DNA of 64,000 nt from an uncultured Candidatus Poseidoniales archaeon (GTDB lineage: Archaea > Thermoplasmatota > Poseidoniia > Poseidoniales > Thalassarchaeaceae), in contig CABXDN010000003.1 in NCBI GenBank assembly GCA_902511005.1, positions 62,001 to 126,000 on the forward strand, read 5' to 3'. The position numbers were made by a program, and so were the translations under genes. Shown piece by piece: positions 1-64,000 of the stretch. Numbering within the stretch: position 1 is the stretch's first letter; each line of letters starts with the position of its first letter. The notes under the pieces are model-generated. The model had not been told where the DNA came from. It searched no databases and was given only the letters and a program-made list of their open reading frames with translations.

Positions 1-186
1 AGAAAGAAAAAAGAAAGGTCCCTAATACGAGACGTAGCAAGTAACCGTAAAAAAACGCCAGAAACGCTTGCGCCAGAAGAAATTGAAGAATTGTTATCGA
101 AAATAAGTGACAAAGCGCCCGAAGCACCGGATTCTTTTTGGGAAGAGTTACTTGAAGACGTCAACGACCTATTAGAGGAAGATTGA
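1..186 (+). CDS. 3' end of an unidentified protein (partial, runs off left edge)
   Basis: Frame 1 is open from base 1 to TGA at 184-186 (...APDSFWEELLEDVNDLLEED*). Too short to assign. Confidence 0.6.
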   Translation, partial: RKKKERSLIRDVASNRKKTPETLAPEEIEELLSKISDKAPEAPDSFWEELLEDVNDLLEED

Positions 187-230
187 AATTACGAGCATTC
201 AAAGATGATGCTTTCAAGGATGTGAGTAAT

Positions 231-1067
231 ATGACAGAAAAACGAGACCCTCGTGCTCGGTGGTTAGACGAAGATCCATTTGAAAATATCAATAATAATT
301 CTAAGACACATACTCGAGCAAGAGATGATGGAAATTGGCGAAAACCACATATTCGTGTCGTTGCGGCAAATAGTACAGGTCAACCTTTCTTCAGAGTTTT
401 TGGAACCCAACAATCTCATAAGATACCTATCCATAAAGGCTCAATTTGGCATTTTTCCAAAACTGAAGTTGAACATCTTTCTCAAGCCACGATTGCATTT
501 ACTTTGGCATTAGCGTTTATGTCCACAGAAGGAATTTTTGGAGCAATCTCAGACCCTTATCAATTTATAATCGGTGGAGCAATATATTTCTTAGCATTAA
601 CTCCAGCCTTTGTTTTGCATGAAATAGCTCACAAGATTGCCGCAAGAAATTATGGTTGTTGGGCAGAATTCAGAGCTTCTCCGGGAGGGTTGAGATTCGG
701 AGTAATATTGGCTGCAGTATTTGGAATAGTATTCATGGCCCCGGGGGCTGTTATGGTTGCAGGACATACAACAAAATCACAATTTGGTAAGATAGCCTTA
801 GCAGGTCCTGTAACAAATGTCCTACTATGGATATTGGGGTTGGGTGCAATATTAATTGGTGCAACTGGAAACTCAATCGTTGCGCTTATTATCGTACCAT
901 GGATGTGGGGTAATGCAGTTCTAGGTACATTCAACATGATTCCATTGGGGCCTCTAGACGGAAAAAAAATCAAGACTTGGTCTGAGATTATCTTCTATGT
1001 TTGGGGAATTATCTGTGTCAGTTTGATTTGGTTTAATTTCAAATATTTAAATGGTTTAATTGGATAA
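231..1067 (+). CDS. Membrane site-2-type metalloprotease (peptidase M50 family-like)
   Basis: HEIAHKIAARNYG matches HExxH; several TM segments; N..PLGPLDGKK resembles the distal M50 NPxPxxxLDG motif. ATG at 231 preferred over the track start at 183. Confidence 0.8.
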   Translation: MTEKRDPRARWLDEDPFENINNNSKTHTRARDDGNWRKPHIRVVAANSTGQPFFRVFGTQQSHKIPIHKGSIWHFSKTEVEHLSQATIAFTLALAFMSTEGIFGAISDPYQFIIGGAIYFLALTPAFVLHEIAHKIAARNYGCWAEFRASPGGLRFGVILAAVFGIVFMAPGAVMVAGHTTKSQFGKIALAGPVTNVLLWILGLGAILIGATGNSIVALIIVPWMWGNAVLGTFNMIPLGPLDGKKIKTWSEIIFYVWGIICVSLIWFNFKYLNGLIG

Positions 1068-1204
1068 TAAAAATAGTCATCAATTGAATAATTGATGTAT
1101 CGTAGCAGATGAAAATAATTGAACTGACAGAGAGTAAACACAGAGATTGCTACGATACAAGAAAAAATAGTTCTTTAAGTGCATTAACTTTAACCCGTCT
1201 TGAG

Positions 1205-1960
1205 TCAGAAATAACTTCTTACAATAGTAAGGAACATTAAGCCGCCGTTGAATCCAAATATTAACTCAGGTAATAATTCAATTTCTGAATTAAGCGCTAA
1301 TATTAGAATCAATATAGATTGAAAGCCATATCCTAATAGTGACGAAACAGTCAATTCAAATGATAAATCTTTACTCCCTTTCCCAACTATGAAATCTACA
1401 ATCTGATCTTGCCAAGAAAACCCGATAAGATATATTTTGTGAAAGAAATCTACATGCTTCTGTTTTTCCCATGGCTGAGCCGTAGGGCAAATTTTTTCAT
1501 TTACTCTACTCGTAGTATCTCCCGAACCAAGAATTCTTGCACGAACAGAGAAATGGTTAAACAAAGAATATTGAAATAAAACAGCTAAGATTAGACTACT
1601 AGTTAGCAAATAATTCCAGTTTAAGAATTGACTAAACGCATACATTACTAGAATCAATCCTATGGTATCGGCAACAGTATCCCAATACCTTCCAACATGC
1701 GAAGGTCTCTTTCTAATTCTCGCTAACTCACCGTCTATAGCATCAATTACTCCTTTTATTACAAGGACAATACATCCTTCTACAATCATTTCTTCGAGAA
1801 TTAACCACGCACAAAAAATAGAAACAAATAGATGAAAATGAGTCACCATTAATACACTTACAGGTGTGTTTTCTAATCTTTTAGCGAAGAATCGGGCAAT
1901 AGGTCGCCCCCAATCAGAAACATCGATAGCACGACTATCCCCATATTTCCCAGTCGCCAT
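1205..1960 (-). CDS. CDP-alcohol phosphatidyltransferase family protein
   Basis: DGELARIRKRPSHVGRYWDTVAD fits DGx2ARx8Gx3Dx3D; multi-TM. Internal ATG (MATGKYGD) preferred. Confidence 0.85.
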   Translation of the reverse strand: MATGKYGDSRAIDVSDWGRPIARFFAKRLENTPVSVLMVTHFHLFVSIFCAWLILEEMIVEGCIVLVIKGVIDAIDGELARIRKRPSHVGRYWDTVADTIGLILVMYAFSQFLNWNYLLTSSLILAVLFQYSLFNHFSVRARILGSGDTTSRVNEKICPTAQPWEKQKHVDFFHKIYLIGFSWQDQIVDFIVGKGSKDLSFELTVSSLLGYGFQSILILILALNSEIELLPELIFGFNGGLMFLTIVRSYF

Positions 1961-1986
1961 ATTTTCACGTCGTTTTGTAAATAAAA

Positions 1987-3705
1987 TCAAACTAATGAAT
2001 TCAACACTGGCTTTTCATCACAATGGAAGAAAGTCATCAATGCCCACCATGTTATCATATCTAGGCTGTTAACTACATTAGCCACACCTGTATTTTCTTC
2101 GCCATAGTCTTTACCTGTGGTATCCATCCATGCTTCCATCTCATCCAAGGTATCGCAGACTTGGTGGTAACACCAATAACCATCAACCAGTCCTCCGAAA
2201 CCAATAGTCACAACATCCAAATTATCTTGGAAGCTAGCATGATCACTTCTAGCAGTGGTATCTTCATAAACAATAATTTCAGGTCTATCCATATCCAACC
2301 AAACACTAGTTTTCCATGTATCGGCAGAATAGTTGGTTCCTACAAGCGTCCCCATCTGTTCTTCCAACCCTAGAGCATCCGAACCTATCCAGTTTGATAG
2401 TCCAACCATTCCGGGTTGATCTAATTTATCGTGATTAGGCCCAGGGCCAATATAGACTCTCATCGGCCATACTTCGGCATCTTTTGGATACCCATCCTCA
2501 TCAATAGCTGGATCTGGATCTCCATGAGGAGCCCCACCACCACCTGGCCAATTAACTCCAGCCATATCTAAATTGATGTAGTTAGTAATGGTAACATCAG
2601 GATTGTCTTCGCCAACATAGTATTCGGTCCAATAATCCGAGCCTCTTTTACCGCCTTCCTCCCCTGACCAAAGACAGAAAACCATAGTTCTCCTACTTTC
2701 AAAATCAGCTAGTGCCCTTGCAGTTTCCATAACCATTGAAGTACCCGCCGTATTGTCGTATGCTCCAACTCTAGTTCCGTATGTTCTTTCACCAATTATA
2801 TGAGGATCTAATAGCACTCCATTGACAGGAGGCGCGATATCAAAATGTGCTCCAAAAACTAACCACTCATTTTGAAATTCTGTTCCCCATTTATATGCAC
2901 AAATATTGTATGCTTCTGGGTTCTGAGAACCTGTAATATCTGTAAATTCAAATCTATGGCCTATTACTTCTAAACCAAAACCTGTCATTTCACTAATTAG
3001 GTATTGAGCAGCATCTTCGTAAGCAGGGTTTCCTTGACCCGCCCACCTGTCGTAATAGCCTTCTTTACCATCTATAATATCGAAAGAATCTGTTGGATCA
3101 CTCATTTCAAACAATCGTTCGTATACACTTCTTCCATCAACGATTCCAGTAGAGTGAACTCCCCCTTCATCTTTCGATAGAGACATTGCCCGATTAATTG
3201 GTATGATTTTTACAATTACTGAACCACCAGTTTCAGAACTATGGTTTACTGTATCGAATGTACTATTTTCAGAAGCCGGAACTCTTTCAATTCCATTATT
3301 CGAATTATCTATATTTCCTTCTCTACTTATCCAAGTCATCCAAGATTCTCCTTGGTCCCGAATCGGCCAAAAGTCTCGTCCAAATTTCCCGATTATGACT
3401 ACCATATTTTCAGTTCTTGGAGGTGCTAATATTGACAATGTGACAGAATCTCCCTTTTCCAAATCAACAATTGTAGAGTTCTGAACATAATTATTACCAT
3501 CTTCGATGATTAAGTAAGGAATAAAAACAGACATAGAACTAGAAGCAGATAATTCCATATTTTGGAAGAAACCACCCTCCAATGATGCTATATTAACTTC
3601 TAGATCGCTTTCTCCAGGCATATTCTCTGAATCAGCAAAACATCCAGTTAGTGGTGCTGACAACATCAGCAGCACGAGTAAACTGGCGACGCCGGTACGT
3701 TCCAT
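1987..3705 (-). CDS. Secreted/lipoprotein M28-family peptidase
   Basis: N-terminal lipobox-like LSAPLTGC; GAHFDIAPP, YDNTAGTS, WSGEEGGKRGS and SDHASF match M28 metal-binding motifs. Confidence 0.85.
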   Translation of the reverse strand: MERTGVASLLVLLMLSAPLTGCFADSENMPGESDLEVNIASLEGGFFQNMELSASSSMSVFIPYLIIEDGNNYVQNSTIVDLEKGDSVTLSILAPPRTENMVVIIGKFGRDFWPIRDQGESWMTWISREGNIDNSNNGIERVPASENSTFDTVNHSSETGGSVIVKIIPINRAMSLSKDEGGVHSTGIVDGRSVYERLFEMSDPTDSFDIIDGKEGYYDRWAGQGNPAYEDAAQYLISEMTGFGLEVIGHRFEFTDITGSQNPEAYNICAYKWGTEFQNEWLVFGAHFDIAPPVNGVLLDPHIIGERTYGTRVGAYDNTAGTSMVMETARALADFESRRTMVFCLWSGEEGGKRGSDYWTEYYVGEDNPDVTITNYINLDMAGVNWPGGGGAPHGDPDPAIDEDGYPKDAEVWPMRVYIGPGPNHDKLDQPGMVGLSNWIGSDALGLEEQMGTLVGTNYSADTWKTSVWLDMDRPEIIVYEDTTARSDHASFQDNLDVVTIGFGGLVDGYWCYHQVCDTLDEMEAWMDTTGKDYGEENTGVANVVNSLDMITWWALMTFFHCDEKPVLNSLV

Positions 3706-3875
3706 ATTATCCGGAACCACAGCATCTTGTTGAACTAAACGGTTTCAACAATCAGAATAATTATTTGGTGGTAAAGCTATCAGGGCCTGTAATTTGTGTT
3801 TTCTTCATTATATTTCCCAGATACTGATATAACTATTTAATGCCAACCATCATCTTAAATTCAGAGGGGAAGGGT

Positions 3876-4793
3876 ATGAGCGACATAGTTAGGCGAAAAG
3901 AAAGCATTACACAGGATTTCGAGAAAAAAACATTGAATGGTTTTTTAGGAATATTCATCCACATAATTGTCCTTGGTTTTGTTAACTTGCTATTGACGAT
4001 ACTGTTGGGAGTAGACGGTATCATTGCTGGCCTCGCATTCTTAATGATAATATTCACGGGACCTCTTTGGCTTATTTATTGGAATAGCTACATTATCATT
4101 GGACCCAATGAAGCAGCGACGGTACAGTTCTTTGGTAAATATTCTGGAACAGTAAATAAAGAAGGATTCCATTTTTTCCTTAATCCATTCTATCACAAAC
4201 AAAAAATTTCCTTACGTATAAGAAATTTTGAATCTGCTAGATTGAAAGTTAACGATGTTAACGCTAATCCGATTGATATTGGTGCAGTAGTAGTTTGGAG
4301 AGTATTTGATGCAGCAGAAGCTCTTTTCGAAGTCGATCACTATGATCATTATGTACAGATTCAAAGTGAAGCGGCGCTTCGGGCAATGGCAACAGCATAT
4401 CCATATGATATAATTGAAGATAAGGACGTAGGCGGAATATCATTATCCAGCCATCAAGAAGAAATTGCTGAATTACTACAAGCATCAGTAGAAGATCGCC
4501 TAAAGCAAGCAGGCATAGAAGTTCTTGAGGCGAGAATAAGCCATCTTGCTTATTCCCAAGAAATCGCACAAGCCATGCTCCGCCGTCAGCAAGCTAGCGC
4601 AGTAGTAGCAGCAAGAAGCGAAATCGTTAGAGGTGCAGTTGGAATGGTCGAAGAGGCATTAGAACAACTCAGTGAGAAGAAAATAATCGAACTTGACGAA
4701 GATAAAAAAGCAACGATGGTTAGTAATTTATTAGTTGTTCTTTGTTCTGAAACAGATACTACGCCTGTAGTTAATACCGGAACAATATATTGA
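3876..4793 (+). CDS. SPFH/band 7 (prohibitin-like) domain protein
   Basis: N-terminal TM segments, then IGPNEAATVQFFGKYSGTV...ALRAMATAYPYD...QAGIEVLEARISHLAYSQEIAQAMLRRQQA typical of SPFH proteins. Confidence 0.85.
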   Translation: MSDIVRRKESITQDFEKKTLNGFLGIFIHIIVLGFVNLLLTILLGVDGIIAGLAFLMIIFTGPLWLIYWNSYIIIGPNEAATVQFFGKYSGTVNKEGFHFFLNPFYHKQKISLRIRNFESARLKVNDVNANPIDIGAVVVWRVFDAAEALFEVDHYDHYVQIQSEAALRAMATAYPYDIIEDKDVGGISLSSHQEEIAELLQASVEDRLKQAGIEVLEARISHLAYSQEIAQAMLRRQQASAVVAARSEIVRGAVGMVEEALEQLSEKKIIELDEDKKATMVSNLLVVLCSETDTTPVVNTGTIY

Positions 4794-4802
4794 TTTTTAT
4801 TC

Positions 4803-4887
4803 TGGTGCAGAGGACAGGATTTGAACCTGCGAAGCACTACGCACTGGGACCTCATCCCAGCCCCTTTGACCACTCGGGTACCTCTGC
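4803..4887 (-). tRNA. tRNA-Leu (anticodon GAG), CCA encoded
   Basis: Reverse strand GCAGAGG...CCTCTGC acceptor; CTGGG-ATGAGGT-CCCAG anticodon arm; long variable arm (type II); GCAGG-TTCAAAT-CCTGT T arm; ACCA tail. Confidence 0.93.
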
Positions 4888-4943
4888 CTTACAATTACCC
4901 AAATGCCTTACATATATCAGAATGGCGAAACAGACAGTAAGTA

Positions 4944-5822
4944 TTAGTAAGTATCTAAACCGTACTTTTGCGCCAGAGGAACTTCCTCTCCTGTCTTTGC
5001 ATAATAGTACAGTGAGGCTTTATTTACAGCATCACAAGCAGTGAAGAAAAGACTGGATATTGCTATACCTATTACGATTAAGATGAAAGCTAATGCCGCA
5101 CCAATTTCTCCAAAAATAAAGAGTGGCAAACAAACGACAATAATAGTTAATATTACGATAAAATTAATTATTCCTGTACCTACACTAGCAACAATATTTT
5201 CACCCCAAGTTTCATCGAATAATTTTGGACCTTTTTTCATGCTTTCAAACACTCCACTGTTCTCTAAAACAATCATTGGAACGACAAAGAAAGTTGTCAT
5301 CCACCAAGCAAACGAAATCATAAAAGAAATAATATGTCCTATTATGGCGACTACTATGTTATCCGACTCAGCCATTGCTTCAAAGAAGCCTATTATAACT
5401 CCAACTGTACCTGAAATAAGCCCCCAGATTAATATTTGTGGAAAGCATTTCATCGCCTGTTTAATTCCGTAAGAGAAACTAGGATTCCTGCCGGTAGTCA
5501 TCCTCTCGTAAGCACTAGCAATTATAGCCGCGTTCCAAAAAACAGTAATTACGGACACGATGAAGTAACTAATGAAGGTGCCAACCGCAACCCCTCCTTC
5601 AAAACCTTCATCATTACCAATGACGAAACCGAGCCCTCCAGTAAAAGTCAGAACTACTCCAAAACTCAAAACTGACATAATTCCAGAAAATAAAAGATAA
5701 ACCATCAATTCAGGATCCGCTTTTACAACATGAATGCCGAGTTTCGTAATTCTGAGCCCTCTTTTTATTCGATTCATAAATCCAAACTTTCCATCATTAG
5801 GTGAGGACTCATAAGTATCCAT
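4944..5822 (-). CDS. Multi-TM membrane protein (DUF6159-like)
   Basis: Hydrophobic ORF; MNRIKRGLRITKLGIHVVKADPELMVYLLFSGI and ...SMKKGPKLFDETWGENI resemble DUF6159 proteins. Confidence 0.65.
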   Translation of the reverse strand: MDTYESSPNDGKFGFMNRIKRGLRITKLGIHVVKADPELMVYLLFSGIMSVLSFGVVLTFTGGLGFVIGNDEGFEGGVAVGTFISYFIVSVITVFWNAAIIASAYERMTTGRNPSFSYGIKQAMKCFPQILIWGLISGTVGVIIGFFEAMAESDNIVVAIIGHIISFMISFAWWMTTFFVVPMIVLENSGVFESMKKGPKLFDETWGENIVASVGTGIINFIVILTIIVVCLPLFIFGEIGAALAFILIVIGIAISSLFFTACDAVNKASLYYYAKTGEEVPLAQKYGLDTY

Positions 5823-5874
5823 AAAATGAACTCTGAATTTAATTAATTTTTTAATACTTCTACGGCATATCTCA

Positions 5875-6345
5875 TTATAGTTTCAATATTTCATCGTTTT
5901 TAGAAATTAAACCTTCTTTATTCACTGATGCATACCATCTTGACCAACCAGGATATTTTTTTTCTGAAATTCTAACAAATCCCTCGCCATTAAAAGATTC
6001 TGATATAGTTTTACAAGGGGGCGCAGGGCCAGTTAATTCAATTTCCACTGGGCCAATCTTGAATCTAGCTCCGACCTTCATTAATTCCCAATCTAGCCCC
6101 TGAATAGTGAGGTTTTCTCCAGTAGTTCCGGGTTGAATAGGATGACCTTCTTTTTGTAGAGCCAAGATTCTTTCCATTGAAAATAAACAAACAGCCCTAG
6201 TAGGTCCTCCATGATATTGCAAATCATTTTGTTTGTCTCCTTCCACGTTATTTTTCCCGAGAAATACTTGTGAAACAGGAAATTTAGGCACCCCCCCGTC
6301 TTTCCTGATATTTATTGAATTCACTATTGCCATAAATTTCACCAT
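5875..6345 (-). CDS. MOSC domain protein
   Basis: VEGDKQNDLQYHGGPTRAVCLFS...PGTTGENLTIQGLDW...ELTGPAPPCKTI matches the MOSC core, including the conserved Cys. Confidence 0.88.
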   Translation of the reverse strand: MVKFMAIVNSINIRKDGGVPKFPVSQVFLGKNNVEGDKQNDLQYHGGPTRAVCLFSMERILALQKEGHPIQPGTTGENLTIQGLDWELMKVGARFKIGPVEIELTGPAPPCKTISESFNGEGFVRISEKKYPGWSRWYASVNKEGLISKNDEILKL

Positions 6346-6346
6346 T

Positions 6347-7501
6347 TTAAGACATATTTTCTAGAATATCAAGAGTCTCTTTAACCATTCTTTCTTTATC
6401 AAATCTTTTTTCGGTAGTTTCTCTAGCCGCTATTGAAATAGAATTTCGAAGTTTAGAATCGGTCCCCAATTTTCTTATTGAACTAACTAATTCACTCATA
6501 TCCCCGGGTTTTATGAATAGCCCATCGAGATCATGTGTAATGACATCAGCATTGCCTCCAATTTCAGATGAAATAGTTGGAATGCCATGAGACATTGCTT
6601 CTAATAGGGCTAGAGGCAACCCCTCGTATCTCATAGTTGGAATCAAATATATATCAGCCGCTGCATATATCCTTGCTAATTCATCATCATCAACTCGTCC
6701 ATGAAAAGTCACTTTATCCTCAACTTCAAGTTTTTGAGATAGTACTTTCAGCTCACCTAGGTAAGCCCCAGTTCCTACAATATCTAGGTGTAAATCTAAA
6801 TCTTCAATTTGATGTACAGCCATTATGGCTTTTTGGAAACCCTTCTGACGATCAGCCCTCCCCGTACAAAGCATATTTAGCGTTCCATTGTTTTCCACAA
6901 AATCAGATTTCTTAGGTAATTTGATTCCATTCTCAATAACTCTCACCTTATTCTTCGAAAATAAAGAAAAATCTCTTTTCAGTGTAGGAGATACTAGTAT
7001 TATTTTTGAAGAATTCCTCCTCATAGGAAACTCCCAGAACAGACATCTTCTGAATAAATGTAAAGGAGTCAAAATCATCCAATGCCAATACCGAGGCCTC
7101 TTATCTGCCGACGAAAGAAAAGAAAGTAATTCAGTCCTTAACGAGCCATGGCAAACCACTGCTATCGGTATACTAAGTTTATTGGCCCAAGACATAACCC
7201 CTGTAGCCGCAAACTCATTACTATGAATAATATCGATAGGATTTTTTTGATGTATTTCTTTAACTAATGTTTTTGATTTATTAAACCAATTCCTTGATAA
7301 TTTGGTAGGTTTAGATGGATTAAGATAGTGTACAACATAACCTTCCATTTTTTCTGTCTCTATATTATCAGGATGTGAAGTTGTAATTACAGTAACTTGA
7401 TGGCCCTTAGCAACATATCCTTCACACAGGTCTACGCATTGTCTTTGAAAACCACCAAAGCCGTGTGCAAGAGTCGAACGCGTCATCACTAAAATGTGCA
7501 T
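6347..7501 (-). CDS. Glycosyltransferase family 4 / GT1-type
   Basis: MHILVMTRSTLAHGFGGFQRQCVDL...CTGRADRQKGFQKAI...FHGRVDDDELARIYAAADIYLIPTMRYEGLPLALLEAMSHGIPTI. Confidence 0.9.
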   Translation of the reverse strand: MHILVMTRSTLAHGFGGFQRQCVDLCEGYVAKGHQVTVITTSHPDNIETEKMEGYVVHYLNPSKPTKLSRNWFNKSKTLVKEIHQKNPIDIIHSNEFAATGVMSWANKLSIPIAVVCHGSLRTELLSFLSSADKRPRYWHWMILTPLHLFRRCLFWEFPMRRNSSKIILVSPTLKRDFSLFSKNKVRVIENGIKLPKKSDFVENNGTLNMLCTGRADRQKGFQKAIMAVHQIEDLDLHLDIVGTGAYLGELKVLSQKLEVEDKVTFHGRVDDDELARIYAAADIYLIPTMRYEGLPLALLEAMSHGIPTISSEIGGNADVITHDLDGLFIKPGDMSELVSSIRKLGTDSKLRNSISIAARETTEKRFDKERMVKETLDILENMS

Positions 7502-7625
7502 GGAATAAACAAATGAAAGGCCTGAGATTTATAGGTCTATTCTACAAACGAGTTCAGGAACCTTACTAATCCCTTCTAGCAAAAATGATGAAAGTAAAAT
7601 AAGATGTGGCTGGTGGTAATTCCGG

Positions 7626-8567
7626 GTGTCACAGATGTCGGAGGTAGATATTTTTCTTATTGGCGTCCCAAAGGCCGGAACAACTTGGCTTGCAAACACA
7701 CTCAATCAGCACAAGGAAATTATACTTTCAGACCCCAAAGAACCGAATATAATAGCATCACACAAAGGCACCTTTATTCGTCAAAATGAATCTCCAGATT
7801 GGGAGAAATTAGAAACATGTTTCCAAGGAGAAGGGTTGAGATTAGACGCTTCAATACATGCCTTTGCATGTCCATTGGCGCCTTCTAGAATACGAGAAAG
7901 ATTACCTGAATCTAAGTTTATACTCTGTTTAAGAGAGCCGGTTTCCAGATCTTACAGTCATTGGAATATGGTTTTGAATACCAAAGAAGCCGAAACAAAT
8001 AATGTTGATTGGAGTACATTCGAAAAAGCATGGAACGACAATCACTTGAAAGAGGATTCTTTGTATGCAACATCAATGTCTCGATGGTTAGATCAATTCA
8101 GTCTAGAGCGTTTTCTAATAATCAATAGTTTTGATTTAAAAAATGACCCAACCGAAGTACTAATAAAAATTGAAAATTTTTTAGGAATAAATAATTCTGA
8201 ATATGATCTATCAAGTACCCGCCATTCAAACAGTGCAGCAGGGAGAAGGCCAATATCTAAGACAGGAAAATTAGTACGAATCTTCTTTTCCATTATACCT
8301 AACATTATTAAGAAACCAATCGTTAAATTATTACAGAAAAGGGACTTAAATATCTACAACCTTCCTTTGTTGAGTAACAAAGGCGAAGAACATCATATCG
8401 ATTCTGAGGCATACAGTATTTGCGGTAAAGAATTAGTAGAAGAATTATTATTATTCGAACAACTTACAAACTTTCCAACTACCAAGTGGATCGATAAAAT
8501 AAATTTAGAAATAAAACAAGCCGAAAAATTTATTCTTCCTTATGATAAGTCTGGAGATGTGAGTTAA
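7626..8567 (+). CDS. PAPS-dependent sulfotransferase family protein
   Basis: 5'-PSB-like GVPKAGTTWLANTLNQHKEI and 3'-PB-like FILCLREPVSRSYSHW. Confidence 0.88.
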   Translation: MSQMSEVDIFLIGVPKAGTTWLANTLNQHKEIILSDPKEPNIIASHKGTFIRQNESPDWEKLETCFQGEGLRLDASIHAFACPLAPSRIRERLPESKFILCLREPVSRSYSHWNMVLNTKEAETNNVDWSTFEKAWNDNHLKEDSLYATSMSRWLDQFSLERFLIINSFDLKNDPTEVLIKIENFLGINNSEYDLSSTRHSNSAAGRRPISKTGKLVRIFFSIIPNIIKKPIVKLLQKRDLNIYNLPLLSNKGEEHHIDSEAYSICGKELVEELLLFEQLTNFPTTKWIDKINLEIKQAEKFILPYDKSGDVS

Positions 8568-8568
8568 A

Positions 8569-9510
8569 ATGCAACTCCACAAGCCATCTCCAAATCTCTT
8601 ATTGGTCGGCGCGCCAAAGTGTGGCACCACATCTCTAATGGCTTGGCTCCGTACACATCCAGAGATTTTCCATCCTTGGAATAAATCCCACGGCAATGCC
8701 GCAGAGAGTGGATTTCTTATTTCAGGAATTATTGAGTACCCTTATCATCCATCTTTTACAAAGGGGGATTTACTTCTTCCCGACGAAATTAATATGGATT
8801 ATTATAACGATCAGAAATGGATCTTAGACAAATCGACTCAGCACCTTTACTCGAAAAAAGCACTTTCTACTGTTTCACAACTAATGCCACATTCTAAGGT
8901 AATAATTACCATTAGAAATCCTTATGAATTGTTTGTCAGTTATCATTCTATGATATTAAATAAAACATTATATTATGACACTCCGTTAGAAGAATTAATT
9001 TTACAGCTTGACAATTTAGATTGGAATGCGGATGATAATGACCCCAAAACATGGCCATTCATTTCTTATCCACAGTTTTCAAAACACGTAATTTCTTGGA
9101 TTGATGAATTGGGTGAAGATAGGGTACGCGTCATTCCTCTGGATGCCCTCGCCAACCCTAGAAATGTGTTGGAACAACTGTCTTCTTGGCTAGATATTGA
9201 CGCGACAAAGCTCCCAAAGAATTTAACAAACCAAAATACAGGCGGAGCACTTTCGAACTCTAGTTTTAGAAAATTTCTACGTGAGCCTCCGAAATGGGCC
9301 TTTCAGGTATCTCATATTTTATTTCCCAGTAGAAAATTACGAAAATTATTGCTAGACCCTATTAGAAGAAAAGGGTGGAAACATATCAAAACCGTCAAGA
9401 AATCAATACCACATGATATTGAGAAGCACATTAAAGAGCAATTATTAGACGAAATAAATTTTTTCGAAAACTTAGAGGATTACATACCTGTCGACACGAT
9501 TATTAGATAA
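8569..9510 (+). CDS. PAPS-dependent sulfotransferase family protein (second copy)
   Basis: VGAPKCGTTSLMAWLRTHPEI and VIITIRNPYELFVSYHSM; begins 1 nt after the stop of the previous gene. Confidence 0.88.
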   Translation: MQLHKPSPNLLLVGAPKCGTTSLMAWLRTHPEIFHPWNKSHGNAAESGFLISGIIEYPYHPSFTKGDLLLPDEINMDYYNDQKWILDKSTQHLYSKKALSTVSQLMPHSKVIITIRNPYELFVSYHSMILNKTLYYDTPLEELILQLDNLDWNADDNDPKTWPFISYPQFSKHVISWIDELGEDRVRVIPLDALANPRNVLEQLSSWLDIDATKLPKNLTNQNTGGALSNSSFRKFLREPPKWAFQVSHILFPSRKLRKLLLDPIRRKGWKHIKTVKKSIPHDIEKHIKEQLLDEINFFENLEDYIPVDTIIR

Positions 9511-9576
9511 AATATTTTTAGGATTAAAGATTAATTAGACATTCATTTGAATAACAAGAAGCCATTCGTAGAGTAC

Positions 9577-9903
9577 ATGATTAACCCTGCATCATTCGTG
9601 CTGGCTGGTTTTCAAGACACTCTTGTTTCTGCTTTTGGCCCCTCTCTAGGATGGATCATAGGTCAGCTTATCTTAATATTTTTATTAATATCAATTATAT
9701 GGATTATACAAAATAGAAATCATATTGTCAATGAATCAGGATGGGGTTATTCAAATTTATTGGATATCTCTGTAATTTTAGTATTAACAGGGGTACAACA
9801 TATCATTTACACAAATTTGCTTGAATTCCCTGTAGTTTCCTCATTAGGAATTAGTTTGTTTGTTACGATGTCATTGAGATGGCACATTCTTGTTCTTGAA
9901 TAA
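9577..9903 (+). CDS. Small hypothetical membrane protein
   Basis: Hydrophobic ORF with 2-3 predicted TM segments; ATG at 9577 (track uses TTG at 9547). Confidence 0.55.
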   Translation: MINPASFVLAGFQDTLVSAFGPSLGWIIGQLILIFLLISIIWIIQNRNHIVNESGWGYSNLLDISVILVLTGVQHIIYTNLLEFPVVSSLGISLFVTMSLRWHILVLE

Positions 9904-9910
9904 TAGGGTC

Positions 9911-10876
9911 TTATTCCTCATATTCTCGCCCTTTTCTTCTATAATAGATAAATCCGCCTATTATTAATATCAAGATCCCAACAGAACCTGCAATAACGGG
10001 AACTTGTTCTTCAGTAATTCCCAACTGTTCTAAAATAGAATTATTACCTCCCAATTCAATACCTAAACTAGATTTCTTTTTATTAATTTTTAAATTTATT
10101 TTATTAGCATTGGGGCATGAATTTGGCCTTATTTCGCCTTCTTCAATAATCACAACACATCCTTCCCAGTCTTTTCCTAAGTCGCTTGGAGTCCCTATTC
10201 TGTAAAGACAATTTTCTGAAGAGTCCCCAGTTTTGATTTCTACATTACAATCTCCATCAATATTTTGAAATCCATTTGGCCATGAAGAGGAGCCCATGTT
10301 TTCCTCAATTAAATGAATTTGAAAGAGTTTAGTCAATCCTATTTGGGTTCCATAATTACTTTCACAAATTATTGCTGCCAAAATCAAGATTTCATCTCCT
10401 GAATCAAATGTTCCCCCACTTTGTCCAAACTCTACTTCACATATATCATACCCGATTATTATCACAATTACTTCTTCACTTTCTGAATTGTCAACAGGAT
10501 ATGGGACGCCATTCACCTGAGAAATGGTCGCTGTCACATTAGTCGAAATCCTTCCTGCAGATTCGCCTAAATTCGATTTAAATATCACCTCAAAATTAGT
10601 ACTTTCTCCCGCTGCGACAGTCAAAGTCCCAGGTGCTGCACTATCTAAATTACCTGAATCTACAGTAATATCAATAGTTTCTGAGAAAGCCGAAGGATTT
10701 TCTACAATACAGTTTACAATGGCAGTTCTGGTTGACCCTGGGCCTGGATTAATTTCCACTTGGTCGTTACATTCAAGGGTCACCTCTGGTGCAATTTGCG
10801 CAGAAACGGGTGAGATAAAGCCAAACATTATTGCCGAAAATAACATCGTACAAATGATACTAGCAACTCTCGACAT
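9911..10876 (-). CDS. Secreted protein with C-terminal TM anchor (paralog A)
   Basis: Signal peptide-like MSRVASIICTMLFSAIMFGFISPVSAQ; C-terminal VPVIAGSVGILILIIGGFIYYRRKGREYEE; similar along its length to 10949..11941. Confidence 0.75.
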   Translation of the reverse strand: MSRVASIICTMLFSAIMFGFISPVSAQIAPEVTLECNDQVEINPGPGSTRTAIVNCIVENPSAFSETIDITVDSGNLDSAAPGTLTVAAGESTNFEVIFKSNLGESAGRISTNVTATISQVNGVPYPVDNSESEEVIVIIIGYDICEVEFGQSGGTFDSGDEILILAAIICESNYGTQIGLTKLFQIHLIEENMGSSSWPNGFQNIDGDCNVEIKTGDSSENCLYRIGTPSDLGKDWEGCVVIIEEGEIRPNSCPNANKINLKINKKKSSLGIELGGNNSILEQLGITEEQVPVIAGSVGILILIIGGFIYYRRKGREYEE

Positions 10877-10948
10877 ATTACGTCCGAGTCAACGTTCATG
10901 AATAGAATTATTCCAAAAAATCTTTTTTTTGCTCAAATGATCATTTGA

Positions 10949-11941
10949 CTACTCGTATTCTCTACCCTTTCGGCGATAGTATACAAATCCACCAATTATT
11001 AATATTAAGATTCCAATAGATCCTGCTATGACAGGAACTTGCTCCTCGGTTATGCCAAGCTGTTCCATAACCGACTCATTCCCTCCAAATTCAATACCTA
11101 ATCCTGTAGATTTTTTTTCAACCTTTAGATTGATTCCTACTGGATATTCTGGACATATATTGGGCCTTAAATCACCCTTTTCAATAATGACTATGCAACC
11201 TTCCCAATCCTTTTCTAAATCAGTAGGTGTTCCAATTTTGAAATCACAATCATCTTCCGTTGTTGTCTTTCCTACATCAATTTCTACGTAACAAACATCA
11301 TTTATATTTTGAAAATCACTTGGCCATGAAGATGAACCCATATTTTTTTCAATCAAATGAATCTGATAACTTATTTCTACTTCTACATTACTCCAACAGT
11401 CTATTACTGCCCAAATAGAAATTTCATCCCCTGAAACAAACTCATCGTCAACATCTACAGAATCCTGCCAATATCCGCCAAAACCGCTATATTCTATCTC
11501 ACAAGATGAGTATTCGATTATAATGACAGTCACTTCTTCTGTATCCTCCGCCCCTACAGGATATGGAGCGCCAGCAACTTGACTAATAGTGGCGGTAACA
11601 TTTACCACATCCTCTTCTGGTTCCGTATCCCTATCCGGTAAAGGCATTATTACTCCAAAATTCACACTTTCTCCTGCTTCAATTGTAAATGAATCAGACC
11701 AAAAAACATACTCTCTTGAATACACCCATGCTTCAACATCGATTTTTTCTTGGTATGATGAAGGATTTTCTACCATACAATCAATTATTCCTGCTGTACG
11801 GTCTTCAGGATTTATTTCTATTTCATCATCGCATTCAAGAACAATTTCAGGCAAGATGGTTTGTGCCGAAACAGGAGACATAATTCCTGCCATTGAAGAT
11901 AAACAAAGCATCATACAAATGACACTAACAACTCTTGACAT
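10949..11941 (-). CDS. Secreted protein with C-terminal TM anchor (paralog B)
   Basis: MSRVVSVICMMLCLSSMAGIMSPVSAQ start aligned with paralog A; C-terminal VPVIAGSIGILILIIGGFVYYRRKGREYE. The longer track start overlaps the divergent chaperonin gene. Confidence 0.75.
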   Translation of the reverse strand: MSRVVSVICMMLCLSSMAGIMSPVSAQTILPEIVLECDDEIEINPEDRTAGIIDCMVENPSSYQEKIDVEAWVYSREYVFWSDSFTIEAGESVNFGVIMPLPDRDTEPEEDVVNVTATISQVAGAPYPVGAEDTEEVTVIIIEYSSCEIEYSGFGGYWQDSVDVDDEFVSGDEISIWAVIDCWSNVEVEISYQIHLIEKNMGSSSWPSDFQNINDVCYVEIDVGKTTTEDDCDFKIGTPTDLEKDWEGCIVIIEKGDLRPNICPEYPVGINLKVEKKSTGLGIEFGGNESVMEQLGITEEQVPVIAGSIGILILIIGGFVYYRRKGREYE

Positions 11942-12049
11942 ACTGCGTCCGAGTAAACGTTCATGAATAGAATTATTGCCATCATTAGTCATTTTTTGAT
12001 TGAAATTAAATTCAAAGGATTCATGACAGCCATTACCTCCGATTAGAAT

Positions 12050-13621
12050 ATGAGCGATGGGGCGGGGCAACCTCCAGTAGTGATAGTCCCTGAACAAACA
12101 TCAATCACAAGCGGCACAGCAGTTCAAAAGAAATTAATAACAGCTGCAAGAGTATTTTCTGATTTATTGAAGCCTACATTCGGCCCTAGAGGGCTGGATA
12201 AGATGCTTTACAAAACCAATGGGACAACAGCAGTAACTAACGATGGAGCAAAAATAGTTGCAGAATTATTAGTTAAACATCCCGCTGCTAAAATGATGGT
12301 ATCTATGGCTAACTCGCAGGAAGAAAACTGTGGTGATGGCGTAACAACTACAATGCTACTATGTGGAGCACTGCTTCAAGAAGCAAATCATCTTTTGAGA
12401 AAAGGATTACATCCATTAACATTGGTTGAAGGATTTAGAAAATCTCTTTTGGTTGCGGAAAGTCAAATGGATTTAGACTCTCAAGAAATTAGTGAAGAGG
12501 TATTGTTAGGGGTCGCTGAAACAGCACTTACTGGCAAGGGTACAGAAGGCGCATTAGATTTATTCTCATCAATAATAGTAGAAGCACTCACATCAATTTC
12601 TGAAACATGTGAACAACCGAAAGCGGAAAATGTTGCTATGTTCAAGTCAAAAAGCGGCAGCATTAATGATTCAAAAATAATATCTGGAGTCGCATTTCGT
12701 CGTAGAGTATTGATGGATAGTTTACCTAACAATCTATCAAAAGTAAAGGTAGCTGTGATATCTGGCGATATTAAAATTAGAAAAATGACTAGAACGGCTG
12801 AAATTCAGATTACTTCAGCAGATCAGCTCGATGCATTTGTTGACGCTGAAAAGCGCCGTAAAAATTCGCTTGGGCAATCATTAATAGATAGTGGGGCAAA
12901 ACTTGTATTATGTGGAGGGGAAATTGATAGAGACATATTACATCATTTATTTGATGAGAATATTCTTGCAATAGGCGAACTCGATTCTTCAGAAATCGAA
13001 AACGCTGCCGCCGCAACAGGATCCAAAGTCATAGATTCAATCTTAGATATCGAAGTCGAAGATTTAGGTTTCTGTGGAAGTGTTATTTGGGAAAGAAATG
13101 AGGCGAGTGATATGGTGGAAGACGTAGTTAGAATAGACGGCTGTATTAATCCAGGATTAGTCACAATTGAAGTAGGTGGAGCGGGTGAAATAGCCACAGA
13201 AGAAATCATTCGCGGGTTACATGATGGATTAAGAGCAGTATCTCTGGCAATGGATGATGAAGAGGTATTACCCGGCGGAGGGGCGATACATATTCGAATC
13301 GCTCAATCAGTTAGAACTGCTTCCGAATCAGAACCGGGACGTTCCAGACTCGCAATGGATGCATTCGCCAGAGCGATGGAGACAATACCGGGAGCTCTAG
13401 TCGAGAATTCGGGTAATGACCCCTTAGATGGCGTACTTGAATTACGTGCAGCGACCAGAAATGAAAAGAAATTTAACGGCATAAATGCTGAAGGAAAGGT
13501 ATCTCCAATCGAAAGAGTATGGCACCCTAGATCAATTATCCAAGAGTCATTAGAATCGGCATGCGAAACAAGTATTGGGATGCTTCGTATAGATCAAGTT
13601 ATTTCATCCCGTGGAGATTGA
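12050..13621 (+). CDS. Thermosome/TCP-1-Cpn60 group II chaperonin (divergent subunit)
   Basis: LKPTFGPRGLDKMLY, TNDGAKIVAELLVKHPAAKMM, NCGDGVTTTMLLCGALL, EVLPGGGAIHIRI. Confidence 0.9.
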   Translation: MSDGAGQPPVVIVPEQTSITSGTAVQKKLITAARVFSDLLKPTFGPRGLDKMLYKTNGTTAVTNDGAKIVAELLVKHPAAKMMVSMANSQEENCGDGVTTTMLLCGALLQEANHLLRKGLHPLTLVEGFRKSLLVAESQMDLDSQEISEEVLLGVAETALTGKGTEGALDLFSSIIVEALTSISETCEQPKAENVAMFKSKSGSINDSKIISGVAFRRRVLMDSLPNNLSKVKVAVISGDIKIRKMTRTAEIQITSADQLDAFVDAEKRRKNSLGQSLIDSGAKLVLCGGEIDRDILHHLFDENILAIGELDSSEIENAAAATGSKVIDSILDIEVEDLGFCGSVIWERNEASDMVEDVVRIDGCINPGLVTIEVGGAGEIATEEIIRGLHDGLRAVSLAMDDEEVLPGGGAIHIRIAQSVRTASESEPGRSRLAMDAFARAMETIPGALVENSGNDPLDGVLELRAATRNEKKFNGINAEGKVSPIERVWHPRSIIQESLESACETSIGMLRIDQVISSRGD

Positions 13622-13668
13622 AAGAACGAGTTACAAACACTTCAAGGCTCATGCTTCCACGCATTAAT

Positions 13669-15261
13669 ATGACAACACGCCGAGCGTTGCTAAGTGTCTG
13701 GGAAAAGTCCGGAATCGTAGAACTAGGGAATGCATTATCCAAGATGGGGTGGGAGATTCTTTCAACAGGCGGAACATCTCGTAAATTAAGAGAAGCTGGA
13801 GTCCCAGTAACCGATGTAAGTGATGCAACAGGCCATCCTGAATGTTTCGATGGACGTGTCAAAACGCTTCATCCCGCTATACACGGAGGAATACTTGTAA
13901 GACGTGATAGAGAAGACGATATGAGAACACTCGCAGAATTAGATTATGCCACAATTGATCTAGTTTGTGTGAATCTGTACCCGTTTGAAGCGGTTGCAGC
14001 AAAGCAACCGCCGGTATCAGACGCCGAATTAATTGAAATGATCGATATAGGGGGGCCAACAATGATACGTTCTGCTGCTAAAAATCATAAAGATGTGTTA
14101 GTACTAACGGATGAAAGCCAGTATCAATCGATTATTCAAGCCCTAGAAGACGTAAACGGAAATATTTCTCAAATTAGTTTAGAAACAAAACAACAACTTT
14201 CTCTTGCGGCATATCAATGCACAGCAGCATATGATACAGCTGTAAGTAATGAACTAGAAAAGAGATTTATAGGCGGACCAGTACCAAATCGAATTCATAT
14301 CTCTTCTGAGAAAGGCGTCCCTCTTCGTTATGGCGAAAATCCGCATCAGCCGGCTTCATTTTACCCTGCTTCTTCAGCATCGGGCGCTAAAGGTTTGGCT
14401 GCAGCGGTACAACATGGAGGCAAAGCCCTCTCTTTCAATAATTATCTTGATTTAGATGGTGCATTAAGAATAGCTCGAGGTTTGTTGAGAGATATGGACG
14501 AAATTCGAAACCAAGGATGTGTTGTAATTAAGCATACAAACCCATGTGGCGCTGCAATCGACACTTCTCAAAGTAATGCTTGGAAAAATGCATTAGCAAG
14601 CGATCCAGAAAGTGCATTTGGATGTGTAGTTGCCTTTACTTCAGAAGTTGAAAAAGAGACTGCTGAATCAATAGGGGGGCATTTCTTAGAATGCATAATT
14701 GCACCAGGATATACGCCTGAGGCATTAGAAATCCTTTCTCAGAAGAAAAATAGAAGAATGTTAACAATGTCTGAATTTTTACCGAGAGAAGAAGAAGTTA
14801 GAGTGCGTCAATTAGATGGTGGTTGGGTAGCGCAAGTACAGGGTCCGCCAAGTATAGACTGGAGTAATGTCAAATGTGTTACAAAAGTAGTTGGCGATGA
14901 GGATCTAGTTGCATTGGCTAAATTCGGTTCAACAGTCCTTTCCGAAGTTAAATCTAATTCAATAGTATTGGTTGCTGCTACGGAAACAGGTTTTGCAACC
15001 GTTGGAGTCGGTCCGGGGCAAACAAGTCGTGTTGAAGCTGTGCGTATAGCCGCTAGAAGAGCCGGTAGCCGAGCAGTTGGATCTATGATGGTGTCCGATG
15101 CGTTTTTCCCATTCCGCGATGGTATCGATACTGCCAATGAAATAGGGGTCACTACCGTTGTACAACCAGGCGGCTCTATGAGGGATCAAGAAAGCATAGA
15201 TGCGGCAGATGAACATGGGATGTCGATGCTTTTCACCAATCAGAGATTATTTTTACATTAA
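13669..15261 (+). CDS. purH: Bifunctional AICAR formyltransferase/IMP cyclohydrolase
   Basis: RRALLSVWEKSGIVELGNALSKMGWEILSTGGTSRKLREAGVPVTDVSDATGHPECFDGRVKTLHPAIHGG; VIKHTNPCGAA; RYGENPHQPA. Start chosen at MTTRRALL. Confidence 0.96.
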   Translation: MTTRRALLSVWEKSGIVELGNALSKMGWEILSTGGTSRKLREAGVPVTDVSDATGHPECFDGRVKTLHPAIHGGILVRRDREDDMRTLAELDYATIDLVCVNLYPFEAVAAKQPPVSDAELIEMIDIGGPTMIRSAAKNHKDVLVLTDESQYQSIIQALEDVNGNISQISLETKQQLSLAAYQCTAAYDTAVSNELEKRFIGGPVPNRIHISSEKGVPLRYGENPHQPASFYPASSASGAKGLAAAVQHGGKALSFNNYLDLDGALRIARGLLRDMDEIRNQGCVVIKHTNPCGAAIDTSQSNAWKNALASDPESAFGCVVAFTSEVEKETAESIGGHFLECIIAPGYTPEALEILSQKKNRRMLTMSEFLPREEEVRVRQLDGGWVAQVQGPPSIDWSNVKCVTKVVGDEDLVALAKFGSTVLSEVKSNSIVLVAATETGFATVGVGPGQTSRVEAVRIAARRAGSRAVGSMMVSDAFFPFRDGIDTANEIGVTTVVQPGGSMRDQESIDAADEHGMSMLFTNQRLFLH

Positions 15262-15470
15262 TTCTCAGAATCTCTTTTTTCTCTTAGGAATTTAACGAGA
15301 GAATCTAGATTTTCAAAAAGTATAGTCACTACACTTATGTGTTCACAGTCTTGACAAATGAAACGTTTCCCAGTTTCATAACCCATGTAAGGAACAATAC
15401 GCGGACTAAAACAATTAGAACATACTTCTATGTTTTCTAAATCTTTAGGATTAGATTTCATCATTATCAC
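15258..15470 (-). CDS. Small zinc-ribbon-like protein
   Basis: CSNCFSPRIVPYMGYETGKRFICQDCEH has paired Cys knuckles; start overlaps the stop of the upstream gene. Confidence 0.6.
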   Translation of the reverse strand: MIMMKSNPKDLENIEVCSNCFSPRIVPYMGYETGKRFICQDCEHISVVTILFENLDSLVKFLREKRDSEN

Positions 15471-16189
15471 TATTCATTTGATTGTCGGAAAGAACGTATC
15501 ACATTCAATTTTTTCTGAATACTTGATTCTATAATGCTCAAGAGCTCATTTACATGTGTTGCATTCAATGCTTTGATTTGTGTATCTATAGAGTCAATAA
15601 TCAACGACGCTAATTTCCAGAGTGATTCATCATTAGGGGTCGGAAACATATTTTTAACTTCATTATCAATATCAAATTCATTGATTTCCATTTCATTCAT
15701 TTCTGCAATATTTTTGATATAAGATACCCACAGCATTAGTAAATTACTCCACTCAGACGATTCAATAGCCCCTTCTAATTTTGGAATAATTTCTATCAAC
15801 CCTCTAACGTAGAGTTTACCAGAAGGGGCGGAATCAACATACTGTTGGACAAGCTCATCGACAGAGGGAAAAATCTCATCAAAAGATTCCGGTTTTAGTG
15901 CGGGCTCTATTAGAGATAGAATACGAAAGCGTTTTCCTCCATTAGCGGTATAAAGCAGATTAGTGCCCTGTTCTTGCAGGTCATTAATATCTACTAGAGT
16001 GCCTACATCATATGGTACCGACCATCCGTTTATTTCAGGCATTGAAAGATTTGACATTACATGACCATAAGGCAAATCATTGAGTGTAATATCATCTAAC
16101 ATCTGTTTATATCTCGGCTCAAAAACTCTCATTATCATTTGATCCCCTGGTAAGAGAAGTGAATCGAGAGTGAATAGAGGCACAATCAT
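15470..16189 (-). CDS. LON substrate-binding (PUA-like) domain protein
   Basis: VPLFTLDSLLLPGDQMIMRVFEPRYKQMLDDI...YDVGTLVDINDLQEQG...KRFRILSL resembles the Lon N-terminal domain without ATPase/protease. Start uncertain; track ORF extends to 16276. Confidence 0.75.
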   Translation of the reverse strand: MIVPLFTLDSLLLPGDQMIMRVFEPRYKQMLDDITLNDLPYGHVMSNLSMPEINGWSVPYDVGTLVDINDLQEQGTNLLYTANGGKRFRILSLIEPALKPESFDEIFPSVDELVQQYVDSAPSGKLYVRGLIEIIPKLEGAIESSEWSNLLMLWVSYIKNIAEMNEMEINEFDIDNEVKNMFPTPNDESLWKLASLIIDSIDTQIKALNATHVNELLSIIESSIQKKLNVIRSFRQSNE

Positions 16190-16238
16190 TTGTCCTTCTT
16201 TTAGTGAGGGGATGTCGTCTAATTTCAGAACTTCCACA

Positions 16239-16751
16239 TCACACACGCCCCATTTTCCCTCTAGTCGCCAAACCACTAATCACTAAAGCACCAATCAATG
16301 TGAGTGCTGAAAACCCTGGCACCGAATTATCCTCATTTTCATCTTCGTCGCCCTCTTCCATAATATCGGGCGCTGGATTAACGGTAATTTTTCCAACCAT
16401 ATTAGCTGCCTCATGAGGTTCACATACAAATTCGTAAGTACCGTTCATACCTATTTCAAATGTAAACGAATAGTCTACGTTTCTTTCAGGTTCGCCCGAA
16501 TCAAAGATATTATTTTCCTCAACTGCATTATGGGCTAATAACTCTCCATCCCAAAAAAATCTAACTGTATCTCCTTCGGTAATTGTTACTTCTGCGGGGG
16601 AAAAACGCAAATTTGTACTATCTACTGAGATAATCACTTCTTCTCCCAAGGTTATATTTTTATTTTCCTCAGATGTCACTGTCACTCCTAAAAAAGAGAG
16701 AGCAAATAATGAAAGCACCAAACTCCAAGCGTAAAACTTCCGCGCCTTCAT
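16239..16751 (-). CDS. Secreted cupredoxin (plastocyanin/halocyanin-like) with C-terminal PGF-like tail
   Basis: GDTVRFFWDGELLAHNAVEEN...GTYEFVCEPHEAANMVGKITV gives H...C..H....M type-1 Cu ligands; signal peptide; C-terminal VPGFSALTLIGALVISGLATRGK. Confidence 0.82.
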   Translation of the reverse strand: MKARKFYAWSLVLSLFALSFLGVTVTSEENKNITLGEEVIISVDSTNLRFSPAEVTITEGDTVRFFWDGELLAHNAVEENNIFDSGEPERNVDYSFTFEIGMNGTYEFVCEPHEAANMVGKITVNPAPDIMEEGDEDENEDNSVPGFSALTLIGALVISGLATRGKMGRV

Positions 16752-16799
16752 ACTTTTACAGAAATTGGTTGACGTATGAACTCATGTTTCCAGAGAAGA

Positions 16800-17309
16800 C
16801 TAATTTTCTCCTCTAGTGGTTACTTTGACTCCTACATACCAAAGCCCAATAAGTCCCACTAAAATTATAGTGATAGTTCCAAACCCCGGATCCGCGCCGT
16901 TCCATGAAGACATATCATTCCAAACTCCATCACCTTTTGTCGATACCAACCATACGAAATAAGCAGACAAGGAAGTCATAGTCATAATCATGAACATTAC
17001 ACCTCTTTTAGCATGCTTTGGTATTGTTTTACCAGTAGCATAGTAATCAAATATAGCGTTTCCAAAATAAGGATTAGTTAACGTTTTTCGGAATAATTTT
17101 TCACTGGAAAGAGAGAATAAAAAAGCAGCGGGAACAGCCCAAGATACCGTGGGCCAACCAGGTATCCAAATTCCAATAATTGCAAATAAAACAAACAATG
17201 AACCAGTACCTATGTACAATTTACTTTTCAGAGGACTACTAGCGACACAGTATTTTTCAACAACCTCGTCGATAGTTTGTAACCTATCCATAAAACTCCG
17301 ACCGACCAT
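16800..17309 (-). CDS. DUF454 (YbaN-like) membrane protein
   Basis: IGIWIPGWPTVSWAVPAAFLFSLSSEKLFRKTLTNPYFGNAIFDY...GKTIPKHAKRG resembles the DUF454 core. Confidence 0.75.
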   Translation of the reverse strand: MVGRSFMDRLQTIDEVVEKYCVASSPLKSKLYIGTGSLFVLFAIIGIWIPGWPTVSWAVPAAFLFSLSSEKLFRKTLTNPYFGNAIFDYYATGKTIPKHAKRGVMFMIMTMTSLSAYFVWLVSTKGDGVWNDMSSWNGADPGFGTITIILVGLIGLWYVGVKVTTRGEN

Positions 17310-17384
17310 CTAATCATAAAGGAATATGTCTCAATTTATGCAATAATTCCAAACCGTCAAGGATTATTACTCGCTCGGAGATGT

Positions 17385-18023
17385 ATGGGCGCGCCGTATA
17401 TACAACCCCGTCAGGGATCAATCAGTCATCCGTTACGTATCGCAGTTCTGATTTCAGGAGGGGGTTCAGGCCTACTCGCTCTACTCAACCATCAGCACTC
17501 CAAACCTACCACACATATCACAAAATTAATCATCTCAGATAATGAAAATGCAAAAGGTCTTCAATATGGTGATGATTTTCAGATTTCTACAATAGCGATA
17601 AATCTACCACAATCTCACGATAGAGTTCAAAAACGTATCTTACATGAAAATATTATTCATGAAAGATTAATCGAATCAAATATCGAACTTATAGTCTTGA
17701 ATGGTTATATGAGGATTTTAACTCCAGAATTTGTAAAGAAATGGAAAGGCCGTTTGATCAATATCCACCCCTCTCTCCTTCCAAAATATCCCGGTGCAAA
17801 CGCCCAAAGAGATGCTCTAGAAGATGGTGCTACAATAACTGGATGTACAGTTCATTTAGTCGATGAAGGAGTAGATACAGGGAAAATATTGGCACAATCT
17901 GAAGTCCCTATTTTGCAAACCGATACAATTGAAATTTTACAGAACCGTATCAAAGAGAAGGAACACTTGCTTTATCCAAAGGTTCTGGATGATTATTGCG
18001 CACATCAATCTATTCAAAGATAG
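17385..18023 (+). CDS. purN: Phosphoribosylglycinamide formyltransferase
   Basis: RIAVLISGGGSGLLALL...IVLNGYMRILTPEFVKKWKGRLINIHPSLLPKYPGANAQRDALEDG...TGCTVHLVDEGVDTGKILAQ. Confidence 0.95.
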   Translation: MGAPYIQPRQGSISHPLRIAVLISGGGSGLLALLNHQHSKPTTHITKLIISDNENAKGLQYGDDFQISTIAINLPQSHDRVQKRILHENIIHERLIESNIELIVLNGYMRILTPEFVKKWKGRLINIHPSLLPKYPGANAQRDALEDGATITGCTVHLVDEGVDTGKILAQSEVPILQTDTIEILQNRIKEKEHLLYPKVLDDYCAHQSIQR

Positions 18024-18771
18024 AATTCTTAATTTCATCGAGAGTAATTTCTTTAAATTCTCCCAATTTAATATCATATTTTGAAAGCTGCATATCCCCT
18101 ATCGCTAGACGATGAATTGATACTACATAATTACCCAGAGAACTAAACATCCGGCGAATCTGACGTTTTTTCCCCTCACTAATTGTTAAAATCGCAATAT
18201 TTTGATCATCTAAAGTAATATTCGCAGGCCTTGAAATATATTTTTCCACATAATTATTTTCAGATACTACAACATTAACTCCATTTTTTATTTTAGAGAT
18301 TTCTTCTTCAGTAATTTCTAATTCAGTTTCGACAAGATATTTCTTAGATATATGATTTTCAGGATTTGTTATCTTTTCAACTAATTTACCATCTGTAGTC
18401 ACTAATAACAAACCAGTAGTATCTTCATCTAATCTTCCAACAGTAATTAATGATTCATAAACTCTGGAAGAAACCTTGCCTCTGAATATTTCATAAATTG
18501 ACTTCTTTCCCAAATCTTTCTCTTGAAAATTTAAGCGAGAGCAAATAACTCCTGCTGGTTTATTCATTAAAAAATAAACATCACTGGACGGTAAAATCAA
18601 CGTCTCCCCCCTGAAAGTCACGACCTTTTTATTAGGATTGAATTCAAACTTCATATCCTTCATAATTGAACCATTAACTTCAATATCGCCAGACCAGATG
18701 GCATTTTTCACATCGTTCTTCGAAGAAAAAACCCCGCATTTGGACAGAAATTGATGAAGTCTTATTTTCAT
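18010..18771 (-). CDS. RsuA/RluB-family pseudouridine synthase
   Basis: N-terminal S4-like RLHQFLSKCGVFSSKNDVKNAIWSGDIEVNG; catalytic GRLDEDTTGLLLVTTDG; EGKKRQIRRMFSSLG. Confidence 0.9.
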   Translation of the reverse strand: MKIRLHQFLSKCGVFSSKNDVKNAIWSGDIEVNGSIMKDMKFEFNPNKKVVTFRGETLILPSSDVYFLMNKPAGVICSRLNFQEKDLGKKSIYEIFRGKVSSRVYESLITVGRLDEDTTGLLLVTTDGKLVEKITNPENHISKKYLVETELEITEEEISKIKNGVNVVVSENNYVEKYISRPANITLDDQNIAILTISEGKKRQIRRMFSSLGNYVVSIHRLAIGDMQLSKYDIKLGEFKEITLDEIKNSIFE

Positions 18772-18774
18772 AAA

Positions 18775-20256
18775 TCATTCCATTTCAAATTCGACTAAAT
18801 CTCCGACAGAATCATACAAACTTGGTCCACTGCCAAGGTAGTAAACGCCCCCTGTTTTTGTTCGAGAATCTTCTGGTTGTGAATTATTTCCACTCGCGCA
18901 GGTTCCAGTACAACCATCTGCAAACGCGACATAAACCCGGCCATCTCTATCGATATGTAAATCGTTGAAGTCAAGTAAATTCCTATTAGATCCGCCTATA
19001 TCTCTACAGTCCCCACTGTTAAGACAAATACTTCCAATTTGTACAGGGTCATCAGAAACTCTTACCGTATGAAATATTGGATTTTCGTCTAATGCATTTA
19101 AGCTGTAAGTGATATACAAATGATAGTGTACGTTATTATTGGCAAAGTGAGGATTTCCTGTCCAATTAACTTCATCAATATCTAATGCGCCTAATTCACT
19201 CTCATTTTCACTCCCTAGGTATGTTATTGCGATCCGCCCTGGGTCACCTGCATCAATTTGAGGAAAAGTCGTTGAAATTACTTCTATTGGACTTATTCTA
19301 ATGCTGTCTTTTTCCCAAGATTCTCCTGAATCAGTACTTCTCGACATATATACTCCAAAATCAGCCCCAGACCATATATGATATGCATTAGAATCTGTAT
19401 CGGTCGCGACCTCACTATTTTTTCGAGGATTAGGGGTACTGACATCTTCACCCATTGTTCGAGTCTCCCAAGAGTAACCATTATCTTTTGAGAAAATTAC
19501 TGCGGGAGTCTCAACCCTTGGTGTAACGTAAACAGTTCCATCCGGAGCGGTCGTAATCGCTCCATGCAAGCCTCCATCGTCAGTGGCTAGTCCGAATATC
19601 TGCCCTCCTAATTCGAAAGTAGCCCCTCCATCAAAACTAGTGAAACAGAAAATCCCCAATCCTTTATTGTAACAAAAATATACTGCCTCTTCATAAATTG
19701 GAGATAATGAGCCAGGAATCCCATATCCGTCGCTGACCCAAGGTCCCGTTGCGAGTTTAATATGGTCATTCAAAGGAGTAGTGCCTGAATCATGAGGATT
19801 ACCCAACCAACTTTCTCCATCATCATCTGACCAGCCAATCCAAGTAGATTCCAATCCCATCATATGAATATTAAATACACGATCAGTAACTGGGTCTACC
19901 CAGCCGTAAGGGTCACTAGTGAATGGCGCTTGAGTGAAATCACGCGAATTTTCCCAAGTGACTCCATGATCACATGAACGCATTGGTTTTTCCATTGCAA
20001 TAAAGAATATACATCCACTCGAAGTTATTCCAATACTTGGCTCTGGACCATCCTCACCTACATTACTAAAAACAAAATTTAGAGGTAAAGGAGGGATATC
20101 GATTGATTGACCGTTTGCTCCGGTTACAAATACTCCATTATTTGAATCTAATTCCTCGCTAATAATTTTATTTTCATCATCCGCCTGTAAGCACCCTGAA
20201 AGCATCACTGCGCACATCATTAGGCTAACAAGAGCAGCAGTGATACGAGTACTCAT
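18775..20256 (-). CDS. Lipoprotein with BNR/Asp-box (sialidase-like) repeats
   Basis: Lipobox VMLSGC; repeated Asp-box-like SDDDGESW, SFDGGATF, SKDNGYSW, STDSGESW. Confidence 0.75.
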   Translation of the reverse strand: MSTRITAALVSLMMCAVMLSGCLQADDENKIISEELDSNNGVFVTGANGQSIDIPPLPLNFVFSNVGEDGPEPSIGITSSGCIFFIAMEKPMRSCDHGVTWENSRDFTQAPFTSDPYGWVDPVTDRVFNIHMMGLESTWIGWSDDDGESWLGNPHDSGTTPLNDHIKLATGPWVSDGYGIPGSLSPIYEEAVYFCYNKGLGIFCFTSFDGGATFELGGQIFGLATDDGGLHGAITTAPDGTVYVTPRVETPAVIFSKDNGYSWETRTMGEDVSTPNPRKNSEVATDTDSNAYHIWSGADFGVYMSRSTDSGESWEKDSIRISPIEVISTTFPQIDAGDPGRIAITYLGSENESELGALDIDEVNWTGNPHFANNNVHYHLYITYSLNALDENPIFHTVRVSDDPVQIGSICLNSGDCRDIGGSNRNLLDFNDLHIDRDGRVYVAFADGCTGTCASGNNSQPEDSRTKTGGVYYLGSGPSLYDSVGDLVEFEME

Positions 20257-20384
20257 ATCCTTCCCATTTCACAGAGTTATGTTATCCTTTCCTTTCTTCG
20301 TTCAAATTAATATTTTAATTATATATTTACTTATTCGATATATCCGGCGGTTTATTCATAAAGGGTTTTTCACCGCATTAAGAT

Positions 20385-22799
20385 ATGAACCGTGTAACCG
20401 TTATACTTGCTAGCCTATTATTAATTTCAACCCCGCTCTCAGGATGCCTTACAGAAGACACACTTGAAGACTTAATCGATGATGTATTAGGCTGCATGGA
20501 TGAACAGGCTAAAAATTACGATGAAAACGCTACAACTGAGCTTGTTGGGAACTGCATATATGCTGCTTCTATGAATGTATTTATGGAAGCAATGACGCAA
20601 GAAATTAGTATTGAAAGTATGTTAAATGAGAATACAACTACTGCTGGTTATTCTATGTATATGAACGGCCCAGCGGGTGATGATTTTGGAGATACAGGCG
20701 ATGAAATGATGACCATTGAAGAAGTAGTAATGGTTAATCTATCCGCCAATGCAGCTCATGTGCAATTGACTCTAGAACTTGAACCAATGATCTCGATCAC
20801 TAATACGATGACACAAGTAGGAGAGGTCGTAAATGTTCATCATGAAATGAGTGGATTAATGGCCAGCCAAATGGCAGGAGAGAGTGTCGATGAAACATAT
20901 CAAACCAGAGATGCATCACCTGATGTCATGGAATGGGTAATCCCGATGATGAGCGGCTCTTTCGGGTCCCTTATGTCAATGGGAGATGAGATGTCAGATG
21001 AGGAACCATCAATGCTTGAGGATTTAGAAAATGATGGTTTTGATATGGCAAATGCTACTATGACTGTAACTTTTGATTCATCATCAAATTCCCAAACCAT
21101 GGATCTATCGACCACCAATGAAACAGGAACGACAATTAATTTGTCTGTTATGATAGACGCCAATTCTGAACTTATGTCTTATTCCACCGAAACATCGAAT
21201 GCGAGTGAAACCTCAATTATGTCTTACACACTTATGTGGGGCGATGCAGTTGTAATAACGGTAGATGAAACACTACCGAAGACTGCAATCCCGGTCCATT
21301 GGGATGGATTACCAGATTTCCATAACCATGATGAAGGTGACGATGAGCATGACGATGACGACGACAACGGATCTCCTTCTGCAGAACAGGTTCTAGAATG
21401 GTTTGATACAAACATGGACAATTACATTAGTTTCGAAGAATTTTGGGACTCGTGGGCCGAAGAAGGTGACGCAGAAAATAATGAAGAGTTACACGATATT
21501 TTCAATGAATCAGACTATGACATGAATGGATTACTAGATATAAATGAACTTGAAGGATTTATATTAGATATCGATGATTACGATAATCATGGCGACGAGA
21601 TATCTCCTGAAATGATGCTCGATATGATGGATTACAATGATGATGGAATGGTAAGTTGGGATGAATTTGACCAATTCATCATTTATGAAGATGGAGGATG
21701 GGGAGACGAAGATGAGCGTTCTGAAAGTCAAGAACATTTCAATTATTCAGATTCTAATAGCGATGGATTACTTGACTATAATGAACTATCTTCATGGATA
21801 AGCAACATGGGTGAGGATGATAACGATGGTTCAGAAATGTGGATGTGCAACGATGGCGAAGAAATACCAGCAGATTATGTCAATGACGGTGAAGAAGACT
21901 GTTACGATGGATCCGATGAGTGGGACAATGAGCCAGAAATGTGGATGTGTGACGATGGTGAAGAGATACCTGCAGATTGGGTCAATGATGGAATGGAAGA
22001 CTGTTCCGATGGATCCGATGAGTGGGACAATGAGCCAGAGATGTGGATGTGCGAAAATGGTGAAGAAATACCCGTAGATTATGTCAATGACGGTGATGAA
22101 GACTGTTCCGATGGATCCGATGAGTACGACAACGATGGCTCCGATGAAGATGACTCAGAAATGGTTTGCTATGACATGGATAGCCATACTATCAATGAAG
22201 ATTATGAGAATCAAGAAGATTGTGAATATGCTGGATTGATGTGGACTGCTGCAGACAGTGGACCTGGTGATGGTGGTGACGAGCACGACGGAGGATATTG
22301 CCACAATACAACAACCCATGAGAATTACTACAATTCAGACGAAGCCAACTGCGAAGCAGCAGGGCATATTTGGGTTGTCGAAGACGATGATCATGATGAA
22401 ACTTCAGAGCCTAGGGATTTATTCCTCACTATAGCCGATAATCAAACTTTCGAGGCGCCTTTGAGCGACTTCTCAATCAACTTCTTATCATGCAATTCTG
22501 ATGAAAGATCAGAATGTATGGTAGAGGCAGAAGCAAGTCTTAGTTCTCTAACCGGCCAAATAGGCAACTCAACTTATGTTTACACGGATGTAGACATGGA
22601 TGGCATGATTTCCGCTGGAGATACGCTAGAATTAACTGGCATGCACCCCGATTATCAATTTGATTTGTATGATTCATGGTCCGACAGTTACGTTTCAGAA
22701 TCTGGAGTAAATGCTCCGAATATGCCAGGATTTGGCGGACTTCTTGCGACTATCAGTATGCTAGGGGCAGCGTTCCTATTGCCACGTAGAGACGATTGA
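20385..22799 (+). CDS. Large acidic surface lipoprotein with EF-hands, LDLa-like tandem repeats and PGF-like C-terminal tail
   Basis: Lipobox ISTPLSGC; EF-loops DTNMDNYISFEE, DYDMNGLLDINE, DYNDDGMVSWDE, DSNSDGLLDYNE; three WMCxxGEEIPxDxVNDGxEDCxDGSDE repeats; C-terminal MPGFGGLLATISMLGAAFLLPRRDD. Confidence 0.85.
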   Translation: MNRVTVILASLLLISTPLSGCLTEDTLEDLIDDVLGCMDEQAKNYDENATTELVGNCIYAASMNVFMEAMTQEISIESMLNENTTTAGYSMYMNGPAGDDFGDTGDEMMTIEEVVMVNLSANAAHVQLTLELEPMISITNTMTQVGEVVNVHHEMSGLMASQMAGESVDETYQTRDASPDVMEWVIPMMSGSFGSLMSMGDEMSDEEPSMLEDLENDGFDMANATMTVTFDSSSNSQTMDLSTTNETGTTINLSVMIDANSELMSYSTETSNASETSIMSYTLMWGDAVVITVDETLPKTAIPVHWDGLPDFHNHDEGDDEHDDDDDNGSPSAEQVLEWFDTNMDNYISFEEFWDSWAEEGDAENNEELHDIFNESDYDMNGLLDINELEGFILDIDDYDNHGDEISPEMMLDMMDYNDDGMVSWDEFDQFIIYEDGGWGDEDERSESQEHFNYSDSNSDGLLDYNELSSWISNMGEDDNDGSEMWMCNDGEEIPADYVNDGEEDCYDGSDEWDNEPEMWMCDDGEEIPADWVNDGMEDCSDGSDEWDNEPEMWMCENGEEIPVDYVNDGDEDCSDGSDEYDNDGSDEDDSEMVCYDMDSHTINEDYENQEDCEYAGLMWTAADSGPGDGGDEHDGGYCHNTTTHENYYNSDEANCEAAGHIWVVEDDDHDETSEPRDLFLTIADNQTFEAPLSDFSINFLSCNSDERSECMVEAEASLSSLTGQIGNSTYVYTDVDMDGMISAGDTLELTGMHPDYQFDLYDSWSDSYVSESGVNAPNMPGFGGLLATISMLGAAFLLPRRDD
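21834..22139 (+). repeat. Three tandem 102-bp coding repeats (34 aa each)
   Basis: Units beginning GARATGTGGATGTG at 21834, 21936 and 22038, exactly 102 nt apart, in frame. Confidence 0.92.
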
Positions 22800-22801
22800 A
22801 G

Positions 22802-23224
22802 TTATTCGTCATCGAATACTTCAATCTCTACGTTACGCTTTACTAAATCTGTAAATTTAGAAGTGTAACGAGTAGCTCTCACGACGTGATTATCGATCCA
22901 GTGATAGTTTCCGCCACGTGGCTTACCCATTAATAGAGAATGATAATTGAAACCTTTCTCATTTAGCCAAGTTTCTGTTACTATACGATGATTTTCAGTT
23001 CTGGCAGTAAAGAAACAAATATGATGGCCTTCGTCAAACCATCGATTTATTGTTTCGATAGCATCTGGATAGGCCTCAGCAGTCACCATTCTTTCTGGCT
23101 CCTCATTAGGGATATCTTCTCCAACAGTTCCATCAATATCTATCAAGTAATTTTTCTTGTCGGATGGCAGTACCGGACTGATTTTTTTCCCATCGCTATC
23201 TACAGCTTCAACTAAGTTTTCCAT
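22802..23224 (-). CDS. HAD-superfamily phosphatase-like protein
   Basis: YLIDIDGTVGEDIPNEE (motif I), ICFFTARTENHR (motif II), KPRGGNYHWIDNHVV. Confidence 0.75.
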   Translation of the reverse strand: MENLVEAVDSDGKKISPVLPSDKKNYLIDIDGTVGEDIPNEEPERMVTAEAYPDAIETINRWFDEGHHICFFTARTENHRIVTETWLNEKGFNYHSLLMGKPRGGNYHWIDNHVVRATRYTSKFTDLVKRNVEIEVFDDE

Positions 23225-23360
23225 AAACGCCCGAAATCATGAAAGTCCATGAATAAGAGGTATAAAACATCACAAAAATATATTTTATAACAGTTGCAAA
23301 TTCCTAATTCGGGAATCTCATCTCCGTATTCCGAAGCATTATGAACGGAGGGTATGACGG

Positions 23361-24164
23361 ATGGCCGTGCCAGGTGCATATGATAGGAGCAGGAAATCTG
23401 CTGTTGTTAGAGGAATTTCTTCTAATTACAGTAACGCACTTTCTAACTATTTTGGAACTAAAACACCTAGTTATGAAGAAGCAGCGGGCTCTCACAGAGC
23501 GTATGTCACTGCTTTGAGAGCGCACGGTACTGAAGTTACTATACTGCCTGAACTAGCAGACTTCCCAGATAGCTGTTTTGTTGAGGACACAGCAGTAATG
23601 ATCGATGGCAAAGCAATCATTCCCAATATGGGACACCCTTCTAGAGAAGGCGAACAAATTGCTGTGTCAGAACACATGAAAAATTTTGCAGAGATTATTC
23701 AAATGCCCAAAGGAGCGAATCTCGACGGCGGAGATGTGGTATTCTTTGATGATAAATATTTGATTGGACGTTCAACTCGGACTAACAAAGCAGGTGCAGA
23801 ATTTCTTGCATCTCATGTAAATAAAGAAGGTTACGATGTTGAATTTATCGAGGTTCCAAACTCTACATTACATCTAACTACAGTATGTTCTTCTCCACGG
23901 AAAGGCACAATAATCGCAGCAGAGGGACATCTTAAAGAAAATCAGATCTCTAAATTTGCAGAAGAGATTATTTGGATACCTAATAATGAAAGCTATGCTT
24001 CAAACACCATTGGGTATTCAAATGACAGGTTAATCATTGCAGCAGGTTTCTCTAAGACAAAGAACATTCTCCAAAATGAAGGTTTTAAGTTAATGTCTGT
24101 TGATATGGCTCCGATAATGCAAGCAGATGGTTCTCTTACTTGCCTATCAGTTTATACATCGTAA
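23361..24164 (+). CDS. Dimethylarginine dimethylaminohydrolase / amidinotransferase-fold hydrolase
   Basis: PDSCFVEDTAVMI, NLDGGDVVFFDDKYLIGRSTRTNKAGAEFLA, STLHLTTVCS, ADGSLTCLSVYTS. Confidence 0.85.
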   Translation: MAVPGAYDRSRKSAVVRGISSNYSNALSNYFGTKTPSYEEAAGSHRAYVTALRAHGTEVTILPELADFPDSCFVEDTAVMIDGKAIIPNMGHPSREGEQIAVSEHMKNFAEIIQMPKGANLDGGDVVFFDDKYLIGRSTRTNKAGAEFLASHVNKEGYDVEFIEVPNSTLHLTTVCSSPRKGTIIAAEGHLKENQISKFAEEIIWIPNNESYASNTIGYSNDRLIIAAGFSKTKNILQNEGFKLMSVDMAPIMQADGSLTCLSVYTS

Positions 24165-24168
24165 ACAA

Positions 24169-24582
24169 TTATTCTAACATGTTTGTTGGAACAGGTCCGA
24201 ATCGATTTGCTTCTTCTTCTCCAGCAGCAAAAATAAACCAGTAAAGTAGAACGAAACCGCCAACAAGATTCACAATAGGGATTATTCCTATCAGTAACAT
24301 CCATCCTGACTGTCCTACATCATGTAGTCTTCTAACGCTTACAGCTATGAATGGAACGATAAGCATTAGAAGCCCAATCAACAATACAAATCCAAAATAC
24401 TCACTAATGAACATTAAAGCAAAACCTCCTATTTGAAAAACCATTCCAAATAGATAGAGGAACCAATATTCAGATCTAGAAGATCTTCCGGAAAAATCAT
24501 TCCATCTCCCCAGGCCACTTTTTACAGCGTCCATAAACGACATCATCTCTGCAGGTCTTCCCATATGACTTTCTTCCATCAT
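24169..24582 (-). CDS. DUF805 membrane protein
   Basis: AVKSGLGRWNDFSGRSSRSEYWFLYLFG...VRRLHDVGQSGWMLLIGIIPIVN...GPVP. Confidence 0.85.
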   Translation of the reverse strand: MMEESHMGRPAEMMSFMDAVKSGLGRWNDFSGRSSRSEYWFLYLFGMVFQIGGFALMFISEYFGFVLLIGLLMLIVPFIAVSVRRLHDVGQSGWMLLIGIIPIVNLVGGFVLLYWFIFAAGEEEANRFGPVPTNMLE

Positions 24583-24629
24583 GGCTCGCAGTCATCTTTT
24601 TCTCATATTAACTTATACCCTGCATTTGG

Positions 24630-25196
24630 TTATTCTATATCTTTTTTTGAGTTAATGTTCTTAATCAGATTCGGTTCAACGATTAATAATGAGTGTGGTA
24701 TTTTTAGAAACATCTCATGAAGTGGTTCACCTTCCCAATTCCCCAACGAATTAATCAAAAGACCTGGCCTAACTAAAGAAAGCAAAGGGTGTAAAAGTTC
24801 CCCATCCGTCGGAACAATAGCATCATCATCCTTTGAGATAGAATTTTCTAAGCTAGTAAATACATCTGCATTTATCCAAGGGACATCTATTGTAGCTAAT
24901 TGCACATGCTCTTCTTTTTTTGCAAAGGGGTCATTTAAATTTTCTATAATTGAATCAACTGGTCCCGCATACTGTACTGAATCGAGTACCCATTCAATAT
25001 TATGGCTAGAATCAATGACTGCAGCGTAAGCCTCCATTTTTTCAGGACTTGCAACCGCTATTCTGATAGGTTCTTTGCCAGCTTCAACTAATGCATTAAC
25101 GACCCTTGTAATCATTGGTAAACCATCTATTTCGATTAGAGCCTTGTCTCGTCCCATACGTGATGATCTACCTCCTGCTAGAAGTAAAGATCGCAT
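24630..25196 (-). CDS. MobA-like nucleotidyltransferase (molybdenum cofactor guanylyltransferase family)
   Basis: RSLLLAGGRSSRMGRDKALIEIDGLPMITRVV; VQLATIDVPWINADVF. Confidence 0.8.
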   Translation of the reverse strand: MRSLLLAGGRSSRMGRDKALIEIDGLPMITRVVNALVEAGKEPIRIAVASPEKMEAYAAVIDSSHNIEWVLDSVQYAGPVDSIIENLNDPFAKKEEHVQLATIDVPWINADVFTSLENSISKDDDAIVPTDGELLHPLLSLVRPGLLINSLGNWEGEPLHEMFLKIPHSLLIVEPNLIKNINSKKDIE

Positions 25197-25200
25197 ATTT

Positions 25201-25425
25201 TCACCTTAATTCACTTAATCGATTGAGTGCGTATTGAATTTCATCCATTAAATCCATAGCTCGATTTAGTAGAACCTGCCTATCTCTCCTTATTTCAGTT
25301 GTCTCCATCCATCTCATTAGTTGTTTAATGTCTTTAGAATCTCGTTTGATGGTCCATTCGAGAACATCTTCAGCAATGGGGTCATCAGAAGGTAATAGAC
25401 GCTCCACCATGGCACCCCGAGGCAA
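25201..25425 (-). CDS. Hypothetical small protein
   Basis: Co-directional, tightly packed ORF (74 aa) with ATG start. Confidence 0.55.
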   Translation of the reverse strand: MPRGAMVERLLPSDDPIAEDVLEWTIKRDSKDIKQLMRWMETTEIRRDRQVLLNRAMDLMDEIQYALNRLSELR

Positions 25426-25435
25426 CCATCAGCAA

Positions 25436-26089
25436 TCAGTACTGCGCTTCCAAAGAAGAGATTTTACTCTTTATTCGAGTTAAAATAGAATCTCCTGCTG
25501 GTATATTTATTTGCATCATCTTCCCAATTAGTTCGGAAGAAAATGTGTGTCCGTGCAGTAATCCAGAATAAACGACAATCAAAGACATGTGTTGTTCTAT
25601 TTTTCGCCCGTTTATCCAATTAAATATTAATTCATCATTAGGCGGTTGACGTTTCGCCCGAAATAGTTCTTCAATATTCAATAGCAAAGAATCTATCGAC
25701 TCCATAGAATTGATTGATTGCTGTAGTATCAACCAAGGATTTGTCCCCATCCCTTTATGATCGAGATTAGACAGTAATATAGCTGCTAAAGCGATATCTT
25801 CTCTCCCGTGTCTTTTCCATAACCTCCCGATTAATTTCAATAATACTCTGTGTGTATTCCCTGCATTCGTTACTAACCAAGATGCAAGATTTCTCAATAG
25901 TTCGTCAGGAGTCCCTAATATGAATGAATACCCAGAAGAATCGGTCATTCTATCTGTGCTAGATTTCATGATTAAAGCAGGAACTCCAATCGGATAAGCA
26001 TCTCTTACTAGATTAGATAATTTTCTATCAGACAAGTGTATTCGTGAATTTTGTTCGTCCAAAAAATCATCAAGACTTCTAGATGTCAT
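25436..26089 (-). CDS. Hypothetical protein
   Basis: 217 aa helical ORF in a co-directional cluster. Confidence 0.65.
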   Translation of the reverse strand: MTSRSLDDFLDEQNSRIHLSDRKLSNLVRDAYPIGVPALIMKSSTDRMTDSSGYSFILGTPDELLRNLASWLVTNAGNTHRVLLKLIGRLWKRHGREDIALAAILLSNLDHKGMGTNPWLILQQSINSMESIDSLLLNIEELFRAKRQPPNDELIFNWINGRKIEQHMSLIVVYSGLLHGHTFSSELIGKMMQINIPAGDSILTRIKSKISSLEAQY

Positions 26090-26101
26090 CTAAAAAACTC
26101 C

Positions 26102-26569
26102 TCATCTTTGAATTCTTACACTTTCAAGAATCTCGGACAACCTTTTATTGACTTCTTTTAATTCAAATCTGATGTTTTGTTTAACATTACGGTGCACAAT
26201 ATCTTCAAGTTGCCTGTCTAGGCTACTCAAGATTGCCCTATGTTCGGAATCACTAATCTCAAAAACACGTCTCAAATAGGCAATCATTCTAAGTTCATCA
26301 TCCGTTTTATTAGTATTAATCAGAAAAGTTTCGAGAACTTGTTCATATGCCGAAATCTGTTCACTAATCGTCAAAGGATGCCCTTCTTCCAAAATTCTTT
26401 CTTCTAAAATTGCATCATAGATCATTTTTGGCTCATCATCATCCAATCTCAAAGCCATAGCCAATTTTGTAATCAATCTCTTCTCTCCAAAACTCAAGTT
26501 TCCATCATGAAGGGCTAGACTAACAACTCCTCTAAACACTGCTCGCCTATCGGAGGAAGGCTCAACCAT
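26102..26569 (-). CDS. Hypothetical protein, possibly TerB-like helical fold
   Basis: HDGNLSFGEKRLITKLAMALRLDDDEPKMIYDAIL is reminiscent of TerB-like domains; weak. Confidence 0.6.
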   Translation of the reverse strand: MVEPSSDRRAVFRGVVSLALHDGNLSFGEKRLITKLAMALRLDDDEPKMIYDAILEERILEEGHPLTISEQISAYEQVLETFLINTNKTDDELRMIAYLRRVFEISDSEHRAILSSLDRQLEDIVHRNVKQNIRFELKEVNKRLSEILESVRIQR

Positions 26570-26664
26570 GTGCTTCGTTGATGGCCCTATGACTTAATCT
26601 CTATCCTTGTTTACGTACGAGTCATATTCGAGGTAATAAAACCTCTAAAGTAGATTTGAATCAA

Positions 26665-26790
26665 TAGGAGGCTTCATGAAGGGCCTAACCGCCCGTTAAG
26701 CTTGGTAATCAGCCACACTCGCGGGCGTTTCGCGCCCATCCAACCCAAACGCCAACAAGGCAAAAGGGAGTGAAGCCCCCTAGTTGGGCC
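26665..26790 (+). ncRNA. Candidate structured RNA / 5' leader of dnaG with H-type pseudoknot
   Basis: Pairings read directly: 26665-26676/26771-26782 (12 positions, one A-C mismatch); 26682-26689/26783-26790 (8 bp, one wobble), order A-B-A'-B'; 26690-26695/26722-26727 (6 bp CGCCCG/CGGGCG); 26751-26753/26759-26761. About 59% GC by hand count in an AT-rich region. Confidence 0.55.
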
Positions 26791-26811
26791 GAAAACCGGA
26801 AAGGAATTAAT

Positions 26812-27981
26812 ATGTCAGCAACAGAAGGAAAATATATCATACACGCAACAATACGTTGTGACGGTACAGTCGCCAGAAAAGACGTCGTAGGAGCCATTTT
26901 TGGCCAAACCGAGGGTCTTCTTGGAGACCAGTTACAACTAAGAAAACTACAACGCACAGGTCGTATAGGCCATGTCGACGTAACGCTAAACCAGAATAAA
27001 GGAAAGGTACAAGGAGAAATATCTCTATCGTCTTCAATTGATCAAGTGAGCACCGCAGTTATCGGTGCCGCTCTGGAAACAATTGATCGAATAGGGCCTT
27101 GTAAAGCAGTAATCAAGGTAAAAGGAATTGAAAATATCCGATCTGCTAAGAGAGACAATGTAATCGACCGCGCTAAAACTTTACTTTTGAACATGGTCAA
27201 TTCTGGCCAAGACGATTCTAAGAACATCTTAGATGAGGTTAGAGCAGTCTTGACATTAGATACTGAAAAGGATATTTCTGGCATGACCGCAGGACCAAAT
27301 GTTGCAGATAGTGATGCAATAATTATTGTAGAAGGAAGAAATGATGTTAGAAACTTACTGAAGTTTGGAATCAAAAATGCAATTGCAACAATGGGTTCAG
27401 GGATTCAAGATGAGTTAGTAACTCTAGCGAAGTCAAAAACCACAGTAATAGCATTCGTAGACGGTGATCGAGGAGGCCGTCTTTTACTAATGGAACTCAG
27501 TGGCAAATTAGGAAAATCTTTGACTCATGTGGCTCTTGCTCCTCAGAGTAGAGAAGTTGAACATCTTGAAGGTAAAGTAATCACGAAATGTTTGAGTCAG
27601 AAAGAAGCGGCTAACAAAATAGTATCTCGTCTTCAAGCAGAATTAGCTAAAGAAGATGATGCTGCTGTTGGAAGAGGCGCAGAATCATTAGAGGCTCCTG
27701 ACGAAGTGAAAGAATGGGCAGGGATGTTAGACGGATTAAAGCGTAATCAAGCAATAATTGTTAACGCTGATGGTTCAGGAAGTGAACCAATTGGCGCATC
27801 AAAACTTGAAGAGGAATTATCCGAATCTGAGGGTGCAATAGGTTTAGTATTCTCAGGAAAAGTTAATGATAGAATTTTCGATTTAGCATCAGGTGCTGGA
27901 ATTGAAAACGTAATGGGCACATCTGTTGGAAAGGTAACTAGAAAATCAGGTGTACAGGCTTATTCTGCCTCTAATCTTTGA
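26812..27981 (+). CDS. dnaG: Archaeal DnaG-like primase (TOPRIM)
   Basis: KYIIHATIRCDGTVARKDVVGAIFGQTEGLLGDQLQLRKLQRTGRIGHVDV; TOPRIM IIVEGRNDVRNLLKFGIKNAIA and FVDGDRGGRLLLMEL. ATG at 26812. Confidence 0.95.
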   Translation: MSATEGKYIIHATIRCDGTVARKDVVGAIFGQTEGLLGDQLQLRKLQRTGRIGHVDVTLNQNKGKVQGEISLSSSIDQVSTAVIGAALETIDRIGPCKAVIKVKGIENIRSAKRDNVIDRAKTLLLNMVNSGQDDSKNILDEVRAVLTLDTEKDISGMTAGPNVADSDAIIIVEGRNDVRNLLKFGIKNAIATMGSGIQDELVTLAKSKTTVIAFVDGDRGGRLLLMELSGKLGKSLTHVALAPQSREVEHLEGKVITKCLSQKEAANKIVSRLQAELAKEDDAAVGRGAESLEAPDEVKEWAGMLDGLKRNQAIIVNADGSGSEPIGASKLEEELSESEGAIGLVFSGKVNDRIFDLASGAGIENVMGTSVGKVTRKSGVQAYSASNL

Positions 27982-28095
27982 AGAAATTGAAGATTTTAGA
28001 TTACTTTTGGCATTTTTTTAACTCATAGCAAATCGTAGCGTCAGCCACGTTAACAGTAGAAGCCATCAAAAGTCTCTCATTCCCGCTACATACGG

Positions 28096-30396
28096 ATGGA
28101 ACAGTCGACGCTAACAATTCTTGCGTTGTACGGACTATTTGGTATCGCACTGGCGACCTTATGGCTAAGGCATCAATCAGTACTTAGACAAAGAGAACAA
28201 ATGCAAATTCGTCTAGGTAATTTACAAGGTAATTTGACCAATACATCTAATCGCCTAGATTTACTTTCTAGAGGTGTTGATACAATACTGGGGGAAACTC
28301 CTGAAGTTCACGAGTTACTTGCGGTCCACAGATCATTAGAATCTGCCGAGTCTTTATTATTCGAACAAGACGTAACTATCAGTTCTAGCGAATCATGCGC
28401 TATTGCTACTCATGCGGGGCGTTCAATTCTTTCTAATTATCAAAGTGACTCCGAAGACAAAGGTCGAGAAAATATTCTTCCAGGCATTATTCCACTTGTA
28501 CTCCGATTAGATGCAATCCTTACAGAAGCAGAGATGAAATCAGAAGATTTAGAATTGAACGGAGAAGAACAGAGATGTCTTGGTGAATTGTTTCATGAAG
28601 CAGGCAAGTTTTCTAGAGCGGCAGATTTCTATCGTAGGGCGCATGTGCTTTCCCCCGAAGGATCTTCTGTACTCTATTCATTAGCATCAATTCAGAGAGA
28701 TGAAGGAGATTTGGATACATTAGATCGAACTTTAGAGCGACTTTTAGCTATAGATCCAGATGACATTGAAGTATTGAAAGAACAAGCAATCTTATTGTCC
28801 GGAAGTGAGGATGTAAGATTGAATCGTAATGTAAGAAGATTGGAAGCTTTAGGAGAGGATTTTGAAATATCCACTGATCAAATGGGTCTGAATAATATTT
28901 CAGGGCGTGCAAGTGATGTACAAAGTGCCATAAATCCTCATCTGAAAGAGCCTTCGACATCTGAGGGTTGGGCCGCTAAATCAGCAAAATTATTTCTTTT
29001 AGGAGAAATAGGCACGGCACTTGAATCAATTGAAAAAGCTCTATACCTAGATCCAACAAGTTCTGAAGCATGGTTATTGAAAGCAAAGTTACTTGCTGCA
29101 GGCGATGACAGAACAAAGGAAGCCCTTCAAGCAGTTCGTCGAGCGTCTGCCTTGGGAGAATATACAGTTTTACTAGAAAGTGAAATACTTGAGAATGATG
29201 GAAAATTAGACTCTGCTAGAGCAGTATTAGAAGAATGGTTAGAAAAAACTCCATCCGATGCGGAAGCACGGGGACGATTGAGTTTAGTTTTATTTCGTGC
29301 AGGAGCAATTGACTGGGCAACCAAAGTGCTTCATGAAGCTCCAGCAGAGGCTTGGGAGAGCGCTTCGTTGCATGTTATGGAAGGAAGGCTACACCTATTA
29401 GCTGCGGACGAGTATAGAGATAGAACTGGAGATCATGACCATATTATTCTATTAGATGCAACCATTTCTTTTGATTCAGCGATAGAAAAAGATAGAGAAT
29501 CAGGTCTTGCATGGTTAGGGCGTTCTCGAGCTTTGAGATATCAAGGGTCTTTGAAGGAGGCAGAGGTTGCTTTAGTAAGGGCTAGAAGGCTGATACCTGA
29601 TCATCCTTCAATATCTCTGGAAGAGGCCCATTTATGTTTAGAAACTGGTAAATTGGACCAAGCAAATGCTCTAGTTTCAGAGGCATCGACAAATCTTCAA
29701 AGTCATTCTTCAATACCTTTCATAAGAGGAATAATTGCCGCCCGACAAGGAAGATTTATTGAAGCTCAAACCTTTTTCTCTAAAGTTCTTTTAATTCAAG
29801 AAAATCATATCCGTGCAAGATTAAATAGGTGCTCAGCAGCACTATTATCGAATGATTTAGCGACAGCTCTTGATGATGCAGATTATCTTGTAGAACACGC
29901 TCCCGAATTGAATTTAGCTAGACAAAGACGTTCCGAGATTCTCATGAATCTTGGAGATTGGGAAGCAGCTGAAATTGAACTAAGAAAACTCCTCTCGAAC
30001 CAACCAGAACATATTATGGCATTAGTTCATTTAGGTACTTGTATGATAGCTATGGATAAAGCAGAGCAAGCAGAGAAGCCACTAAATGATGCGATAAGAT
30101 ATGACCCCAAACATTCAGATGCATGGTATCAACGAGGTTTACTTTATCTTGACTTTGGAAGAGTTGAAGAAGCCAAATCTGACTTTGAGGCAGCGGCAAA
30201 GCATGATACCAAACACATAGACGCACGTTTGAGAATTGCTGCAATTTTGCATGAAGGTGAAGACGCTACTGCTGCAGTTACTGCATGGAGAAAAGTGCTT
30301 GACATTGATCCTGAACACAGATTAGCAAGAAGAAGATTACAGGAATCTTCTGACCGCCAAAAAATCCTCAAGGTAAGGCCACATCCAAAGGATTGA
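28096..30396 (+). CDS. TPR-repeat protein with N-terminal TM segment
   Basis: 766 aa; many TPR-like units (e.g., AEQAEKPLNDAIRYDPKHSDAWYQRGLLYLDFGRVEEAKSDFEAAAKHDTKHIDA); N-terminal hydrophobic helix. Confidence 0.88.
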   Translation: MEQSTLTILALYGLFGIALATLWLRHQSVLRQREQMQIRLGNLQGNLTNTSNRLDLLSRGVDTILGETPEVHELLAVHRSLESAESLLFEQDVTISSSESCAIATHAGRSILSNYQSDSEDKGRENILPGIIPLVLRLDAILTEAEMKSEDLELNGEEQRCLGELFHEAGKFSRAADFYRRAHVLSPEGSSVLYSLASIQRDEGDLDTLDRTLERLLAIDPDDIEVLKEQAILLSGSEDVRLNRNVRRLEALGEDFEISTDQMGLNNISGRASDVQSAINPHLKEPSTSEGWAAKSAKLFLLGEIGTALESIEKALYLDPTSSEAWLLKAKLLAAGDDRTKEALQAVRRASALGEYTVLLESEILENDGKLDSARAVLEEWLEKTPSDAEARGRLSLVLFRAGAIDWATKVLHEAPAEAWESASLHVMEGRLHLLAADEYRDRTGDHDHIILLDATISFDSAIEKDRESGLAWLGRSRALRYQGSLKEAEVALVRARRLIPDHPSISLEEAHLCLETGKLDQANALVSEASTNLQSHSSIPFIRGIIAARQGRFIEAQTFFSKVLLIQENHIRARLNRCSAALLSNDLATALDDADYLVEHAPELNLARQRRSEILMNLGDWEAAEIELRKLLSNQPEHIMALVHLGTCMIAMDKAEQAEKPLNDAIRYDPKHSDAWYQRGLLYLDFGRVEEAKSDFEAAAKHDTKHIDARLRIAAILHEGEDATAAVTAWRKVLDIDPEHRLARRRLQESSDRQKILKVRPHPKD

Positions 30397-30421
30397 ACAC
30401 TGAATTGCCTTAGCAACGGAT

Positions 30422-30976
30422 ATGTCTGCTTCCAGTGGAATTGAACCAAAGCAAAAAGCGCCTTCATTTGAATTACCCAACGCTAATCAGAAGTTAGGTA
30501 TGGAAAATATATCTTTATCAGAGGCAATGGGCGCTAATGGAGCAATTATCTTATTCACTTGCAACCACTGTCCTTATGTCGTGGGGTCAGAATCTAGGAT
30601 AGAAAAGATGGCCGAAAAGGCTAGAAATAGTGATATAGGCTTCATAGGAATTAATTCTAACGATCCAATCAAATATGAATCAGATTCTTGGACAAATATG
30701 GTGAAAAGAGCATCTAAAGGAATGTCTTACGCTTACTTACATGATGCTGACCAATCAATTGCTACAATTTATGGTGCTGAGCGCACCCCTGAGTTTTATC
30801 TTATTGATTCATCAGGAATTGTAGTTTACAGAGGCCGTCTTGACGATTCACCCAGAGATCCTTCACATGCAACTACGTCCGAACTTTCCGATGCAATCAA
30901 CCTACTTCTCGCTGGCAAACCTATTGTACAAGATAGAACTGAAAGTATTGGCTGCTCTGTTAAATGGAAAATTTAG
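30422..30976 (+). CDS. Thioredoxin-fold (AhpC/TSA-redoxin) protein
   Basis: KAPSFELPNANQK...ILFTCNHCPYVVGSESRIEKMAEK...GAERTPEFYLIDSSGIVVYRGRLDDSP. Confidence 0.88.
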   Translation: MSASSGIEPKQKAPSFELPNANQKLGMENISLSEAMGANGAIILFTCNHCPYVVGSESRIEKMAEKARNSDIGFIGINSNDPIKYESDSWTNMVKRASKGMSYAYLHDADQSIATIYGAERTPEFYLIDSSGIVVYRGRLDDSPRDPSHATTSELSDAINLLLAGKPIVQDRTESIGCSVKWKI

Positions 30977-31800
30977 GTGTAAAAATGAAAATGGGGATAC
31001 CCGCCAAAATTTTTGCAACTCTGTTGAAATTATCCCCTTCATCTATACAAAATAAATTATGGAAATGGTGGTATCAGAAATTATCAAAGTCTCATGATAA
31101 GAAAGATTTCAGATTTATGAATTATGGATATATCGATTCTACCCCTCCTTCTTTAGAATTTTATGATGAACCATATCGCCTTTTTATACAATTATATGAG
31201 ATGAACATTAGAAATATTGAATTTCATAATAAAGAAGTTCTTGAAGTTGGGTCAGGGAGAGGCGGTGGTGCTAGTTGGGTAGCCCGAACAATGAACCCCT
31301 CATCGTTAACCGGAGTAGATTTTTCCGGAGAAGCAGTTTCACTATCTAAAAAATGGTATGACAAACAAGAAAATCTGAATTTCATTGAAGGTAACGCAGA
31401 AGATTTACCATTTCCAGATTCTAGTTTTGATATTGTTTACAACGTCGAATCTTCACATTGTTACGGAAATATGTCAAAATTCATAAATGAGGCGTTCCGG
31501 ATACTAAAGCCCGGAGGAAATTTCTGTTGGACTGATTTTCGTGATGATAAGACTATGAAATTAACAAATCAATTGTTTTTAGATAGCGGCTTCAAAATAG
31601 TCTCTAAGCGAGAGATAACCAAAGAAGTATTAACCGCTCTCGACTCAATTAATGAAGCAAAGAAAGAACGGATAAATGAGTTAGTTCCCAAAACAATCCG
31701 CCGTAGCTTTGAAACATTTGCGGGAATCGAGGGAACGCCTGTTTATGAGGCATTTAAAAATCAAAAATTAAAGTATTTCTGTTACCGAATGACAAAGTAA
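30964..31800 (+). CDS. Class I SAM-dependent methyltransferase
   Basis: VLEVGSGRGGGASWVARTMNPSSLTGVDFSGEAVSLSK...GNAEDLPFPDSSFDIVYNVESSHCYGNMSKFINEAFRILKPGG; overlaps the upstream gene by 13 nt. Confidence 0.88.
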   Translation: MENLGVKMKMGIPAKIFATLLKLSPSSIQNKLWKWWYQKLSKSHDKKDFRFMNYGYIDSTPPSLEFYDEPYRLFIQLYEMNIRNIEFHNKEVLEVGSGRGGGASWVARTMNPSSLTGVDFSGEAVSLSKKWYDKQENLNFIEGNAEDLPFPDSSFDIVYNVESSHCYGNMSKFINEAFRILKPGGNFCWTDFRDDKTMKLTNQLFLDSGFKIVSKREITKEVLTALDSINEAKKERINELVPKTIRRSFETFAGIEGTPVYEAFKNQKLKYFCYRMTK

Positions 31801-32223
31801 CTAATATTGTTCCAATACTAATTCTGTTTGTGTAGATGTAATTTCACCAGGCGCCGCCAGCCACATACGGTCTAGTAAATTTCTTAGCGATACAGTGTCA
31901 TCCACATGGACTATAGCGACCAAATCTGCATCTCCACTTATTTCGTATATACATTCAACCCCAGACCATCCAGAATATTCTCCCGCCAAACTTCCTATTT
32001 CAACCCCAGATCCAACTTTAAGTCGTATTAAAGCAGTTAATCCAATGCCTGCTTCTCTGATTGTATATCCTCGAATAACTCCATTATCCTCCATCTTTTT
32101 CATTCTAGTTCTTACTGTTCGTTCGGTAACATTAACATTTTTTGCAATGTCTACAAAAGGCGCTCTACCGGAATCTCTAAGGAACGCTAGAATAGCTCTA
32201 TCCAAGGAATCTACATCTACCAT
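31801..32223 (-). CDS. Lrp/AsnC-family transcriptional regulator
   Basis: DSLDRAILAFLRDSGRAPFVDIAKNVNVTERTVRTRMKKMEDNGVIRGYTI plus RAM-like C-terminus. Confidence 0.9.
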   Translation of the reverse strand: MVDVDSLDRAILAFLRDSGRAPFVDIAKNVNVTERTVRTRMKKMEDNGVIRGYTIREAGIGLTALIRLKVGSGVEIGSLAGEYSGWSGVECIYEISGDADLVAIVHVDDTVSLRNLLDRMWLAAPGEITSTQTELVLEQY

Positions 32224-32376
32224 GTTCATTCCGCAAACTGAACCCTTTTTGACTCTTTTCGTATTTTGAACGTGTTGCATCATCTCATTTTTTCCGTATT
32301 CAGGTAAGTAATCCTATACTATTTTTAACAATTATACTAAGTTGCATTGAAATGGGACGCCAACATTTGAGTATAC

Positions 32377-32811
32377 ATGACCGGGGATGAGGCGATAGGC
32401 CATCTCCGAGTTCAAGAGTATCTTGATGATGTTTCAAATCTTAATTTATCATTCTCTAAGTCTCAGTGGTATAATGTAGATGTCGCCGCTTTACTTGTAA
32501 ATTGTAAATTGATAAGTCATGATATTGACGAAGCCACCGGATCATCTTTACTTTTCTTAGAAAAGAGTGTATTATTATGTTGCCCTAATTCGGGAAGAAT
32601 GCATCATTATCCTAAACATCTATTGCATTGTTTCATTGACGATAAGAGGAATATGCCAATTGAGATAGACGGGGTTATCTTCAAAGCCGAATTATTTTCA
32701 ATTTCGCCATCAGAAGAACAACTTTGTTGGGAGGAGATATGCCGTTCAGAAATGGAAATCCCTGGTATTCAGAACAAAGTTTCTCGTTGGTTGAGTTGGT
32801 TGAATTCATAA
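32377..32811 (+). CDS. Hypothetical protein
   Basis: 144 aa ORF between divergent lrp-like and enolase genes. Confidence 0.55.
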   Translation: MTGDEAIGHLRVQEYLDDVSNLNLSFSKSQWYNVDVAALLVNCKLISHDIDEATGSSLLFLEKSVLLCCPNSGRMHHYPKHLLHCFIDDKRNMPIEIDGVIFKAELFSISPSEEQLCWEEICRSEMEIPGIQNKVSRWLSWLNS

Positions 32812-32857
32812 TTCAGCAATCGCAACATTCAGAGCATCAGTGCTGTTGGGCATATCA

Positions 32858-34108
32858 ATGAGCGGTATAATTACAGATCTTAAAGCCCGCACTATAATCG
32901 ACTCAAGAGGAAATCCGACAGTTGAAGTTGATTGTTATGTTGATGGTATTTTATCTGGCCGTGCAGCAGTTCCTTCTGGCGCAAGTACGGGAAGTCACGA
33001 GGCTGTTGAATTGCGAGATAATCTAGATAATTGGATGGGTAAAGGAGTAAATCAAGCAGTTGTTAATGTTAATACAAAAATCAAAGATCTACTGGTAGGA
33101 TTAGAGGTTTCAAATCAAGAAGAAGTTGACGCATCTATGTTGACGCTAGATGGGACAGCGAATAAAGCAAATTTAGGCGCTAATGCAATTTTGGGAGTTT
33201 CTATGGCAGTAATTCGAGCCGCCGCGGCACGAACAAAATCTCCTCTTTGGTCATATATCTCAAAAAAAGAAGAAAATAGTTTACCAGTTCCGTTAATGAA
33301 CATCCTGAATGGAGGGGCTCATGCGGCTTCAAATGTAGATGTACAAGAATTTATGGTGGTGCCACACGGATTTGATAATTTTTCAGAATCTCTCCGAGCA
33401 GGCACTGAGATATATCATTCATTAAAGGCAGTACTGAAAGAAGAAGGATTGCTTGGTGGTGTAGGGGATGAGGGGGGCTTTGCCCCTAATTTACCTCGGA
33501 ACGAGGAAGGGCTTAGATATCTTGTAGGAGCTATCGAAAAAGCAGGTTATTCCCCCGGTAATCAAGTCTCAATAGCATTAGATGTAGCCGCGCAAGAATT
33601 CTATGATGGCCAGAATTATCATATTGATAATAGGGCCATAAACGGAGAAGAGTTAGGTAAACTATACTCTTCTTGGTTGGATAATTATCCAATTGTATCC
33701 TTGGAGGACCCCTTCGGAGAAGATGACTGGAATTCTTGGATTGAATTCACTAAGAGGGAAGGACATAGGGTTCAAATTGTTGGAGACGACTTGTATGTAA
33801 CCAATCCCTCGCGTTTACAAAGAGGAATTGATAATAGTGCATCTAATTCTATACTCATTAAGTTGAATCAAATAGGGACAGTTACTGAGACGCTACAGGT
33901 TATCGAAATGGCCCGTGAGGCTAATTTCGGTATTATTATTTCTCATAGATCAGGGGAAACTTCAGATGATATAATTGCAGATATATCAGTAGGTACCAAT
34001 TCAGGGCAAATTAAGACAGGGGCCCCTGCAAGGAGCGATCGAACCGCTAAGTATAACCAATTGCTGAGAATTAGTGAGACTTGCTCTCAATATAGCCGTT
34101 TATTCTAA
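32858..34108 (+). CDS. eno: Enolase
   Basis: ITDLKARTIIDSRGNPTVEVD; VPSGASTGSHEAVELRD; GDDLYVTNPSRLQRGI; LIKLNQIGTVTETL; IISHRSGETSDDIIADISVG. Confidence 0.97.
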   Translation: MSGIITDLKARTIIDSRGNPTVEVDCYVDGILSGRAAVPSGASTGSHEAVELRDNLDNWMGKGVNQAVVNVNTKIKDLLVGLEVSNQEEVDASMLTLDGTANKANLGANAILGVSMAVIRAAAARTKSPLWSYISKKEENSLPVPLMNILNGGAHAASNVDVQEFMVVPHGFDNFSESLRAGTEIYHSLKAVLKEEGLLGGVGDEGGFAPNLPRNEEGLRYLVGAIEKAGYSPGNQVSIALDVAAQEFYDGQNYHIDNRAINGEELGKLYSSWLDNYPIVSLEDPFGEDDWNSWIEFTKREGHRVQIVGDDLYVTNPSRLQRGIDNSASNSILIKLNQIGTVTETLQVIEMAREANFGIIISHRSGETSDDIIADISVGTNSGQIKTGAPARSDRTAKYNQLLRISETCSQYSRLF

Positions 34109-35050
34109 GGACGCAAGAATCAAAGGTAAGACAATAGTTGCATCGGATTCTATTACAAATTTAGGTGTATCAACATCTAATTTTTCCCAACTTATTTTTT
34201 CATTTGGAGGGGCTCCCGAGTAACCGCCATAAGATGGACTAGATTCCGATATTTGAGCGAACCAAGACCATAAGTCAACATCTATTGCAACATCTTGCCG
34301 GAGCATCGGAACAACACAAATCGCGAAGTCACCAGCAATGCCTCCTCCGACTTGTAGTAATCCAGTAGGTGAATTATCTTCCCTATACCAATCAGATAGT
34401 GCTTGCATAGCATGCAAGCCTCCCAATACAATATCTGGTGAAGATATAGTACAATCAATTACTCTAGCTGTTAGAATATTCCCTAGTGTCGAATCTTCCC
34501 AACCTGGTACAAAAATAGGTAGATTTGCATCCGCTGCGGCTAGAAGCCAAGAATTTTTTGGATCTGCGTCGTATTCCAAATTACCATGCAATAACAAATC
34601 ATATAGATATTCATGAGGAAATCTTCTGTCTCCCGCTGCATCTGCATCTTTCCACAGTTTAATTAATGGCTTTTCTATATGCCGGATTGCTTCCTGTTCC
34701 GGTATTGCAACATCAGTGACTCGATTAAAACCTCTTTTTTGTAAACCTTTATCGTCTTCAGCAGTCCAACTCCTCCAATCTTTTATTTTTTCATAAGAAG
34801 ATTTAGCGACTAAATTAAATAGATCTTCTTCAAGATTAGCTCCTGTGCAACATATCGCATGAATTTTCTGTGATCTGATGGCTGGAGCCAACGACCGTCC
34901 GATTTCAGCAGTGGACATAGCGCCAGCCAAAGTAATCATTATTCTGCCGTCATTTTTTAAAAAATCTCGTAAAGATTCACAACAAGTTGCAAGTACACCG
35001 GCATTGAAATGTTTGTAATGATACCCAATGAAATCTTTAATTTCCATCAT
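34100..35050 (-). CDS. Deoxyhypusine synthase
   Basis: LAGAMSTAEIGRSLAPAIRS; CCTGANLEEDLFN; GYSGAPPNEKISWEKLDVDTPKFVIESDATIVLPLILA, with the active-site Lys region. Confidence 0.93.
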   Translation of the reverse strand: MMEIKDFIGYHYKHFNAGVLATCCESLRDFLKNDGRIMITLAGAMSTAEIGRSLAPAIRSQKIHAICCTGANLEEDLFNLVAKSSYEKIKDWRSWTAEDDKGLQKRGFNRVTDVAIPEQEAIRHIEKPLIKLWKDADAAGDRRFPHEYLYDLLLHGNLEYDADPKNSWLLAAADANLPIFVPGWEDSTLGNILTARVIDCTISSPDIVLGGLHAMQALSDWYREDNSPTGLLQVGGGIAGDFAICVVPMLRQDVAIDVDLWSWFAQISESSPSYGGYSGAPPNEKISWEKLDVDTPKFVIESDATIVLPLILASLE

Positions 35051-35056
35051 AAACCC

Positions 35057-35455
35057 TCATTGTTTAAATCTTTTAATTTCCTTCCTACTTATTTCTTTAA
35101 TGTTTTCCATCTCAGAAATAAGTTTTTCATGAATTGTATCTATAATTGCATTAGGATCTCCCGCCCCACAAGTAAATGCATCAATCGCTAATAAGCCATT
35201 TCCATAGTAGCAGTGAGCACTTACATGACTTTCGTCTAGTAAAACTACTGCAGCAAAACCAGGAGGGCTTTCCGAACCATCAAATTCTTCAACGTGTGAA
35301 TGGACTTCTCTAACCTTGGCATTTTTAACTGCATGACGCATTAATTCTAGCATCCATCTCCCATCTCGAACTTCATTAAAATCACATTTGACATAGTCAA
35401 CACAAATTTGTTTTCCATGAGACATTTTGATTTCCCTCCTTTCTAAAGTAACCAT
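35057..35455 (-). CDS. speD: S-adenosylmethionine decarboxylase-family proenzyme (SpeD-like)
   Basis: LLDESHVSAHCYYGNGLLAIDAFTCG contains the ESHxS self-processing site and the FTCG motif. Confidence 0.85.
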   Translation of the reverse strand: MVTLERREIKMSHGKQICVDYVKCDFNEVRDGRWMLELMRHAVKNAKVREVHSHVEEFDGSESPPGFAAVVLLDESHVSAHCYYGNGLLAIDAFTCGAGDPNAIIDTIHEKLISEMENIKEISRKEIKRFKQ

Positions 35456-36573
35456 TTTCTCAATCTTCTCAAACCTTCTATTATCACTTCTTCGTCAGCA
35501 GCGTACGAAACTCTAACAAATCCCTCTCCGCCAGTAATCAATGAAGCAGGAATTAATTGTACTCCAGCTTTCAAAGCCCCATCGGCGAATTCAATATCCG
35601 TCATCCCAGTACCAGTGATATCTACGAATGCGTAGAATGCACCTTCCAATTTTCCGACTCTTAATCCTGGGATTTCAGATAAGCCATTTCTCATAAGTTC
35701 TCTTCTATTCAAATATTCTGAGTTGAACCTTTCAACATCATTATCACAAGAAAGTGCTACTTTAGCCGCCTCCATCATAAAGGTTGGAACGTGAGATGCC
35801 GAATTAGCCTGAGATTTAATAGCAGCCTTCATTGCATTTTCAGGGCCGGTAAGGAAACCTAGACGCATCCCAGTCATAGCCCATGATTTCGACCATCCGT
35901 TAACAATTAATGTTCTTTCTTTTCCTCCGGGGCAGATTGCAGGAGAAACATGAGGATAATCTGTCCAATTTAGACGAGCATATATTTCATCTGAAACAAT
36001 CCACAAATCGTGTTCCACTGCGATTTTTACAATCTCTGTGACTTCATCGGGTGTAAATACAGCCCCAGTGGGATTATTCGGAGAATTAAGTAAAATCATC
36101 TTTGTTTTGTCAGTAATAGCGGATTTTATAGCATCTAAATCTGGATGAAAATTATCTTTTCTGACAGGAACATGTACTGGAACCGCTCCAATGAGTTCTA
36201 ACATAGGTTCGTAAGAAGCCCATGATGGTGCTAACAAAATCACTTCCTCCCCTGGCATTGTAGTAATCATGAAAGAATATAGCAGCGCTTGTTTGGCGCC
36301 AGGAGTAATTACAACATTTTCGGCTACCGTTTCAATCTGATGTTTATCTAATAAATAATCTGCGACAGCTTGGCACAAATCCATTGAACCAGCACCTCTA
36401 GTATATTTTGTATTCCCTGCATCTAGGCCCTTTATGGCAGAATCAATTATCTCTCTCGGAGTATCAAAGCCCGGCTCCCCAACAGTCCATCGAATTACCT
36501 CTGGACCGGGTGGTTGTAAGTACGGTGCAAAGCCAACACCTAGGCCATCGTAGCGAGATGAAACATCGGGCAC
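35443..36573 (-). CDS. Class I/II pyridoxal-phosphate aminotransferase (aspartate aminotransferase-like)
   Basis: NSPNNPTGAVFTPDEV; SDEIYARL; NGWSKSWAMTGMRLGFLTGP. Confidence 0.93.
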   Translation of the reverse strand: MPDVSSRYDGLGVGFAPYLQPPGPEVIRWTVGEPGFDTPREIIDSAIKGLDAGNTKYTRGAGSMDLCQAVADYLLDKHQIETVAENVVITPGAKQALLYSFMITTMPGEEVILLAPSWASYEPMLELIGAVPVHVPVRKDNFHPDLDAIKSAITDKTKMILLNSPNNPTGAVFTPDEVTEIVKIAVEHDLWIVSDEIYARLNWTDYPHVSPAICPGGKERTLIVNGWSKSWAMTGMRLGFLTGPENAMKAAIKSQANSASHVPTFMMEAAKVALSCDNDVERFNSEYLNRRELMRNGLSEIPGLRVGKLEGAFYAFVDITGTGMTDIEFADGALKAGVQLIPASLITGGEGFVRVSYAADEEVIIEGLRRLRKWLL

Positions 36574-36684
36574 GAGCCTAGGGTGTGCACCCCCCCCATC
36601 AAGATATGCTGTACGGGCACTCGTTGTAAATGGTAGTCTTTAACGAAGAATCTTCAAACACAAGGTCTGTTACGCAAGGCCACA

Positions 36685-36758
36685 GCATGGGTGGCAGAGT
36701 AGCTATGCAGCGGACTGCAAATCCGCGGACCTGGGTGCAAATCCCGGCCTGTGCTCCA
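36685..36758 (+). tRNA. tRNA-Cys (anticodon GCA), CCA encoded
   Basis: GCATGGG/CCTGTGC acceptor (two wobbles); GCGGA-CTGCAAA-TCCGC anticodon arm; CTGGG-TGCAAAT-CCCGG T arm; TCCA tail. Confidence 0.92.
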
Positions 36759-36781
36759 AATTATTATTCCTAGCGTAGCTC

Positions 36782-37273
36782 TTATTCAGAACTCCATTCC
36801 ATGTCATAATGAGGCCCTATATCTTCTATTTCAAAAATATCGGACACGATCTTAAACCCACACCTCGAATACATTGGTACTGCGCGTATTCTAGCATTAC
36901 ACCAAATCCCGGTATTTTCTTTTTTGGCTTCATCTTGTAAGGATTTAACAATATCAGATCCAATTCCTAGGTTTCTGAAAGAAGAATCGACAGCCATACC
37001 CCTTATTCTATATTTACACCCTTTTCTTGCATCAACTTGTAATGTAGAGCAACCTACCATTTTTTGGCCTACAAATGCACAAAGAAACTTAGTACGAATA
37101 TCGTCATCAACATCTGGATAATGTTCACTTCCTCTTGGCATACCAACTCTCAATACTCTAAATCTTAAATCAAGATGGTTTTCATCCATTGAATCTAGCC
37201 ATACTAATCGATGTTGCATATATTCTGTGTACATCTCATAATTCAATAAACTATCTTTTGTCGGCGCCTTCAA
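36782..37273 (-). CDS. GNAT-family N-acetyltransferase
   Basis: YRIRGMAVDSSFRNLGIGSDIVKSLQDEAKKENT...YSRCGFKIVSD. Confidence 0.88.
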   Translation of the reverse strand: MKAPTKDSLLNYEMYTEYMQHRLVWLDSMDENHLDLRFRVLRVGMPRGSEHYPDVDDDIRTKFLCAFVGQKMVGCSTLQVDARKGCKYRIRGMAVDSSFRNLGIGSDIVKSLQDEAKKENTGIWCNARIRAVPMYSRCGFKIVSDIFEIEDIGPHYDMEWSSE

Positions 37274-37282
37274 ATCTAACTT

Positions 37283-37708
37283 ATGTTAGGTCTAGTCGTG
37301 AGCGAAGGGGAGGGGCCTGATTGGCGGACATATTTTTCTCTTGGATCCATACTAATTCTCAATACGATATTCCTTAAGATTTCATTTCAAGGCCCTTGGG
37401 AATCTCACTCATTTACCTTAGGTGTTTCCGGCCTAGTTGGTCTAACTCTGATTTATGTTTCTTGGTACAGATTTATCTTCAAAAGACGCGGTTTAGTGCC
37501 TTGGTTAGACCTTTGGCAGAATCCTAAATCCGCAGCACAAAAAGAACTGTTTGCATCCTTCATATTTGTACTATTGGCATATGTTCTCGGAATAGACCGA
37601 TTATTTTTTCCCGAACCAACATCTTTGATTCTTTCATTGATTGGATTGTTAATGATGATTCAATCCTTATATGTGCTATTGAGTGTTAGCGTTTTATCTG
37701 ATAATTGA
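37283..37708 (+). CDS. Hypothetical membrane protein
   Basis: 141 aa, about four hydrophobic segments. Confidence 0.6.
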   Translation: MLGLVVSEGEGPDWRTYFSLGSILILNTIFLKISFQGPWESHSFTLGVSGLVGLTLIYVSWYRFIFKRRGLVPWLDLWQNPKSAAQKELFASFIFVLLAYVLGIDRLFFPEPTSLILSLIGLLMMIQSLYVLLSVSVLSDN

Positions 37709-38248
37709 CTATCTCTGCCCCGGTTTCCAGAATTGTACTGGCAACGGTTCTCGTCCTTGCATTGCACGGAATGCTAAATGATCAGCTCTTTCATTCCACC
37801 GATGCCCTCTATGTGCTCTAACATGATCATGAGTTAAATTACGGAAAGATGAAACTTCTATCCAGAGTTTTTGAACATGTAACGCCAATTCTTTATTCGC
37901 CTTAGCTTTCCAAATCCCAGAGCCAATATTTAATGCATATTGTGAATCTCCTCTGATGACTGCATTTGTATCGCTACCTTCGATTATTAACCACTTTAAT
38001 GCATGAGCGAGTGCACACAATTCAGCCGTATTATTCGAACCGACCTCTGCTCCGATAAATTCTTTTGAATTATTTTCAGTAATAACTTTACCACTCTTTT
38101 CAATTATTATTTCACCTTGTCCTTTCCCTAGTCCGGTGTCTCCGATAACTACACAAAACCCCCAACCCGCAGGTGTTTGAGAAGTGACATTTTTATTTTC
38201 TTCACAAGATCCATCAACATAAATAGAGATCTTTTCTGAAGAAGTCAT
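37709..38248 (-). CDS. RNase H type 1-like protein
   Basis: ISIYVDGSCEENK; GSNNTAELCALAHALKWLI; IRGDSQYALN; VRAHRGHRWNERADHLA. Confidence 0.9.
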   Translation of the reverse strand: MTSSEKISIYVDGSCEENKNVTSQTPAGWGFCVVIGDTGLGKGQGEIIIEKSGKVITENNSKEFIGAEVGSNNTAELCALAHALKWLIIEGSDTNAVIRGDSQYALNIGSGIWKAKANKELALHVQKLWIEVSSFRNLTHDHVRAHRGHRWNERADHLAFRAMQGREPLPVQFWKPGQR

Positions 38249-38251
38249 TAC

Positions 38252-38635
38252 TTATTCCTCGACCAGAGACTTGTATGAAGCAGCATCGAGCAAAGCGTCT
38301 AGCTCTCCCATATCTCCAACAGTCATCTTACAAATCCAGCCTTCTCCATATGGGTCTGTATTAACAGTCTCCGGAGCATCTTCTAGTTCTTCATTTACCT
38401 CAATAACTTCTCCAGAAATAGGTGCGTATATTTCACTAACAGATTTTACAGATTCCACACTTGCAAACGATTCCATCGAACTTACGTTTACTCCAACCTC
38501 TGGTAGTTCAACCCAGACGACATCAGTCAATGCATTCTGTGCGTAATCAGTTATTCCAACAGTTATTTCATTCCCTTCTAATCGTATCCATTCGTGTTCT
38601 TTTGTATAAATCAGTCCCTCGGGCACTTCGGTCAT
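38252..38635 (-). CDS. gcvH: Glycine cleavage system H protein
   Basis: YTKEHEWIRLEGNEITVGITDYAQNALTDVVWVELPEVG...SFASVESVKSVSEIYAPISGEVIEVN with lipoyl-Lys context. Confidence 0.96.
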   Translation of the reverse strand: MTEVPEGLIYTKEHEWIRLEGNEITVGITDYAQNALTDVVWVELPEVGVNVSSMESFASVESVKSVSEIYAPISGEVIEVNEELEDAPETVNTDPYGEGWICKMTVGDMGELDALLDAASYKSLVEE

Positions 38636-38686
38636 GGTAATCTCCAGCCTCTACGATGAGAATCAGAGAGTCAAGTTTTCGCTTCG

Positions 38687-39082
38687 CTATTCTTCTTCAT
38701 CTAGAGTAATTTCTAGATGTTCTTTTTCCATTTTCGACCAACCTGAGCCCATACTATCCCCGCTTGCTTCTAATTGTTCTTGCTTCAATCGAGATCTCAT
38801 ATCGTCTTCCTTTTCCCTACTGATCCATCTATCTAAGAACGCGCCTTCATGTTCCTTGTCTCTAGAGAAATGCATTACAGAGAGCAAAATAATACCAATT
38901 AAAGAAATAAAAGGGAATATTAAAGCGTAATCATTCCTGTCTATGCAAATATTTTTTCCACAATCAAGAATTTGAATTAATCCTTCAGAGATAGCCAAAG
39001 CTGTCATTAAAACAAAGGCCGACGTAACCCCAATCAGAACTCTTTGAATTCGGTTTGCAGGCGAATCCAAATAAATCACCAT
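38687..39082 (-). CDS. Hypothetical membrane protein
   Basis: Two TM segments and an acidic C-terminal tail. Confidence 0.5.
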   Translation of the reverse strand: MVIYLDSPANRIQRVLIGVTSAFVLMTALAISEGLIQILDCGKNICIDRNDYALIFPFISLIGIILLSVMHFSRDKEHEGAFLDRWISREKEDDMRSRLKQEQLEASGDSMGSGWSKMEKEHLEITLDEEE

Positions 39083-39117
39083 TCAAAGAAATATGTTGGC
39101 TGATTCATTAAAATTTT

Positions 39118-39678
39118 TCACTCCAACAGTTTATGAATTTTATATGGCAATAAAGCTCGATTAACTGGTGTGACTTCGAGAACTCTACCATCATCTCTTC
39201 TTCGTATATCTTGTAAAAGTGGATGGCGACTTTTTTTATGCAAGGTCATTAAAGTTGGCTTATCATGTTCTAAAGCCGCACGAACAGCAGCAACAAAAGC
39301 TTCACTTTCTACAGAAAATTTACCTACTTCATCAATAACTAATACTTCACATTCATCTAATGCTTCAAGTATTGCAGGGACAGCGACTCTATCTAGTTCG
39401 GTAGGGTCTATTCCGTACCCCAAGATTCTATTCCTGGAGTCTATGTTGCGATGTGCAATTACTCCTTTTTCACCCGTCCTAACATTTACACAGGCATAGC
39501 CTACACGTTCACCGTTTTCTACGATAGCTTCTGTTTGAACACCTCCGATGATATCTTTATACATTTTTCTAGAATTATTCTTTCTTTCTTCCTGTACCAT
39601 TTGTATTACTTTCTGTAAAACAGCAGACTTCCCTGATCTTGGGAGACCAGTGATACCAATTTTCGGATATATGCCCAT
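39118..39678 (-). CDS. Nucleoside-triphosphatase (THEP1-like NTPase)
   Basis: KIGITGLPRSGKSAVLQKVIQMVQEE (Walker A); EVLVIDEVGKFSVESEAF (Walker B). Confidence 0.85.
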   Translation of the reverse strand: MGIYPKIGITGLPRSGKSAVLQKVIQMVQEERKNNSRKMYKDIIGGVQTEAIVENGERVGYACVNVRTGEKGVIAHRNIDSRNRILGYGIDPTELDRVAVPAILEALDECEVLVIDEVGKFSVESEAFVAAVRAALEHDKPTLMTLHKKSRHPLLQDIRRRDDGRVLEVTPVNRALLPYKIHKLLE

Positions 39679-39829
39679 AATTATGCCTTCACTTGTATGC
39701 TTTCGGACGCAATACGGTTTCACCGAGGTCAAGCGTACGTATTAATGGGTTTGGGCATTTACAGTCAAAAAAACCGAAGAATGGAAAATAATTACCGGAA
39801 ACCGCAAACAATGTTTCCGAATTATGTTA

Positions 39830-41797
39830 TTACGCCGTCATTGAACGGATATTGTTCGGTTTAGGGAAAGGTAGATTCTCTATTTCATAATTATTTACGT
39901 TATTATTGGCAGCCCATGCGCGTGACCAAAGATCTAGAGTTTCTGAATTTAGATGCACAGATAACCAATTTAATCCTTTATCAACAGACCCGTGTTCTTC
40001 TGATATTCGTTCTAGAACTTCAGCGGGTAATTCTAGGAAATTAACAGAATTACCTAGTACACAGTCGGAAGGAACTACTGCCCATCTCAATCTTCTCTCT
40101 AATTGAGCATTAACAATTGCTTGACATGCAAGTCTTGGCTGTCCTTTGGGGCGTATTGGCCCTACCCATTTAGCTTGAGTTCTTTGAACAGAATCATCTT
40201 TAATCCCACTAACATATGCTGGGTGCACTATGCTAATATCTTCGCCATTTGTTGAGAAATGAGTCCCTCTAATGAAAGGAGTCCCTCTTGACCCTGATTT
40301 CCAATTTATTATATCGTCAGACCAATTAGTTTGGTCAATTTCCCCAACTCTTACTCTTATTGGTTTTCCAGTAGGATTTAGCCAATTATTTTCTTCAGAT
40401 AATCTTGGCTGCTCAGCTAATTCTGTAATTGCTCTAACAACTCTTCTCCTATCGTAAGTATCGCGAGGCATACGAGGAACAGCCCAATTCCCATCAGTCC
40501 AGCCTTTCCATGATTCGCGTTCCATATCGAAGGTCGGAACATTGTTAGCAAGTCCATTTTGAGGAGTAACTTCGTTAGTTTGTAGAGGCCCGAAACTAGT
40601 CATTTTTTGTGTTTCGCCACCTTTACTTATTCCGATAACCAAAACTCCTTGAGATACACCAGGGAAGATTCTTTGATTTTCAGGGAACGACCATGAAGAG
40701 GACCAGCTATTGCTTTCAACCATTAGTTTCCTGAGAGGAATACTACTTTTTTCGCGTAATAGAGAATCAGGAACAATCATTCTCACACGACCATCCTTTC
40801 TAACAAGTTGAATCCCTCTTTCTAAGAATAATCGATATAGATTGACATTTCCTCTTAGGGTTGAGAATCTCCTACTGCCATCTTTGTTTGTAGTGTTTCT
40901 TAATTGCCGAGATAACTCCTTTCTCAAACCACTACCGTCGGGATGACCTCTAAATCGATCTTTTATCCTCAGCCAAGGTGGTCTGCAAACAAGTAATCCG
41001 GGTTTATCTTCCCATGGCCACTCTCCTCTTAATGCATCACCACAACGAACCGTTTGAGTCAGAATCTTTTCAGCTGCCTTTCTGCCAATTTTCCCAGCGT
41101 CTCCTTTGCCATCTAAGTCAACTAGGTCACAACGAGATAATGCAATCAGAATTCTTCTACGAGCACACTTAATTGCAATTTCAGAATTATCCAACAGTTG
41201 TAAACCATTAAGTAAAAACAATGTATCTTTCTTTCTTTCTTCATCAGTAAATTTCTCGCTTCTCTCGGAATGAATTCTAATTAATCTAGCAGCAAAAACT
41301 CCTGCACCTACAGAAGGATCGGCGAAAGGTATTGATATCCCAGTGCGTGTTTGTAAATTATCTGAGTTATTTTCAGATTTTTCACTCTGATCTTCTGTAA
41401 CATCTTGGTTGAACTTTTGTGCATAAGCCCTAAATCCAGGGGGTAAAGCAGATAATGATAGTGTTGCCGAAGGCTCTTTAGAAACTTCTTCACGAGTATT
41501 CTTCAATTCATCAGAAAGAATAGCTTCTGCAAATTTCGCAGGTGTGGCATATGCGCCTCTTGGAGAGCGACCATCGCTTTCAGCTTCATTTCGCGCTAGA
41601 AGATGATCTAGAACCGCCCCAGGGTCAGAAAGTAATCCTGCCGGTAAAGTCGGCCAATGATTTGGTAATGTGGCAGCAATAGGAATTCCGTGACGAGTTG
41701 CTTCCTCCCACGAATCTAACCATGTTTCAAGTTGTTCAATCCTATCGGAACACTCTCTGTCAAGCCTAGCGTACCAACCGGATGCATCACTAACCAT
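39830..41797 (-). CDS. Divergent N6-adenine DNA methyltransferase-like (Eco57I/TaqI-like architecture)
   Basis: RGAYATPAKFAEAIL; motif I-like FADPSVGAGVFAARLIRIHSE; motif IV-like LLVCRPPWLRIKDRF; GRVRMIVPDSLLREKSSIPLRKLMVE. Start uncertain; track ORF begins at 41935. Confidence 0.75.
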   Translation of the reverse strand: MVSDASGWYARLDRECSDRIEQLETWLDSWEEATRHGIPIAATLPNHWPTLPAGLLSDPGAVLDHLLARNEAESDGRSPRGAYATPAKFAEAILSDELKNTREEVSKEPSATLSLSALPPGFRAYAQKFNQDVTEDQSEKSENNSDNLQTRTGISIPFADPSVGAGVFAARLIRIHSERSEKFTDEERKKDTLFLLNGLQLLDNSEIAIKCARRRILIALSRCDLVDLDGKGDAGKIGRKAAEKILTQTVRCGDALRGEWPWEDKPGLLVCRPPWLRIKDRFRGHPDGSGLRKELSRQLRNTTNKDGSRRFSTLRGNVNLYRLFLERGIQLVRKDGRVRMIVPDSLLREKSSIPLRKLMVESNSWSSSWSFPENQRIFPGVSQGVLVIGISKGGETQKMTSFGPLQTNEVTPQNGLANNVPTFDMERESWKGWTDGNWAVPRMPRDTYDRRRVVRAITELAEQPRLSEENNWLNPTGKPIRVRVGEIDQTNWSDDIINWKSGSRGTPFIRGTHFSTNGEDISIVHPAYVSGIKDDSVQRTQAKWVGPIRPKGQPRLACQAIVNAQLERRLRWAVVPSDCVLGNSVNFLELPAEVLERISEEHGSVDKGLNWLSVHLNSETLDLWSRAWAANNNVNNYEIENLPFPKPNNIRSMTA

Positions 41798-41871
41798 AGA
41801 AATACAGGGGAGGCGACAAGGGTCTCCTCTATGAATGAGTCGGCTAAAATCGGTTCTCTTTCCCCACGGTT

Positions 41872-42483
41872 TTATATGTCTAAAGAAAAGTAATCTTGTT
41901 CCAACTCTATTATCATCTCTCTTTGTAATAACCAAGTAATCGCTTCATCAACTTCTTCTTCTTTGATTCCAATTGCTCCCAGTTCTTGTAATAAGGAGTT
42001 AAAATGTATAGAAATTTCTCCCCTTACTGCTAATGATTCTAAAATATGCATTATATGTTCAGCAACTATTGCTAAAAGCGGGTCGTCTCCGAGTTCTAAA
42101 TTTGTGTAGTCAACTGCCGGGAAATCAAATCTATCTTCTGAATCCGAAGAATTTTTATTCTTTTTCTCAGTGTCATAAACATCGAAGAGATTCTTTTGAT
42201 GCGGGTCGGTCCAAACAACCCCCTCTGCAATTTCTCTTTGTCTTTTGAGGCGCTTTGCTAATGTTTCTAGCCGATGCAGACGCTGTTCTAAACGTAATTT
42301 CTCTCTTCCAAGCTGCCCCTCAACCATTTGTAACTCTTCACTAGCTCTTTCGTCCAACCACGTTGAAATATTCCATGAAGGGTCGAGTCTCAGCATAGTT
42401 TCCCAGAGTCTAGCTACAGACTCAGGAAGCGTTCTTACATCTATGCGCGGACTCCCCTCTCCGTCATCCGAAGTACTACCCAT
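41872..42483 (-). CDS. Coiled-coil protein with possible C-terminal winged-helix-like region
   Basis: Charged coiled coil REKLRLEQRLHRLETLAKRLKRQREIAEG; C-terminal EEEVDEAITWLLQREMIIELEQDYFSL; adjacent to and co-directional with the MTase-like gene. Confidence 0.65.
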   Translation of the reverse strand: MGSTSDDGEGSPRIDVRTLPESVARLWETMLRLDPSWNISTWLDERASEELQMVEGQLGREKLRLEQRLHRLETLAKRLKRQREIAEGVVWTDPHQKNLFDVYDTEKKNKNSSDSEDRFDFPAVDYTNLELGDDPLLAIVAEHIMHILESLAVRGEISIHFNSLLQELGAIGIKEEEVDEAITWLLQREMIIELEQDYFSLDI

Positions 42484-42581
42484 GGTAAGTTGGTTTATGG
42501 TGAACGTCTATCAAGTATCGTGTTGATAATTGTCAATTGTCCAATAGTTGGATTGATGAAGTAAAAGCATTTGCCCGACTC

Positions 42582-43766
42582 ATGGCCGAGTACCGAGTGA
42601 CCGTGCTTCCAGGAGATGGAACTGGCAAAGAAGTGATCGCAGAGGCTATGCGCGTTTTATCAGTATTCGAGAAAAATAGCCCAATTTCCTTTGAAATCAC
42701 TGAAATTCCCTGTGGTGGGGAATATTATCTCGAAACAGGAAAAGAGTGGCCAGAAGGATCATTCGAACATTGTAGAGATAATTCAGATGCAATTCTTCTC
42801 GGAGCAATAGGTTGGCCGGGAGCACGTCTTCCAAATGGCGATCTCGCTGGCGGCCAAGTAATTCTAGGGCTCAGATCAGGATTGAATCTTTATGCGAATG
42901 TACGCCCAGTTAAATTATTCCAAGGGATAAAACATAAAGTTCATGGCGTACACAAGGATATTTGGAATTCAGATTTAGTTGATATGGTAATGATACGTGA
43001 AAATACAGAAGGACTATACCATTCGTTGTTAAGACGCATGTCGCAAAAAGCCATTGGAGAGAAAGACGAACCAATGGTAATTGAGAAATTCCCTGGTCTT
43101 GAGGGAGAAGTTGCTTGGGATGCGCGACCTATATCTCGAAAAGGAAGTGAACGTGTCATAAAATTTGCTTTTGATTTAGCGGAACATCGGCAAAATAAAC
43201 TTGGTAAAGCACAGAAAGTCACTTGTGTCGACAAATCAAATGTGACTAGAGGTTGTCAATTATTCCGCCAAATATTCAATGAAATAGCAGAAAATGAACA
43301 CCCTAATGTTGAAATTAATCATGCATATATAGATGCATTCACCATGTGGCTGATGCGAGATCCTGAAACCCTAGATGTAGTAGTTTTGCCAAATATGTTT
43401 GGAGATATAGCAACCGATTTAGCATCTGTTTTGCAGGGCGGAATGGGCATGGCAGGAAGTGCTAATTTAGGTCCAAAACACATGTTGTTCGAACCTGTTC
43501 ACGGGTCATCACCAAAGCATGCAGGAAAAAATACAGTCAATCCTATGGCCACACTTTCATCATTACAATTGATGTTCGAGGCTCTCGGGTTTCGTAAGAA
43601 TGATTCCGATTTAGACAAATGCGCAGATATTTTGATGCAAGCAATGGAAGAGCACTTCGCTGAGGGCGGATGTGTGACATACGATCTTGGCGGCACTGCA
43701 TCTACTAGTGATGTTGGAACGGCCATTGCAAATCGTTGCGAGAAATTATTAAAAGATAGTTTCTAG
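42582..43766 (+). CDS. Isocitrate/isopropylmalate dehydrogenase family (3-isopropylmalate dehydrogenase-like)
   Basis: YRVTVLPGDGTGKEVIAEAMRVL; VMIRENTEGLYHS; NMFGDIATDLASVLQGGMGMAGSANLG; FEPVHGSSPKHAGKN. Confidence 0.93.
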   Translation: MAEYRVTVLPGDGTGKEVIAEAMRVLSVFEKNSPISFEITEIPCGGEYYLETGKEWPEGSFEHCRDNSDAILLGAIGWPGARLPNGDLAGGQVILGLRSGLNLYANVRPVKLFQGIKHKVHGVHKDIWNSDLVDMVMIRENTEGLYHSLLRRMSQKAIGEKDEPMVIEKFPGLEGEVAWDARPISRKGSERVIKFAFDLAEHRQNKLGKAQKVTCVDKSNVTRGCQLFRQIFNEIAENEHPNVEINHAYIDAFTMWLMRDPETLDVVVLPNMFGDIATDLASVLQGGMGMAGSANLGPKHMLFEPVHGSSPKHAGKNTVNPMATLSSLQLMFEALGFRKNDSDLDKCADILMQAMEEHFAEGGCVTYDLGGTASTSDVGTAIANRCEKLLKDSF

Positions 43767-44548
43767 ATTGTTCTACTATTCTTTGCAATAATTTCTAAAG
43801 CCTCATTTAGAATGCCATTATTATTCCATTTTGTAGGCATTTGATCATTCTTAATTGTATATTCAAGTAGTAATTCAGCCGCTCTTGATATTTCATCAAC
43901 GATAGTAACAGTCGCCATTTTGGCAGTTCTTGAGAGCGGATTTAAGTCAACAACTAACACTTGTTTTCCCAAATTAACTAGAGCCTCACATCTATCTCCG
44001 TCTTCGAGAGGAACTAAGATTACATCTGCTCGTTCAATCCCTTCAGCAGAGCAAACAGATCTCGGGCCATCAAGCCCTTCAATTCTCCCGTCGCCAACTT
44101 TACCAAGAATTTTGACAGACATAACTGCTGAACTCCAATCTCCCTTCCATCCTTCGGGGCTATTTTCTTGAGACAATAATTCTTTTTGTTTTTCTAAAAA
44201 AGAATTTAACTTCTCCATTCTATCTTCAGTTCTGTAGTAAATATTTACTTCTATTGGGCAATTTAGTACTGCTGCCACTCGAATAATGTTTTTTCCCGCC
44301 AATACTACTGTATTTCCATTCACAGAGATTACAGGTTTTTTCGCTGCAATTAATCTCGCCGCTACTTCTTTAATCGCTAATTTAGCAGAATCACTTGTTT
44401 TCTCTCCTAGTAAGTAGTCAAAAGCCTCTCCTCTGCCGTGTGCAATCATAGCAGAATCTGCCAGAAAACCATCTTTTGTTGCGTCGACAATTCGTTGTCT
44501 AGAAAGGAGTGAAGCCTTTCTCGGATGACTATCAGGAATATTTCCCAT
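43763..44548 (-). CDS. 4-phosphopantoate--beta-alanine ligase (archaeal phosphopantothenate synthetase, DUF137)
   Basis: IPDSHPRKASLLSRQRIVDATKDGFLADSAMIAHGRGEAFDYLLGEKT; SVNGNTVVLAGKNIIRVA; LNPLSRTAKMATVTIVDE. Confidence 0.92.
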   Translation of the reverse strand: MGNIPDSHPRKASLLSRQRIVDATKDGFLADSAMIAHGRGEAFDYLLGEKTSDSAKLAIKEVAARLIAAKKPVISVNGNTVVLAGKNIIRVAAVLNCPIEVNIYYRTEDRMEKLNSFLEKQKELLSQENSPEGWKGDWSSAVMSVKILGKVGDGRIEGLDGPRSVCSAEGIERADVILVPLEDGDRCEALVNLGKQVLVVDLNPLSRTAKMATVTIVDEISRAAELLLEYTIKNDQMPTKWNNNGILNEALEIIAKNSRTI

Positions 44549-45486
44549 TACCTTTCAGCCTCCTCTATAATTAGAGAAAAATCAACAGGAGGGGCACCCC
44601 TATTTACGGCAGAGGTTGATATCAAATCAACCCCACTTTTATCCCACTTAGAAATTGAGTCAATAGAAATTCCTCCCGAACCTTCTAATATGCACCATTT
44701 TCTCAAATCTAAGGATTCTAATTTTATTATTGTACTATTTATCTCTGCAATCTCCATATTATCCAAAAGTAACACAATAGGTTGTATATTTTCATTTCTA
44801 TTTTGTAACTTCATCCACATTTTAGCAGCTGTAATTGCCTGTTCTTCATCTTGCACTTCTACGATGATAAAACTAGAATTTTCTCTCAAGTCAATTTCAG
44901 AAATCACACGTCCAATTGTCTCAATTATACTTTCATAATTTTTTCTAGCAGAAGCAAAGTCATTTTCTTTCAGCATCAAAGCATCTTTTCTATCTAATCT
45001 ATGAGTCAACCCTCCTCCGATATGGACCGCCCATTTGTCTAAAAGTCCCCATTCAGTTTTTCTCGTGCAAGCGATACCGATATTTTCCGAAGCCGATACC
45101 CATTTTGAAGTTGAAGTAGTAATTCCAGATAGTTTTCCCAATATGTTCAATAATACTCTTTCAATTTTTAGTATCTCAGACGAATCTCCATTTATCAGTA
45201 GTACAATATCTCTAGGCTCCACCCTGCCGCCTTCTTCTACAGCCCATTGTAAAGAACAATTATTTGTATAATTTTGAATTAATCTATCAATTACCAAATG
45301 TCCGCAAAGAACCCCGATTTCTTTTGCAATAACTTTGGCATTGACTATTCGGGGTACTATATCTTCACCACTCCTATCGTCTGCAATCATTGTTTCAATC
45401 CAGCGATCAATTGAATTAACGAAGAGTTCAGTTGGAATACCTTGTTCTACCAACAACCGCGACCTGTCATGGGGTAGTGCTGCCAC
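44548..45486 (-). CDS. nadC: Nicotinate-nucleotide pyrophosphorylase
   Basis: ERVLLNILGKLSGITTSTSKWV; CTRKTEWGLLDKWAVHIGGGLTHRLDRKDALMLKENDF; EGSGGISIDSISKWDKSGVDLISTSAVNRGAPPVDFSL. Confidence 0.93.
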   Translation of the reverse strand: MAALPHDRSRLLVEQGIPTELFVNSIDRWIETMIADDRSGEDIVPRIVNAKVIAKEIGVLCGHLVIDRLIQNYTNNCSLQWAVEEGGRVEPRDIVLLINGDSSEILKIERVLLNILGKLSGITTSTSKWVSASENIGIACTRKTEWGLLDKWAVHIGGGLTHRLDRKDALMLKENDFASARKNYESIIETIGRVISEIDLRENSSFIIVEVQDEEQAITAAKMWMKLQNRNENIQPIVLLLDNMEIAEINSTIIKLESLDLRKWCILEGSGGISIDSISKWDKSGVDLISTSAVNRGAPPVDFSLIIEEAER

Positions 45487-45571
45487 AGTATCCCGTGCCT
45501 AACACCTCTCTTCAAACGTCCGAAACACCAATTCATCCAATAATTACTAGAAATTGAAATTTTTATATTGA

Positions 45572-45823
45572 TTATTCTTCATTGATTGCATTCAAAGTAG
45601 ATTCGATAGCGCCTAGACAGGCTAATAGATCATCAACAGTAGAGCGGACGTTTCCAAGAGATTTTCCTACCACAAGAATTCTTAATTCCCATATATTGTT
45701 AACTTCTATAATTTCAGCATTAAATGTATGTGGGTCATCAGCCGAAATCCCTGCTAATAATGCTTCAGCCCGGCTTTTAGAACCTGACCAAACCAGAGTC
45801 GTGGAAACTTTACTCATAGACAC
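45572..45823 (-). CDS. KEOPS subunit Pcc1-like small protein
   Basis: 83 aa; NIWELRILVVGKSLGNVRSTVDDLLACLGAIESTLNAI resembles Pcc1 organisation. Confidence 0.6.
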   Translation of the reverse strand: MSMSKVSTTLVWSGSKSRAEALLAGISADDPHTFNAEIIEVNNIWELRILVVGKSLGNVRSTVDDLLACLGAIESTLNAINEE

Positions 45824-45867
45824 CCGAACACCCTAACACATATGTTTCCTCTTGTGTACCGATTTAC

Positions 45868-47232
45868 GTGAGTAGTGATCCTGTGCCTGATGTGCCTTTG
45901 CTAGCAGGTATGGGCGGAGTCAATAATTCTCAGTCTCAAAGTATTCATTCTGGTCGTAAAGCGATTATACTTTCTAGAGAGAATAACATGAACGAACTTT
46001 CCTCATTAGCTCAAACCATGGGCATCACAATAGTAGATACGGTAATTCAGAAAGGTAAACCAAATTCAAAAACTTATCTTGGAACTGGAAAATTACGTGA
46101 AATATCTGAAGAGCTCCAAATGGCGGGTAAGGGCCATCCATGGAAAAATGTAGACTTACTTTTAATCCATGATAATTTAAAATCAAGTCAATTAGTGAAT
46201 ATTAATGATTTAACATCTATTGAGAGTTGGGATAGAGTACGGCTTTTACTTGAGTTATTTACTATTCATGCATCTTCTGTCGAAGCTCGTATTCAGGTCC
46301 GTATTGCTAGATTACTTGCCGATAGGTCAGTTCTTAGAGAATTAATTAATCGCGAACATACTGGTGAACGTTTAGGATTTGGAGCAGGAGGTCAGACTGG
46401 TTGGAGTAACGTTATGACTGCCGTAGGCCATGAGATCGCCAAATTAAGAAGAAAATTAAAGAAAATGGATAATTCACTATCTGAGAGAAGACGTCAGAGA
46501 GCTAAATCTGGTGCGCTGACAGTAGGTTTAGCGGGCTATACTAATGTGGGTAAATCAAGTTTATTTTCGGCCCTTTCAGGAAAACCAGTTCTGATAAAAA
46601 ACCAGCTCTTCTCCACTTTGGAAACAACAGTTGGAAGAATGGCAAATCAGCCACGAATATTGATGGTCGATACAATTGGATTCATCGATAATGTTCCCGC
46701 AGAGTTACTTGATTCATTTTCAGCGACATTACAGGAATCTCTTTCTTGTGATATGCTACTATTGCTTGTCGATGCATCAGATGATTCCGACGAAATACGT
46801 CGAAAATTAGCAACATCGCGCCGAGAATTATTTGGAAGAATTAATGATGAAAATAACCCAAATACTTTGGTTGTACTTACTAAAATCGATTTATGTTCTG
46901 CTGAGCAAATAATTGAAGCTGAAGAAATTGTACACTTTTACAGCCCTTTCGAATCTCTATCGGTTAGTTCTGCTACGGGCCAAGGAATAGATGAATTAAG
47001 GTCAGGAATAATGACAATTCTACACGGCCCCCCAATAGACATCAGTATTCTACCTCCCCAAAATGAAGGAGAAATTGAATTAATTGAATTGGTATCTAGG
47101 GTATATCGTGAAGCATTGGTTATAGGAGTAGAAGAAAATTCAGAATATACTAAGATTTCGGGGTGGATGGGAAAAGCGAATATCTCTAGATTAACCAAAG
47201 ATCATCCTATTCAAATTCAGATATCTAATTGA
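45868..47232 (+). CDS. hflX: GTPase HflX
   Basis: PNSKTYLGTGKLREI; GFGAGGQTGWSN; VGLAGYTNVGKSSLFSALSG; LFSTLETTVGRM; DTIGFIDNVPAELLDSFSATLQE. GTG start. Confidence 0.95.
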   Translation: MSSDPVPDVPLLAGMGGVNNSQSQSIHSGRKAIILSRENNMNELSSLAQTMGITIVDTVIQKGKPNSKTYLGTGKLREISEELQMAGKGHPWKNVDLLLIHDNLKSSQLVNINDLTSIESWDRVRLLLELFTIHASSVEARIQVRIARLLADRSVLRELINREHTGERLGFGAGGQTGWSNVMTAVGHEIAKLRRKLKKMDNSLSERRRQRAKSGALTVGLAGYTNVGKSSLFSALSGKPVLIKNQLFSTLETTVGRMANQPRILMVDTIGFIDNVPAELLDSFSATLQESLSCDMLLLLVDASDDSDEIRRKLATSRRELFGRINDENNPNTLVVLTKIDLCSAEQIIEAEEIVHFYSPFESLSVSSATGQGIDELRSGIMTILHGPPIDISILPPQNEGEIELIELVSRVYREALVIGVEENSEYTKISGWMGKANISRLTKDHPIQIQISN

Positions 47233-47234
47233 GT

Positions 47235-47987
47235 TCATACATCAGATAATAATTGCATCCGACCGTACCAAGGCCAAATTATATCGTGATTCTCTACTAT
47301 ATCGAATCCATTCAGCCCTTGCATCGACCTTAATATTCCATAGTTAGCAAAATCTGCCCCATTCGGCGATTCACCTCCAAAGAAGTCTTCTTCAATCGCT
47401 CCAGACATTGAGTTCAATTGAGTCGTCAAATTCTCTCTCGGAGGTTCATCAAACATTTTTGCTCTACTTTTCCCGACCATTCTCATTATTATTGCACCAA
47501 GCCATTTATTGACAATTCTATCTCTCAAGCCAAATTTATCAACTTTAGTAACATAATCCAAGGCATGTAATGATGTACGATAATTTTTGTAAATTACGGC
47601 AACTATACTTTTTCCTAAGATATCATTTGAAAAATCCATCCATTCATCTTGTTTAGAATCAACTCCTTTTCTGGGGAATTTCCCTCCATTTGTTTCATCA
47701 ATATAATGTAGGATATCATTCGAATCATTAACATGAGTTCCATCAGCATCTACGAATACAGGAACTTTTGTCCAATCAGACCATTTTAATTCCGTTTTTT
47801 TCATAGGGTCAACTTCGACATTTGAAAAATCAATACCTCTCGATTTCAATAGTGATTTTACTTTTAATGAAAAGGGACATGTTGCATATGTATAGATAGT
47901 TGGTTTCCCATCAATTGATTTTTCAGGTACTTTCTTTGGTTGAACTCCTCCATAGGGTTCTGGTTCAGTTTTAGACTTCCTAGCCAT
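47235..47987 (-). CDS. Glutaredoxin/GST-fold protein (prostaglandin E synthase 2-like)
   Basis: IYTYATCPFSLKVKSLLKSRGIDFSNVEVDPMKKTELKWSDWTKVPVFVDADGTHVNDSNDILHYID. Confidence 0.82.
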   Translation of the reverse strand: MARKSKTEPEPYGGVQPKKVPEKSIDGKPTIYTYATCPFSLKVKSLLKSRGIDFSNVEVDPMKKTELKWSDWTKVPVFVDADGTHVNDSNDILHYIDETNGGKFPRKGVDSKQDEWMDFSNDILGKSIVAVIYKNYRTSLHALDYVTKVDKFGLRDRIVNKWLGAIIMRMVGKSRAKMFDEPPRENLTTQLNSMSGAIEEDFFGGESPNGADFANYGILRSMQGLNGFDIVENHDIIWPWYGRMQLLSDV

Positions 47988-48138
47988 ATTTATCCGAAAG
48001 CGACCCCTTTCTCAATGTTCTGTTCTATTTGTTTATACAATTAAATCTAAATTATGCTTTTTTACAACTATCTATAATGTCTATTCTTGCCCTGAGTTTA
48101 TGAAATTCTATGAAGGAGGGGCTCCCCCCTTGTCAATT

Positions 48139-49386
48139 ATGACTACGCTATTCACTTCAGAATCGGTTTCGGCGGGCCACCCTGACAAGGTTTGTGATGC
48201 CATATCCGATGCTATCGTAGATGCTTGTTTACGTATAGATCCGAAGTCTAGAGTAGCGGTCGAAACAATGGTCAAGGGCAAGTCAGATAAGGCTGTAATA
48301 ATTTTAGCTGGGGAAGTTAGTTTGTCTGGTAATCCTCCTTCATATGAGCAAATCGCGAGGGAAACTGCTGTAAATATAGGATATAATTCTCATGAAATAG
48401 GTATGGATGCTACTAATTCAGATCTATGTGAAGTTCAAGTCCATATTACTACTCAATCTCCAAATATTTCTCAAGGCGTCGATGGTAATTCTGATGATGA
48501 TGTCGGTGCAGGAGACCAGGGAATGATGTTTGGTTATGCGTGTACTGAAACAGAAGCCGAGGAAGAATTAAGAGGAAGATTTTTCCCACTTCCAGCGGCA
48601 TTAGCACAGAGAATATGCCGTAGATTAGATATGATAGTTCAGACCAATGAAATTCCATGGATTAGGCCTGATGGGAAAAGTCAAGTCACAGTTGAATATG
48701 ATAATTCAGGAAACCCTAGTCACGTTCACACAGTGGTAGTAGCAGCACAACATGATTCTAAACTAAAGGAAAAATTTGATGGAAGTGAAGAACTTGAACA
48801 TCAATTTGTTACTGAGGAAATACGTAAGCATGTTGTTGAACATGCTATACCTTCTCATTGGCTAAGAAATGGATACAGACTTGTCGTCAATGGCACCGGT
48901 AGATTTGCTGATCCAGGAGGGCCATATTCTGATGCAGGAATAACAGGACGAAAAATTGTCGTAGATACTTATGGAGGAATGGGTAGGCACGGCGGGGGTG
49001 CGTTCAGTGGTAAGGACCCAACGAAAGTAGATAGGTCCGCTGCATATTATTCTCGATGGGTTGCTAAACATGTTGTTGCGGCGGGATTGGCAACAAGATG
49101 TGAAATCCAACTCGCATATGTCATAGGAGAATCCCAACCTGTAAGTTTGCATGTCAATAGTTTTACTACAGGAATAGTTGGTGATAAAGAAATAGAAGAA
49201 AAAATCAGGAAAGTATTCGATTTTAGACCCTCTGCAATCGTCCGCGAACTCAAATTAAGAAATCCTCGTTACAGCATTACTGCATCAGGCGGTCATTTTG
49301 GCCGTCCTCCATCGGAAGATGGTGATTTTGAGTGGGAAAGATTAGACGAGTCTCGCCTCTCTGATCTGAGATTAAATCAAAATTAA
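48139..49386 (+). CDS. metK: S-adenosylmethionine synthetase, bacterial type
   Basis: LFTSESVSAGHPDKVCDAISDAIVDACL; GAGDQGMMFGYACTET; GRFADPGGPYSDAGITGRKIVVDTYGGMGRHGGGAFSGKDPTKVDRSAAYYSRW. Confidence 0.97.
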   Translation: MTTLFTSESVSAGHPDKVCDAISDAIVDACLRIDPKSRVAVETMVKGKSDKAVIILAGEVSLSGNPPSYEQIARETAVNIGYNSHEIGMDATNSDLCEVQVHITTQSPNISQGVDGNSDDDVGAGDQGMMFGYACTETEAEEELRGRFFPLPAALAQRICRRLDMIVQTNEIPWIRPDGKSQVTVEYDNSGNPSHVHTVVVAAQHDSKLKEKFDGSEELEHQFVTEEIRKHVVEHAIPSHWLRNGYRLVVNGTGRFADPGGPYSDAGITGRKIVVDTYGGMGRHGGGAFSGKDPTKVDRSAAYYSRWVAKHVVAAGLATRCEIQLAYVIGESQPVSLHVNSFTTGIVGDKEIEEKIRKVFDFRPSAIVRELKLRNPRYSITASGGHFGRPPSEDGDFEWERLDESRLSDLRLNQN

Positions 49387-49447
49387 TCAAATCAAATTAG
49401 GCTCGTCCGACCGATGGACACTTGAATAGGGGGTTTTCCGCCAAGCC

Positions 49448-51106
49448 ATGGTGCGTGAATTGGTCAGGCTAGATGAAATCCATCGAACCTTCGGTCCTCT
49501 AACAATTTTAGAAGGCGTTAACCTCCGAATTGATGAAGGAGACAGGATAGGTGTCGTCGGCCATAATGGTGCGGGTAAGACGACCCTTTTACGAACAATT
49601 TCAAATCAAGATCAAGACATGGGCGACATAACTTTTGCACCAGGTTTACGCTTAGCATTTCTAACTCAAGTTAGAGATTTAGACGAAGGAGCCACTTTGG
49701 AACAAGAATTAAATCGTCGTGGTCGTCAATTCCAAGAGCTTGAAGATGAGATTAATGAAATAGAGGCTAAAATGGCCATTCCTTCGTTCTATGAAGGCGA
49801 CTGGCAGCCTACAATGGACAGATATCAAGAGTTACAAGCACTCATGGCACGTTCAGGTGGAGGAGATGTCGCAGGACATGCTCAAGAGATACTGAAAGCG
49901 TTAGATCTAGCACACCACCCTATGGAAACAAAATTGTCTTCACTTTCAGGAGGTGAGAAGGCAAAGGTTGCTTTGGCTAGACAATTGGTTGGCCTCAAAG
50001 AAATAGATTTACTATTCTTAGACGAGCCAACAAACCATCTTGATTTACAGACACTTGATTGGTTAGAAAATTTTCTATTGAATTTTCAGGGTGCTTTACT
50101 AGTAGTTAGTCACGATAGATATTTTCTTGATAGAGTTTGTAATAATATTGTTGAGATTCAAGATGCGCATTCTAAAGGATATCCTGGTAATTACACTTCA
50201 TTTTTGAAACAAAAAGAATTGTTTCTTCAAACATTAGAAGATCGTATTGTAAAAACACAAAAAGAACTGAAGAGACTTAAGGGTGCCATGCAGTCGATGA
50301 AAAGTAACAATAAATTCGACAAATCAATTTCTCAAAAACATTTCATGATAATGAGGGCCGAAAGGGAATTAAAATGGTTAAAATCGATTAAACCTCGGCA
50401 ACGCAGAATGCTAAATTTCTCTTTACAGGCAACAGAGAAATCAAGTTTAGAGGTTCTTGATTTTCATAAAGCACATTTACATTTTGATGGTATGAAAAGG
50501 CCAATACTACATGGTCTTGACGTAGGAGTTCGCCGTGGACAAAAAATAGGGGTAGTCGGCCCAAATGGTGCAGGTAAAACCAGTATTCTAAGAGTAATAA
50601 TGGGAGAATTAAAGTTAGACTCAGGTAAACTTGACGTCAGACCAGGGGTTCAAGTGGGTTATTTTCATCAAGATCATCGTTCTCTTAACTTTGATAAGAC
50701 GCCGATTGAACAAATTCAAGAATTAAAACCTAGAATGGATTACAAAGATATCCGTGCCATGCTGGGTCAGTTTCAATTTACAAGTGATATGGTTAATACC
50801 AAATTACAGAAATTAAGTGGTGGTGAAAGAGCGAGAATAGCGATGCTAAAGTTGTTACTTGAAGACAATAATATGCTTCTTCTTGATGAACCAACAAATC
50901 ATTTAGACACCGATGCGAAAGAAGCATTAGAATACGCTCTAGAAGAATATGACGGAGGAATTATTACTGTAAGTCACGACAGATGGTTTTTAGACAAAAT
51001 TTGTGATACAATATGGGAACTTCCAGGTGATGGAAGTCTTTGGGTTTGGCCCGGAAATTATTCAGAATACATCCGTCGAAAGGCTTTACAAGGTGCCAAG
51101 AAATAA
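49448..51106 (+). CDS. ABC-F family ATPase (two ABC domains, no TM)
   Basis: GHNGAGKTTLLR, LSSLSGGEKAKVALARQLV, LFLDEPTNHLD; second set GPNGAGKTSILRV, LSGGERARIAMLKLLL, LLLDEPTNHLD. Confidence 0.96.
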   Translation: MVRELVRLDEIHRTFGPLTILEGVNLRIDEGDRIGVVGHNGAGKTTLLRTISNQDQDMGDITFAPGLRLAFLTQVRDLDEGATLEQELNRRGRQFQELEDEINEIEAKMAIPSFYEGDWQPTMDRYQELQALMARSGGGDVAGHAQEILKALDLAHHPMETKLSSLSGGEKAKVALARQLVGLKEIDLLFLDEPTNHLDLQTLDWLENFLLNFQGALLVVSHDRYFLDRVCNNIVEIQDAHSKGYPGNYTSFLKQKELFLQTLEDRIVKTQKELKRLKGAMQSMKSNNKFDKSISQKHFMIMRAERELKWLKSIKPRQRRMLNFSLQATEKSSLEVLDFHKAHLHFDGMKRPILHGLDVGVRRGQKIGVVGPNGAGKTSILRVIMGELKLDSGKLDVRPGVQVGYFHQDHRSLNFDKTPIEQIQELKPRMDYKDIRAMLGQFQFTSDMVNTKLQKLSGGERARIAMLKLLLEDNNMLLLDEPTNHLDTDAKEALEYALEEYDGGIITVSHDRWFLDKICDTIWELPGDGSLWVWPGNYSEYIRRKALQGAKK

Positions 51107-51150
51107 TAATCATATTTTATATGAAATATATGATTTAAGCGTGTATTTGG

Positions 51151-51177
51151 TGGGTATTCGGACATGTCCGGTGCCCA
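51151..51177. promoter_or_regulatory. Imperfect palindrome containing perfect CGGACATGTCCG
   Basis: 12-bp perfect palindrome at 51159-51170, extendable by wobbles and one bulge; lies between the ABC-F stop and the next ATG at 51242. Confidence 0.4.
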
Positions 51178-51241
51178 TTCTATGTGCTGAGTATTACTTC
51201 AAGTTAGTATGGTCCGAGGTTCCGCCAGCACACAAAACAAT

Positions 51242-54200
51242 ATGTCATCAAGAAAATTAACATTGGAAAATAAACATAAATCTAGAGTTTCAATTGCGTT
51301 GATAACATTAATGATTATTTCAGTGGCAGTCCCTATGATGCCAAATAACTCGCCAATTTTAGAATATAACGAAGAAAGATACCATACTGCGAACGGAACT
51401 CTCGATGATACATCAACTTCCACACTTTTATCGAATCTAAATACTTCTAATCCAATAGAGGTTTCAGGAGTTATGGATGATTCTCAAAGAGTCCATTTAG
51501 TTTGGATAGAAAATGGTACAAATCCTCAATTATACTATGCTCTAATCTCTACTAGTGGGGTCGACACGGTTCTTATTGCAAGCACTCCGGTCGGACAGAA
51601 TTCTTCAACAGCAATGTCTAGCCCATCTTTGGTCATAGATTCGAATTATCGAACACATATAGTTTGGGCAATTACCGATACTGAGATATTATACACCCTT
51701 CTAGACTCCTCTTTAGATGATCAAGACGGTAGCGCTGGAGACATAGCGTCTATGACACTTGTTTCAACTTATACAATTGCTGTAGGAACGGGTGTGAGGA
51801 ACGAACCAGATATTGCAATAGACTCTTTTGATGGAATTCATGTAGTTTGGGTCGATACATATGACGCACAAAGTACATTTTTCGGTGCTTCATTGATCTA
51901 TTATGCAATGTTTGCATTCAATACTTCAGGTGCCAATTCATTATCTACTATGATTAATAATACAATCATTACACCTGCAATAGGTTACAAAGGTAGCCCT
52001 GCAATTTCTATGGGTGTAAATAACACGGTAATTGTAGTATGGGAAGATACTCGTGGTAGCTTAATAGAATATGTTGGCTTGATAGATTCTTCAGGCTCTA
52101 TGACAACAGAGTGGTTAGATATGTGCGCTGTATTTTATGGAGGTAACCTGAGTAGTGGAGAGTATTTCCAAGGAGTCAAACCCATGTTAGAATCCGCTAG
52201 CATTACAGTTCTCGAGACTCTTTATGCAATAAGTGGTCAAATGAGCTTTGCAAGCGGGCAGAAAAATTGCGAAGACGCTTATGAAATAGGAGGTTATGGA
52301 GATGGTCCTAGAGATTTATCTTTAGGGCAAAATTCTACTGATACATCCGGCGGGATAAGGGCTTTATCTGATGTAATGTATAATGGCTCGAGTTACAATA
52401 TTCCTTCTGATTGGGGTTATAATAGTGAAATGTGGGGGCCTGGGTCAACATGGGCTTGCCTTTCTTGGAGAGATAATTCGGGTAGTATTCCAGGAAATCC
52501 TGCAACGCCAAATGACCATCAATGGAATCCTAATGCTACAAGATTGATAATTCCAGTATCTGATGAGGGGCCATTTGGTGGCGATCCATCACAGGAATCA
52601 GATGATAATCAATCAATAGTCGAAGCTCACGATGCTTGTACTAAGGCGGGTATAATTCCTATTGCCATTGCGGGAACTTCTGCATATGGGCCTTCTACAA
52701 ATACAGCGGGAGGTTCTGACTCAATGGTAAGATCTCATATGATGGATCTAGTACAATGCCCAGGCACAACCATTGGAACTTACCAGCGAACTTGTGATGA
52801 TTCCACTTGGGGAACTAAAGATGCAGAAGGTGAAATGTACTTGTATCCATCAAACAATATGGCAAATTTCGAGGGTGATTTTGAAAGTGGTAGCCTAACA
52901 AATGGTTGGGCCGCTTCAAGTACATCAAACAGCCCTTGGACAGTAGAAACTGGAAATAATGGATTAGTATATTCTAATGTGAATCTTTGCGATATAGGAG
53001 GGACAGCCGGAAACCCATCATTTCATTCATTAAATTGTACATGGTATCACCCTCCAGCCCTTGCTTTTGTCGAACTTACTGTAACAGTTGATAACTGGCC
53101 TTCTGAATTTAGCATGGATGTAATCCTACCTAACGGAACAGTCGATTCATACAACTCCAGCGATGTATCAAATTATTATAATGCAGTCTTGACGAGTTAT
53201 ACTGATACTGGAAATTATACAATTTATCTTAATGATACATATGGGGATGGAGGTAGTTCTGTATCTGTCGACTATCCTTACGTGCATCAAGTAAATCCCC
53301 CATCTACTCCAATTTCAGGCACATATTCTGCCCAATCGGGAGATATATCTAATGGAGAAAGCTCGAGTTTAGAGTTTGTTGGAATATTAGCCGACGGAAT
53401 TGTAAGTTTTTCATATAATATTTCTTCCGAAGCAAATTATGATTTCTTGCAATTTTATATCGACGGGATTCAATTAGCTCAATGGTCAGGCTCTCAGAAC
53501 GGCAATTTCACAACACCAGTTTCCCTAGGGCAACATACTTTGATGTGGAAGTACGTGAAAGATGGAAGTGTAAGTTCTGGTCTTGATGCTGCTTGGATAG
53601 ATGACGTCATTGTACCAGTTGCGAACTATACTGAAGAACTCAATGCTCTGGTTAATCAAATAGTTTCTTTGACTACTGGCAGCGGCTCTACAGAAACTTT
53701 CTTGACAGTTTTGAATCCATATTCTATGCTCAATTCTCCAAGGAGCGGATGGTCAATAGGCATGCCTGCAATTACTGTAGATGAGGAAACTGGGGAGTAT
53801 ATAGAAGACATTGGACCAAGCTTAGATTATGTTTGGCAAGATGATCTCGGTTGGAGTACAATAGGTCATTTCGTCCTAGTTAATGATACTCGTTTGACAA
53901 GCGGTCACGGCTGGTCGGTAAACCCCGAAGTAAATGTTGATGATTCTGGTAACGTACACGTAGTATGGGTTGATGGCAGAGATTCCATGCCTGGAAAAGG
54001 CGCGCCATCCCAACTCCACTACATGCAATTAGACCTAAGTCGTGCAGGGGTTCTTGATGGGGAGGCAGATGGTTTAGATTTGAATCAAGTAGCGGTTGTT
54101 ACAAATTCTGCAGTACCTGGTTCAGATATGACTTATGGTGCAAATCCAAGAGTCGATTTTGATAATGACGGCTCAATTCATATTACTTGGTTCGAATCAA

Positions 54201-56395
54201 TGGAAGATCCAATCACTGATGAGGAAAGAGTTGAATTGAGATGGACTCGTATTAATTCACCTCAGTTGAATAATGATGGCCTACTTCTAACGGGACAGAC
54301 TCTTAACGATGCTTATGGGGTAGTTAACACACGAATAATAACATCTAGCTCAGACAATTTAATGGGCATATTTGGAAACAATGCAGAAACCTCGTCTCAA
54401 CCGATAGTGAACTTTAATTGGCCCAATAGAGATATTATCTGGACTACTGATGATTGTTTAGATTCAGGCTCAATCGAGGACAAGTGGGATGTTTGTATGT
54501 GGTCAGAAAATGTCTGGGATGTTGAAATAAGTTCTGACCCCTCTGAATTAACTTTCGTACCATCTCAATCATTTAATACAAATTATCAGATAAATGCAAT
54601 TCAATTGCCTGGAGAATCTGATATAGTGGTTATCGACGTACAAGATGTTCCTAATAATTGGTTTATTGATGCTGGCTTTGCAGGTACATATCAACATACG
54701 ACTACATTAATAGAAAATCAAATGAATAATTTCGATCTGTTCATTCGAGCGCCTAGTTTACTTCAAGTGAATGAAGATCAAGAATTTTGGGTAACGTTGT
54801 CAATTACTTCATCAACTAAAGATGAAGCATCTATTATAAAATCAATTAAGATAAATCTTGTGAATGATGGCGACTGGAATGATGATGATTCTGATGGCAT
54901 ATCAGATGAACAAGACCTATGTCAATTCGGCGCTGAAGACTGGACATCAACTCCTCTTAATGATCATGATAGCGATGGATGTAGAGATTCTTCAGAAGAC
55001 ACAGACGACGATAATGATGGTTATTTAGACTCAGATGATTTATGTCCATTCGGTCAAATTGGATTAATTTTAGACAATGATGGAGATGGTTGTGACGATA
55101 TAGCAGAAGATATTGATAATGATGGCGATGGTGTAGTAAATAGTAATGATTTATGCCCTGATGGAGCCCAATATTGGGGAGAATTTGCAATCGATAACGA
55201 TAATGATGGTTGCCGAGATGCCGATGAAGACGATAATGATGATAACGACCCTTATCTGGATAGCGATGATGCTTGCAGTTCAGGTTATTCTTGGTGGGAC
55301 GATTTATATTTCGACCATGATAATGACGGTTGTCATGATGTATTTGACGATAATGACGATGATAATGACGGTATTCTCGATCGCGACGATTCTTGTCCGC
55401 AAGGCCTTGTCCTTTGGATTTCAAGCCCAGCAACAGATCAAGATGGAGATGGGTGTCATGACTCGACTGAAGATGATGATATAGATAACGATGGTATTTT
55501 GAATCAATTTGACCAATGTTCAATGGGACTTAATGGATGGATTTCTACGACATTAAATGATTGGGATTCAGACGGTTGTAACGATCTTCTCGAAGATATC
55601 GACGACGATAATGATGGATATTTGGACGTAAATGATAATTGTATTAGAAGCCCAATGTATACAACTCAGGGAGGTTCAGATGGAGATTTAGATAATGACG
55701 GTTGTTTGGATAATTCTGAAGACCAGGATATAGACAATGATGGAATAATGAATGACAACGATAATTGCCAAGACAACCCTTCGTTAGATTGGGTCTCATC
55801 AATCGCAGAAGATGCGGATAGAGACGGCTGTCATGATGAAAATGAAGATGCAGATGACGATAATGACGGTGTTTTGGATACATTTGATTTATGCCCCAAC
55901 AGTATAGAAAGCGGATTAGATTTAGATAATGATGGTTGTATTGATGACATAGAAGATTTTGATGATGATGGTGACGGAATACCCGATTCAAAGGATAGCT
56001 GTCCAAATGGCTTGACTAATTGGCAATCTTCTAAGTCAACAGACTTGGATAGAGATGGATGTATGGACTCAATTGAAGATGATAGCGTTGAGAGGAGTAT
56101 TTTCCAACTTATGTCTTCTAGTTCAGTAGTTACAGCCGGAGTCTTTGGTATGACTATGATCTTACTTGCTGGTTTAGTTTTGATTCAAAGAAATAAACCA
56201 AGAGTAGGAGGTTTTTCCGATGACACTGCAGAGGTAGATGCAATGTATGCAAATCGTTCCCCTGTGTGGGGAGAGAATCGCACCAAGGAAAAGTTAGACG
56301 ACTTAACTAAAGTAGGATATTCACCTGAAGTCGCTCTCGCAATTATAGAAAATGAAAAGAAAATAATTGATTCTTCTAATGAAAATCAATTATGA
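51242..56395 (+). CDS. Giant surface-anchored protein with thrombospondin-type-3-like calcium repeats and C-terminal TM
   Basis: About 1,718 aa; N-terminal hydrophobic segment; VHLVWIENG/IHVVWVD repeats; ten DxDGCxD units in the C-terminal third; TM AGVFGMTMILLAGLVLIQ and short cytoplasmic tail. Confidence 0.9.
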   Translation: MSSRKLTLENKHKSRVSIALITLMIISVAVPMMPNNSPILEYNEERYHTANGTLDDTSTSTLLSNLNTSNPIEVSGVMDDSQRVHLVWIENGTNPQLYYALISTSGVDTVLIASTPVGQNSSTAMSSPSLVIDSNYRTHIVWAITDTEILYTLLDSSLDDQDGSAGDIASMTLVSTYTIAVGTGVRNEPDIAIDSFDGIHVVWVDTYDAQSTFFGASLIYYAMFAFNTSGANSLSTMINNTIITPAIGYKGSPAISMGVNNTVIVVWEDTRGSLIEYVGLIDSSGSMTTEWLDMCAVFYGGNLSSGEYFQGVKPMLESASITVLETLYAISGQMSFASGQKNCEDAYEIGGYGDGPRDLSLGQNSTDTSGGIRALSDVMYNGSSYNIPSDWGYNSEMWGPGSTWACLSWRDNSGSIPGNPATPNDHQWNPNATRLIIPVSDEGPFGGDPSQESDDNQSIVEAHDACTKAGIIPIAIAGTSAYGPSTNTAGGSDSMVRSHMMDLVQCPGTTIGTYQRTCDDSTWGTKDAEGEMYLYPSNNMANFEGDFESGSLTNGWAASSTSNSPWTVETGNNGLVYSNVNLCDIGGTAGNPSFHSLNCTWYHPPALAFVELTVTVDNWPSEFSMDVILPNGTVDSYNSSDVSNYYNAVLTSYTDTGNYTIYLNDTYGDGGSSVSVDYPYVHQVNPPSTPISGTYSAQSGDISNGESSSLEFVGILADGIVSFSYNISSEANYDFLQFYIDGIQLAQWSGSQNGNFTTPVSLGQHTLMWKYVKDGSVSSGLDAAWIDDVIVPVANYTEELNALVNQIVSLTTGSGSTETFLTVLNPYSMLNSPRSGWSIGMPAITVDEETGEYIEDIGPSLDYVWQDDLGWSTIGHFVLVNDTRLTSGHGWSVNPEVNVDDSGNVHVVWVDGRDSMPGKGAPSQLHYMQLDLSRAGVLDGEADGLDLNQVAVVTNSAVPGSDMTYGANPRVDFDNDGSIHITWFESMEDPITDEERVELRWTRINSPQLNNDGLLLTGQTLNDAYGVVNTRIITSSSDNLMGIFGNNAETSSQPIVNFNWPNRDIIWTTDDCLDSGSIEDKWDVCMWSENVWDVEISSDPSELTFVPSQSFNTNYQINAIQLPGESDIVVIDVQDVPNNWFIDAGFAGTYQHTTTLIENQMNNFDLFIRAPSLLQVNEDQEFWVTLSITSSTKDEASIIKSIKINLVNDGDWNDDDSDGISDEQDLCQFGAEDWTSTPLNDHDSDGCRDSSEDTDDDNDGYLDSDDLCPFGQIGLILDNDGDGCDDIAEDIDNDGDGVVNSNDLCPDGAQYWGEFAIDNDNDGCRDADEDDNDDNDPYLDSDDACSSGYSWWDDLYFDHDNDGCHDVFDDNDDDNDGILDRDDSCPQGLVLWISSPATDQDGDGCHDSTEDDDIDNDGILNQFDQCSMGLNGWISTTLNDWDSDGCNDLLEDIDDDNDGYLDVNDNCIRSPMYTTQGGSDGDLDNDGCLDNSEDQDIDNDGIMNDNDNCQDNPSLDWVSSIAEDADRDGCHDENEDADDDNDGVLDTFDLCPNSIESGLDLDNDGCIDDIEDFDDDGDGIPDSKDSCPNGLTNWQSSKSTDLDRDGCMDSIEDDSVERSIFQLMSSSSVVTAGVFGMTMILLAGLVLIQRNKPRVGGFSDDTAEVDAMYANRSPVWGENRTKEKLDDLTKVGYSPEVALAIIENEKKIIDSSNENQL
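54885..56090 (+). repeat. Array of ten TSP3-like Asp/Asn-rich Cys-containing repeats
   Basis: DSDGCRD, DGDGCDD, DNDGCRD, DNDGCHD, DGDGCHD, DSDGCND, DNDGCLD, DRDGCHD, DNDGCID, DRDGCMD, interleaved with DDDNDGxxDxxDxCP. Confidence 0.9.
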
Positions 56396-56428
56396 ATCAT
56401 TTTCTTAACCTCTAGGGGCTACTGAAGC

Positions 56429-57088
56429 ATGAGGAAGTTGACCATGCGGGCAGTTAGAGTTGAATGCGCGACCTCTTCAATAAGTCATGATTTTCGAGTC
56501 CGGAAAGCACTCGAGTTCGTCAGCTGGGATTACCGTGGAAATCTGGGGATTATCGATGGAAAACTTAGATTAATGATTGAATGTATTACTACAGACTCGC
56601 AATGCTTGCCTCCCGGATTCAGCATTGGAGGCATCTCAGTTGTAGAGGTATTAGAGGAATGGACATCGGACTACTTAACGCATCATCTATTAGTTCTAGA
56701 ATTTAATTCTGAAATCATAAGAGATTTCTTTTCAGGGAATGATTTGTGCATTCTTGCAGGAACTAATTTAACCTCCTCAGGACTTGTTCTACAGTTTTCG
56801 GGCAGACAGTCATCTATTGTTAAAATATTAAATGCAATTCAAACAGAGATGCCATTTGAAAGAATAACAAGGGCGAAGAAATCTAAGGGTATTTCCAATA
56901 TTAGTACGACTCTGCAACAGCATCGAATTATCAAAGTGGCGCATACAAATGGATGGTATGAAGTGCCAAAAAAGACTTCAATAAGAGATATTGCTGCGAA
57001 ATTAGGATTATCCAAATCTACTGTCGCCGAACAACTTGTAAAGGCCGAAGGAGAAATTGTCAGAGGCTTCCTTAACAATTCAAAATGA
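56429..57088 (+). CDS. Bacterio-opsin activator-like HTH transcriptional regulator
   Basis: C-terminal VAHTNGWYEVPKKTSIRDIAAKLGLSKSTVAEQLVKAEGEIVRGFL typical of the HTH_10 class. Confidence 0.85.
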   Translation: MRKLTMRAVRVECATSSISHDFRVRKALEFVSWDYRGNLGIIDGKLRLMIECITTDSQCLPPGFSIGGISVVEVLEEWTSDYLTHHLLVLEFNSEIIRDFFSGNDLCILAGTNLTSSGLVLQFSGRQSSIVKILNAIQTEMPFERITRAKKSKGISNISTTLQQHRIIKVAHTNGWYEVPKKTSIRDIAAKLGLSKSTVAEQLVKAEGEIVRGFLNNSK

Positions 57089-57148
57089 ATCATATTTAGT
57101 CTACTTTCTTAGGTAAGAAATACTCCGCTCAAATCAAGAGAGATTTTT

Positions 57149-57574
57149 ATGTCCGTAATTCCAGCAACAACATTACAGCAATTTATTGGTATGGATGATT
57201 ATGAAAAAAGATTAGCAATTGACCGCATCGCTAGAGAATTAGGAATATCTAGTGCCGCTATCGAAGCAGAGATAAATGACTTTGAGAAAGACGGTTTTTC
57301 ATCAAAAAATGATATTGTTCAATCTGAAATTCCCGAAGCAAAGTCAAACTTTACAGAGAATCAAGAGTCCCGAGAAGGCTCCCCTAAATTCATAAATGAT
57401 GCACATAAATATCGATTTACTTATGATCCAAGTAGGGATGCTAAAGAACGCCAATCCAAAGTCAATCAGGCAATTCTTTGCCCGCATTGCAATGTAGGGA
57501 TAGGAATACCCCCCATCCGTCCAATAAAAGTCATGTGCCCTTCATGTCGAATCGAATCATTATTTGAAAATTAA
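57149..57574 (+). CDS. Hypothetical protein with C-terminal zinc ribbon
   Basis: CPHCNVGIGIPPIRPIKVMCPSCRIESLF. Confidence 0.7.
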   Translation: MSVIPATTLQQFIGMDDYEKRLAIDRIARELGISSAAIEAEINDFEKDGFSSKNDIVQSEIPEAKSNFTENQESREGSPKFINDAHKYRFTYDPSRDAKERQSKVNQAILCPHCNVGIGIPPIRPIKVMCPSCRIESLFEN

Positions 57575-58699
57575 TCAAACTCCCCAAAATTTGTTATTGG
57601 AGAGCTCCTCTTCTTCTTTAGTTATCGACTCAACAGCCGTCTTCAGTAAATAGTATAGTACAAGAGTAAATAACGGTAAAGACCAGTCTTTTGAAACCGT
57701 ATCAAAGTTCACTATATATGATTGAGAATCAAGAATTAGAATTAACACTCCAAGTGAGGCATCAGCAATAGTATAAACAATCGCACCTCTACCAAATAGA
57801 ATCATCGATCTGCCAGTATATGTCCCTTCTCCCCATCTAACAATGCCTATTGCTAGAGCGAATGAGAATACGGCCACAACAAGCCATTGTAACGCCTCAC
57901 CTATTGCAGTCGTCCAGATGAATGCATTCGAGGAGCCACTATATGCTTCAACATCAGAGAAAACTTGAAACATCGTAATACCTGCTAAGAAAACAGAAAA
58001 TATTGACATTGCCCATAACATAGATGAAAATATGCCTTTTTGCGCACTATCTCTTAGATCTACCATCAATCTCTCCAATTGTTCTTCCCAACCTAGCCCC
58101 TTAGAAAGAATCCAAATCCCCACTAATAATGGCATTATTCCAATTAATACCTTCCCATTAGGTAAAATTAAACCAAGTCCAATAATCATTAAAAATATAG
58201 AAATTGGTACTAATAACCTTGCCCTCCAACGGGGGTCATCAATGGCCTTAGCGATATAATAATACGTAGATTCGATACCTTTTGATTGTCTAACAATTAT
58301 TTTTTCGACATGATCTACTCGAATTCGAGATGTAATAATCGGCATTGAAGCTTCGTCATCTGCCCCATCCGTGACGAGAATAGCAACATCTGGTTGAAAT
58401 TCTTTAATCACCTCATCTAATTGGCTTGCTATGGCTCTATCACTTCTCGGACCTACGCGGACATCTCCTGTGAGTATGGCCACCTCTACTTCATCATTTG
58501 AGTCAACATTCTCAATTAATCTGTCATAGTGGTGTAAAGCACCTAGAATTGCATTTGTATCAGATTCTTCTGGATCTGCAATTCCAAGTTTTATTGCTGC
58601 CGTAATGGTAGGTTTGCGACCTAATACTGGCCCCCTTATTGCTGCTTTAACGCCAAGGTCGTTATCTCTATCAACTGTTAGAACTAATGTCCGCACCAT
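57575..58699 (-). CDS. DUF373 family membrane protein
   Basis: RTLVLTVDRDNDLGVKAAIRGPVLGRKPTITAAIKLGIADPEESDTNAILGAL typical of archaeal DUF373. Confidence 0.9.
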   Translation of the reverse strand: MVRTLVLTVDRDNDLGVKAAIRGPVLGRKPTITAAIKLGIADPEESDTNAILGALHHYDRLIENVDSNDEVEVAILTGDVRVGPRSDRAIASQLDEVIKEFQPDVAILVTDGADDEASMPIITSRIRVDHVEKIIVRQSKGIESTYYYIAKAIDDPRWRARLLVPISIFLMIIGLGLILPNGKVLIGIMPLLVGIWILSKGLGWEEQLERLMVDLRDSAQKGIFSSMLWAMSIFSVFLAGITMFQVFSDVEAYSGSSNAFIWTTAIGEALQWLVVAVFSFALAIGIVRWGEGTYTGRSMILFGRGAIVYTIADASLGVLILILDSQSYIVNFDTVSKDWSLPLFTLVLYYLLKTAVESITKEEEELSNNKFWGV

Positions 58700-58769
58700 T
58701 CGAGTTCACCTCCAATAGAATAGTCTTAACGAAAGTTACCTATGAAGAATTGTCTTAATTGTATGTATT

Positions 58770-59915
58770 TCATTCAGTTTTATCCGTAATTACAGTCCCG
58801 CCAGTTTCTTGAAAGCGACGTCTCTGTTTTGCTTTCAGATATTTCAGAGGATGTGTAAGCCATTCTTGATCACAAAGTCGGTCATCCCCTGGAGAAACAG
58901 GACATCTTGCACTTGTTTTTAGAGCGGCACATCCATGAGGCGTATATTTTCCTTCGAATATTTGATTAATCTGATAACTTGTAGTATCCGCATTGTAATC
59001 TGGAGCATTGGCAAAGAATCCACAAGTCTGTTCTTGACTCAATCCCATTGCTAGAGACATGGACGCCAAGAAAAGTCGGCCAGTATGATTCACGTTCACA
59101 CCCTGACTTAATTCACCTACTGCCGACTCAAAACAGGGAGGCCAATCTGCTCTAATGGAGGCATTCATAGGCATCTCTTCCTTTACTTGTTCAGATAGCA
59201 ATTTGGTAACTCTTTCAACCGGATCAATGAATAATTGTGCGAATGAATCATCCATCTTATTCATTCTTTCAACACAGCTATTTGTTAAATCTTCACGGAT
59301 TCTTTCTTTAATCAATCTTGCAGTTCGTTTCCTACTCGATTCACCTGCGCCTGAATTCATACATACCCAACCTTCTTTTAATGGCCTATTTATTAACCTC
59401 CAATAATTCCCTGAAATACGTGGACACAACTCTATAAAATCACTAATTGGAACCCAATAAGTCACCTCTCCTCCGGCTCTTTCTCTTACTTCTTTAATGT
59501 CGGAAAGGTAAGATCTTGCTAAAATATCAAAATTTTCCTTATCCATTCCAAATAATTGATCAGCCCTACTAGCTTCCCCCTCTACCCATCGCGCCAATAA
59601 TCTTTCATTAAATGAAGCACATACTACTAACATCGCATAAAAAAACGACAGCGATTCAGTCATTTTTCCAAGATCTGATGACAAATCAATTGTGGTAGCA
59701 CTATCGACCCCTTCCTTATGCATCACTGATTCCAATAGCCTAACTCTTCCTCTTGATCTCACTTCTTCCAGCCAATGAGCTTCAATTAGGTCCTCTACCG
59801 TTATTCCATTTTTTTCAAGAATTACTCTAAGAAATGTAGCTCCTTGAGGAAGGAAAGGATACCTAGCCATTAACGCCTCATCATCGATGCTCGGTTTGGT
59901 GAGCGGCGTCGGCAT
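58770..59915 (-). CDS. priL: DNA primase large subunit
   Basis: C-terminal Fe-S region PPCFESAVGEL...QEQTCGFFANAPDYNADTTSYQINQIFEGKYTPHGCAALKTSARC...RLCDQEWLTHPLKYLKAKQRRR. Confidence 0.92.
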   Translation of the reverse strand: MPTPLTKPSIDDEALMARYPFLPQGATFLRVILEKNGITVEDLIEAHWLEEVRSRGRVRLLESVMHKEGVDSATTIDLSSDLGKMTESLSFFYAMLVVCASFNERLLARWVEGEASRADQLFGMDKENFDILARSYLSDIKEVRERAGGEVTYWVPISDFIELCPRISGNYWRLINRPLKEGWVCMNSGAGESSRKRTARLIKERIREDLTNSCVERMNKMDDSFAQLFIDPVERVTKLLSEQVKEEMPMNASIRADWPPCFESAVGELSQGVNVNHTGRLFLASMSLAMGLSQEQTCGFFANAPDYNADTTSYQINQIFEGKYTPHGCAALKTSARCPVSPGDDRLCDQEWLTHPLKYLKAKQRRRFQETGGTVITDKTE

Positions 59916-59981
59916 ATTACTGTCATGAACGACGAGGGTTCTTCAATACTCACCGTCTCCTTCCACTGGAGACGAGGTCTA

Positions 59982-60737
59982 ATGTCAACAAATATTGGAA
60001 TCCTCGCTGTTGATAAAAAATTAATCATGATACAGGATGAGGTAAGGAAATTTTTTGAGTGGGACATGAAATCTGATCTAGATAGCGCTCTAGAGATGTT
60101 GTCTTTTGTCGAGGGCTATCCAATTGATATATGGAAGAGGCCACAAAGATTAGTTACTCTAGCAAATTTACGTAGGAGACTAGTGTTACGAGATACAAGA
60201 ATAGCGGTTCTTGGTGCAGCAGTTGAAGAATCCGAGGTCATATCAATCTTAGATTCTTCAACACTATTAGTCGCAGCAGATGGGGCAGTAGGCGTACTTT
60301 CTTCATTATCTGAATCAATCTCTGAAAGGGCATGGGCTCGTCTTGTTTGTATTGTTAGTGATGCCGACGGAGGGGAGGGGACAATTGAAGCGGTAAAAAG
60401 AGGAATACCTGTAATATTACATGCCCATGGAGATAATTTTGAGTCATGGAAAACTCTTTTAGACACTGCATCTAGAAATTCATTCCCTCCTAGATTAGTG
60501 CTTACTCATCAAACACCCGGTGAAATTAATGGAATGTATAATCCAGGAGGTTTTACTGACGGCGACCGCGCAATTTGCTTTTTACTAGCATTGGGCGTAC
60601 CGATTGAAAAAATTTCTTTACTAGGAACTCGGACAGATATAGTGGGAAAATGGTCAGGAGTAACCAAACCTGCTGAGAAAATAATCAAGTTAGAATGGAT
60701 GGCTAAAGTTTTAGATATTATAGGCATAGAATACTAA
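59982..60737 (+). CDS. MptE-like 6-hydroxymethylpterin diphosphokinase (DUF115)
   Basis: VLGAAVEESEVISILDSSTLLVAADGAVGVL; CIVSDADGG; VILHAHGDNFESWK; LTHQTPGEINGMYNPGGFTDGDRAICFLLALG. Confidence 0.88.
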   Translation: MSTNIGILAVDKKLIMIQDEVRKFFEWDMKSDLDSALEMLSFVEGYPIDIWKRPQRLVTLANLRRRLVLRDTRIAVLGAAVEESEVISILDSSTLLVAADGAVGVLSSLSESISERAWARLVCIVSDADGGEGTIEAVKRGIPVILHAHGDNFESWKTLLDTASRNSFPPRLVLTHQTPGEINGMYNPGGFTDGDRAICFLLALGVPIEKISLLGTRTDIVGKWSGVTKPAEKIIKLEWMAKVLDIIGIEY

Positions 60738-63700
60738 TCACAAGAAATCGCCTAAAGTCATCACAGTGACACGATCATTATTGAATAATGAATCAGTACT
60801 CTCAGTTAACCATTTAACCCGCTGTTCTGTATACATATCAACTCCATAATTTTGAATAATTCCTTCTGTAACTTTGATGTATTTTCTCACGGCTCCCTCA
60901 GAAACAGTTAGTATGACATTTCCTCCGCATTCAGTAGTATCTTCCCCTCTTCTAGCAGACAACCCACCAATTTCTAATTTACGTCTTTGAATACATTTTC
61001 CTGCCAGAGGCATTCTTCTATATTTTTCTCCGCATTTCACACATCTAACTTTCTGTCTAGTAAATGCTACAAGATTTCCTCTTAAATCTGGTAAAAAATG
61101 AGACTCAATAACTTGTGAAGCCACCTTTTCGACCCTAACGCTCCTCAATAAACTTCCAATAGCCAATTGCCCATTCATCTTATCTTCCATTGATTTCAAG
61201 GTTTTATATGAGGAATTAGTAGGCCCTGCGTCCAAATTTCCTGATTCATGAGTCCACCCATATCCTCGTAAATCTCCTATGGTGCCCAAACGAGACTCTA
61301 CTGTTTCCACGAGATTACTAAGTTCATTAGGATGTGGTTGCTTGAGTGTTTCCTCGTAAAATCTTCTTGAATAATTATGCGAACAATCCACATTAAGAGC
61401 CTCTTTATCTATTTCACTAGGATTTAATCTAGTAGTTAGAACAAGGGGCGCATCCATTCTCCCACCTCTCCCCGAGGGTAAGATATGTTTTGAAAAATTT
61501 AGCAAACCATCCATTAGCATCAGTATACTATCTTCGTCTCCATCGCAATTCCTTCTTTTTGCAGCATGGAAAAGTGGATGCGCGTATCCTGCAGAGGCTT
61601 TCGTCCAGCCAATTATTCGACACAAAACCCCTCCAGAGGTATGAGGAGCAAGTCCTATTGCCAATGAGCCAACAATATCTTCAACACTTTTGACATTATA
61701 AAAAGGCTTCATTTTATAGAATCTAACTAATAGGTCATCTACAAAATTACAAGTCGAGATCAGATGTTCTTCAGCATTTAGAGAGGGTATAATATCTTGA
61801 GGGAATAATTCTAAAATTTGGTCGTCTGATGATAATTTTTCGCCAAAAACATCTTTTTCATAACCTAAGTCGTATAATTTCTTCCAAGAAGTATATATTT
61901 CCTTAGGCTTGAAATGAGTAACTGGAACATCAATCATATCGTATCTCGAGGTTCCATCTCGGAATACAGAAACTCCATGTTTACCACGAAGAATACCTTT
62001 TTCAATAGGTTCTGGCGTTTGGCCTACTGAGAGCAACTCTTTCTGCGCCTTGATCATTTTAGGTAATCTATCTAAGCCCAATGATCTTCTTTTCACTTCC
62101 AGTAATTTATCTAATTCGACAGTGGTTCTTTCTCCTTTCCTTCTCCTATTATTGCTCCCTCTAGATTTCCTCTCAATCGTTTTACCGCCACACTCTGTAG
62201 CTTCACCCGCTAGAATTCTATTGTGACAAATAAGATTAGGGGACTCTTTTCCACACTCTTGACAAATCCTTCTTCCCATTTCAACTCGAATTCTTCCTTT
62301 ACTAGCAGCCTGTATTAGTAATTTCTGTGAACCACCATTTTCACCAATAGGATATAACGCATGAGTTACTGGTTTCAATTCTCTTCTTGCTGATTTTTCC
62401 GGTCTACCCATCCTAGCTCCAATTCTACAAGGTACAGAATCTTCCCATCTAAAATTTGAAACTTTTCTCACGATCCAAAGGCTTCTTTCCACTTCATTTT
62501 CATCGATTAGAATTTTTGATTTAGATAATTCTTCGATATTATCTGTTCCACTGTCTACAATCTTCATTGCTGCCTTTTCTCCAGCCTTTTCAGTTTCCTG
62601 GATATTCATTCCAGCCTGCCGCGCCGCAGTAGTCGCTACAATCCTTTCTAGATCTCTTTCGTGTTCTAATTCTTCAACACGTTTAGATTCGTGATTAATT
62701 ATTGAATAAGCGTTTTGTATTTTTTGAACTCTTTGTTCAATATGTGATTCAACATCTGTTTTTTTCCTGATATTTTGTTGATGAGTTTCTAATCCAAGTC
62801 CTTCTAAGAGTGATTCCCAATTTTTTTCGATAATTATATTCCCCTCTTCATGAAAATGCTCTACCCCCAGAGTCATCAGAGATGATTTTAGCACTCCATT
62901 ATTTTTAACATCCGTCCATCTTGGCCATTTTTTAGATATTTGAAGTGGCAATTCATTTTCCTTTAGAGCATCTTCACGCGGCCAACTTGATGCTACTTGA
63001 GGTATACAAATACTCCCATCGACAATTTTTGAATTTGTTAAGTGATGAATCATCACAGGTATGAATGTCATTGGTAAATCGGACCACCATAGATTCCATG
63101 GTGGAGGAATAGCGGTTCCATATTCTAATGATATTAATTTTATTTTTTCCCAATCTAATTCTAATTCTCGGAGATGCATTACCCATTTACGTTTCCTCCA
63201 TTTCCTATCTAATGGATTTTCGCCACCTCTCTTTATTGCCCCATTAAACGGCAACCCATCTGGTAACGAACTTCGTTCTATACCCAATATATTAGCAAAA
63301 TTTTGTACTTTCATAGGCATATCCAAAGATTCAACTAAATCTGAAGCCCACCAATCTTTATTATACGCCGAAGGCACTAAATTTTTATTATTTTCAAGGA
63401 ATTCGCCGTAACCAATCAATATTTCCCCAGCATCCCAAATAGATTTGACATTAGAGACATTTAATCTCCAGTCTTCCAGATTTCTAATTTTTCGGAATCC
63501 TCCATCTTCCATTAATACGGTGGGACCATCTATTTCTGAGCAAGGAGTTACCGCACACGCTTTCCCAGGTCTTTCGATTTTCATCTGTGTACCTACTGCT
63601 AGAAATCCTCCCATGGCTTCCATTGTGATCGGATTCATCCCTGCTGCAGCTAAACCGGTAATCCGACTTCTTCCATATCTAAGTCTGAATCCGCCGGGTT

Positions 63701-64000
63701 GATTTGGTTCACCAAACACAGGTCTTCCTGCAATTACGTCTTCCATATATCTCCTAATTGGTGTGATCTGTCTTGGTTTGAAAGATTCTATATTTTTATC
63801 ATTACTTTTATTCTTATTTGCAAACTGAGCTATGAATTCCCACCCTTGAATTTTCATTCTTTCAGTATGTTTCTGAACTTTCGGGGCTTTGAGGCACAAA
63901 CCTTCTCCGATTACTAACATCACCCCTCCTCGAATTCGTGTTCGATAAGACCCATTAGAATTAACAATGTTCCTCACTTCTTTATACCCGGAGCATTCGA
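60738..64000 (-). CDS. polC: DNA polymerase D large subunit DP2 (partial; N-terminus beyond right edge)
   Basis: GRPVFGEPNQPGGFRLRYGRSRITGLAAAGMNP; RRNCDGDEDSILMLMDGLLNFSKHILPSGRGGRMDAPLVLTT; frame open to base 64000; the DP2 N-terminal region is missing. Confidence 0.96.
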   Translation of the reverse strand, partial: ECSGYKEVRNIVNSNGSYRTRIRGGVMLVIGEGLCLKAPKVQKHTERMKIQGWEFIAQFANKNKSNDKNIESFKPRQITPIRRYMEDVIAGRPVFGEPNQPGGFRLRYGRSRITGLAAAGMNPITMEAMGGFLAVGTQMKIERPGKACAVTPCSEIDGPTVLMEDGGFRKIRNLEDWRLNVSNVKSIWDAGEILIGYGEFLENNKNLVPSAYNKDWWASDLVESLDMPMKVQNFANILGIERSSLPDGLPFNGAIKRGGENPLDRKWRKRKWVMHLRELELDWEKIKLISLEYGTAIPPPWNLWWSDLPMTFIPVMIHHLTNSKIVDGSICIPQVASSWPREDALKENELPLQISKKWPRWTDVKNNGVLKSSLMTLGVEHFHEEGNIIIEKNWESLLEGLGLETHQQNIRKKTDVESHIEQRVQKIQNAYSIINHESKRVEELEHERDLERIVATTAARQAGMNIQETEKAGEKAAMKIVDSGTDNIEELSKSKILIDENEVERSLWIVRKVSNFRWEDSVPCRIGARMGRPEKSARRELKPVTHALYPIGENGGSQKLLIQAASKGRIRVEMGRRICQECGKESPNLICHNRILAGEATECGGKTIERKSRGSNNRRRKGERTTVELDKLLEVKRRSLGLDRLPKMIKAQKELLSVGQTPEPIEKGILRGKHGVSVFRDGTSRYDMIDVPVTHFKPKEIYTSWKKLYDLGYEKDVFGEKLSSDDQILELFPQDIIPSLNAEEHLISTCNFVDDLLVRFYKMKPFYNVKSVEDIVGSLAIGLAPHTSGGVLCRIIGWTKASAGYAHPLFHAAKRRNCDGDEDSILMLMDGLLNFSKHILPSGRGGRMDAPLVLTTRLNPSEIDKEALNVDCSHNYSRRFYEETLKQPHPNELSNLVETVESRLGTIGDLRGYGWTHESGNLDAGPTNSSYKTLKSMEDKMNGQLAIGSLLRSVRVEKVASQVIESHFLPDLRGNLVAFTRQKVRCVKCGEKYRRMPLAGKCIQRRKLEIGGLSARRGEDTTECGGNVILTVSEGAVRKYIKVTEGIIQNYGVDMYTEQRVKWLTESTDSLFNNDRVTVMTLGDFL

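Follow-up and report, generated by a model that had tools for sequence, protein, structure and literature searches.

A conserved, structured leader RNA predicted directly upstream of dnaG in marine Thalassarchaeaceae

Cis-regulatory RNAs of archaea are few, with only a handful confirmed or even predicted (PMC7247131). Among the closest described systems, the autogenous leaders of ribosomal-protein genes (archaeal S15, eL15 and L4; PMC7247131) are structured 5' leaders on genes of RNA-binding proteins, with covarying helices near the gene start, and the crcB and flpD RNA motifs of archaea (Weinberg 2010, PMC2864571) are conserved structured RNAs identified by comparative genomics. The leader described here resembles both, but it belongs to a different gene, dnaG, and has no Rfam match, and in comparison with the ribosomal-protein leaders its protein binding is putative. 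Translational riboswitches whose P1 lies beside the ribosome-binding site have in common with it a closing P1, conserved junction bases and a competing hairpin (here P6), whereas the present leader has a single target gene, a structure that changes fast between genera and a ligand that is only hypothetical. The text of PMC2864571 mentions neither dnaG nor primase, and our literature search found no paper on an RNA element preceding dnaG in archaea.

The stretch analysed, hereafter the window, comprises 64,000 nt from an uncultured Candidatus Poseidoniales archaeon. We label its family, Thalassarchaeaceae, f1 and the genera of that family g1 to g11, with the window in g1; f2 denotes the sister family. 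The gene presumed to be controlled, dnaG (26812..27981, + strand), is an ORF encoding an archaeal DnaG of 389 aa, with protein matches in 265 of 293 genomes of the order, and its product is 98–88% identical to the closest named records (Candidatus Poseidoniales/Thalassarchaeaceae, Marine Group II), which come from single-cell and metagenome genomes. The original prediction had placed a non-coding RNA of about 59% GC between AT-rich flanks at 26665–26790, 21 nt before the dnaG ATG. Composition and placement were borne out: GC content is 58.7%, against 38.9% for the whole window and 36.8% for 26570–26664, no conserved coding was found, and the ATG at 26812 lies 21 nt past 26790. The fold of this stretch is more stable than dinucleotide shuffles (z = -3.2), and the upstream ORF (26102–26569, - strand) is divergent from it. 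An N-terminally extended DnaG, which had been named as a reading that would undo the proposal, was rejected: the in-frame extension from GTG 26770 is open in the window and meets TAG in relatives, for example in L006 (GTG AAG CCC CTC TAG). The expectation that the element falls outside known RNA families also stood, as Rfam 15 gave no match over it even at E = 10 and the leaders of 39 relatives gave no credible Rfam match. Rfam-recognised RNAs in the window were only tRNA-Leu(GAG) at 4803–4887 (-) and tRNA-Cys(GCA) at 36685–36758 (+).

The element recurs in relatives, beside dnaG wherever both positions were listed. A DNA search located it before dnaG in all 13 searched genomes of the window's genus and in three other genera, and a covariance model, R2, matched 92 of 283 genomes of the order, these genome-wide counts being based on searches of genomes. 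Matches occurred once per genome, except in three bins (G225, G271 and G282) with two matches each, which also carry two dnaG copies. Every R2 match that was compared with a listed dnaG position lay directly upstream of dnaG; for a few weak matches (e.g. G023 and G280) no listed position was available for comparison. With the search tools applied to the genomes of the order, no element was found on a gene other than dnaG. The genera g3, g5 and g8 and the sister family f2 carry diverged forms that gave weak matches, mostly in the correct place and orientation, and the number and form of hairpins vary strongly between genera. In the f2 genus g15, the leader end reads UGUCC/GGACA, UGUUC/GAACA or UAUCC/GGAUA adjoining AAGGAG or AGGAG; this predicted P1 thus lies at the ribosome-binding site and covaries independently. 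Two placements are noted separately: a g9-type leader (L102, G225:C35) sits in a g7 bin holding two dnaG copies and is likely a mis-binned contig, and a Poseidoniales-type dnaG (L212, PATJ01000002.1) occurs in a record titled Acidimicrobiaceae bacterium, likely also mis-binned.

With the location of DnaG in 293 genomes of the order as a guide, leaders were taken from most genera. Model R1, a covariance model trained on 16 sequences, was used to align 85 leaders from seven genera (alignment A3), in which 89.3% of cells were paired, compared with 36–47% when the partners were slid, and 21 of 27 pairs showed double changes, that is, changes on both sides. Since the covariance model had shaped A3, we ran the test again on a MAFFT alignment made from sequence alone and against a phylogeny-controlled null of 150–200 replicate alignments evolved on the tree. 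Summed covariation was 634 on the model alignment against a null of 15 ± 61, with 0 of 200 replicates reaching the observed value, and 424 on the MAFFT alignment against 2 ± 62; the canonical fraction was 0.89 and 0.84, respectively, against approximately 0.52 under the null. P1, P3 and P4 were each supported on both alignments; on the model alignment, P5 and P5b were as well. The changes mostly follow clades, and for this reason no pair taken singly was clearly significant after tree correction (best E 0.07), and pooled tests were used. Unbiased scanning of every possible 4-bp helix in the model alignment yielded P4, P1, P3, P6 and P2; on the MAFFT alignment it gave two additional, weaker overlapping helices, which the scan of the model alignment did not yield. 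G-U cells numbered 149 and A-C cells 49, where composition alone expects 216 and 131, and this lesser depletion of G-U favours the + strand as that of the RNA. The compensatory changes and the conservation that the original prediction called for in relatives were both found.

The supported fold, first obtained by RNAalifold on the first alignment, is nested and consists of closing helix P1, P2, P3, hairpin P4 and hairpin P5/P5b (84 distinct sequences, seven genera; all on the + strand). P1 joins 26703..26710 to 26791..26798 through pairs 26703–26706/26795–26798 and 26709–26710/26791–26792, with double changes in 6/6 pairs and covariation at p = 0.007 on both alignments. Its 3' strand adjoins the purine tract GGAAAGGA (26798..26805), the likely dnaG ribosome-binding site, where relatives have AAGGAG or GGAGG; in the forms read, P1 lies 0–5 nt from this site or overlaps it by up to two bases. 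P2 pairs GCCACAC (26712..26718), which includes a conserved CACUCG running on into P3, with 26783..26789 through 26712–26714/26787–26789 and 26717–26718/26783–26784; it is well paired (canonical 0.88–0.91 against 0.54–0.56 under the null), with weak covariation (p 0.02–0.23). P3 pairs UCGC (26719..26722) with 26770..26773, with covariation at p = 0.007. Hairpin P4, GGGCGUUUCGCGCCC (26723..26737; stem 26723–26728/26732–26737), is 98% canonical and covaries strongly (C-G/U-A, G-C/A-U), and is followed directly by an invariant AU at 26738–26739. P5 and its inner hairpin P5b (26744..26768) pair 26744–26746/26766–26768 and 26751–26753/26759–26761, respectively, with compensatory changes from CCC/GGG to CUG/CAG and CCG/CGG in P5 and from GCC/GGC to ACC/GGU in P5b; the latter is the small GCC-AACAA-GGC hairpin of the original prediction, which is thus real. 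The near-invariant unpaired or junction bases are ACUC and the AU at 26738–26739. A long alternative helix between the P4 loop and 26770–26776, preferred by energy in some species, was rejected, showing no covariation (p 0.85–0.92). Comparative evidence indicates that the dnaG leader is a real, conserved, structured and apparently undescribed RNA, whose fold differs from the one first proposed.

An alternative hairpin, P6 (26775..26789, +; stem 26775–26778/26786–26789), is also supported, with canonical pairing of 0.87–0.89 and covariation at p = 0.013–0.026, and it is largely missing in genus g6. P6 and P2 compete for one 3' strand, 26786–26789. Depending on the species, the P2 and P6 states differ in energy by +4 to -16 kcal/mol, P2 being favoured by 0 to 16 in most species and P6 in some. 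This competition fits a possible switch but does not prove one.

Further upstream lies the 5' conserved segment TAGGAGGCTTCATGAAGG (consensus AGnnUUCAUnAAGG; 26665..26682, +), in which columns 26669–26670 and 26673–26676 are 98–100% conserved. The segment is unique in the genome at ≤1 mismatch, and its conservation is unexplained by pairing. An AT-rich peak lies approximately 22 nt upstream, by which the segment is probably at or near the transcript start. The AGnnUUCAUnAAGG form is conserved across the order and appears in f2 as TTCAAGAAGG or TTCAAAAGG. We dismissed a general promoter or operator function for this AGnnUUCA segment, there being only one match in the genome.

The explanation that we favour, and hold to be reasonably likely as a whole, is a folded dnaG leader in which the state of P1 controls ribosome loading. 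The leader probably has a regulatory role, setting the amount of DnaG. The dnaG mRNA would start with a leader of approximately 140 nt, whose last ~96 nt (26703–26798) would form the conserved nested structure, with P1, P2 and P3 stacked and carrying the hairpins P4 and P5/P5b. Since P1 terminates at the dnaG ribosome-binding site, loading would depend on the state of this helix: with P1 and P2 formed and held by a ligand, loading would be blocked or weakened, and when P6 takes the P2 3' strand, P1 would lose its support and the ribosome-binding site would open.

A leader found only on its own gene, the product of which binds RNA, is the usual pattern of autogenous control. The structured RNA found here lies directly upstream of, and is restricted to, the gene of one RNA-binding protein. 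This single-gene use, together with RNA binding by DnaG, makes autogenous control the leading hypothesis, followed by a small-molecule riboswitch. By analogy with ribosomal-protein leaders, the foremost candidate ligand, proposed tentatively, would be DnaG itself, acting directly or within the exosome. The known preference of DnaG is for poly(A) and not for a structured site, which counts against it as the ligand. DnaG has an RNA-binding N-terminal domain whose conservation extends to all archaea, including those that lack an exosome (PMC4227792). Sulfolobus iCLIP places clusters of exosome crosslinks near RNA 5' ends, and the available part of that report does not mention dnaG autoregulation (PMC7667871).

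A metabolite or ion riboswitch, in which a small molecule (e.g. a nucleotide) binds the junction bearing the conserved CACUCG and AU and P1/P2 versus P6 gates the ribosome, would account for the strongly conserved unpaired and junction bases (ACUC, AU 26738–26739), for a P1 adjoining the ribosome-binding site and for a supported competing hairpin. We regard it as unlikely, in that riboswitches usually, though not obligatorily, control several genes of one pathway, while dnaG is the sole carrier here, once per dnaG copy, and such strong variation from one genus to the next, hairpin number and form included, would be unusual in a small-molecule pocket. Less probable again is a passive structured 5' leader, which would stabilise the mRNA or keep the ribosome-binding site free and sense nothing: the overall layout is indeed kept better than most of the sequence, and helices are re-invented between genera, but stability would not require unpaired bases that are nearly invariant or a unique 5' segment.

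The original prediction had offered either a cis-regulatory leader or a stand-alone ncRNA; a conserved, structured, non-coding leader directly upstream of dnaG is the alternative that stands. A stand-alone, trans-acting RNA whose gene lies before dnaG by chance would suit a compact, well-folded molecule, yet it is very improbable, as the element abuts dnaG wherever both were placed, occurs once per dnaG and nowhere else, and its P1 adjoins or overlaps the ribosome-binding site.

The coaxial A-B-A'-B' pseudoknot of the original prediction fares still worse as the functional fold. Its arms are present in the window as described: A pairs TAGGAGGCTTCA with TGAAGCCCCCTA with one A-C mismatch, and B pairs GGCCTAAC with GTTGGGCC, although one U-G pair is needed. 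An arm like A arose in just 3/200 shuffles, an arm like B in 128/200, and within g1 stems A, B and the internal CGCCCG/CGGGCG stem (C) are paired in 76–79% of cases, 78–79% being the range that speaks for the pseudoknot. Against this, pairing in other genera is near null (mostly 29–66%, with C at 82% in g7), none of the three stems covaries under the tree-based null (p 0.39–0.83), none was returned by the unbiased helix scan, and A and B have 3' arms that belong to P3, P6 and P2. Whereas the partner of the A 5' strand varies, that strand itself is highly conserved in all genera, so pairing does not explain its conservation. At the family level, the aligned leaders already contradict the pseudoknot, and we give it almost no credence. 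Least credible is a leader-peptide device in which AGGAGG-UUC-AUG opens an upstream ORF of 7–10 codons whose translation controls P1, because, although this mini-ORF (26676–26699, overlapping the leader; MKGLTAR in the window, MKGxTxxxxW with a Trp-stop end in relatives) mostly keeps its frame and TGG TAA end in the window's genus, many g6/g7 sequences (TTCATCAA) and g4 (TTCAAAGG) have lost the ATG but retain the element, and in g10 the frame continues without a stop, which largely refutes it as a general mechanism.

We also considered the wider range of the leader. Eight aligned genomes of f16, a family in the same phylum, share a GGGAAAAAUGGUCAU/AUGACUAUUUUUCCC-type helix that closes immediately ahead of the ribosome-binding site. 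The dnaG leaders of other Thermoplasmatota may be homologous to the element of Marine Group II. UCAC repeats numbered 126 in the 100 dnaG leaders counted, against 49 expected by shuffles (~2.6-fold), with no enrichment in f13, f18 and f20 over the stretch counted. Other Thermoplasmatota dnaG leaders (L181, L182 and L216–L221 of f16; L184; L222–L232) look structured, with long closing helices beside the ribosome-binding site, and a CU(A/G)UUUUUCC box recurs in them along with UCAC repeats. Thermoplasmatota dnaG leaders may be one ancient leader, a reading that draws on the UCAC enrichment and on the structured leader, with a helix next to the ribosome-binding site, of Marine Group II families and f16. 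The fuller version, in which a dnaG leader RNA in the Thermoplasmatota ancestor was rebuilt many times and lets the DnaG/exosome system gauge and adjust its own level, is speculative and, in our judgement, doubtful.

Taken together, these results describe a comparatively supported RNA element in very abundant, uncultivated ocean archaea and provide a precise, testable case for RNA-based control in archaea. The gene product belongs to the RNA-degrading exosome, and a feedback loop in the exosome is possible; if the ancient-leader reading is true, the element would be the first known autoregulatory RNA tied to the archaeal exosome.
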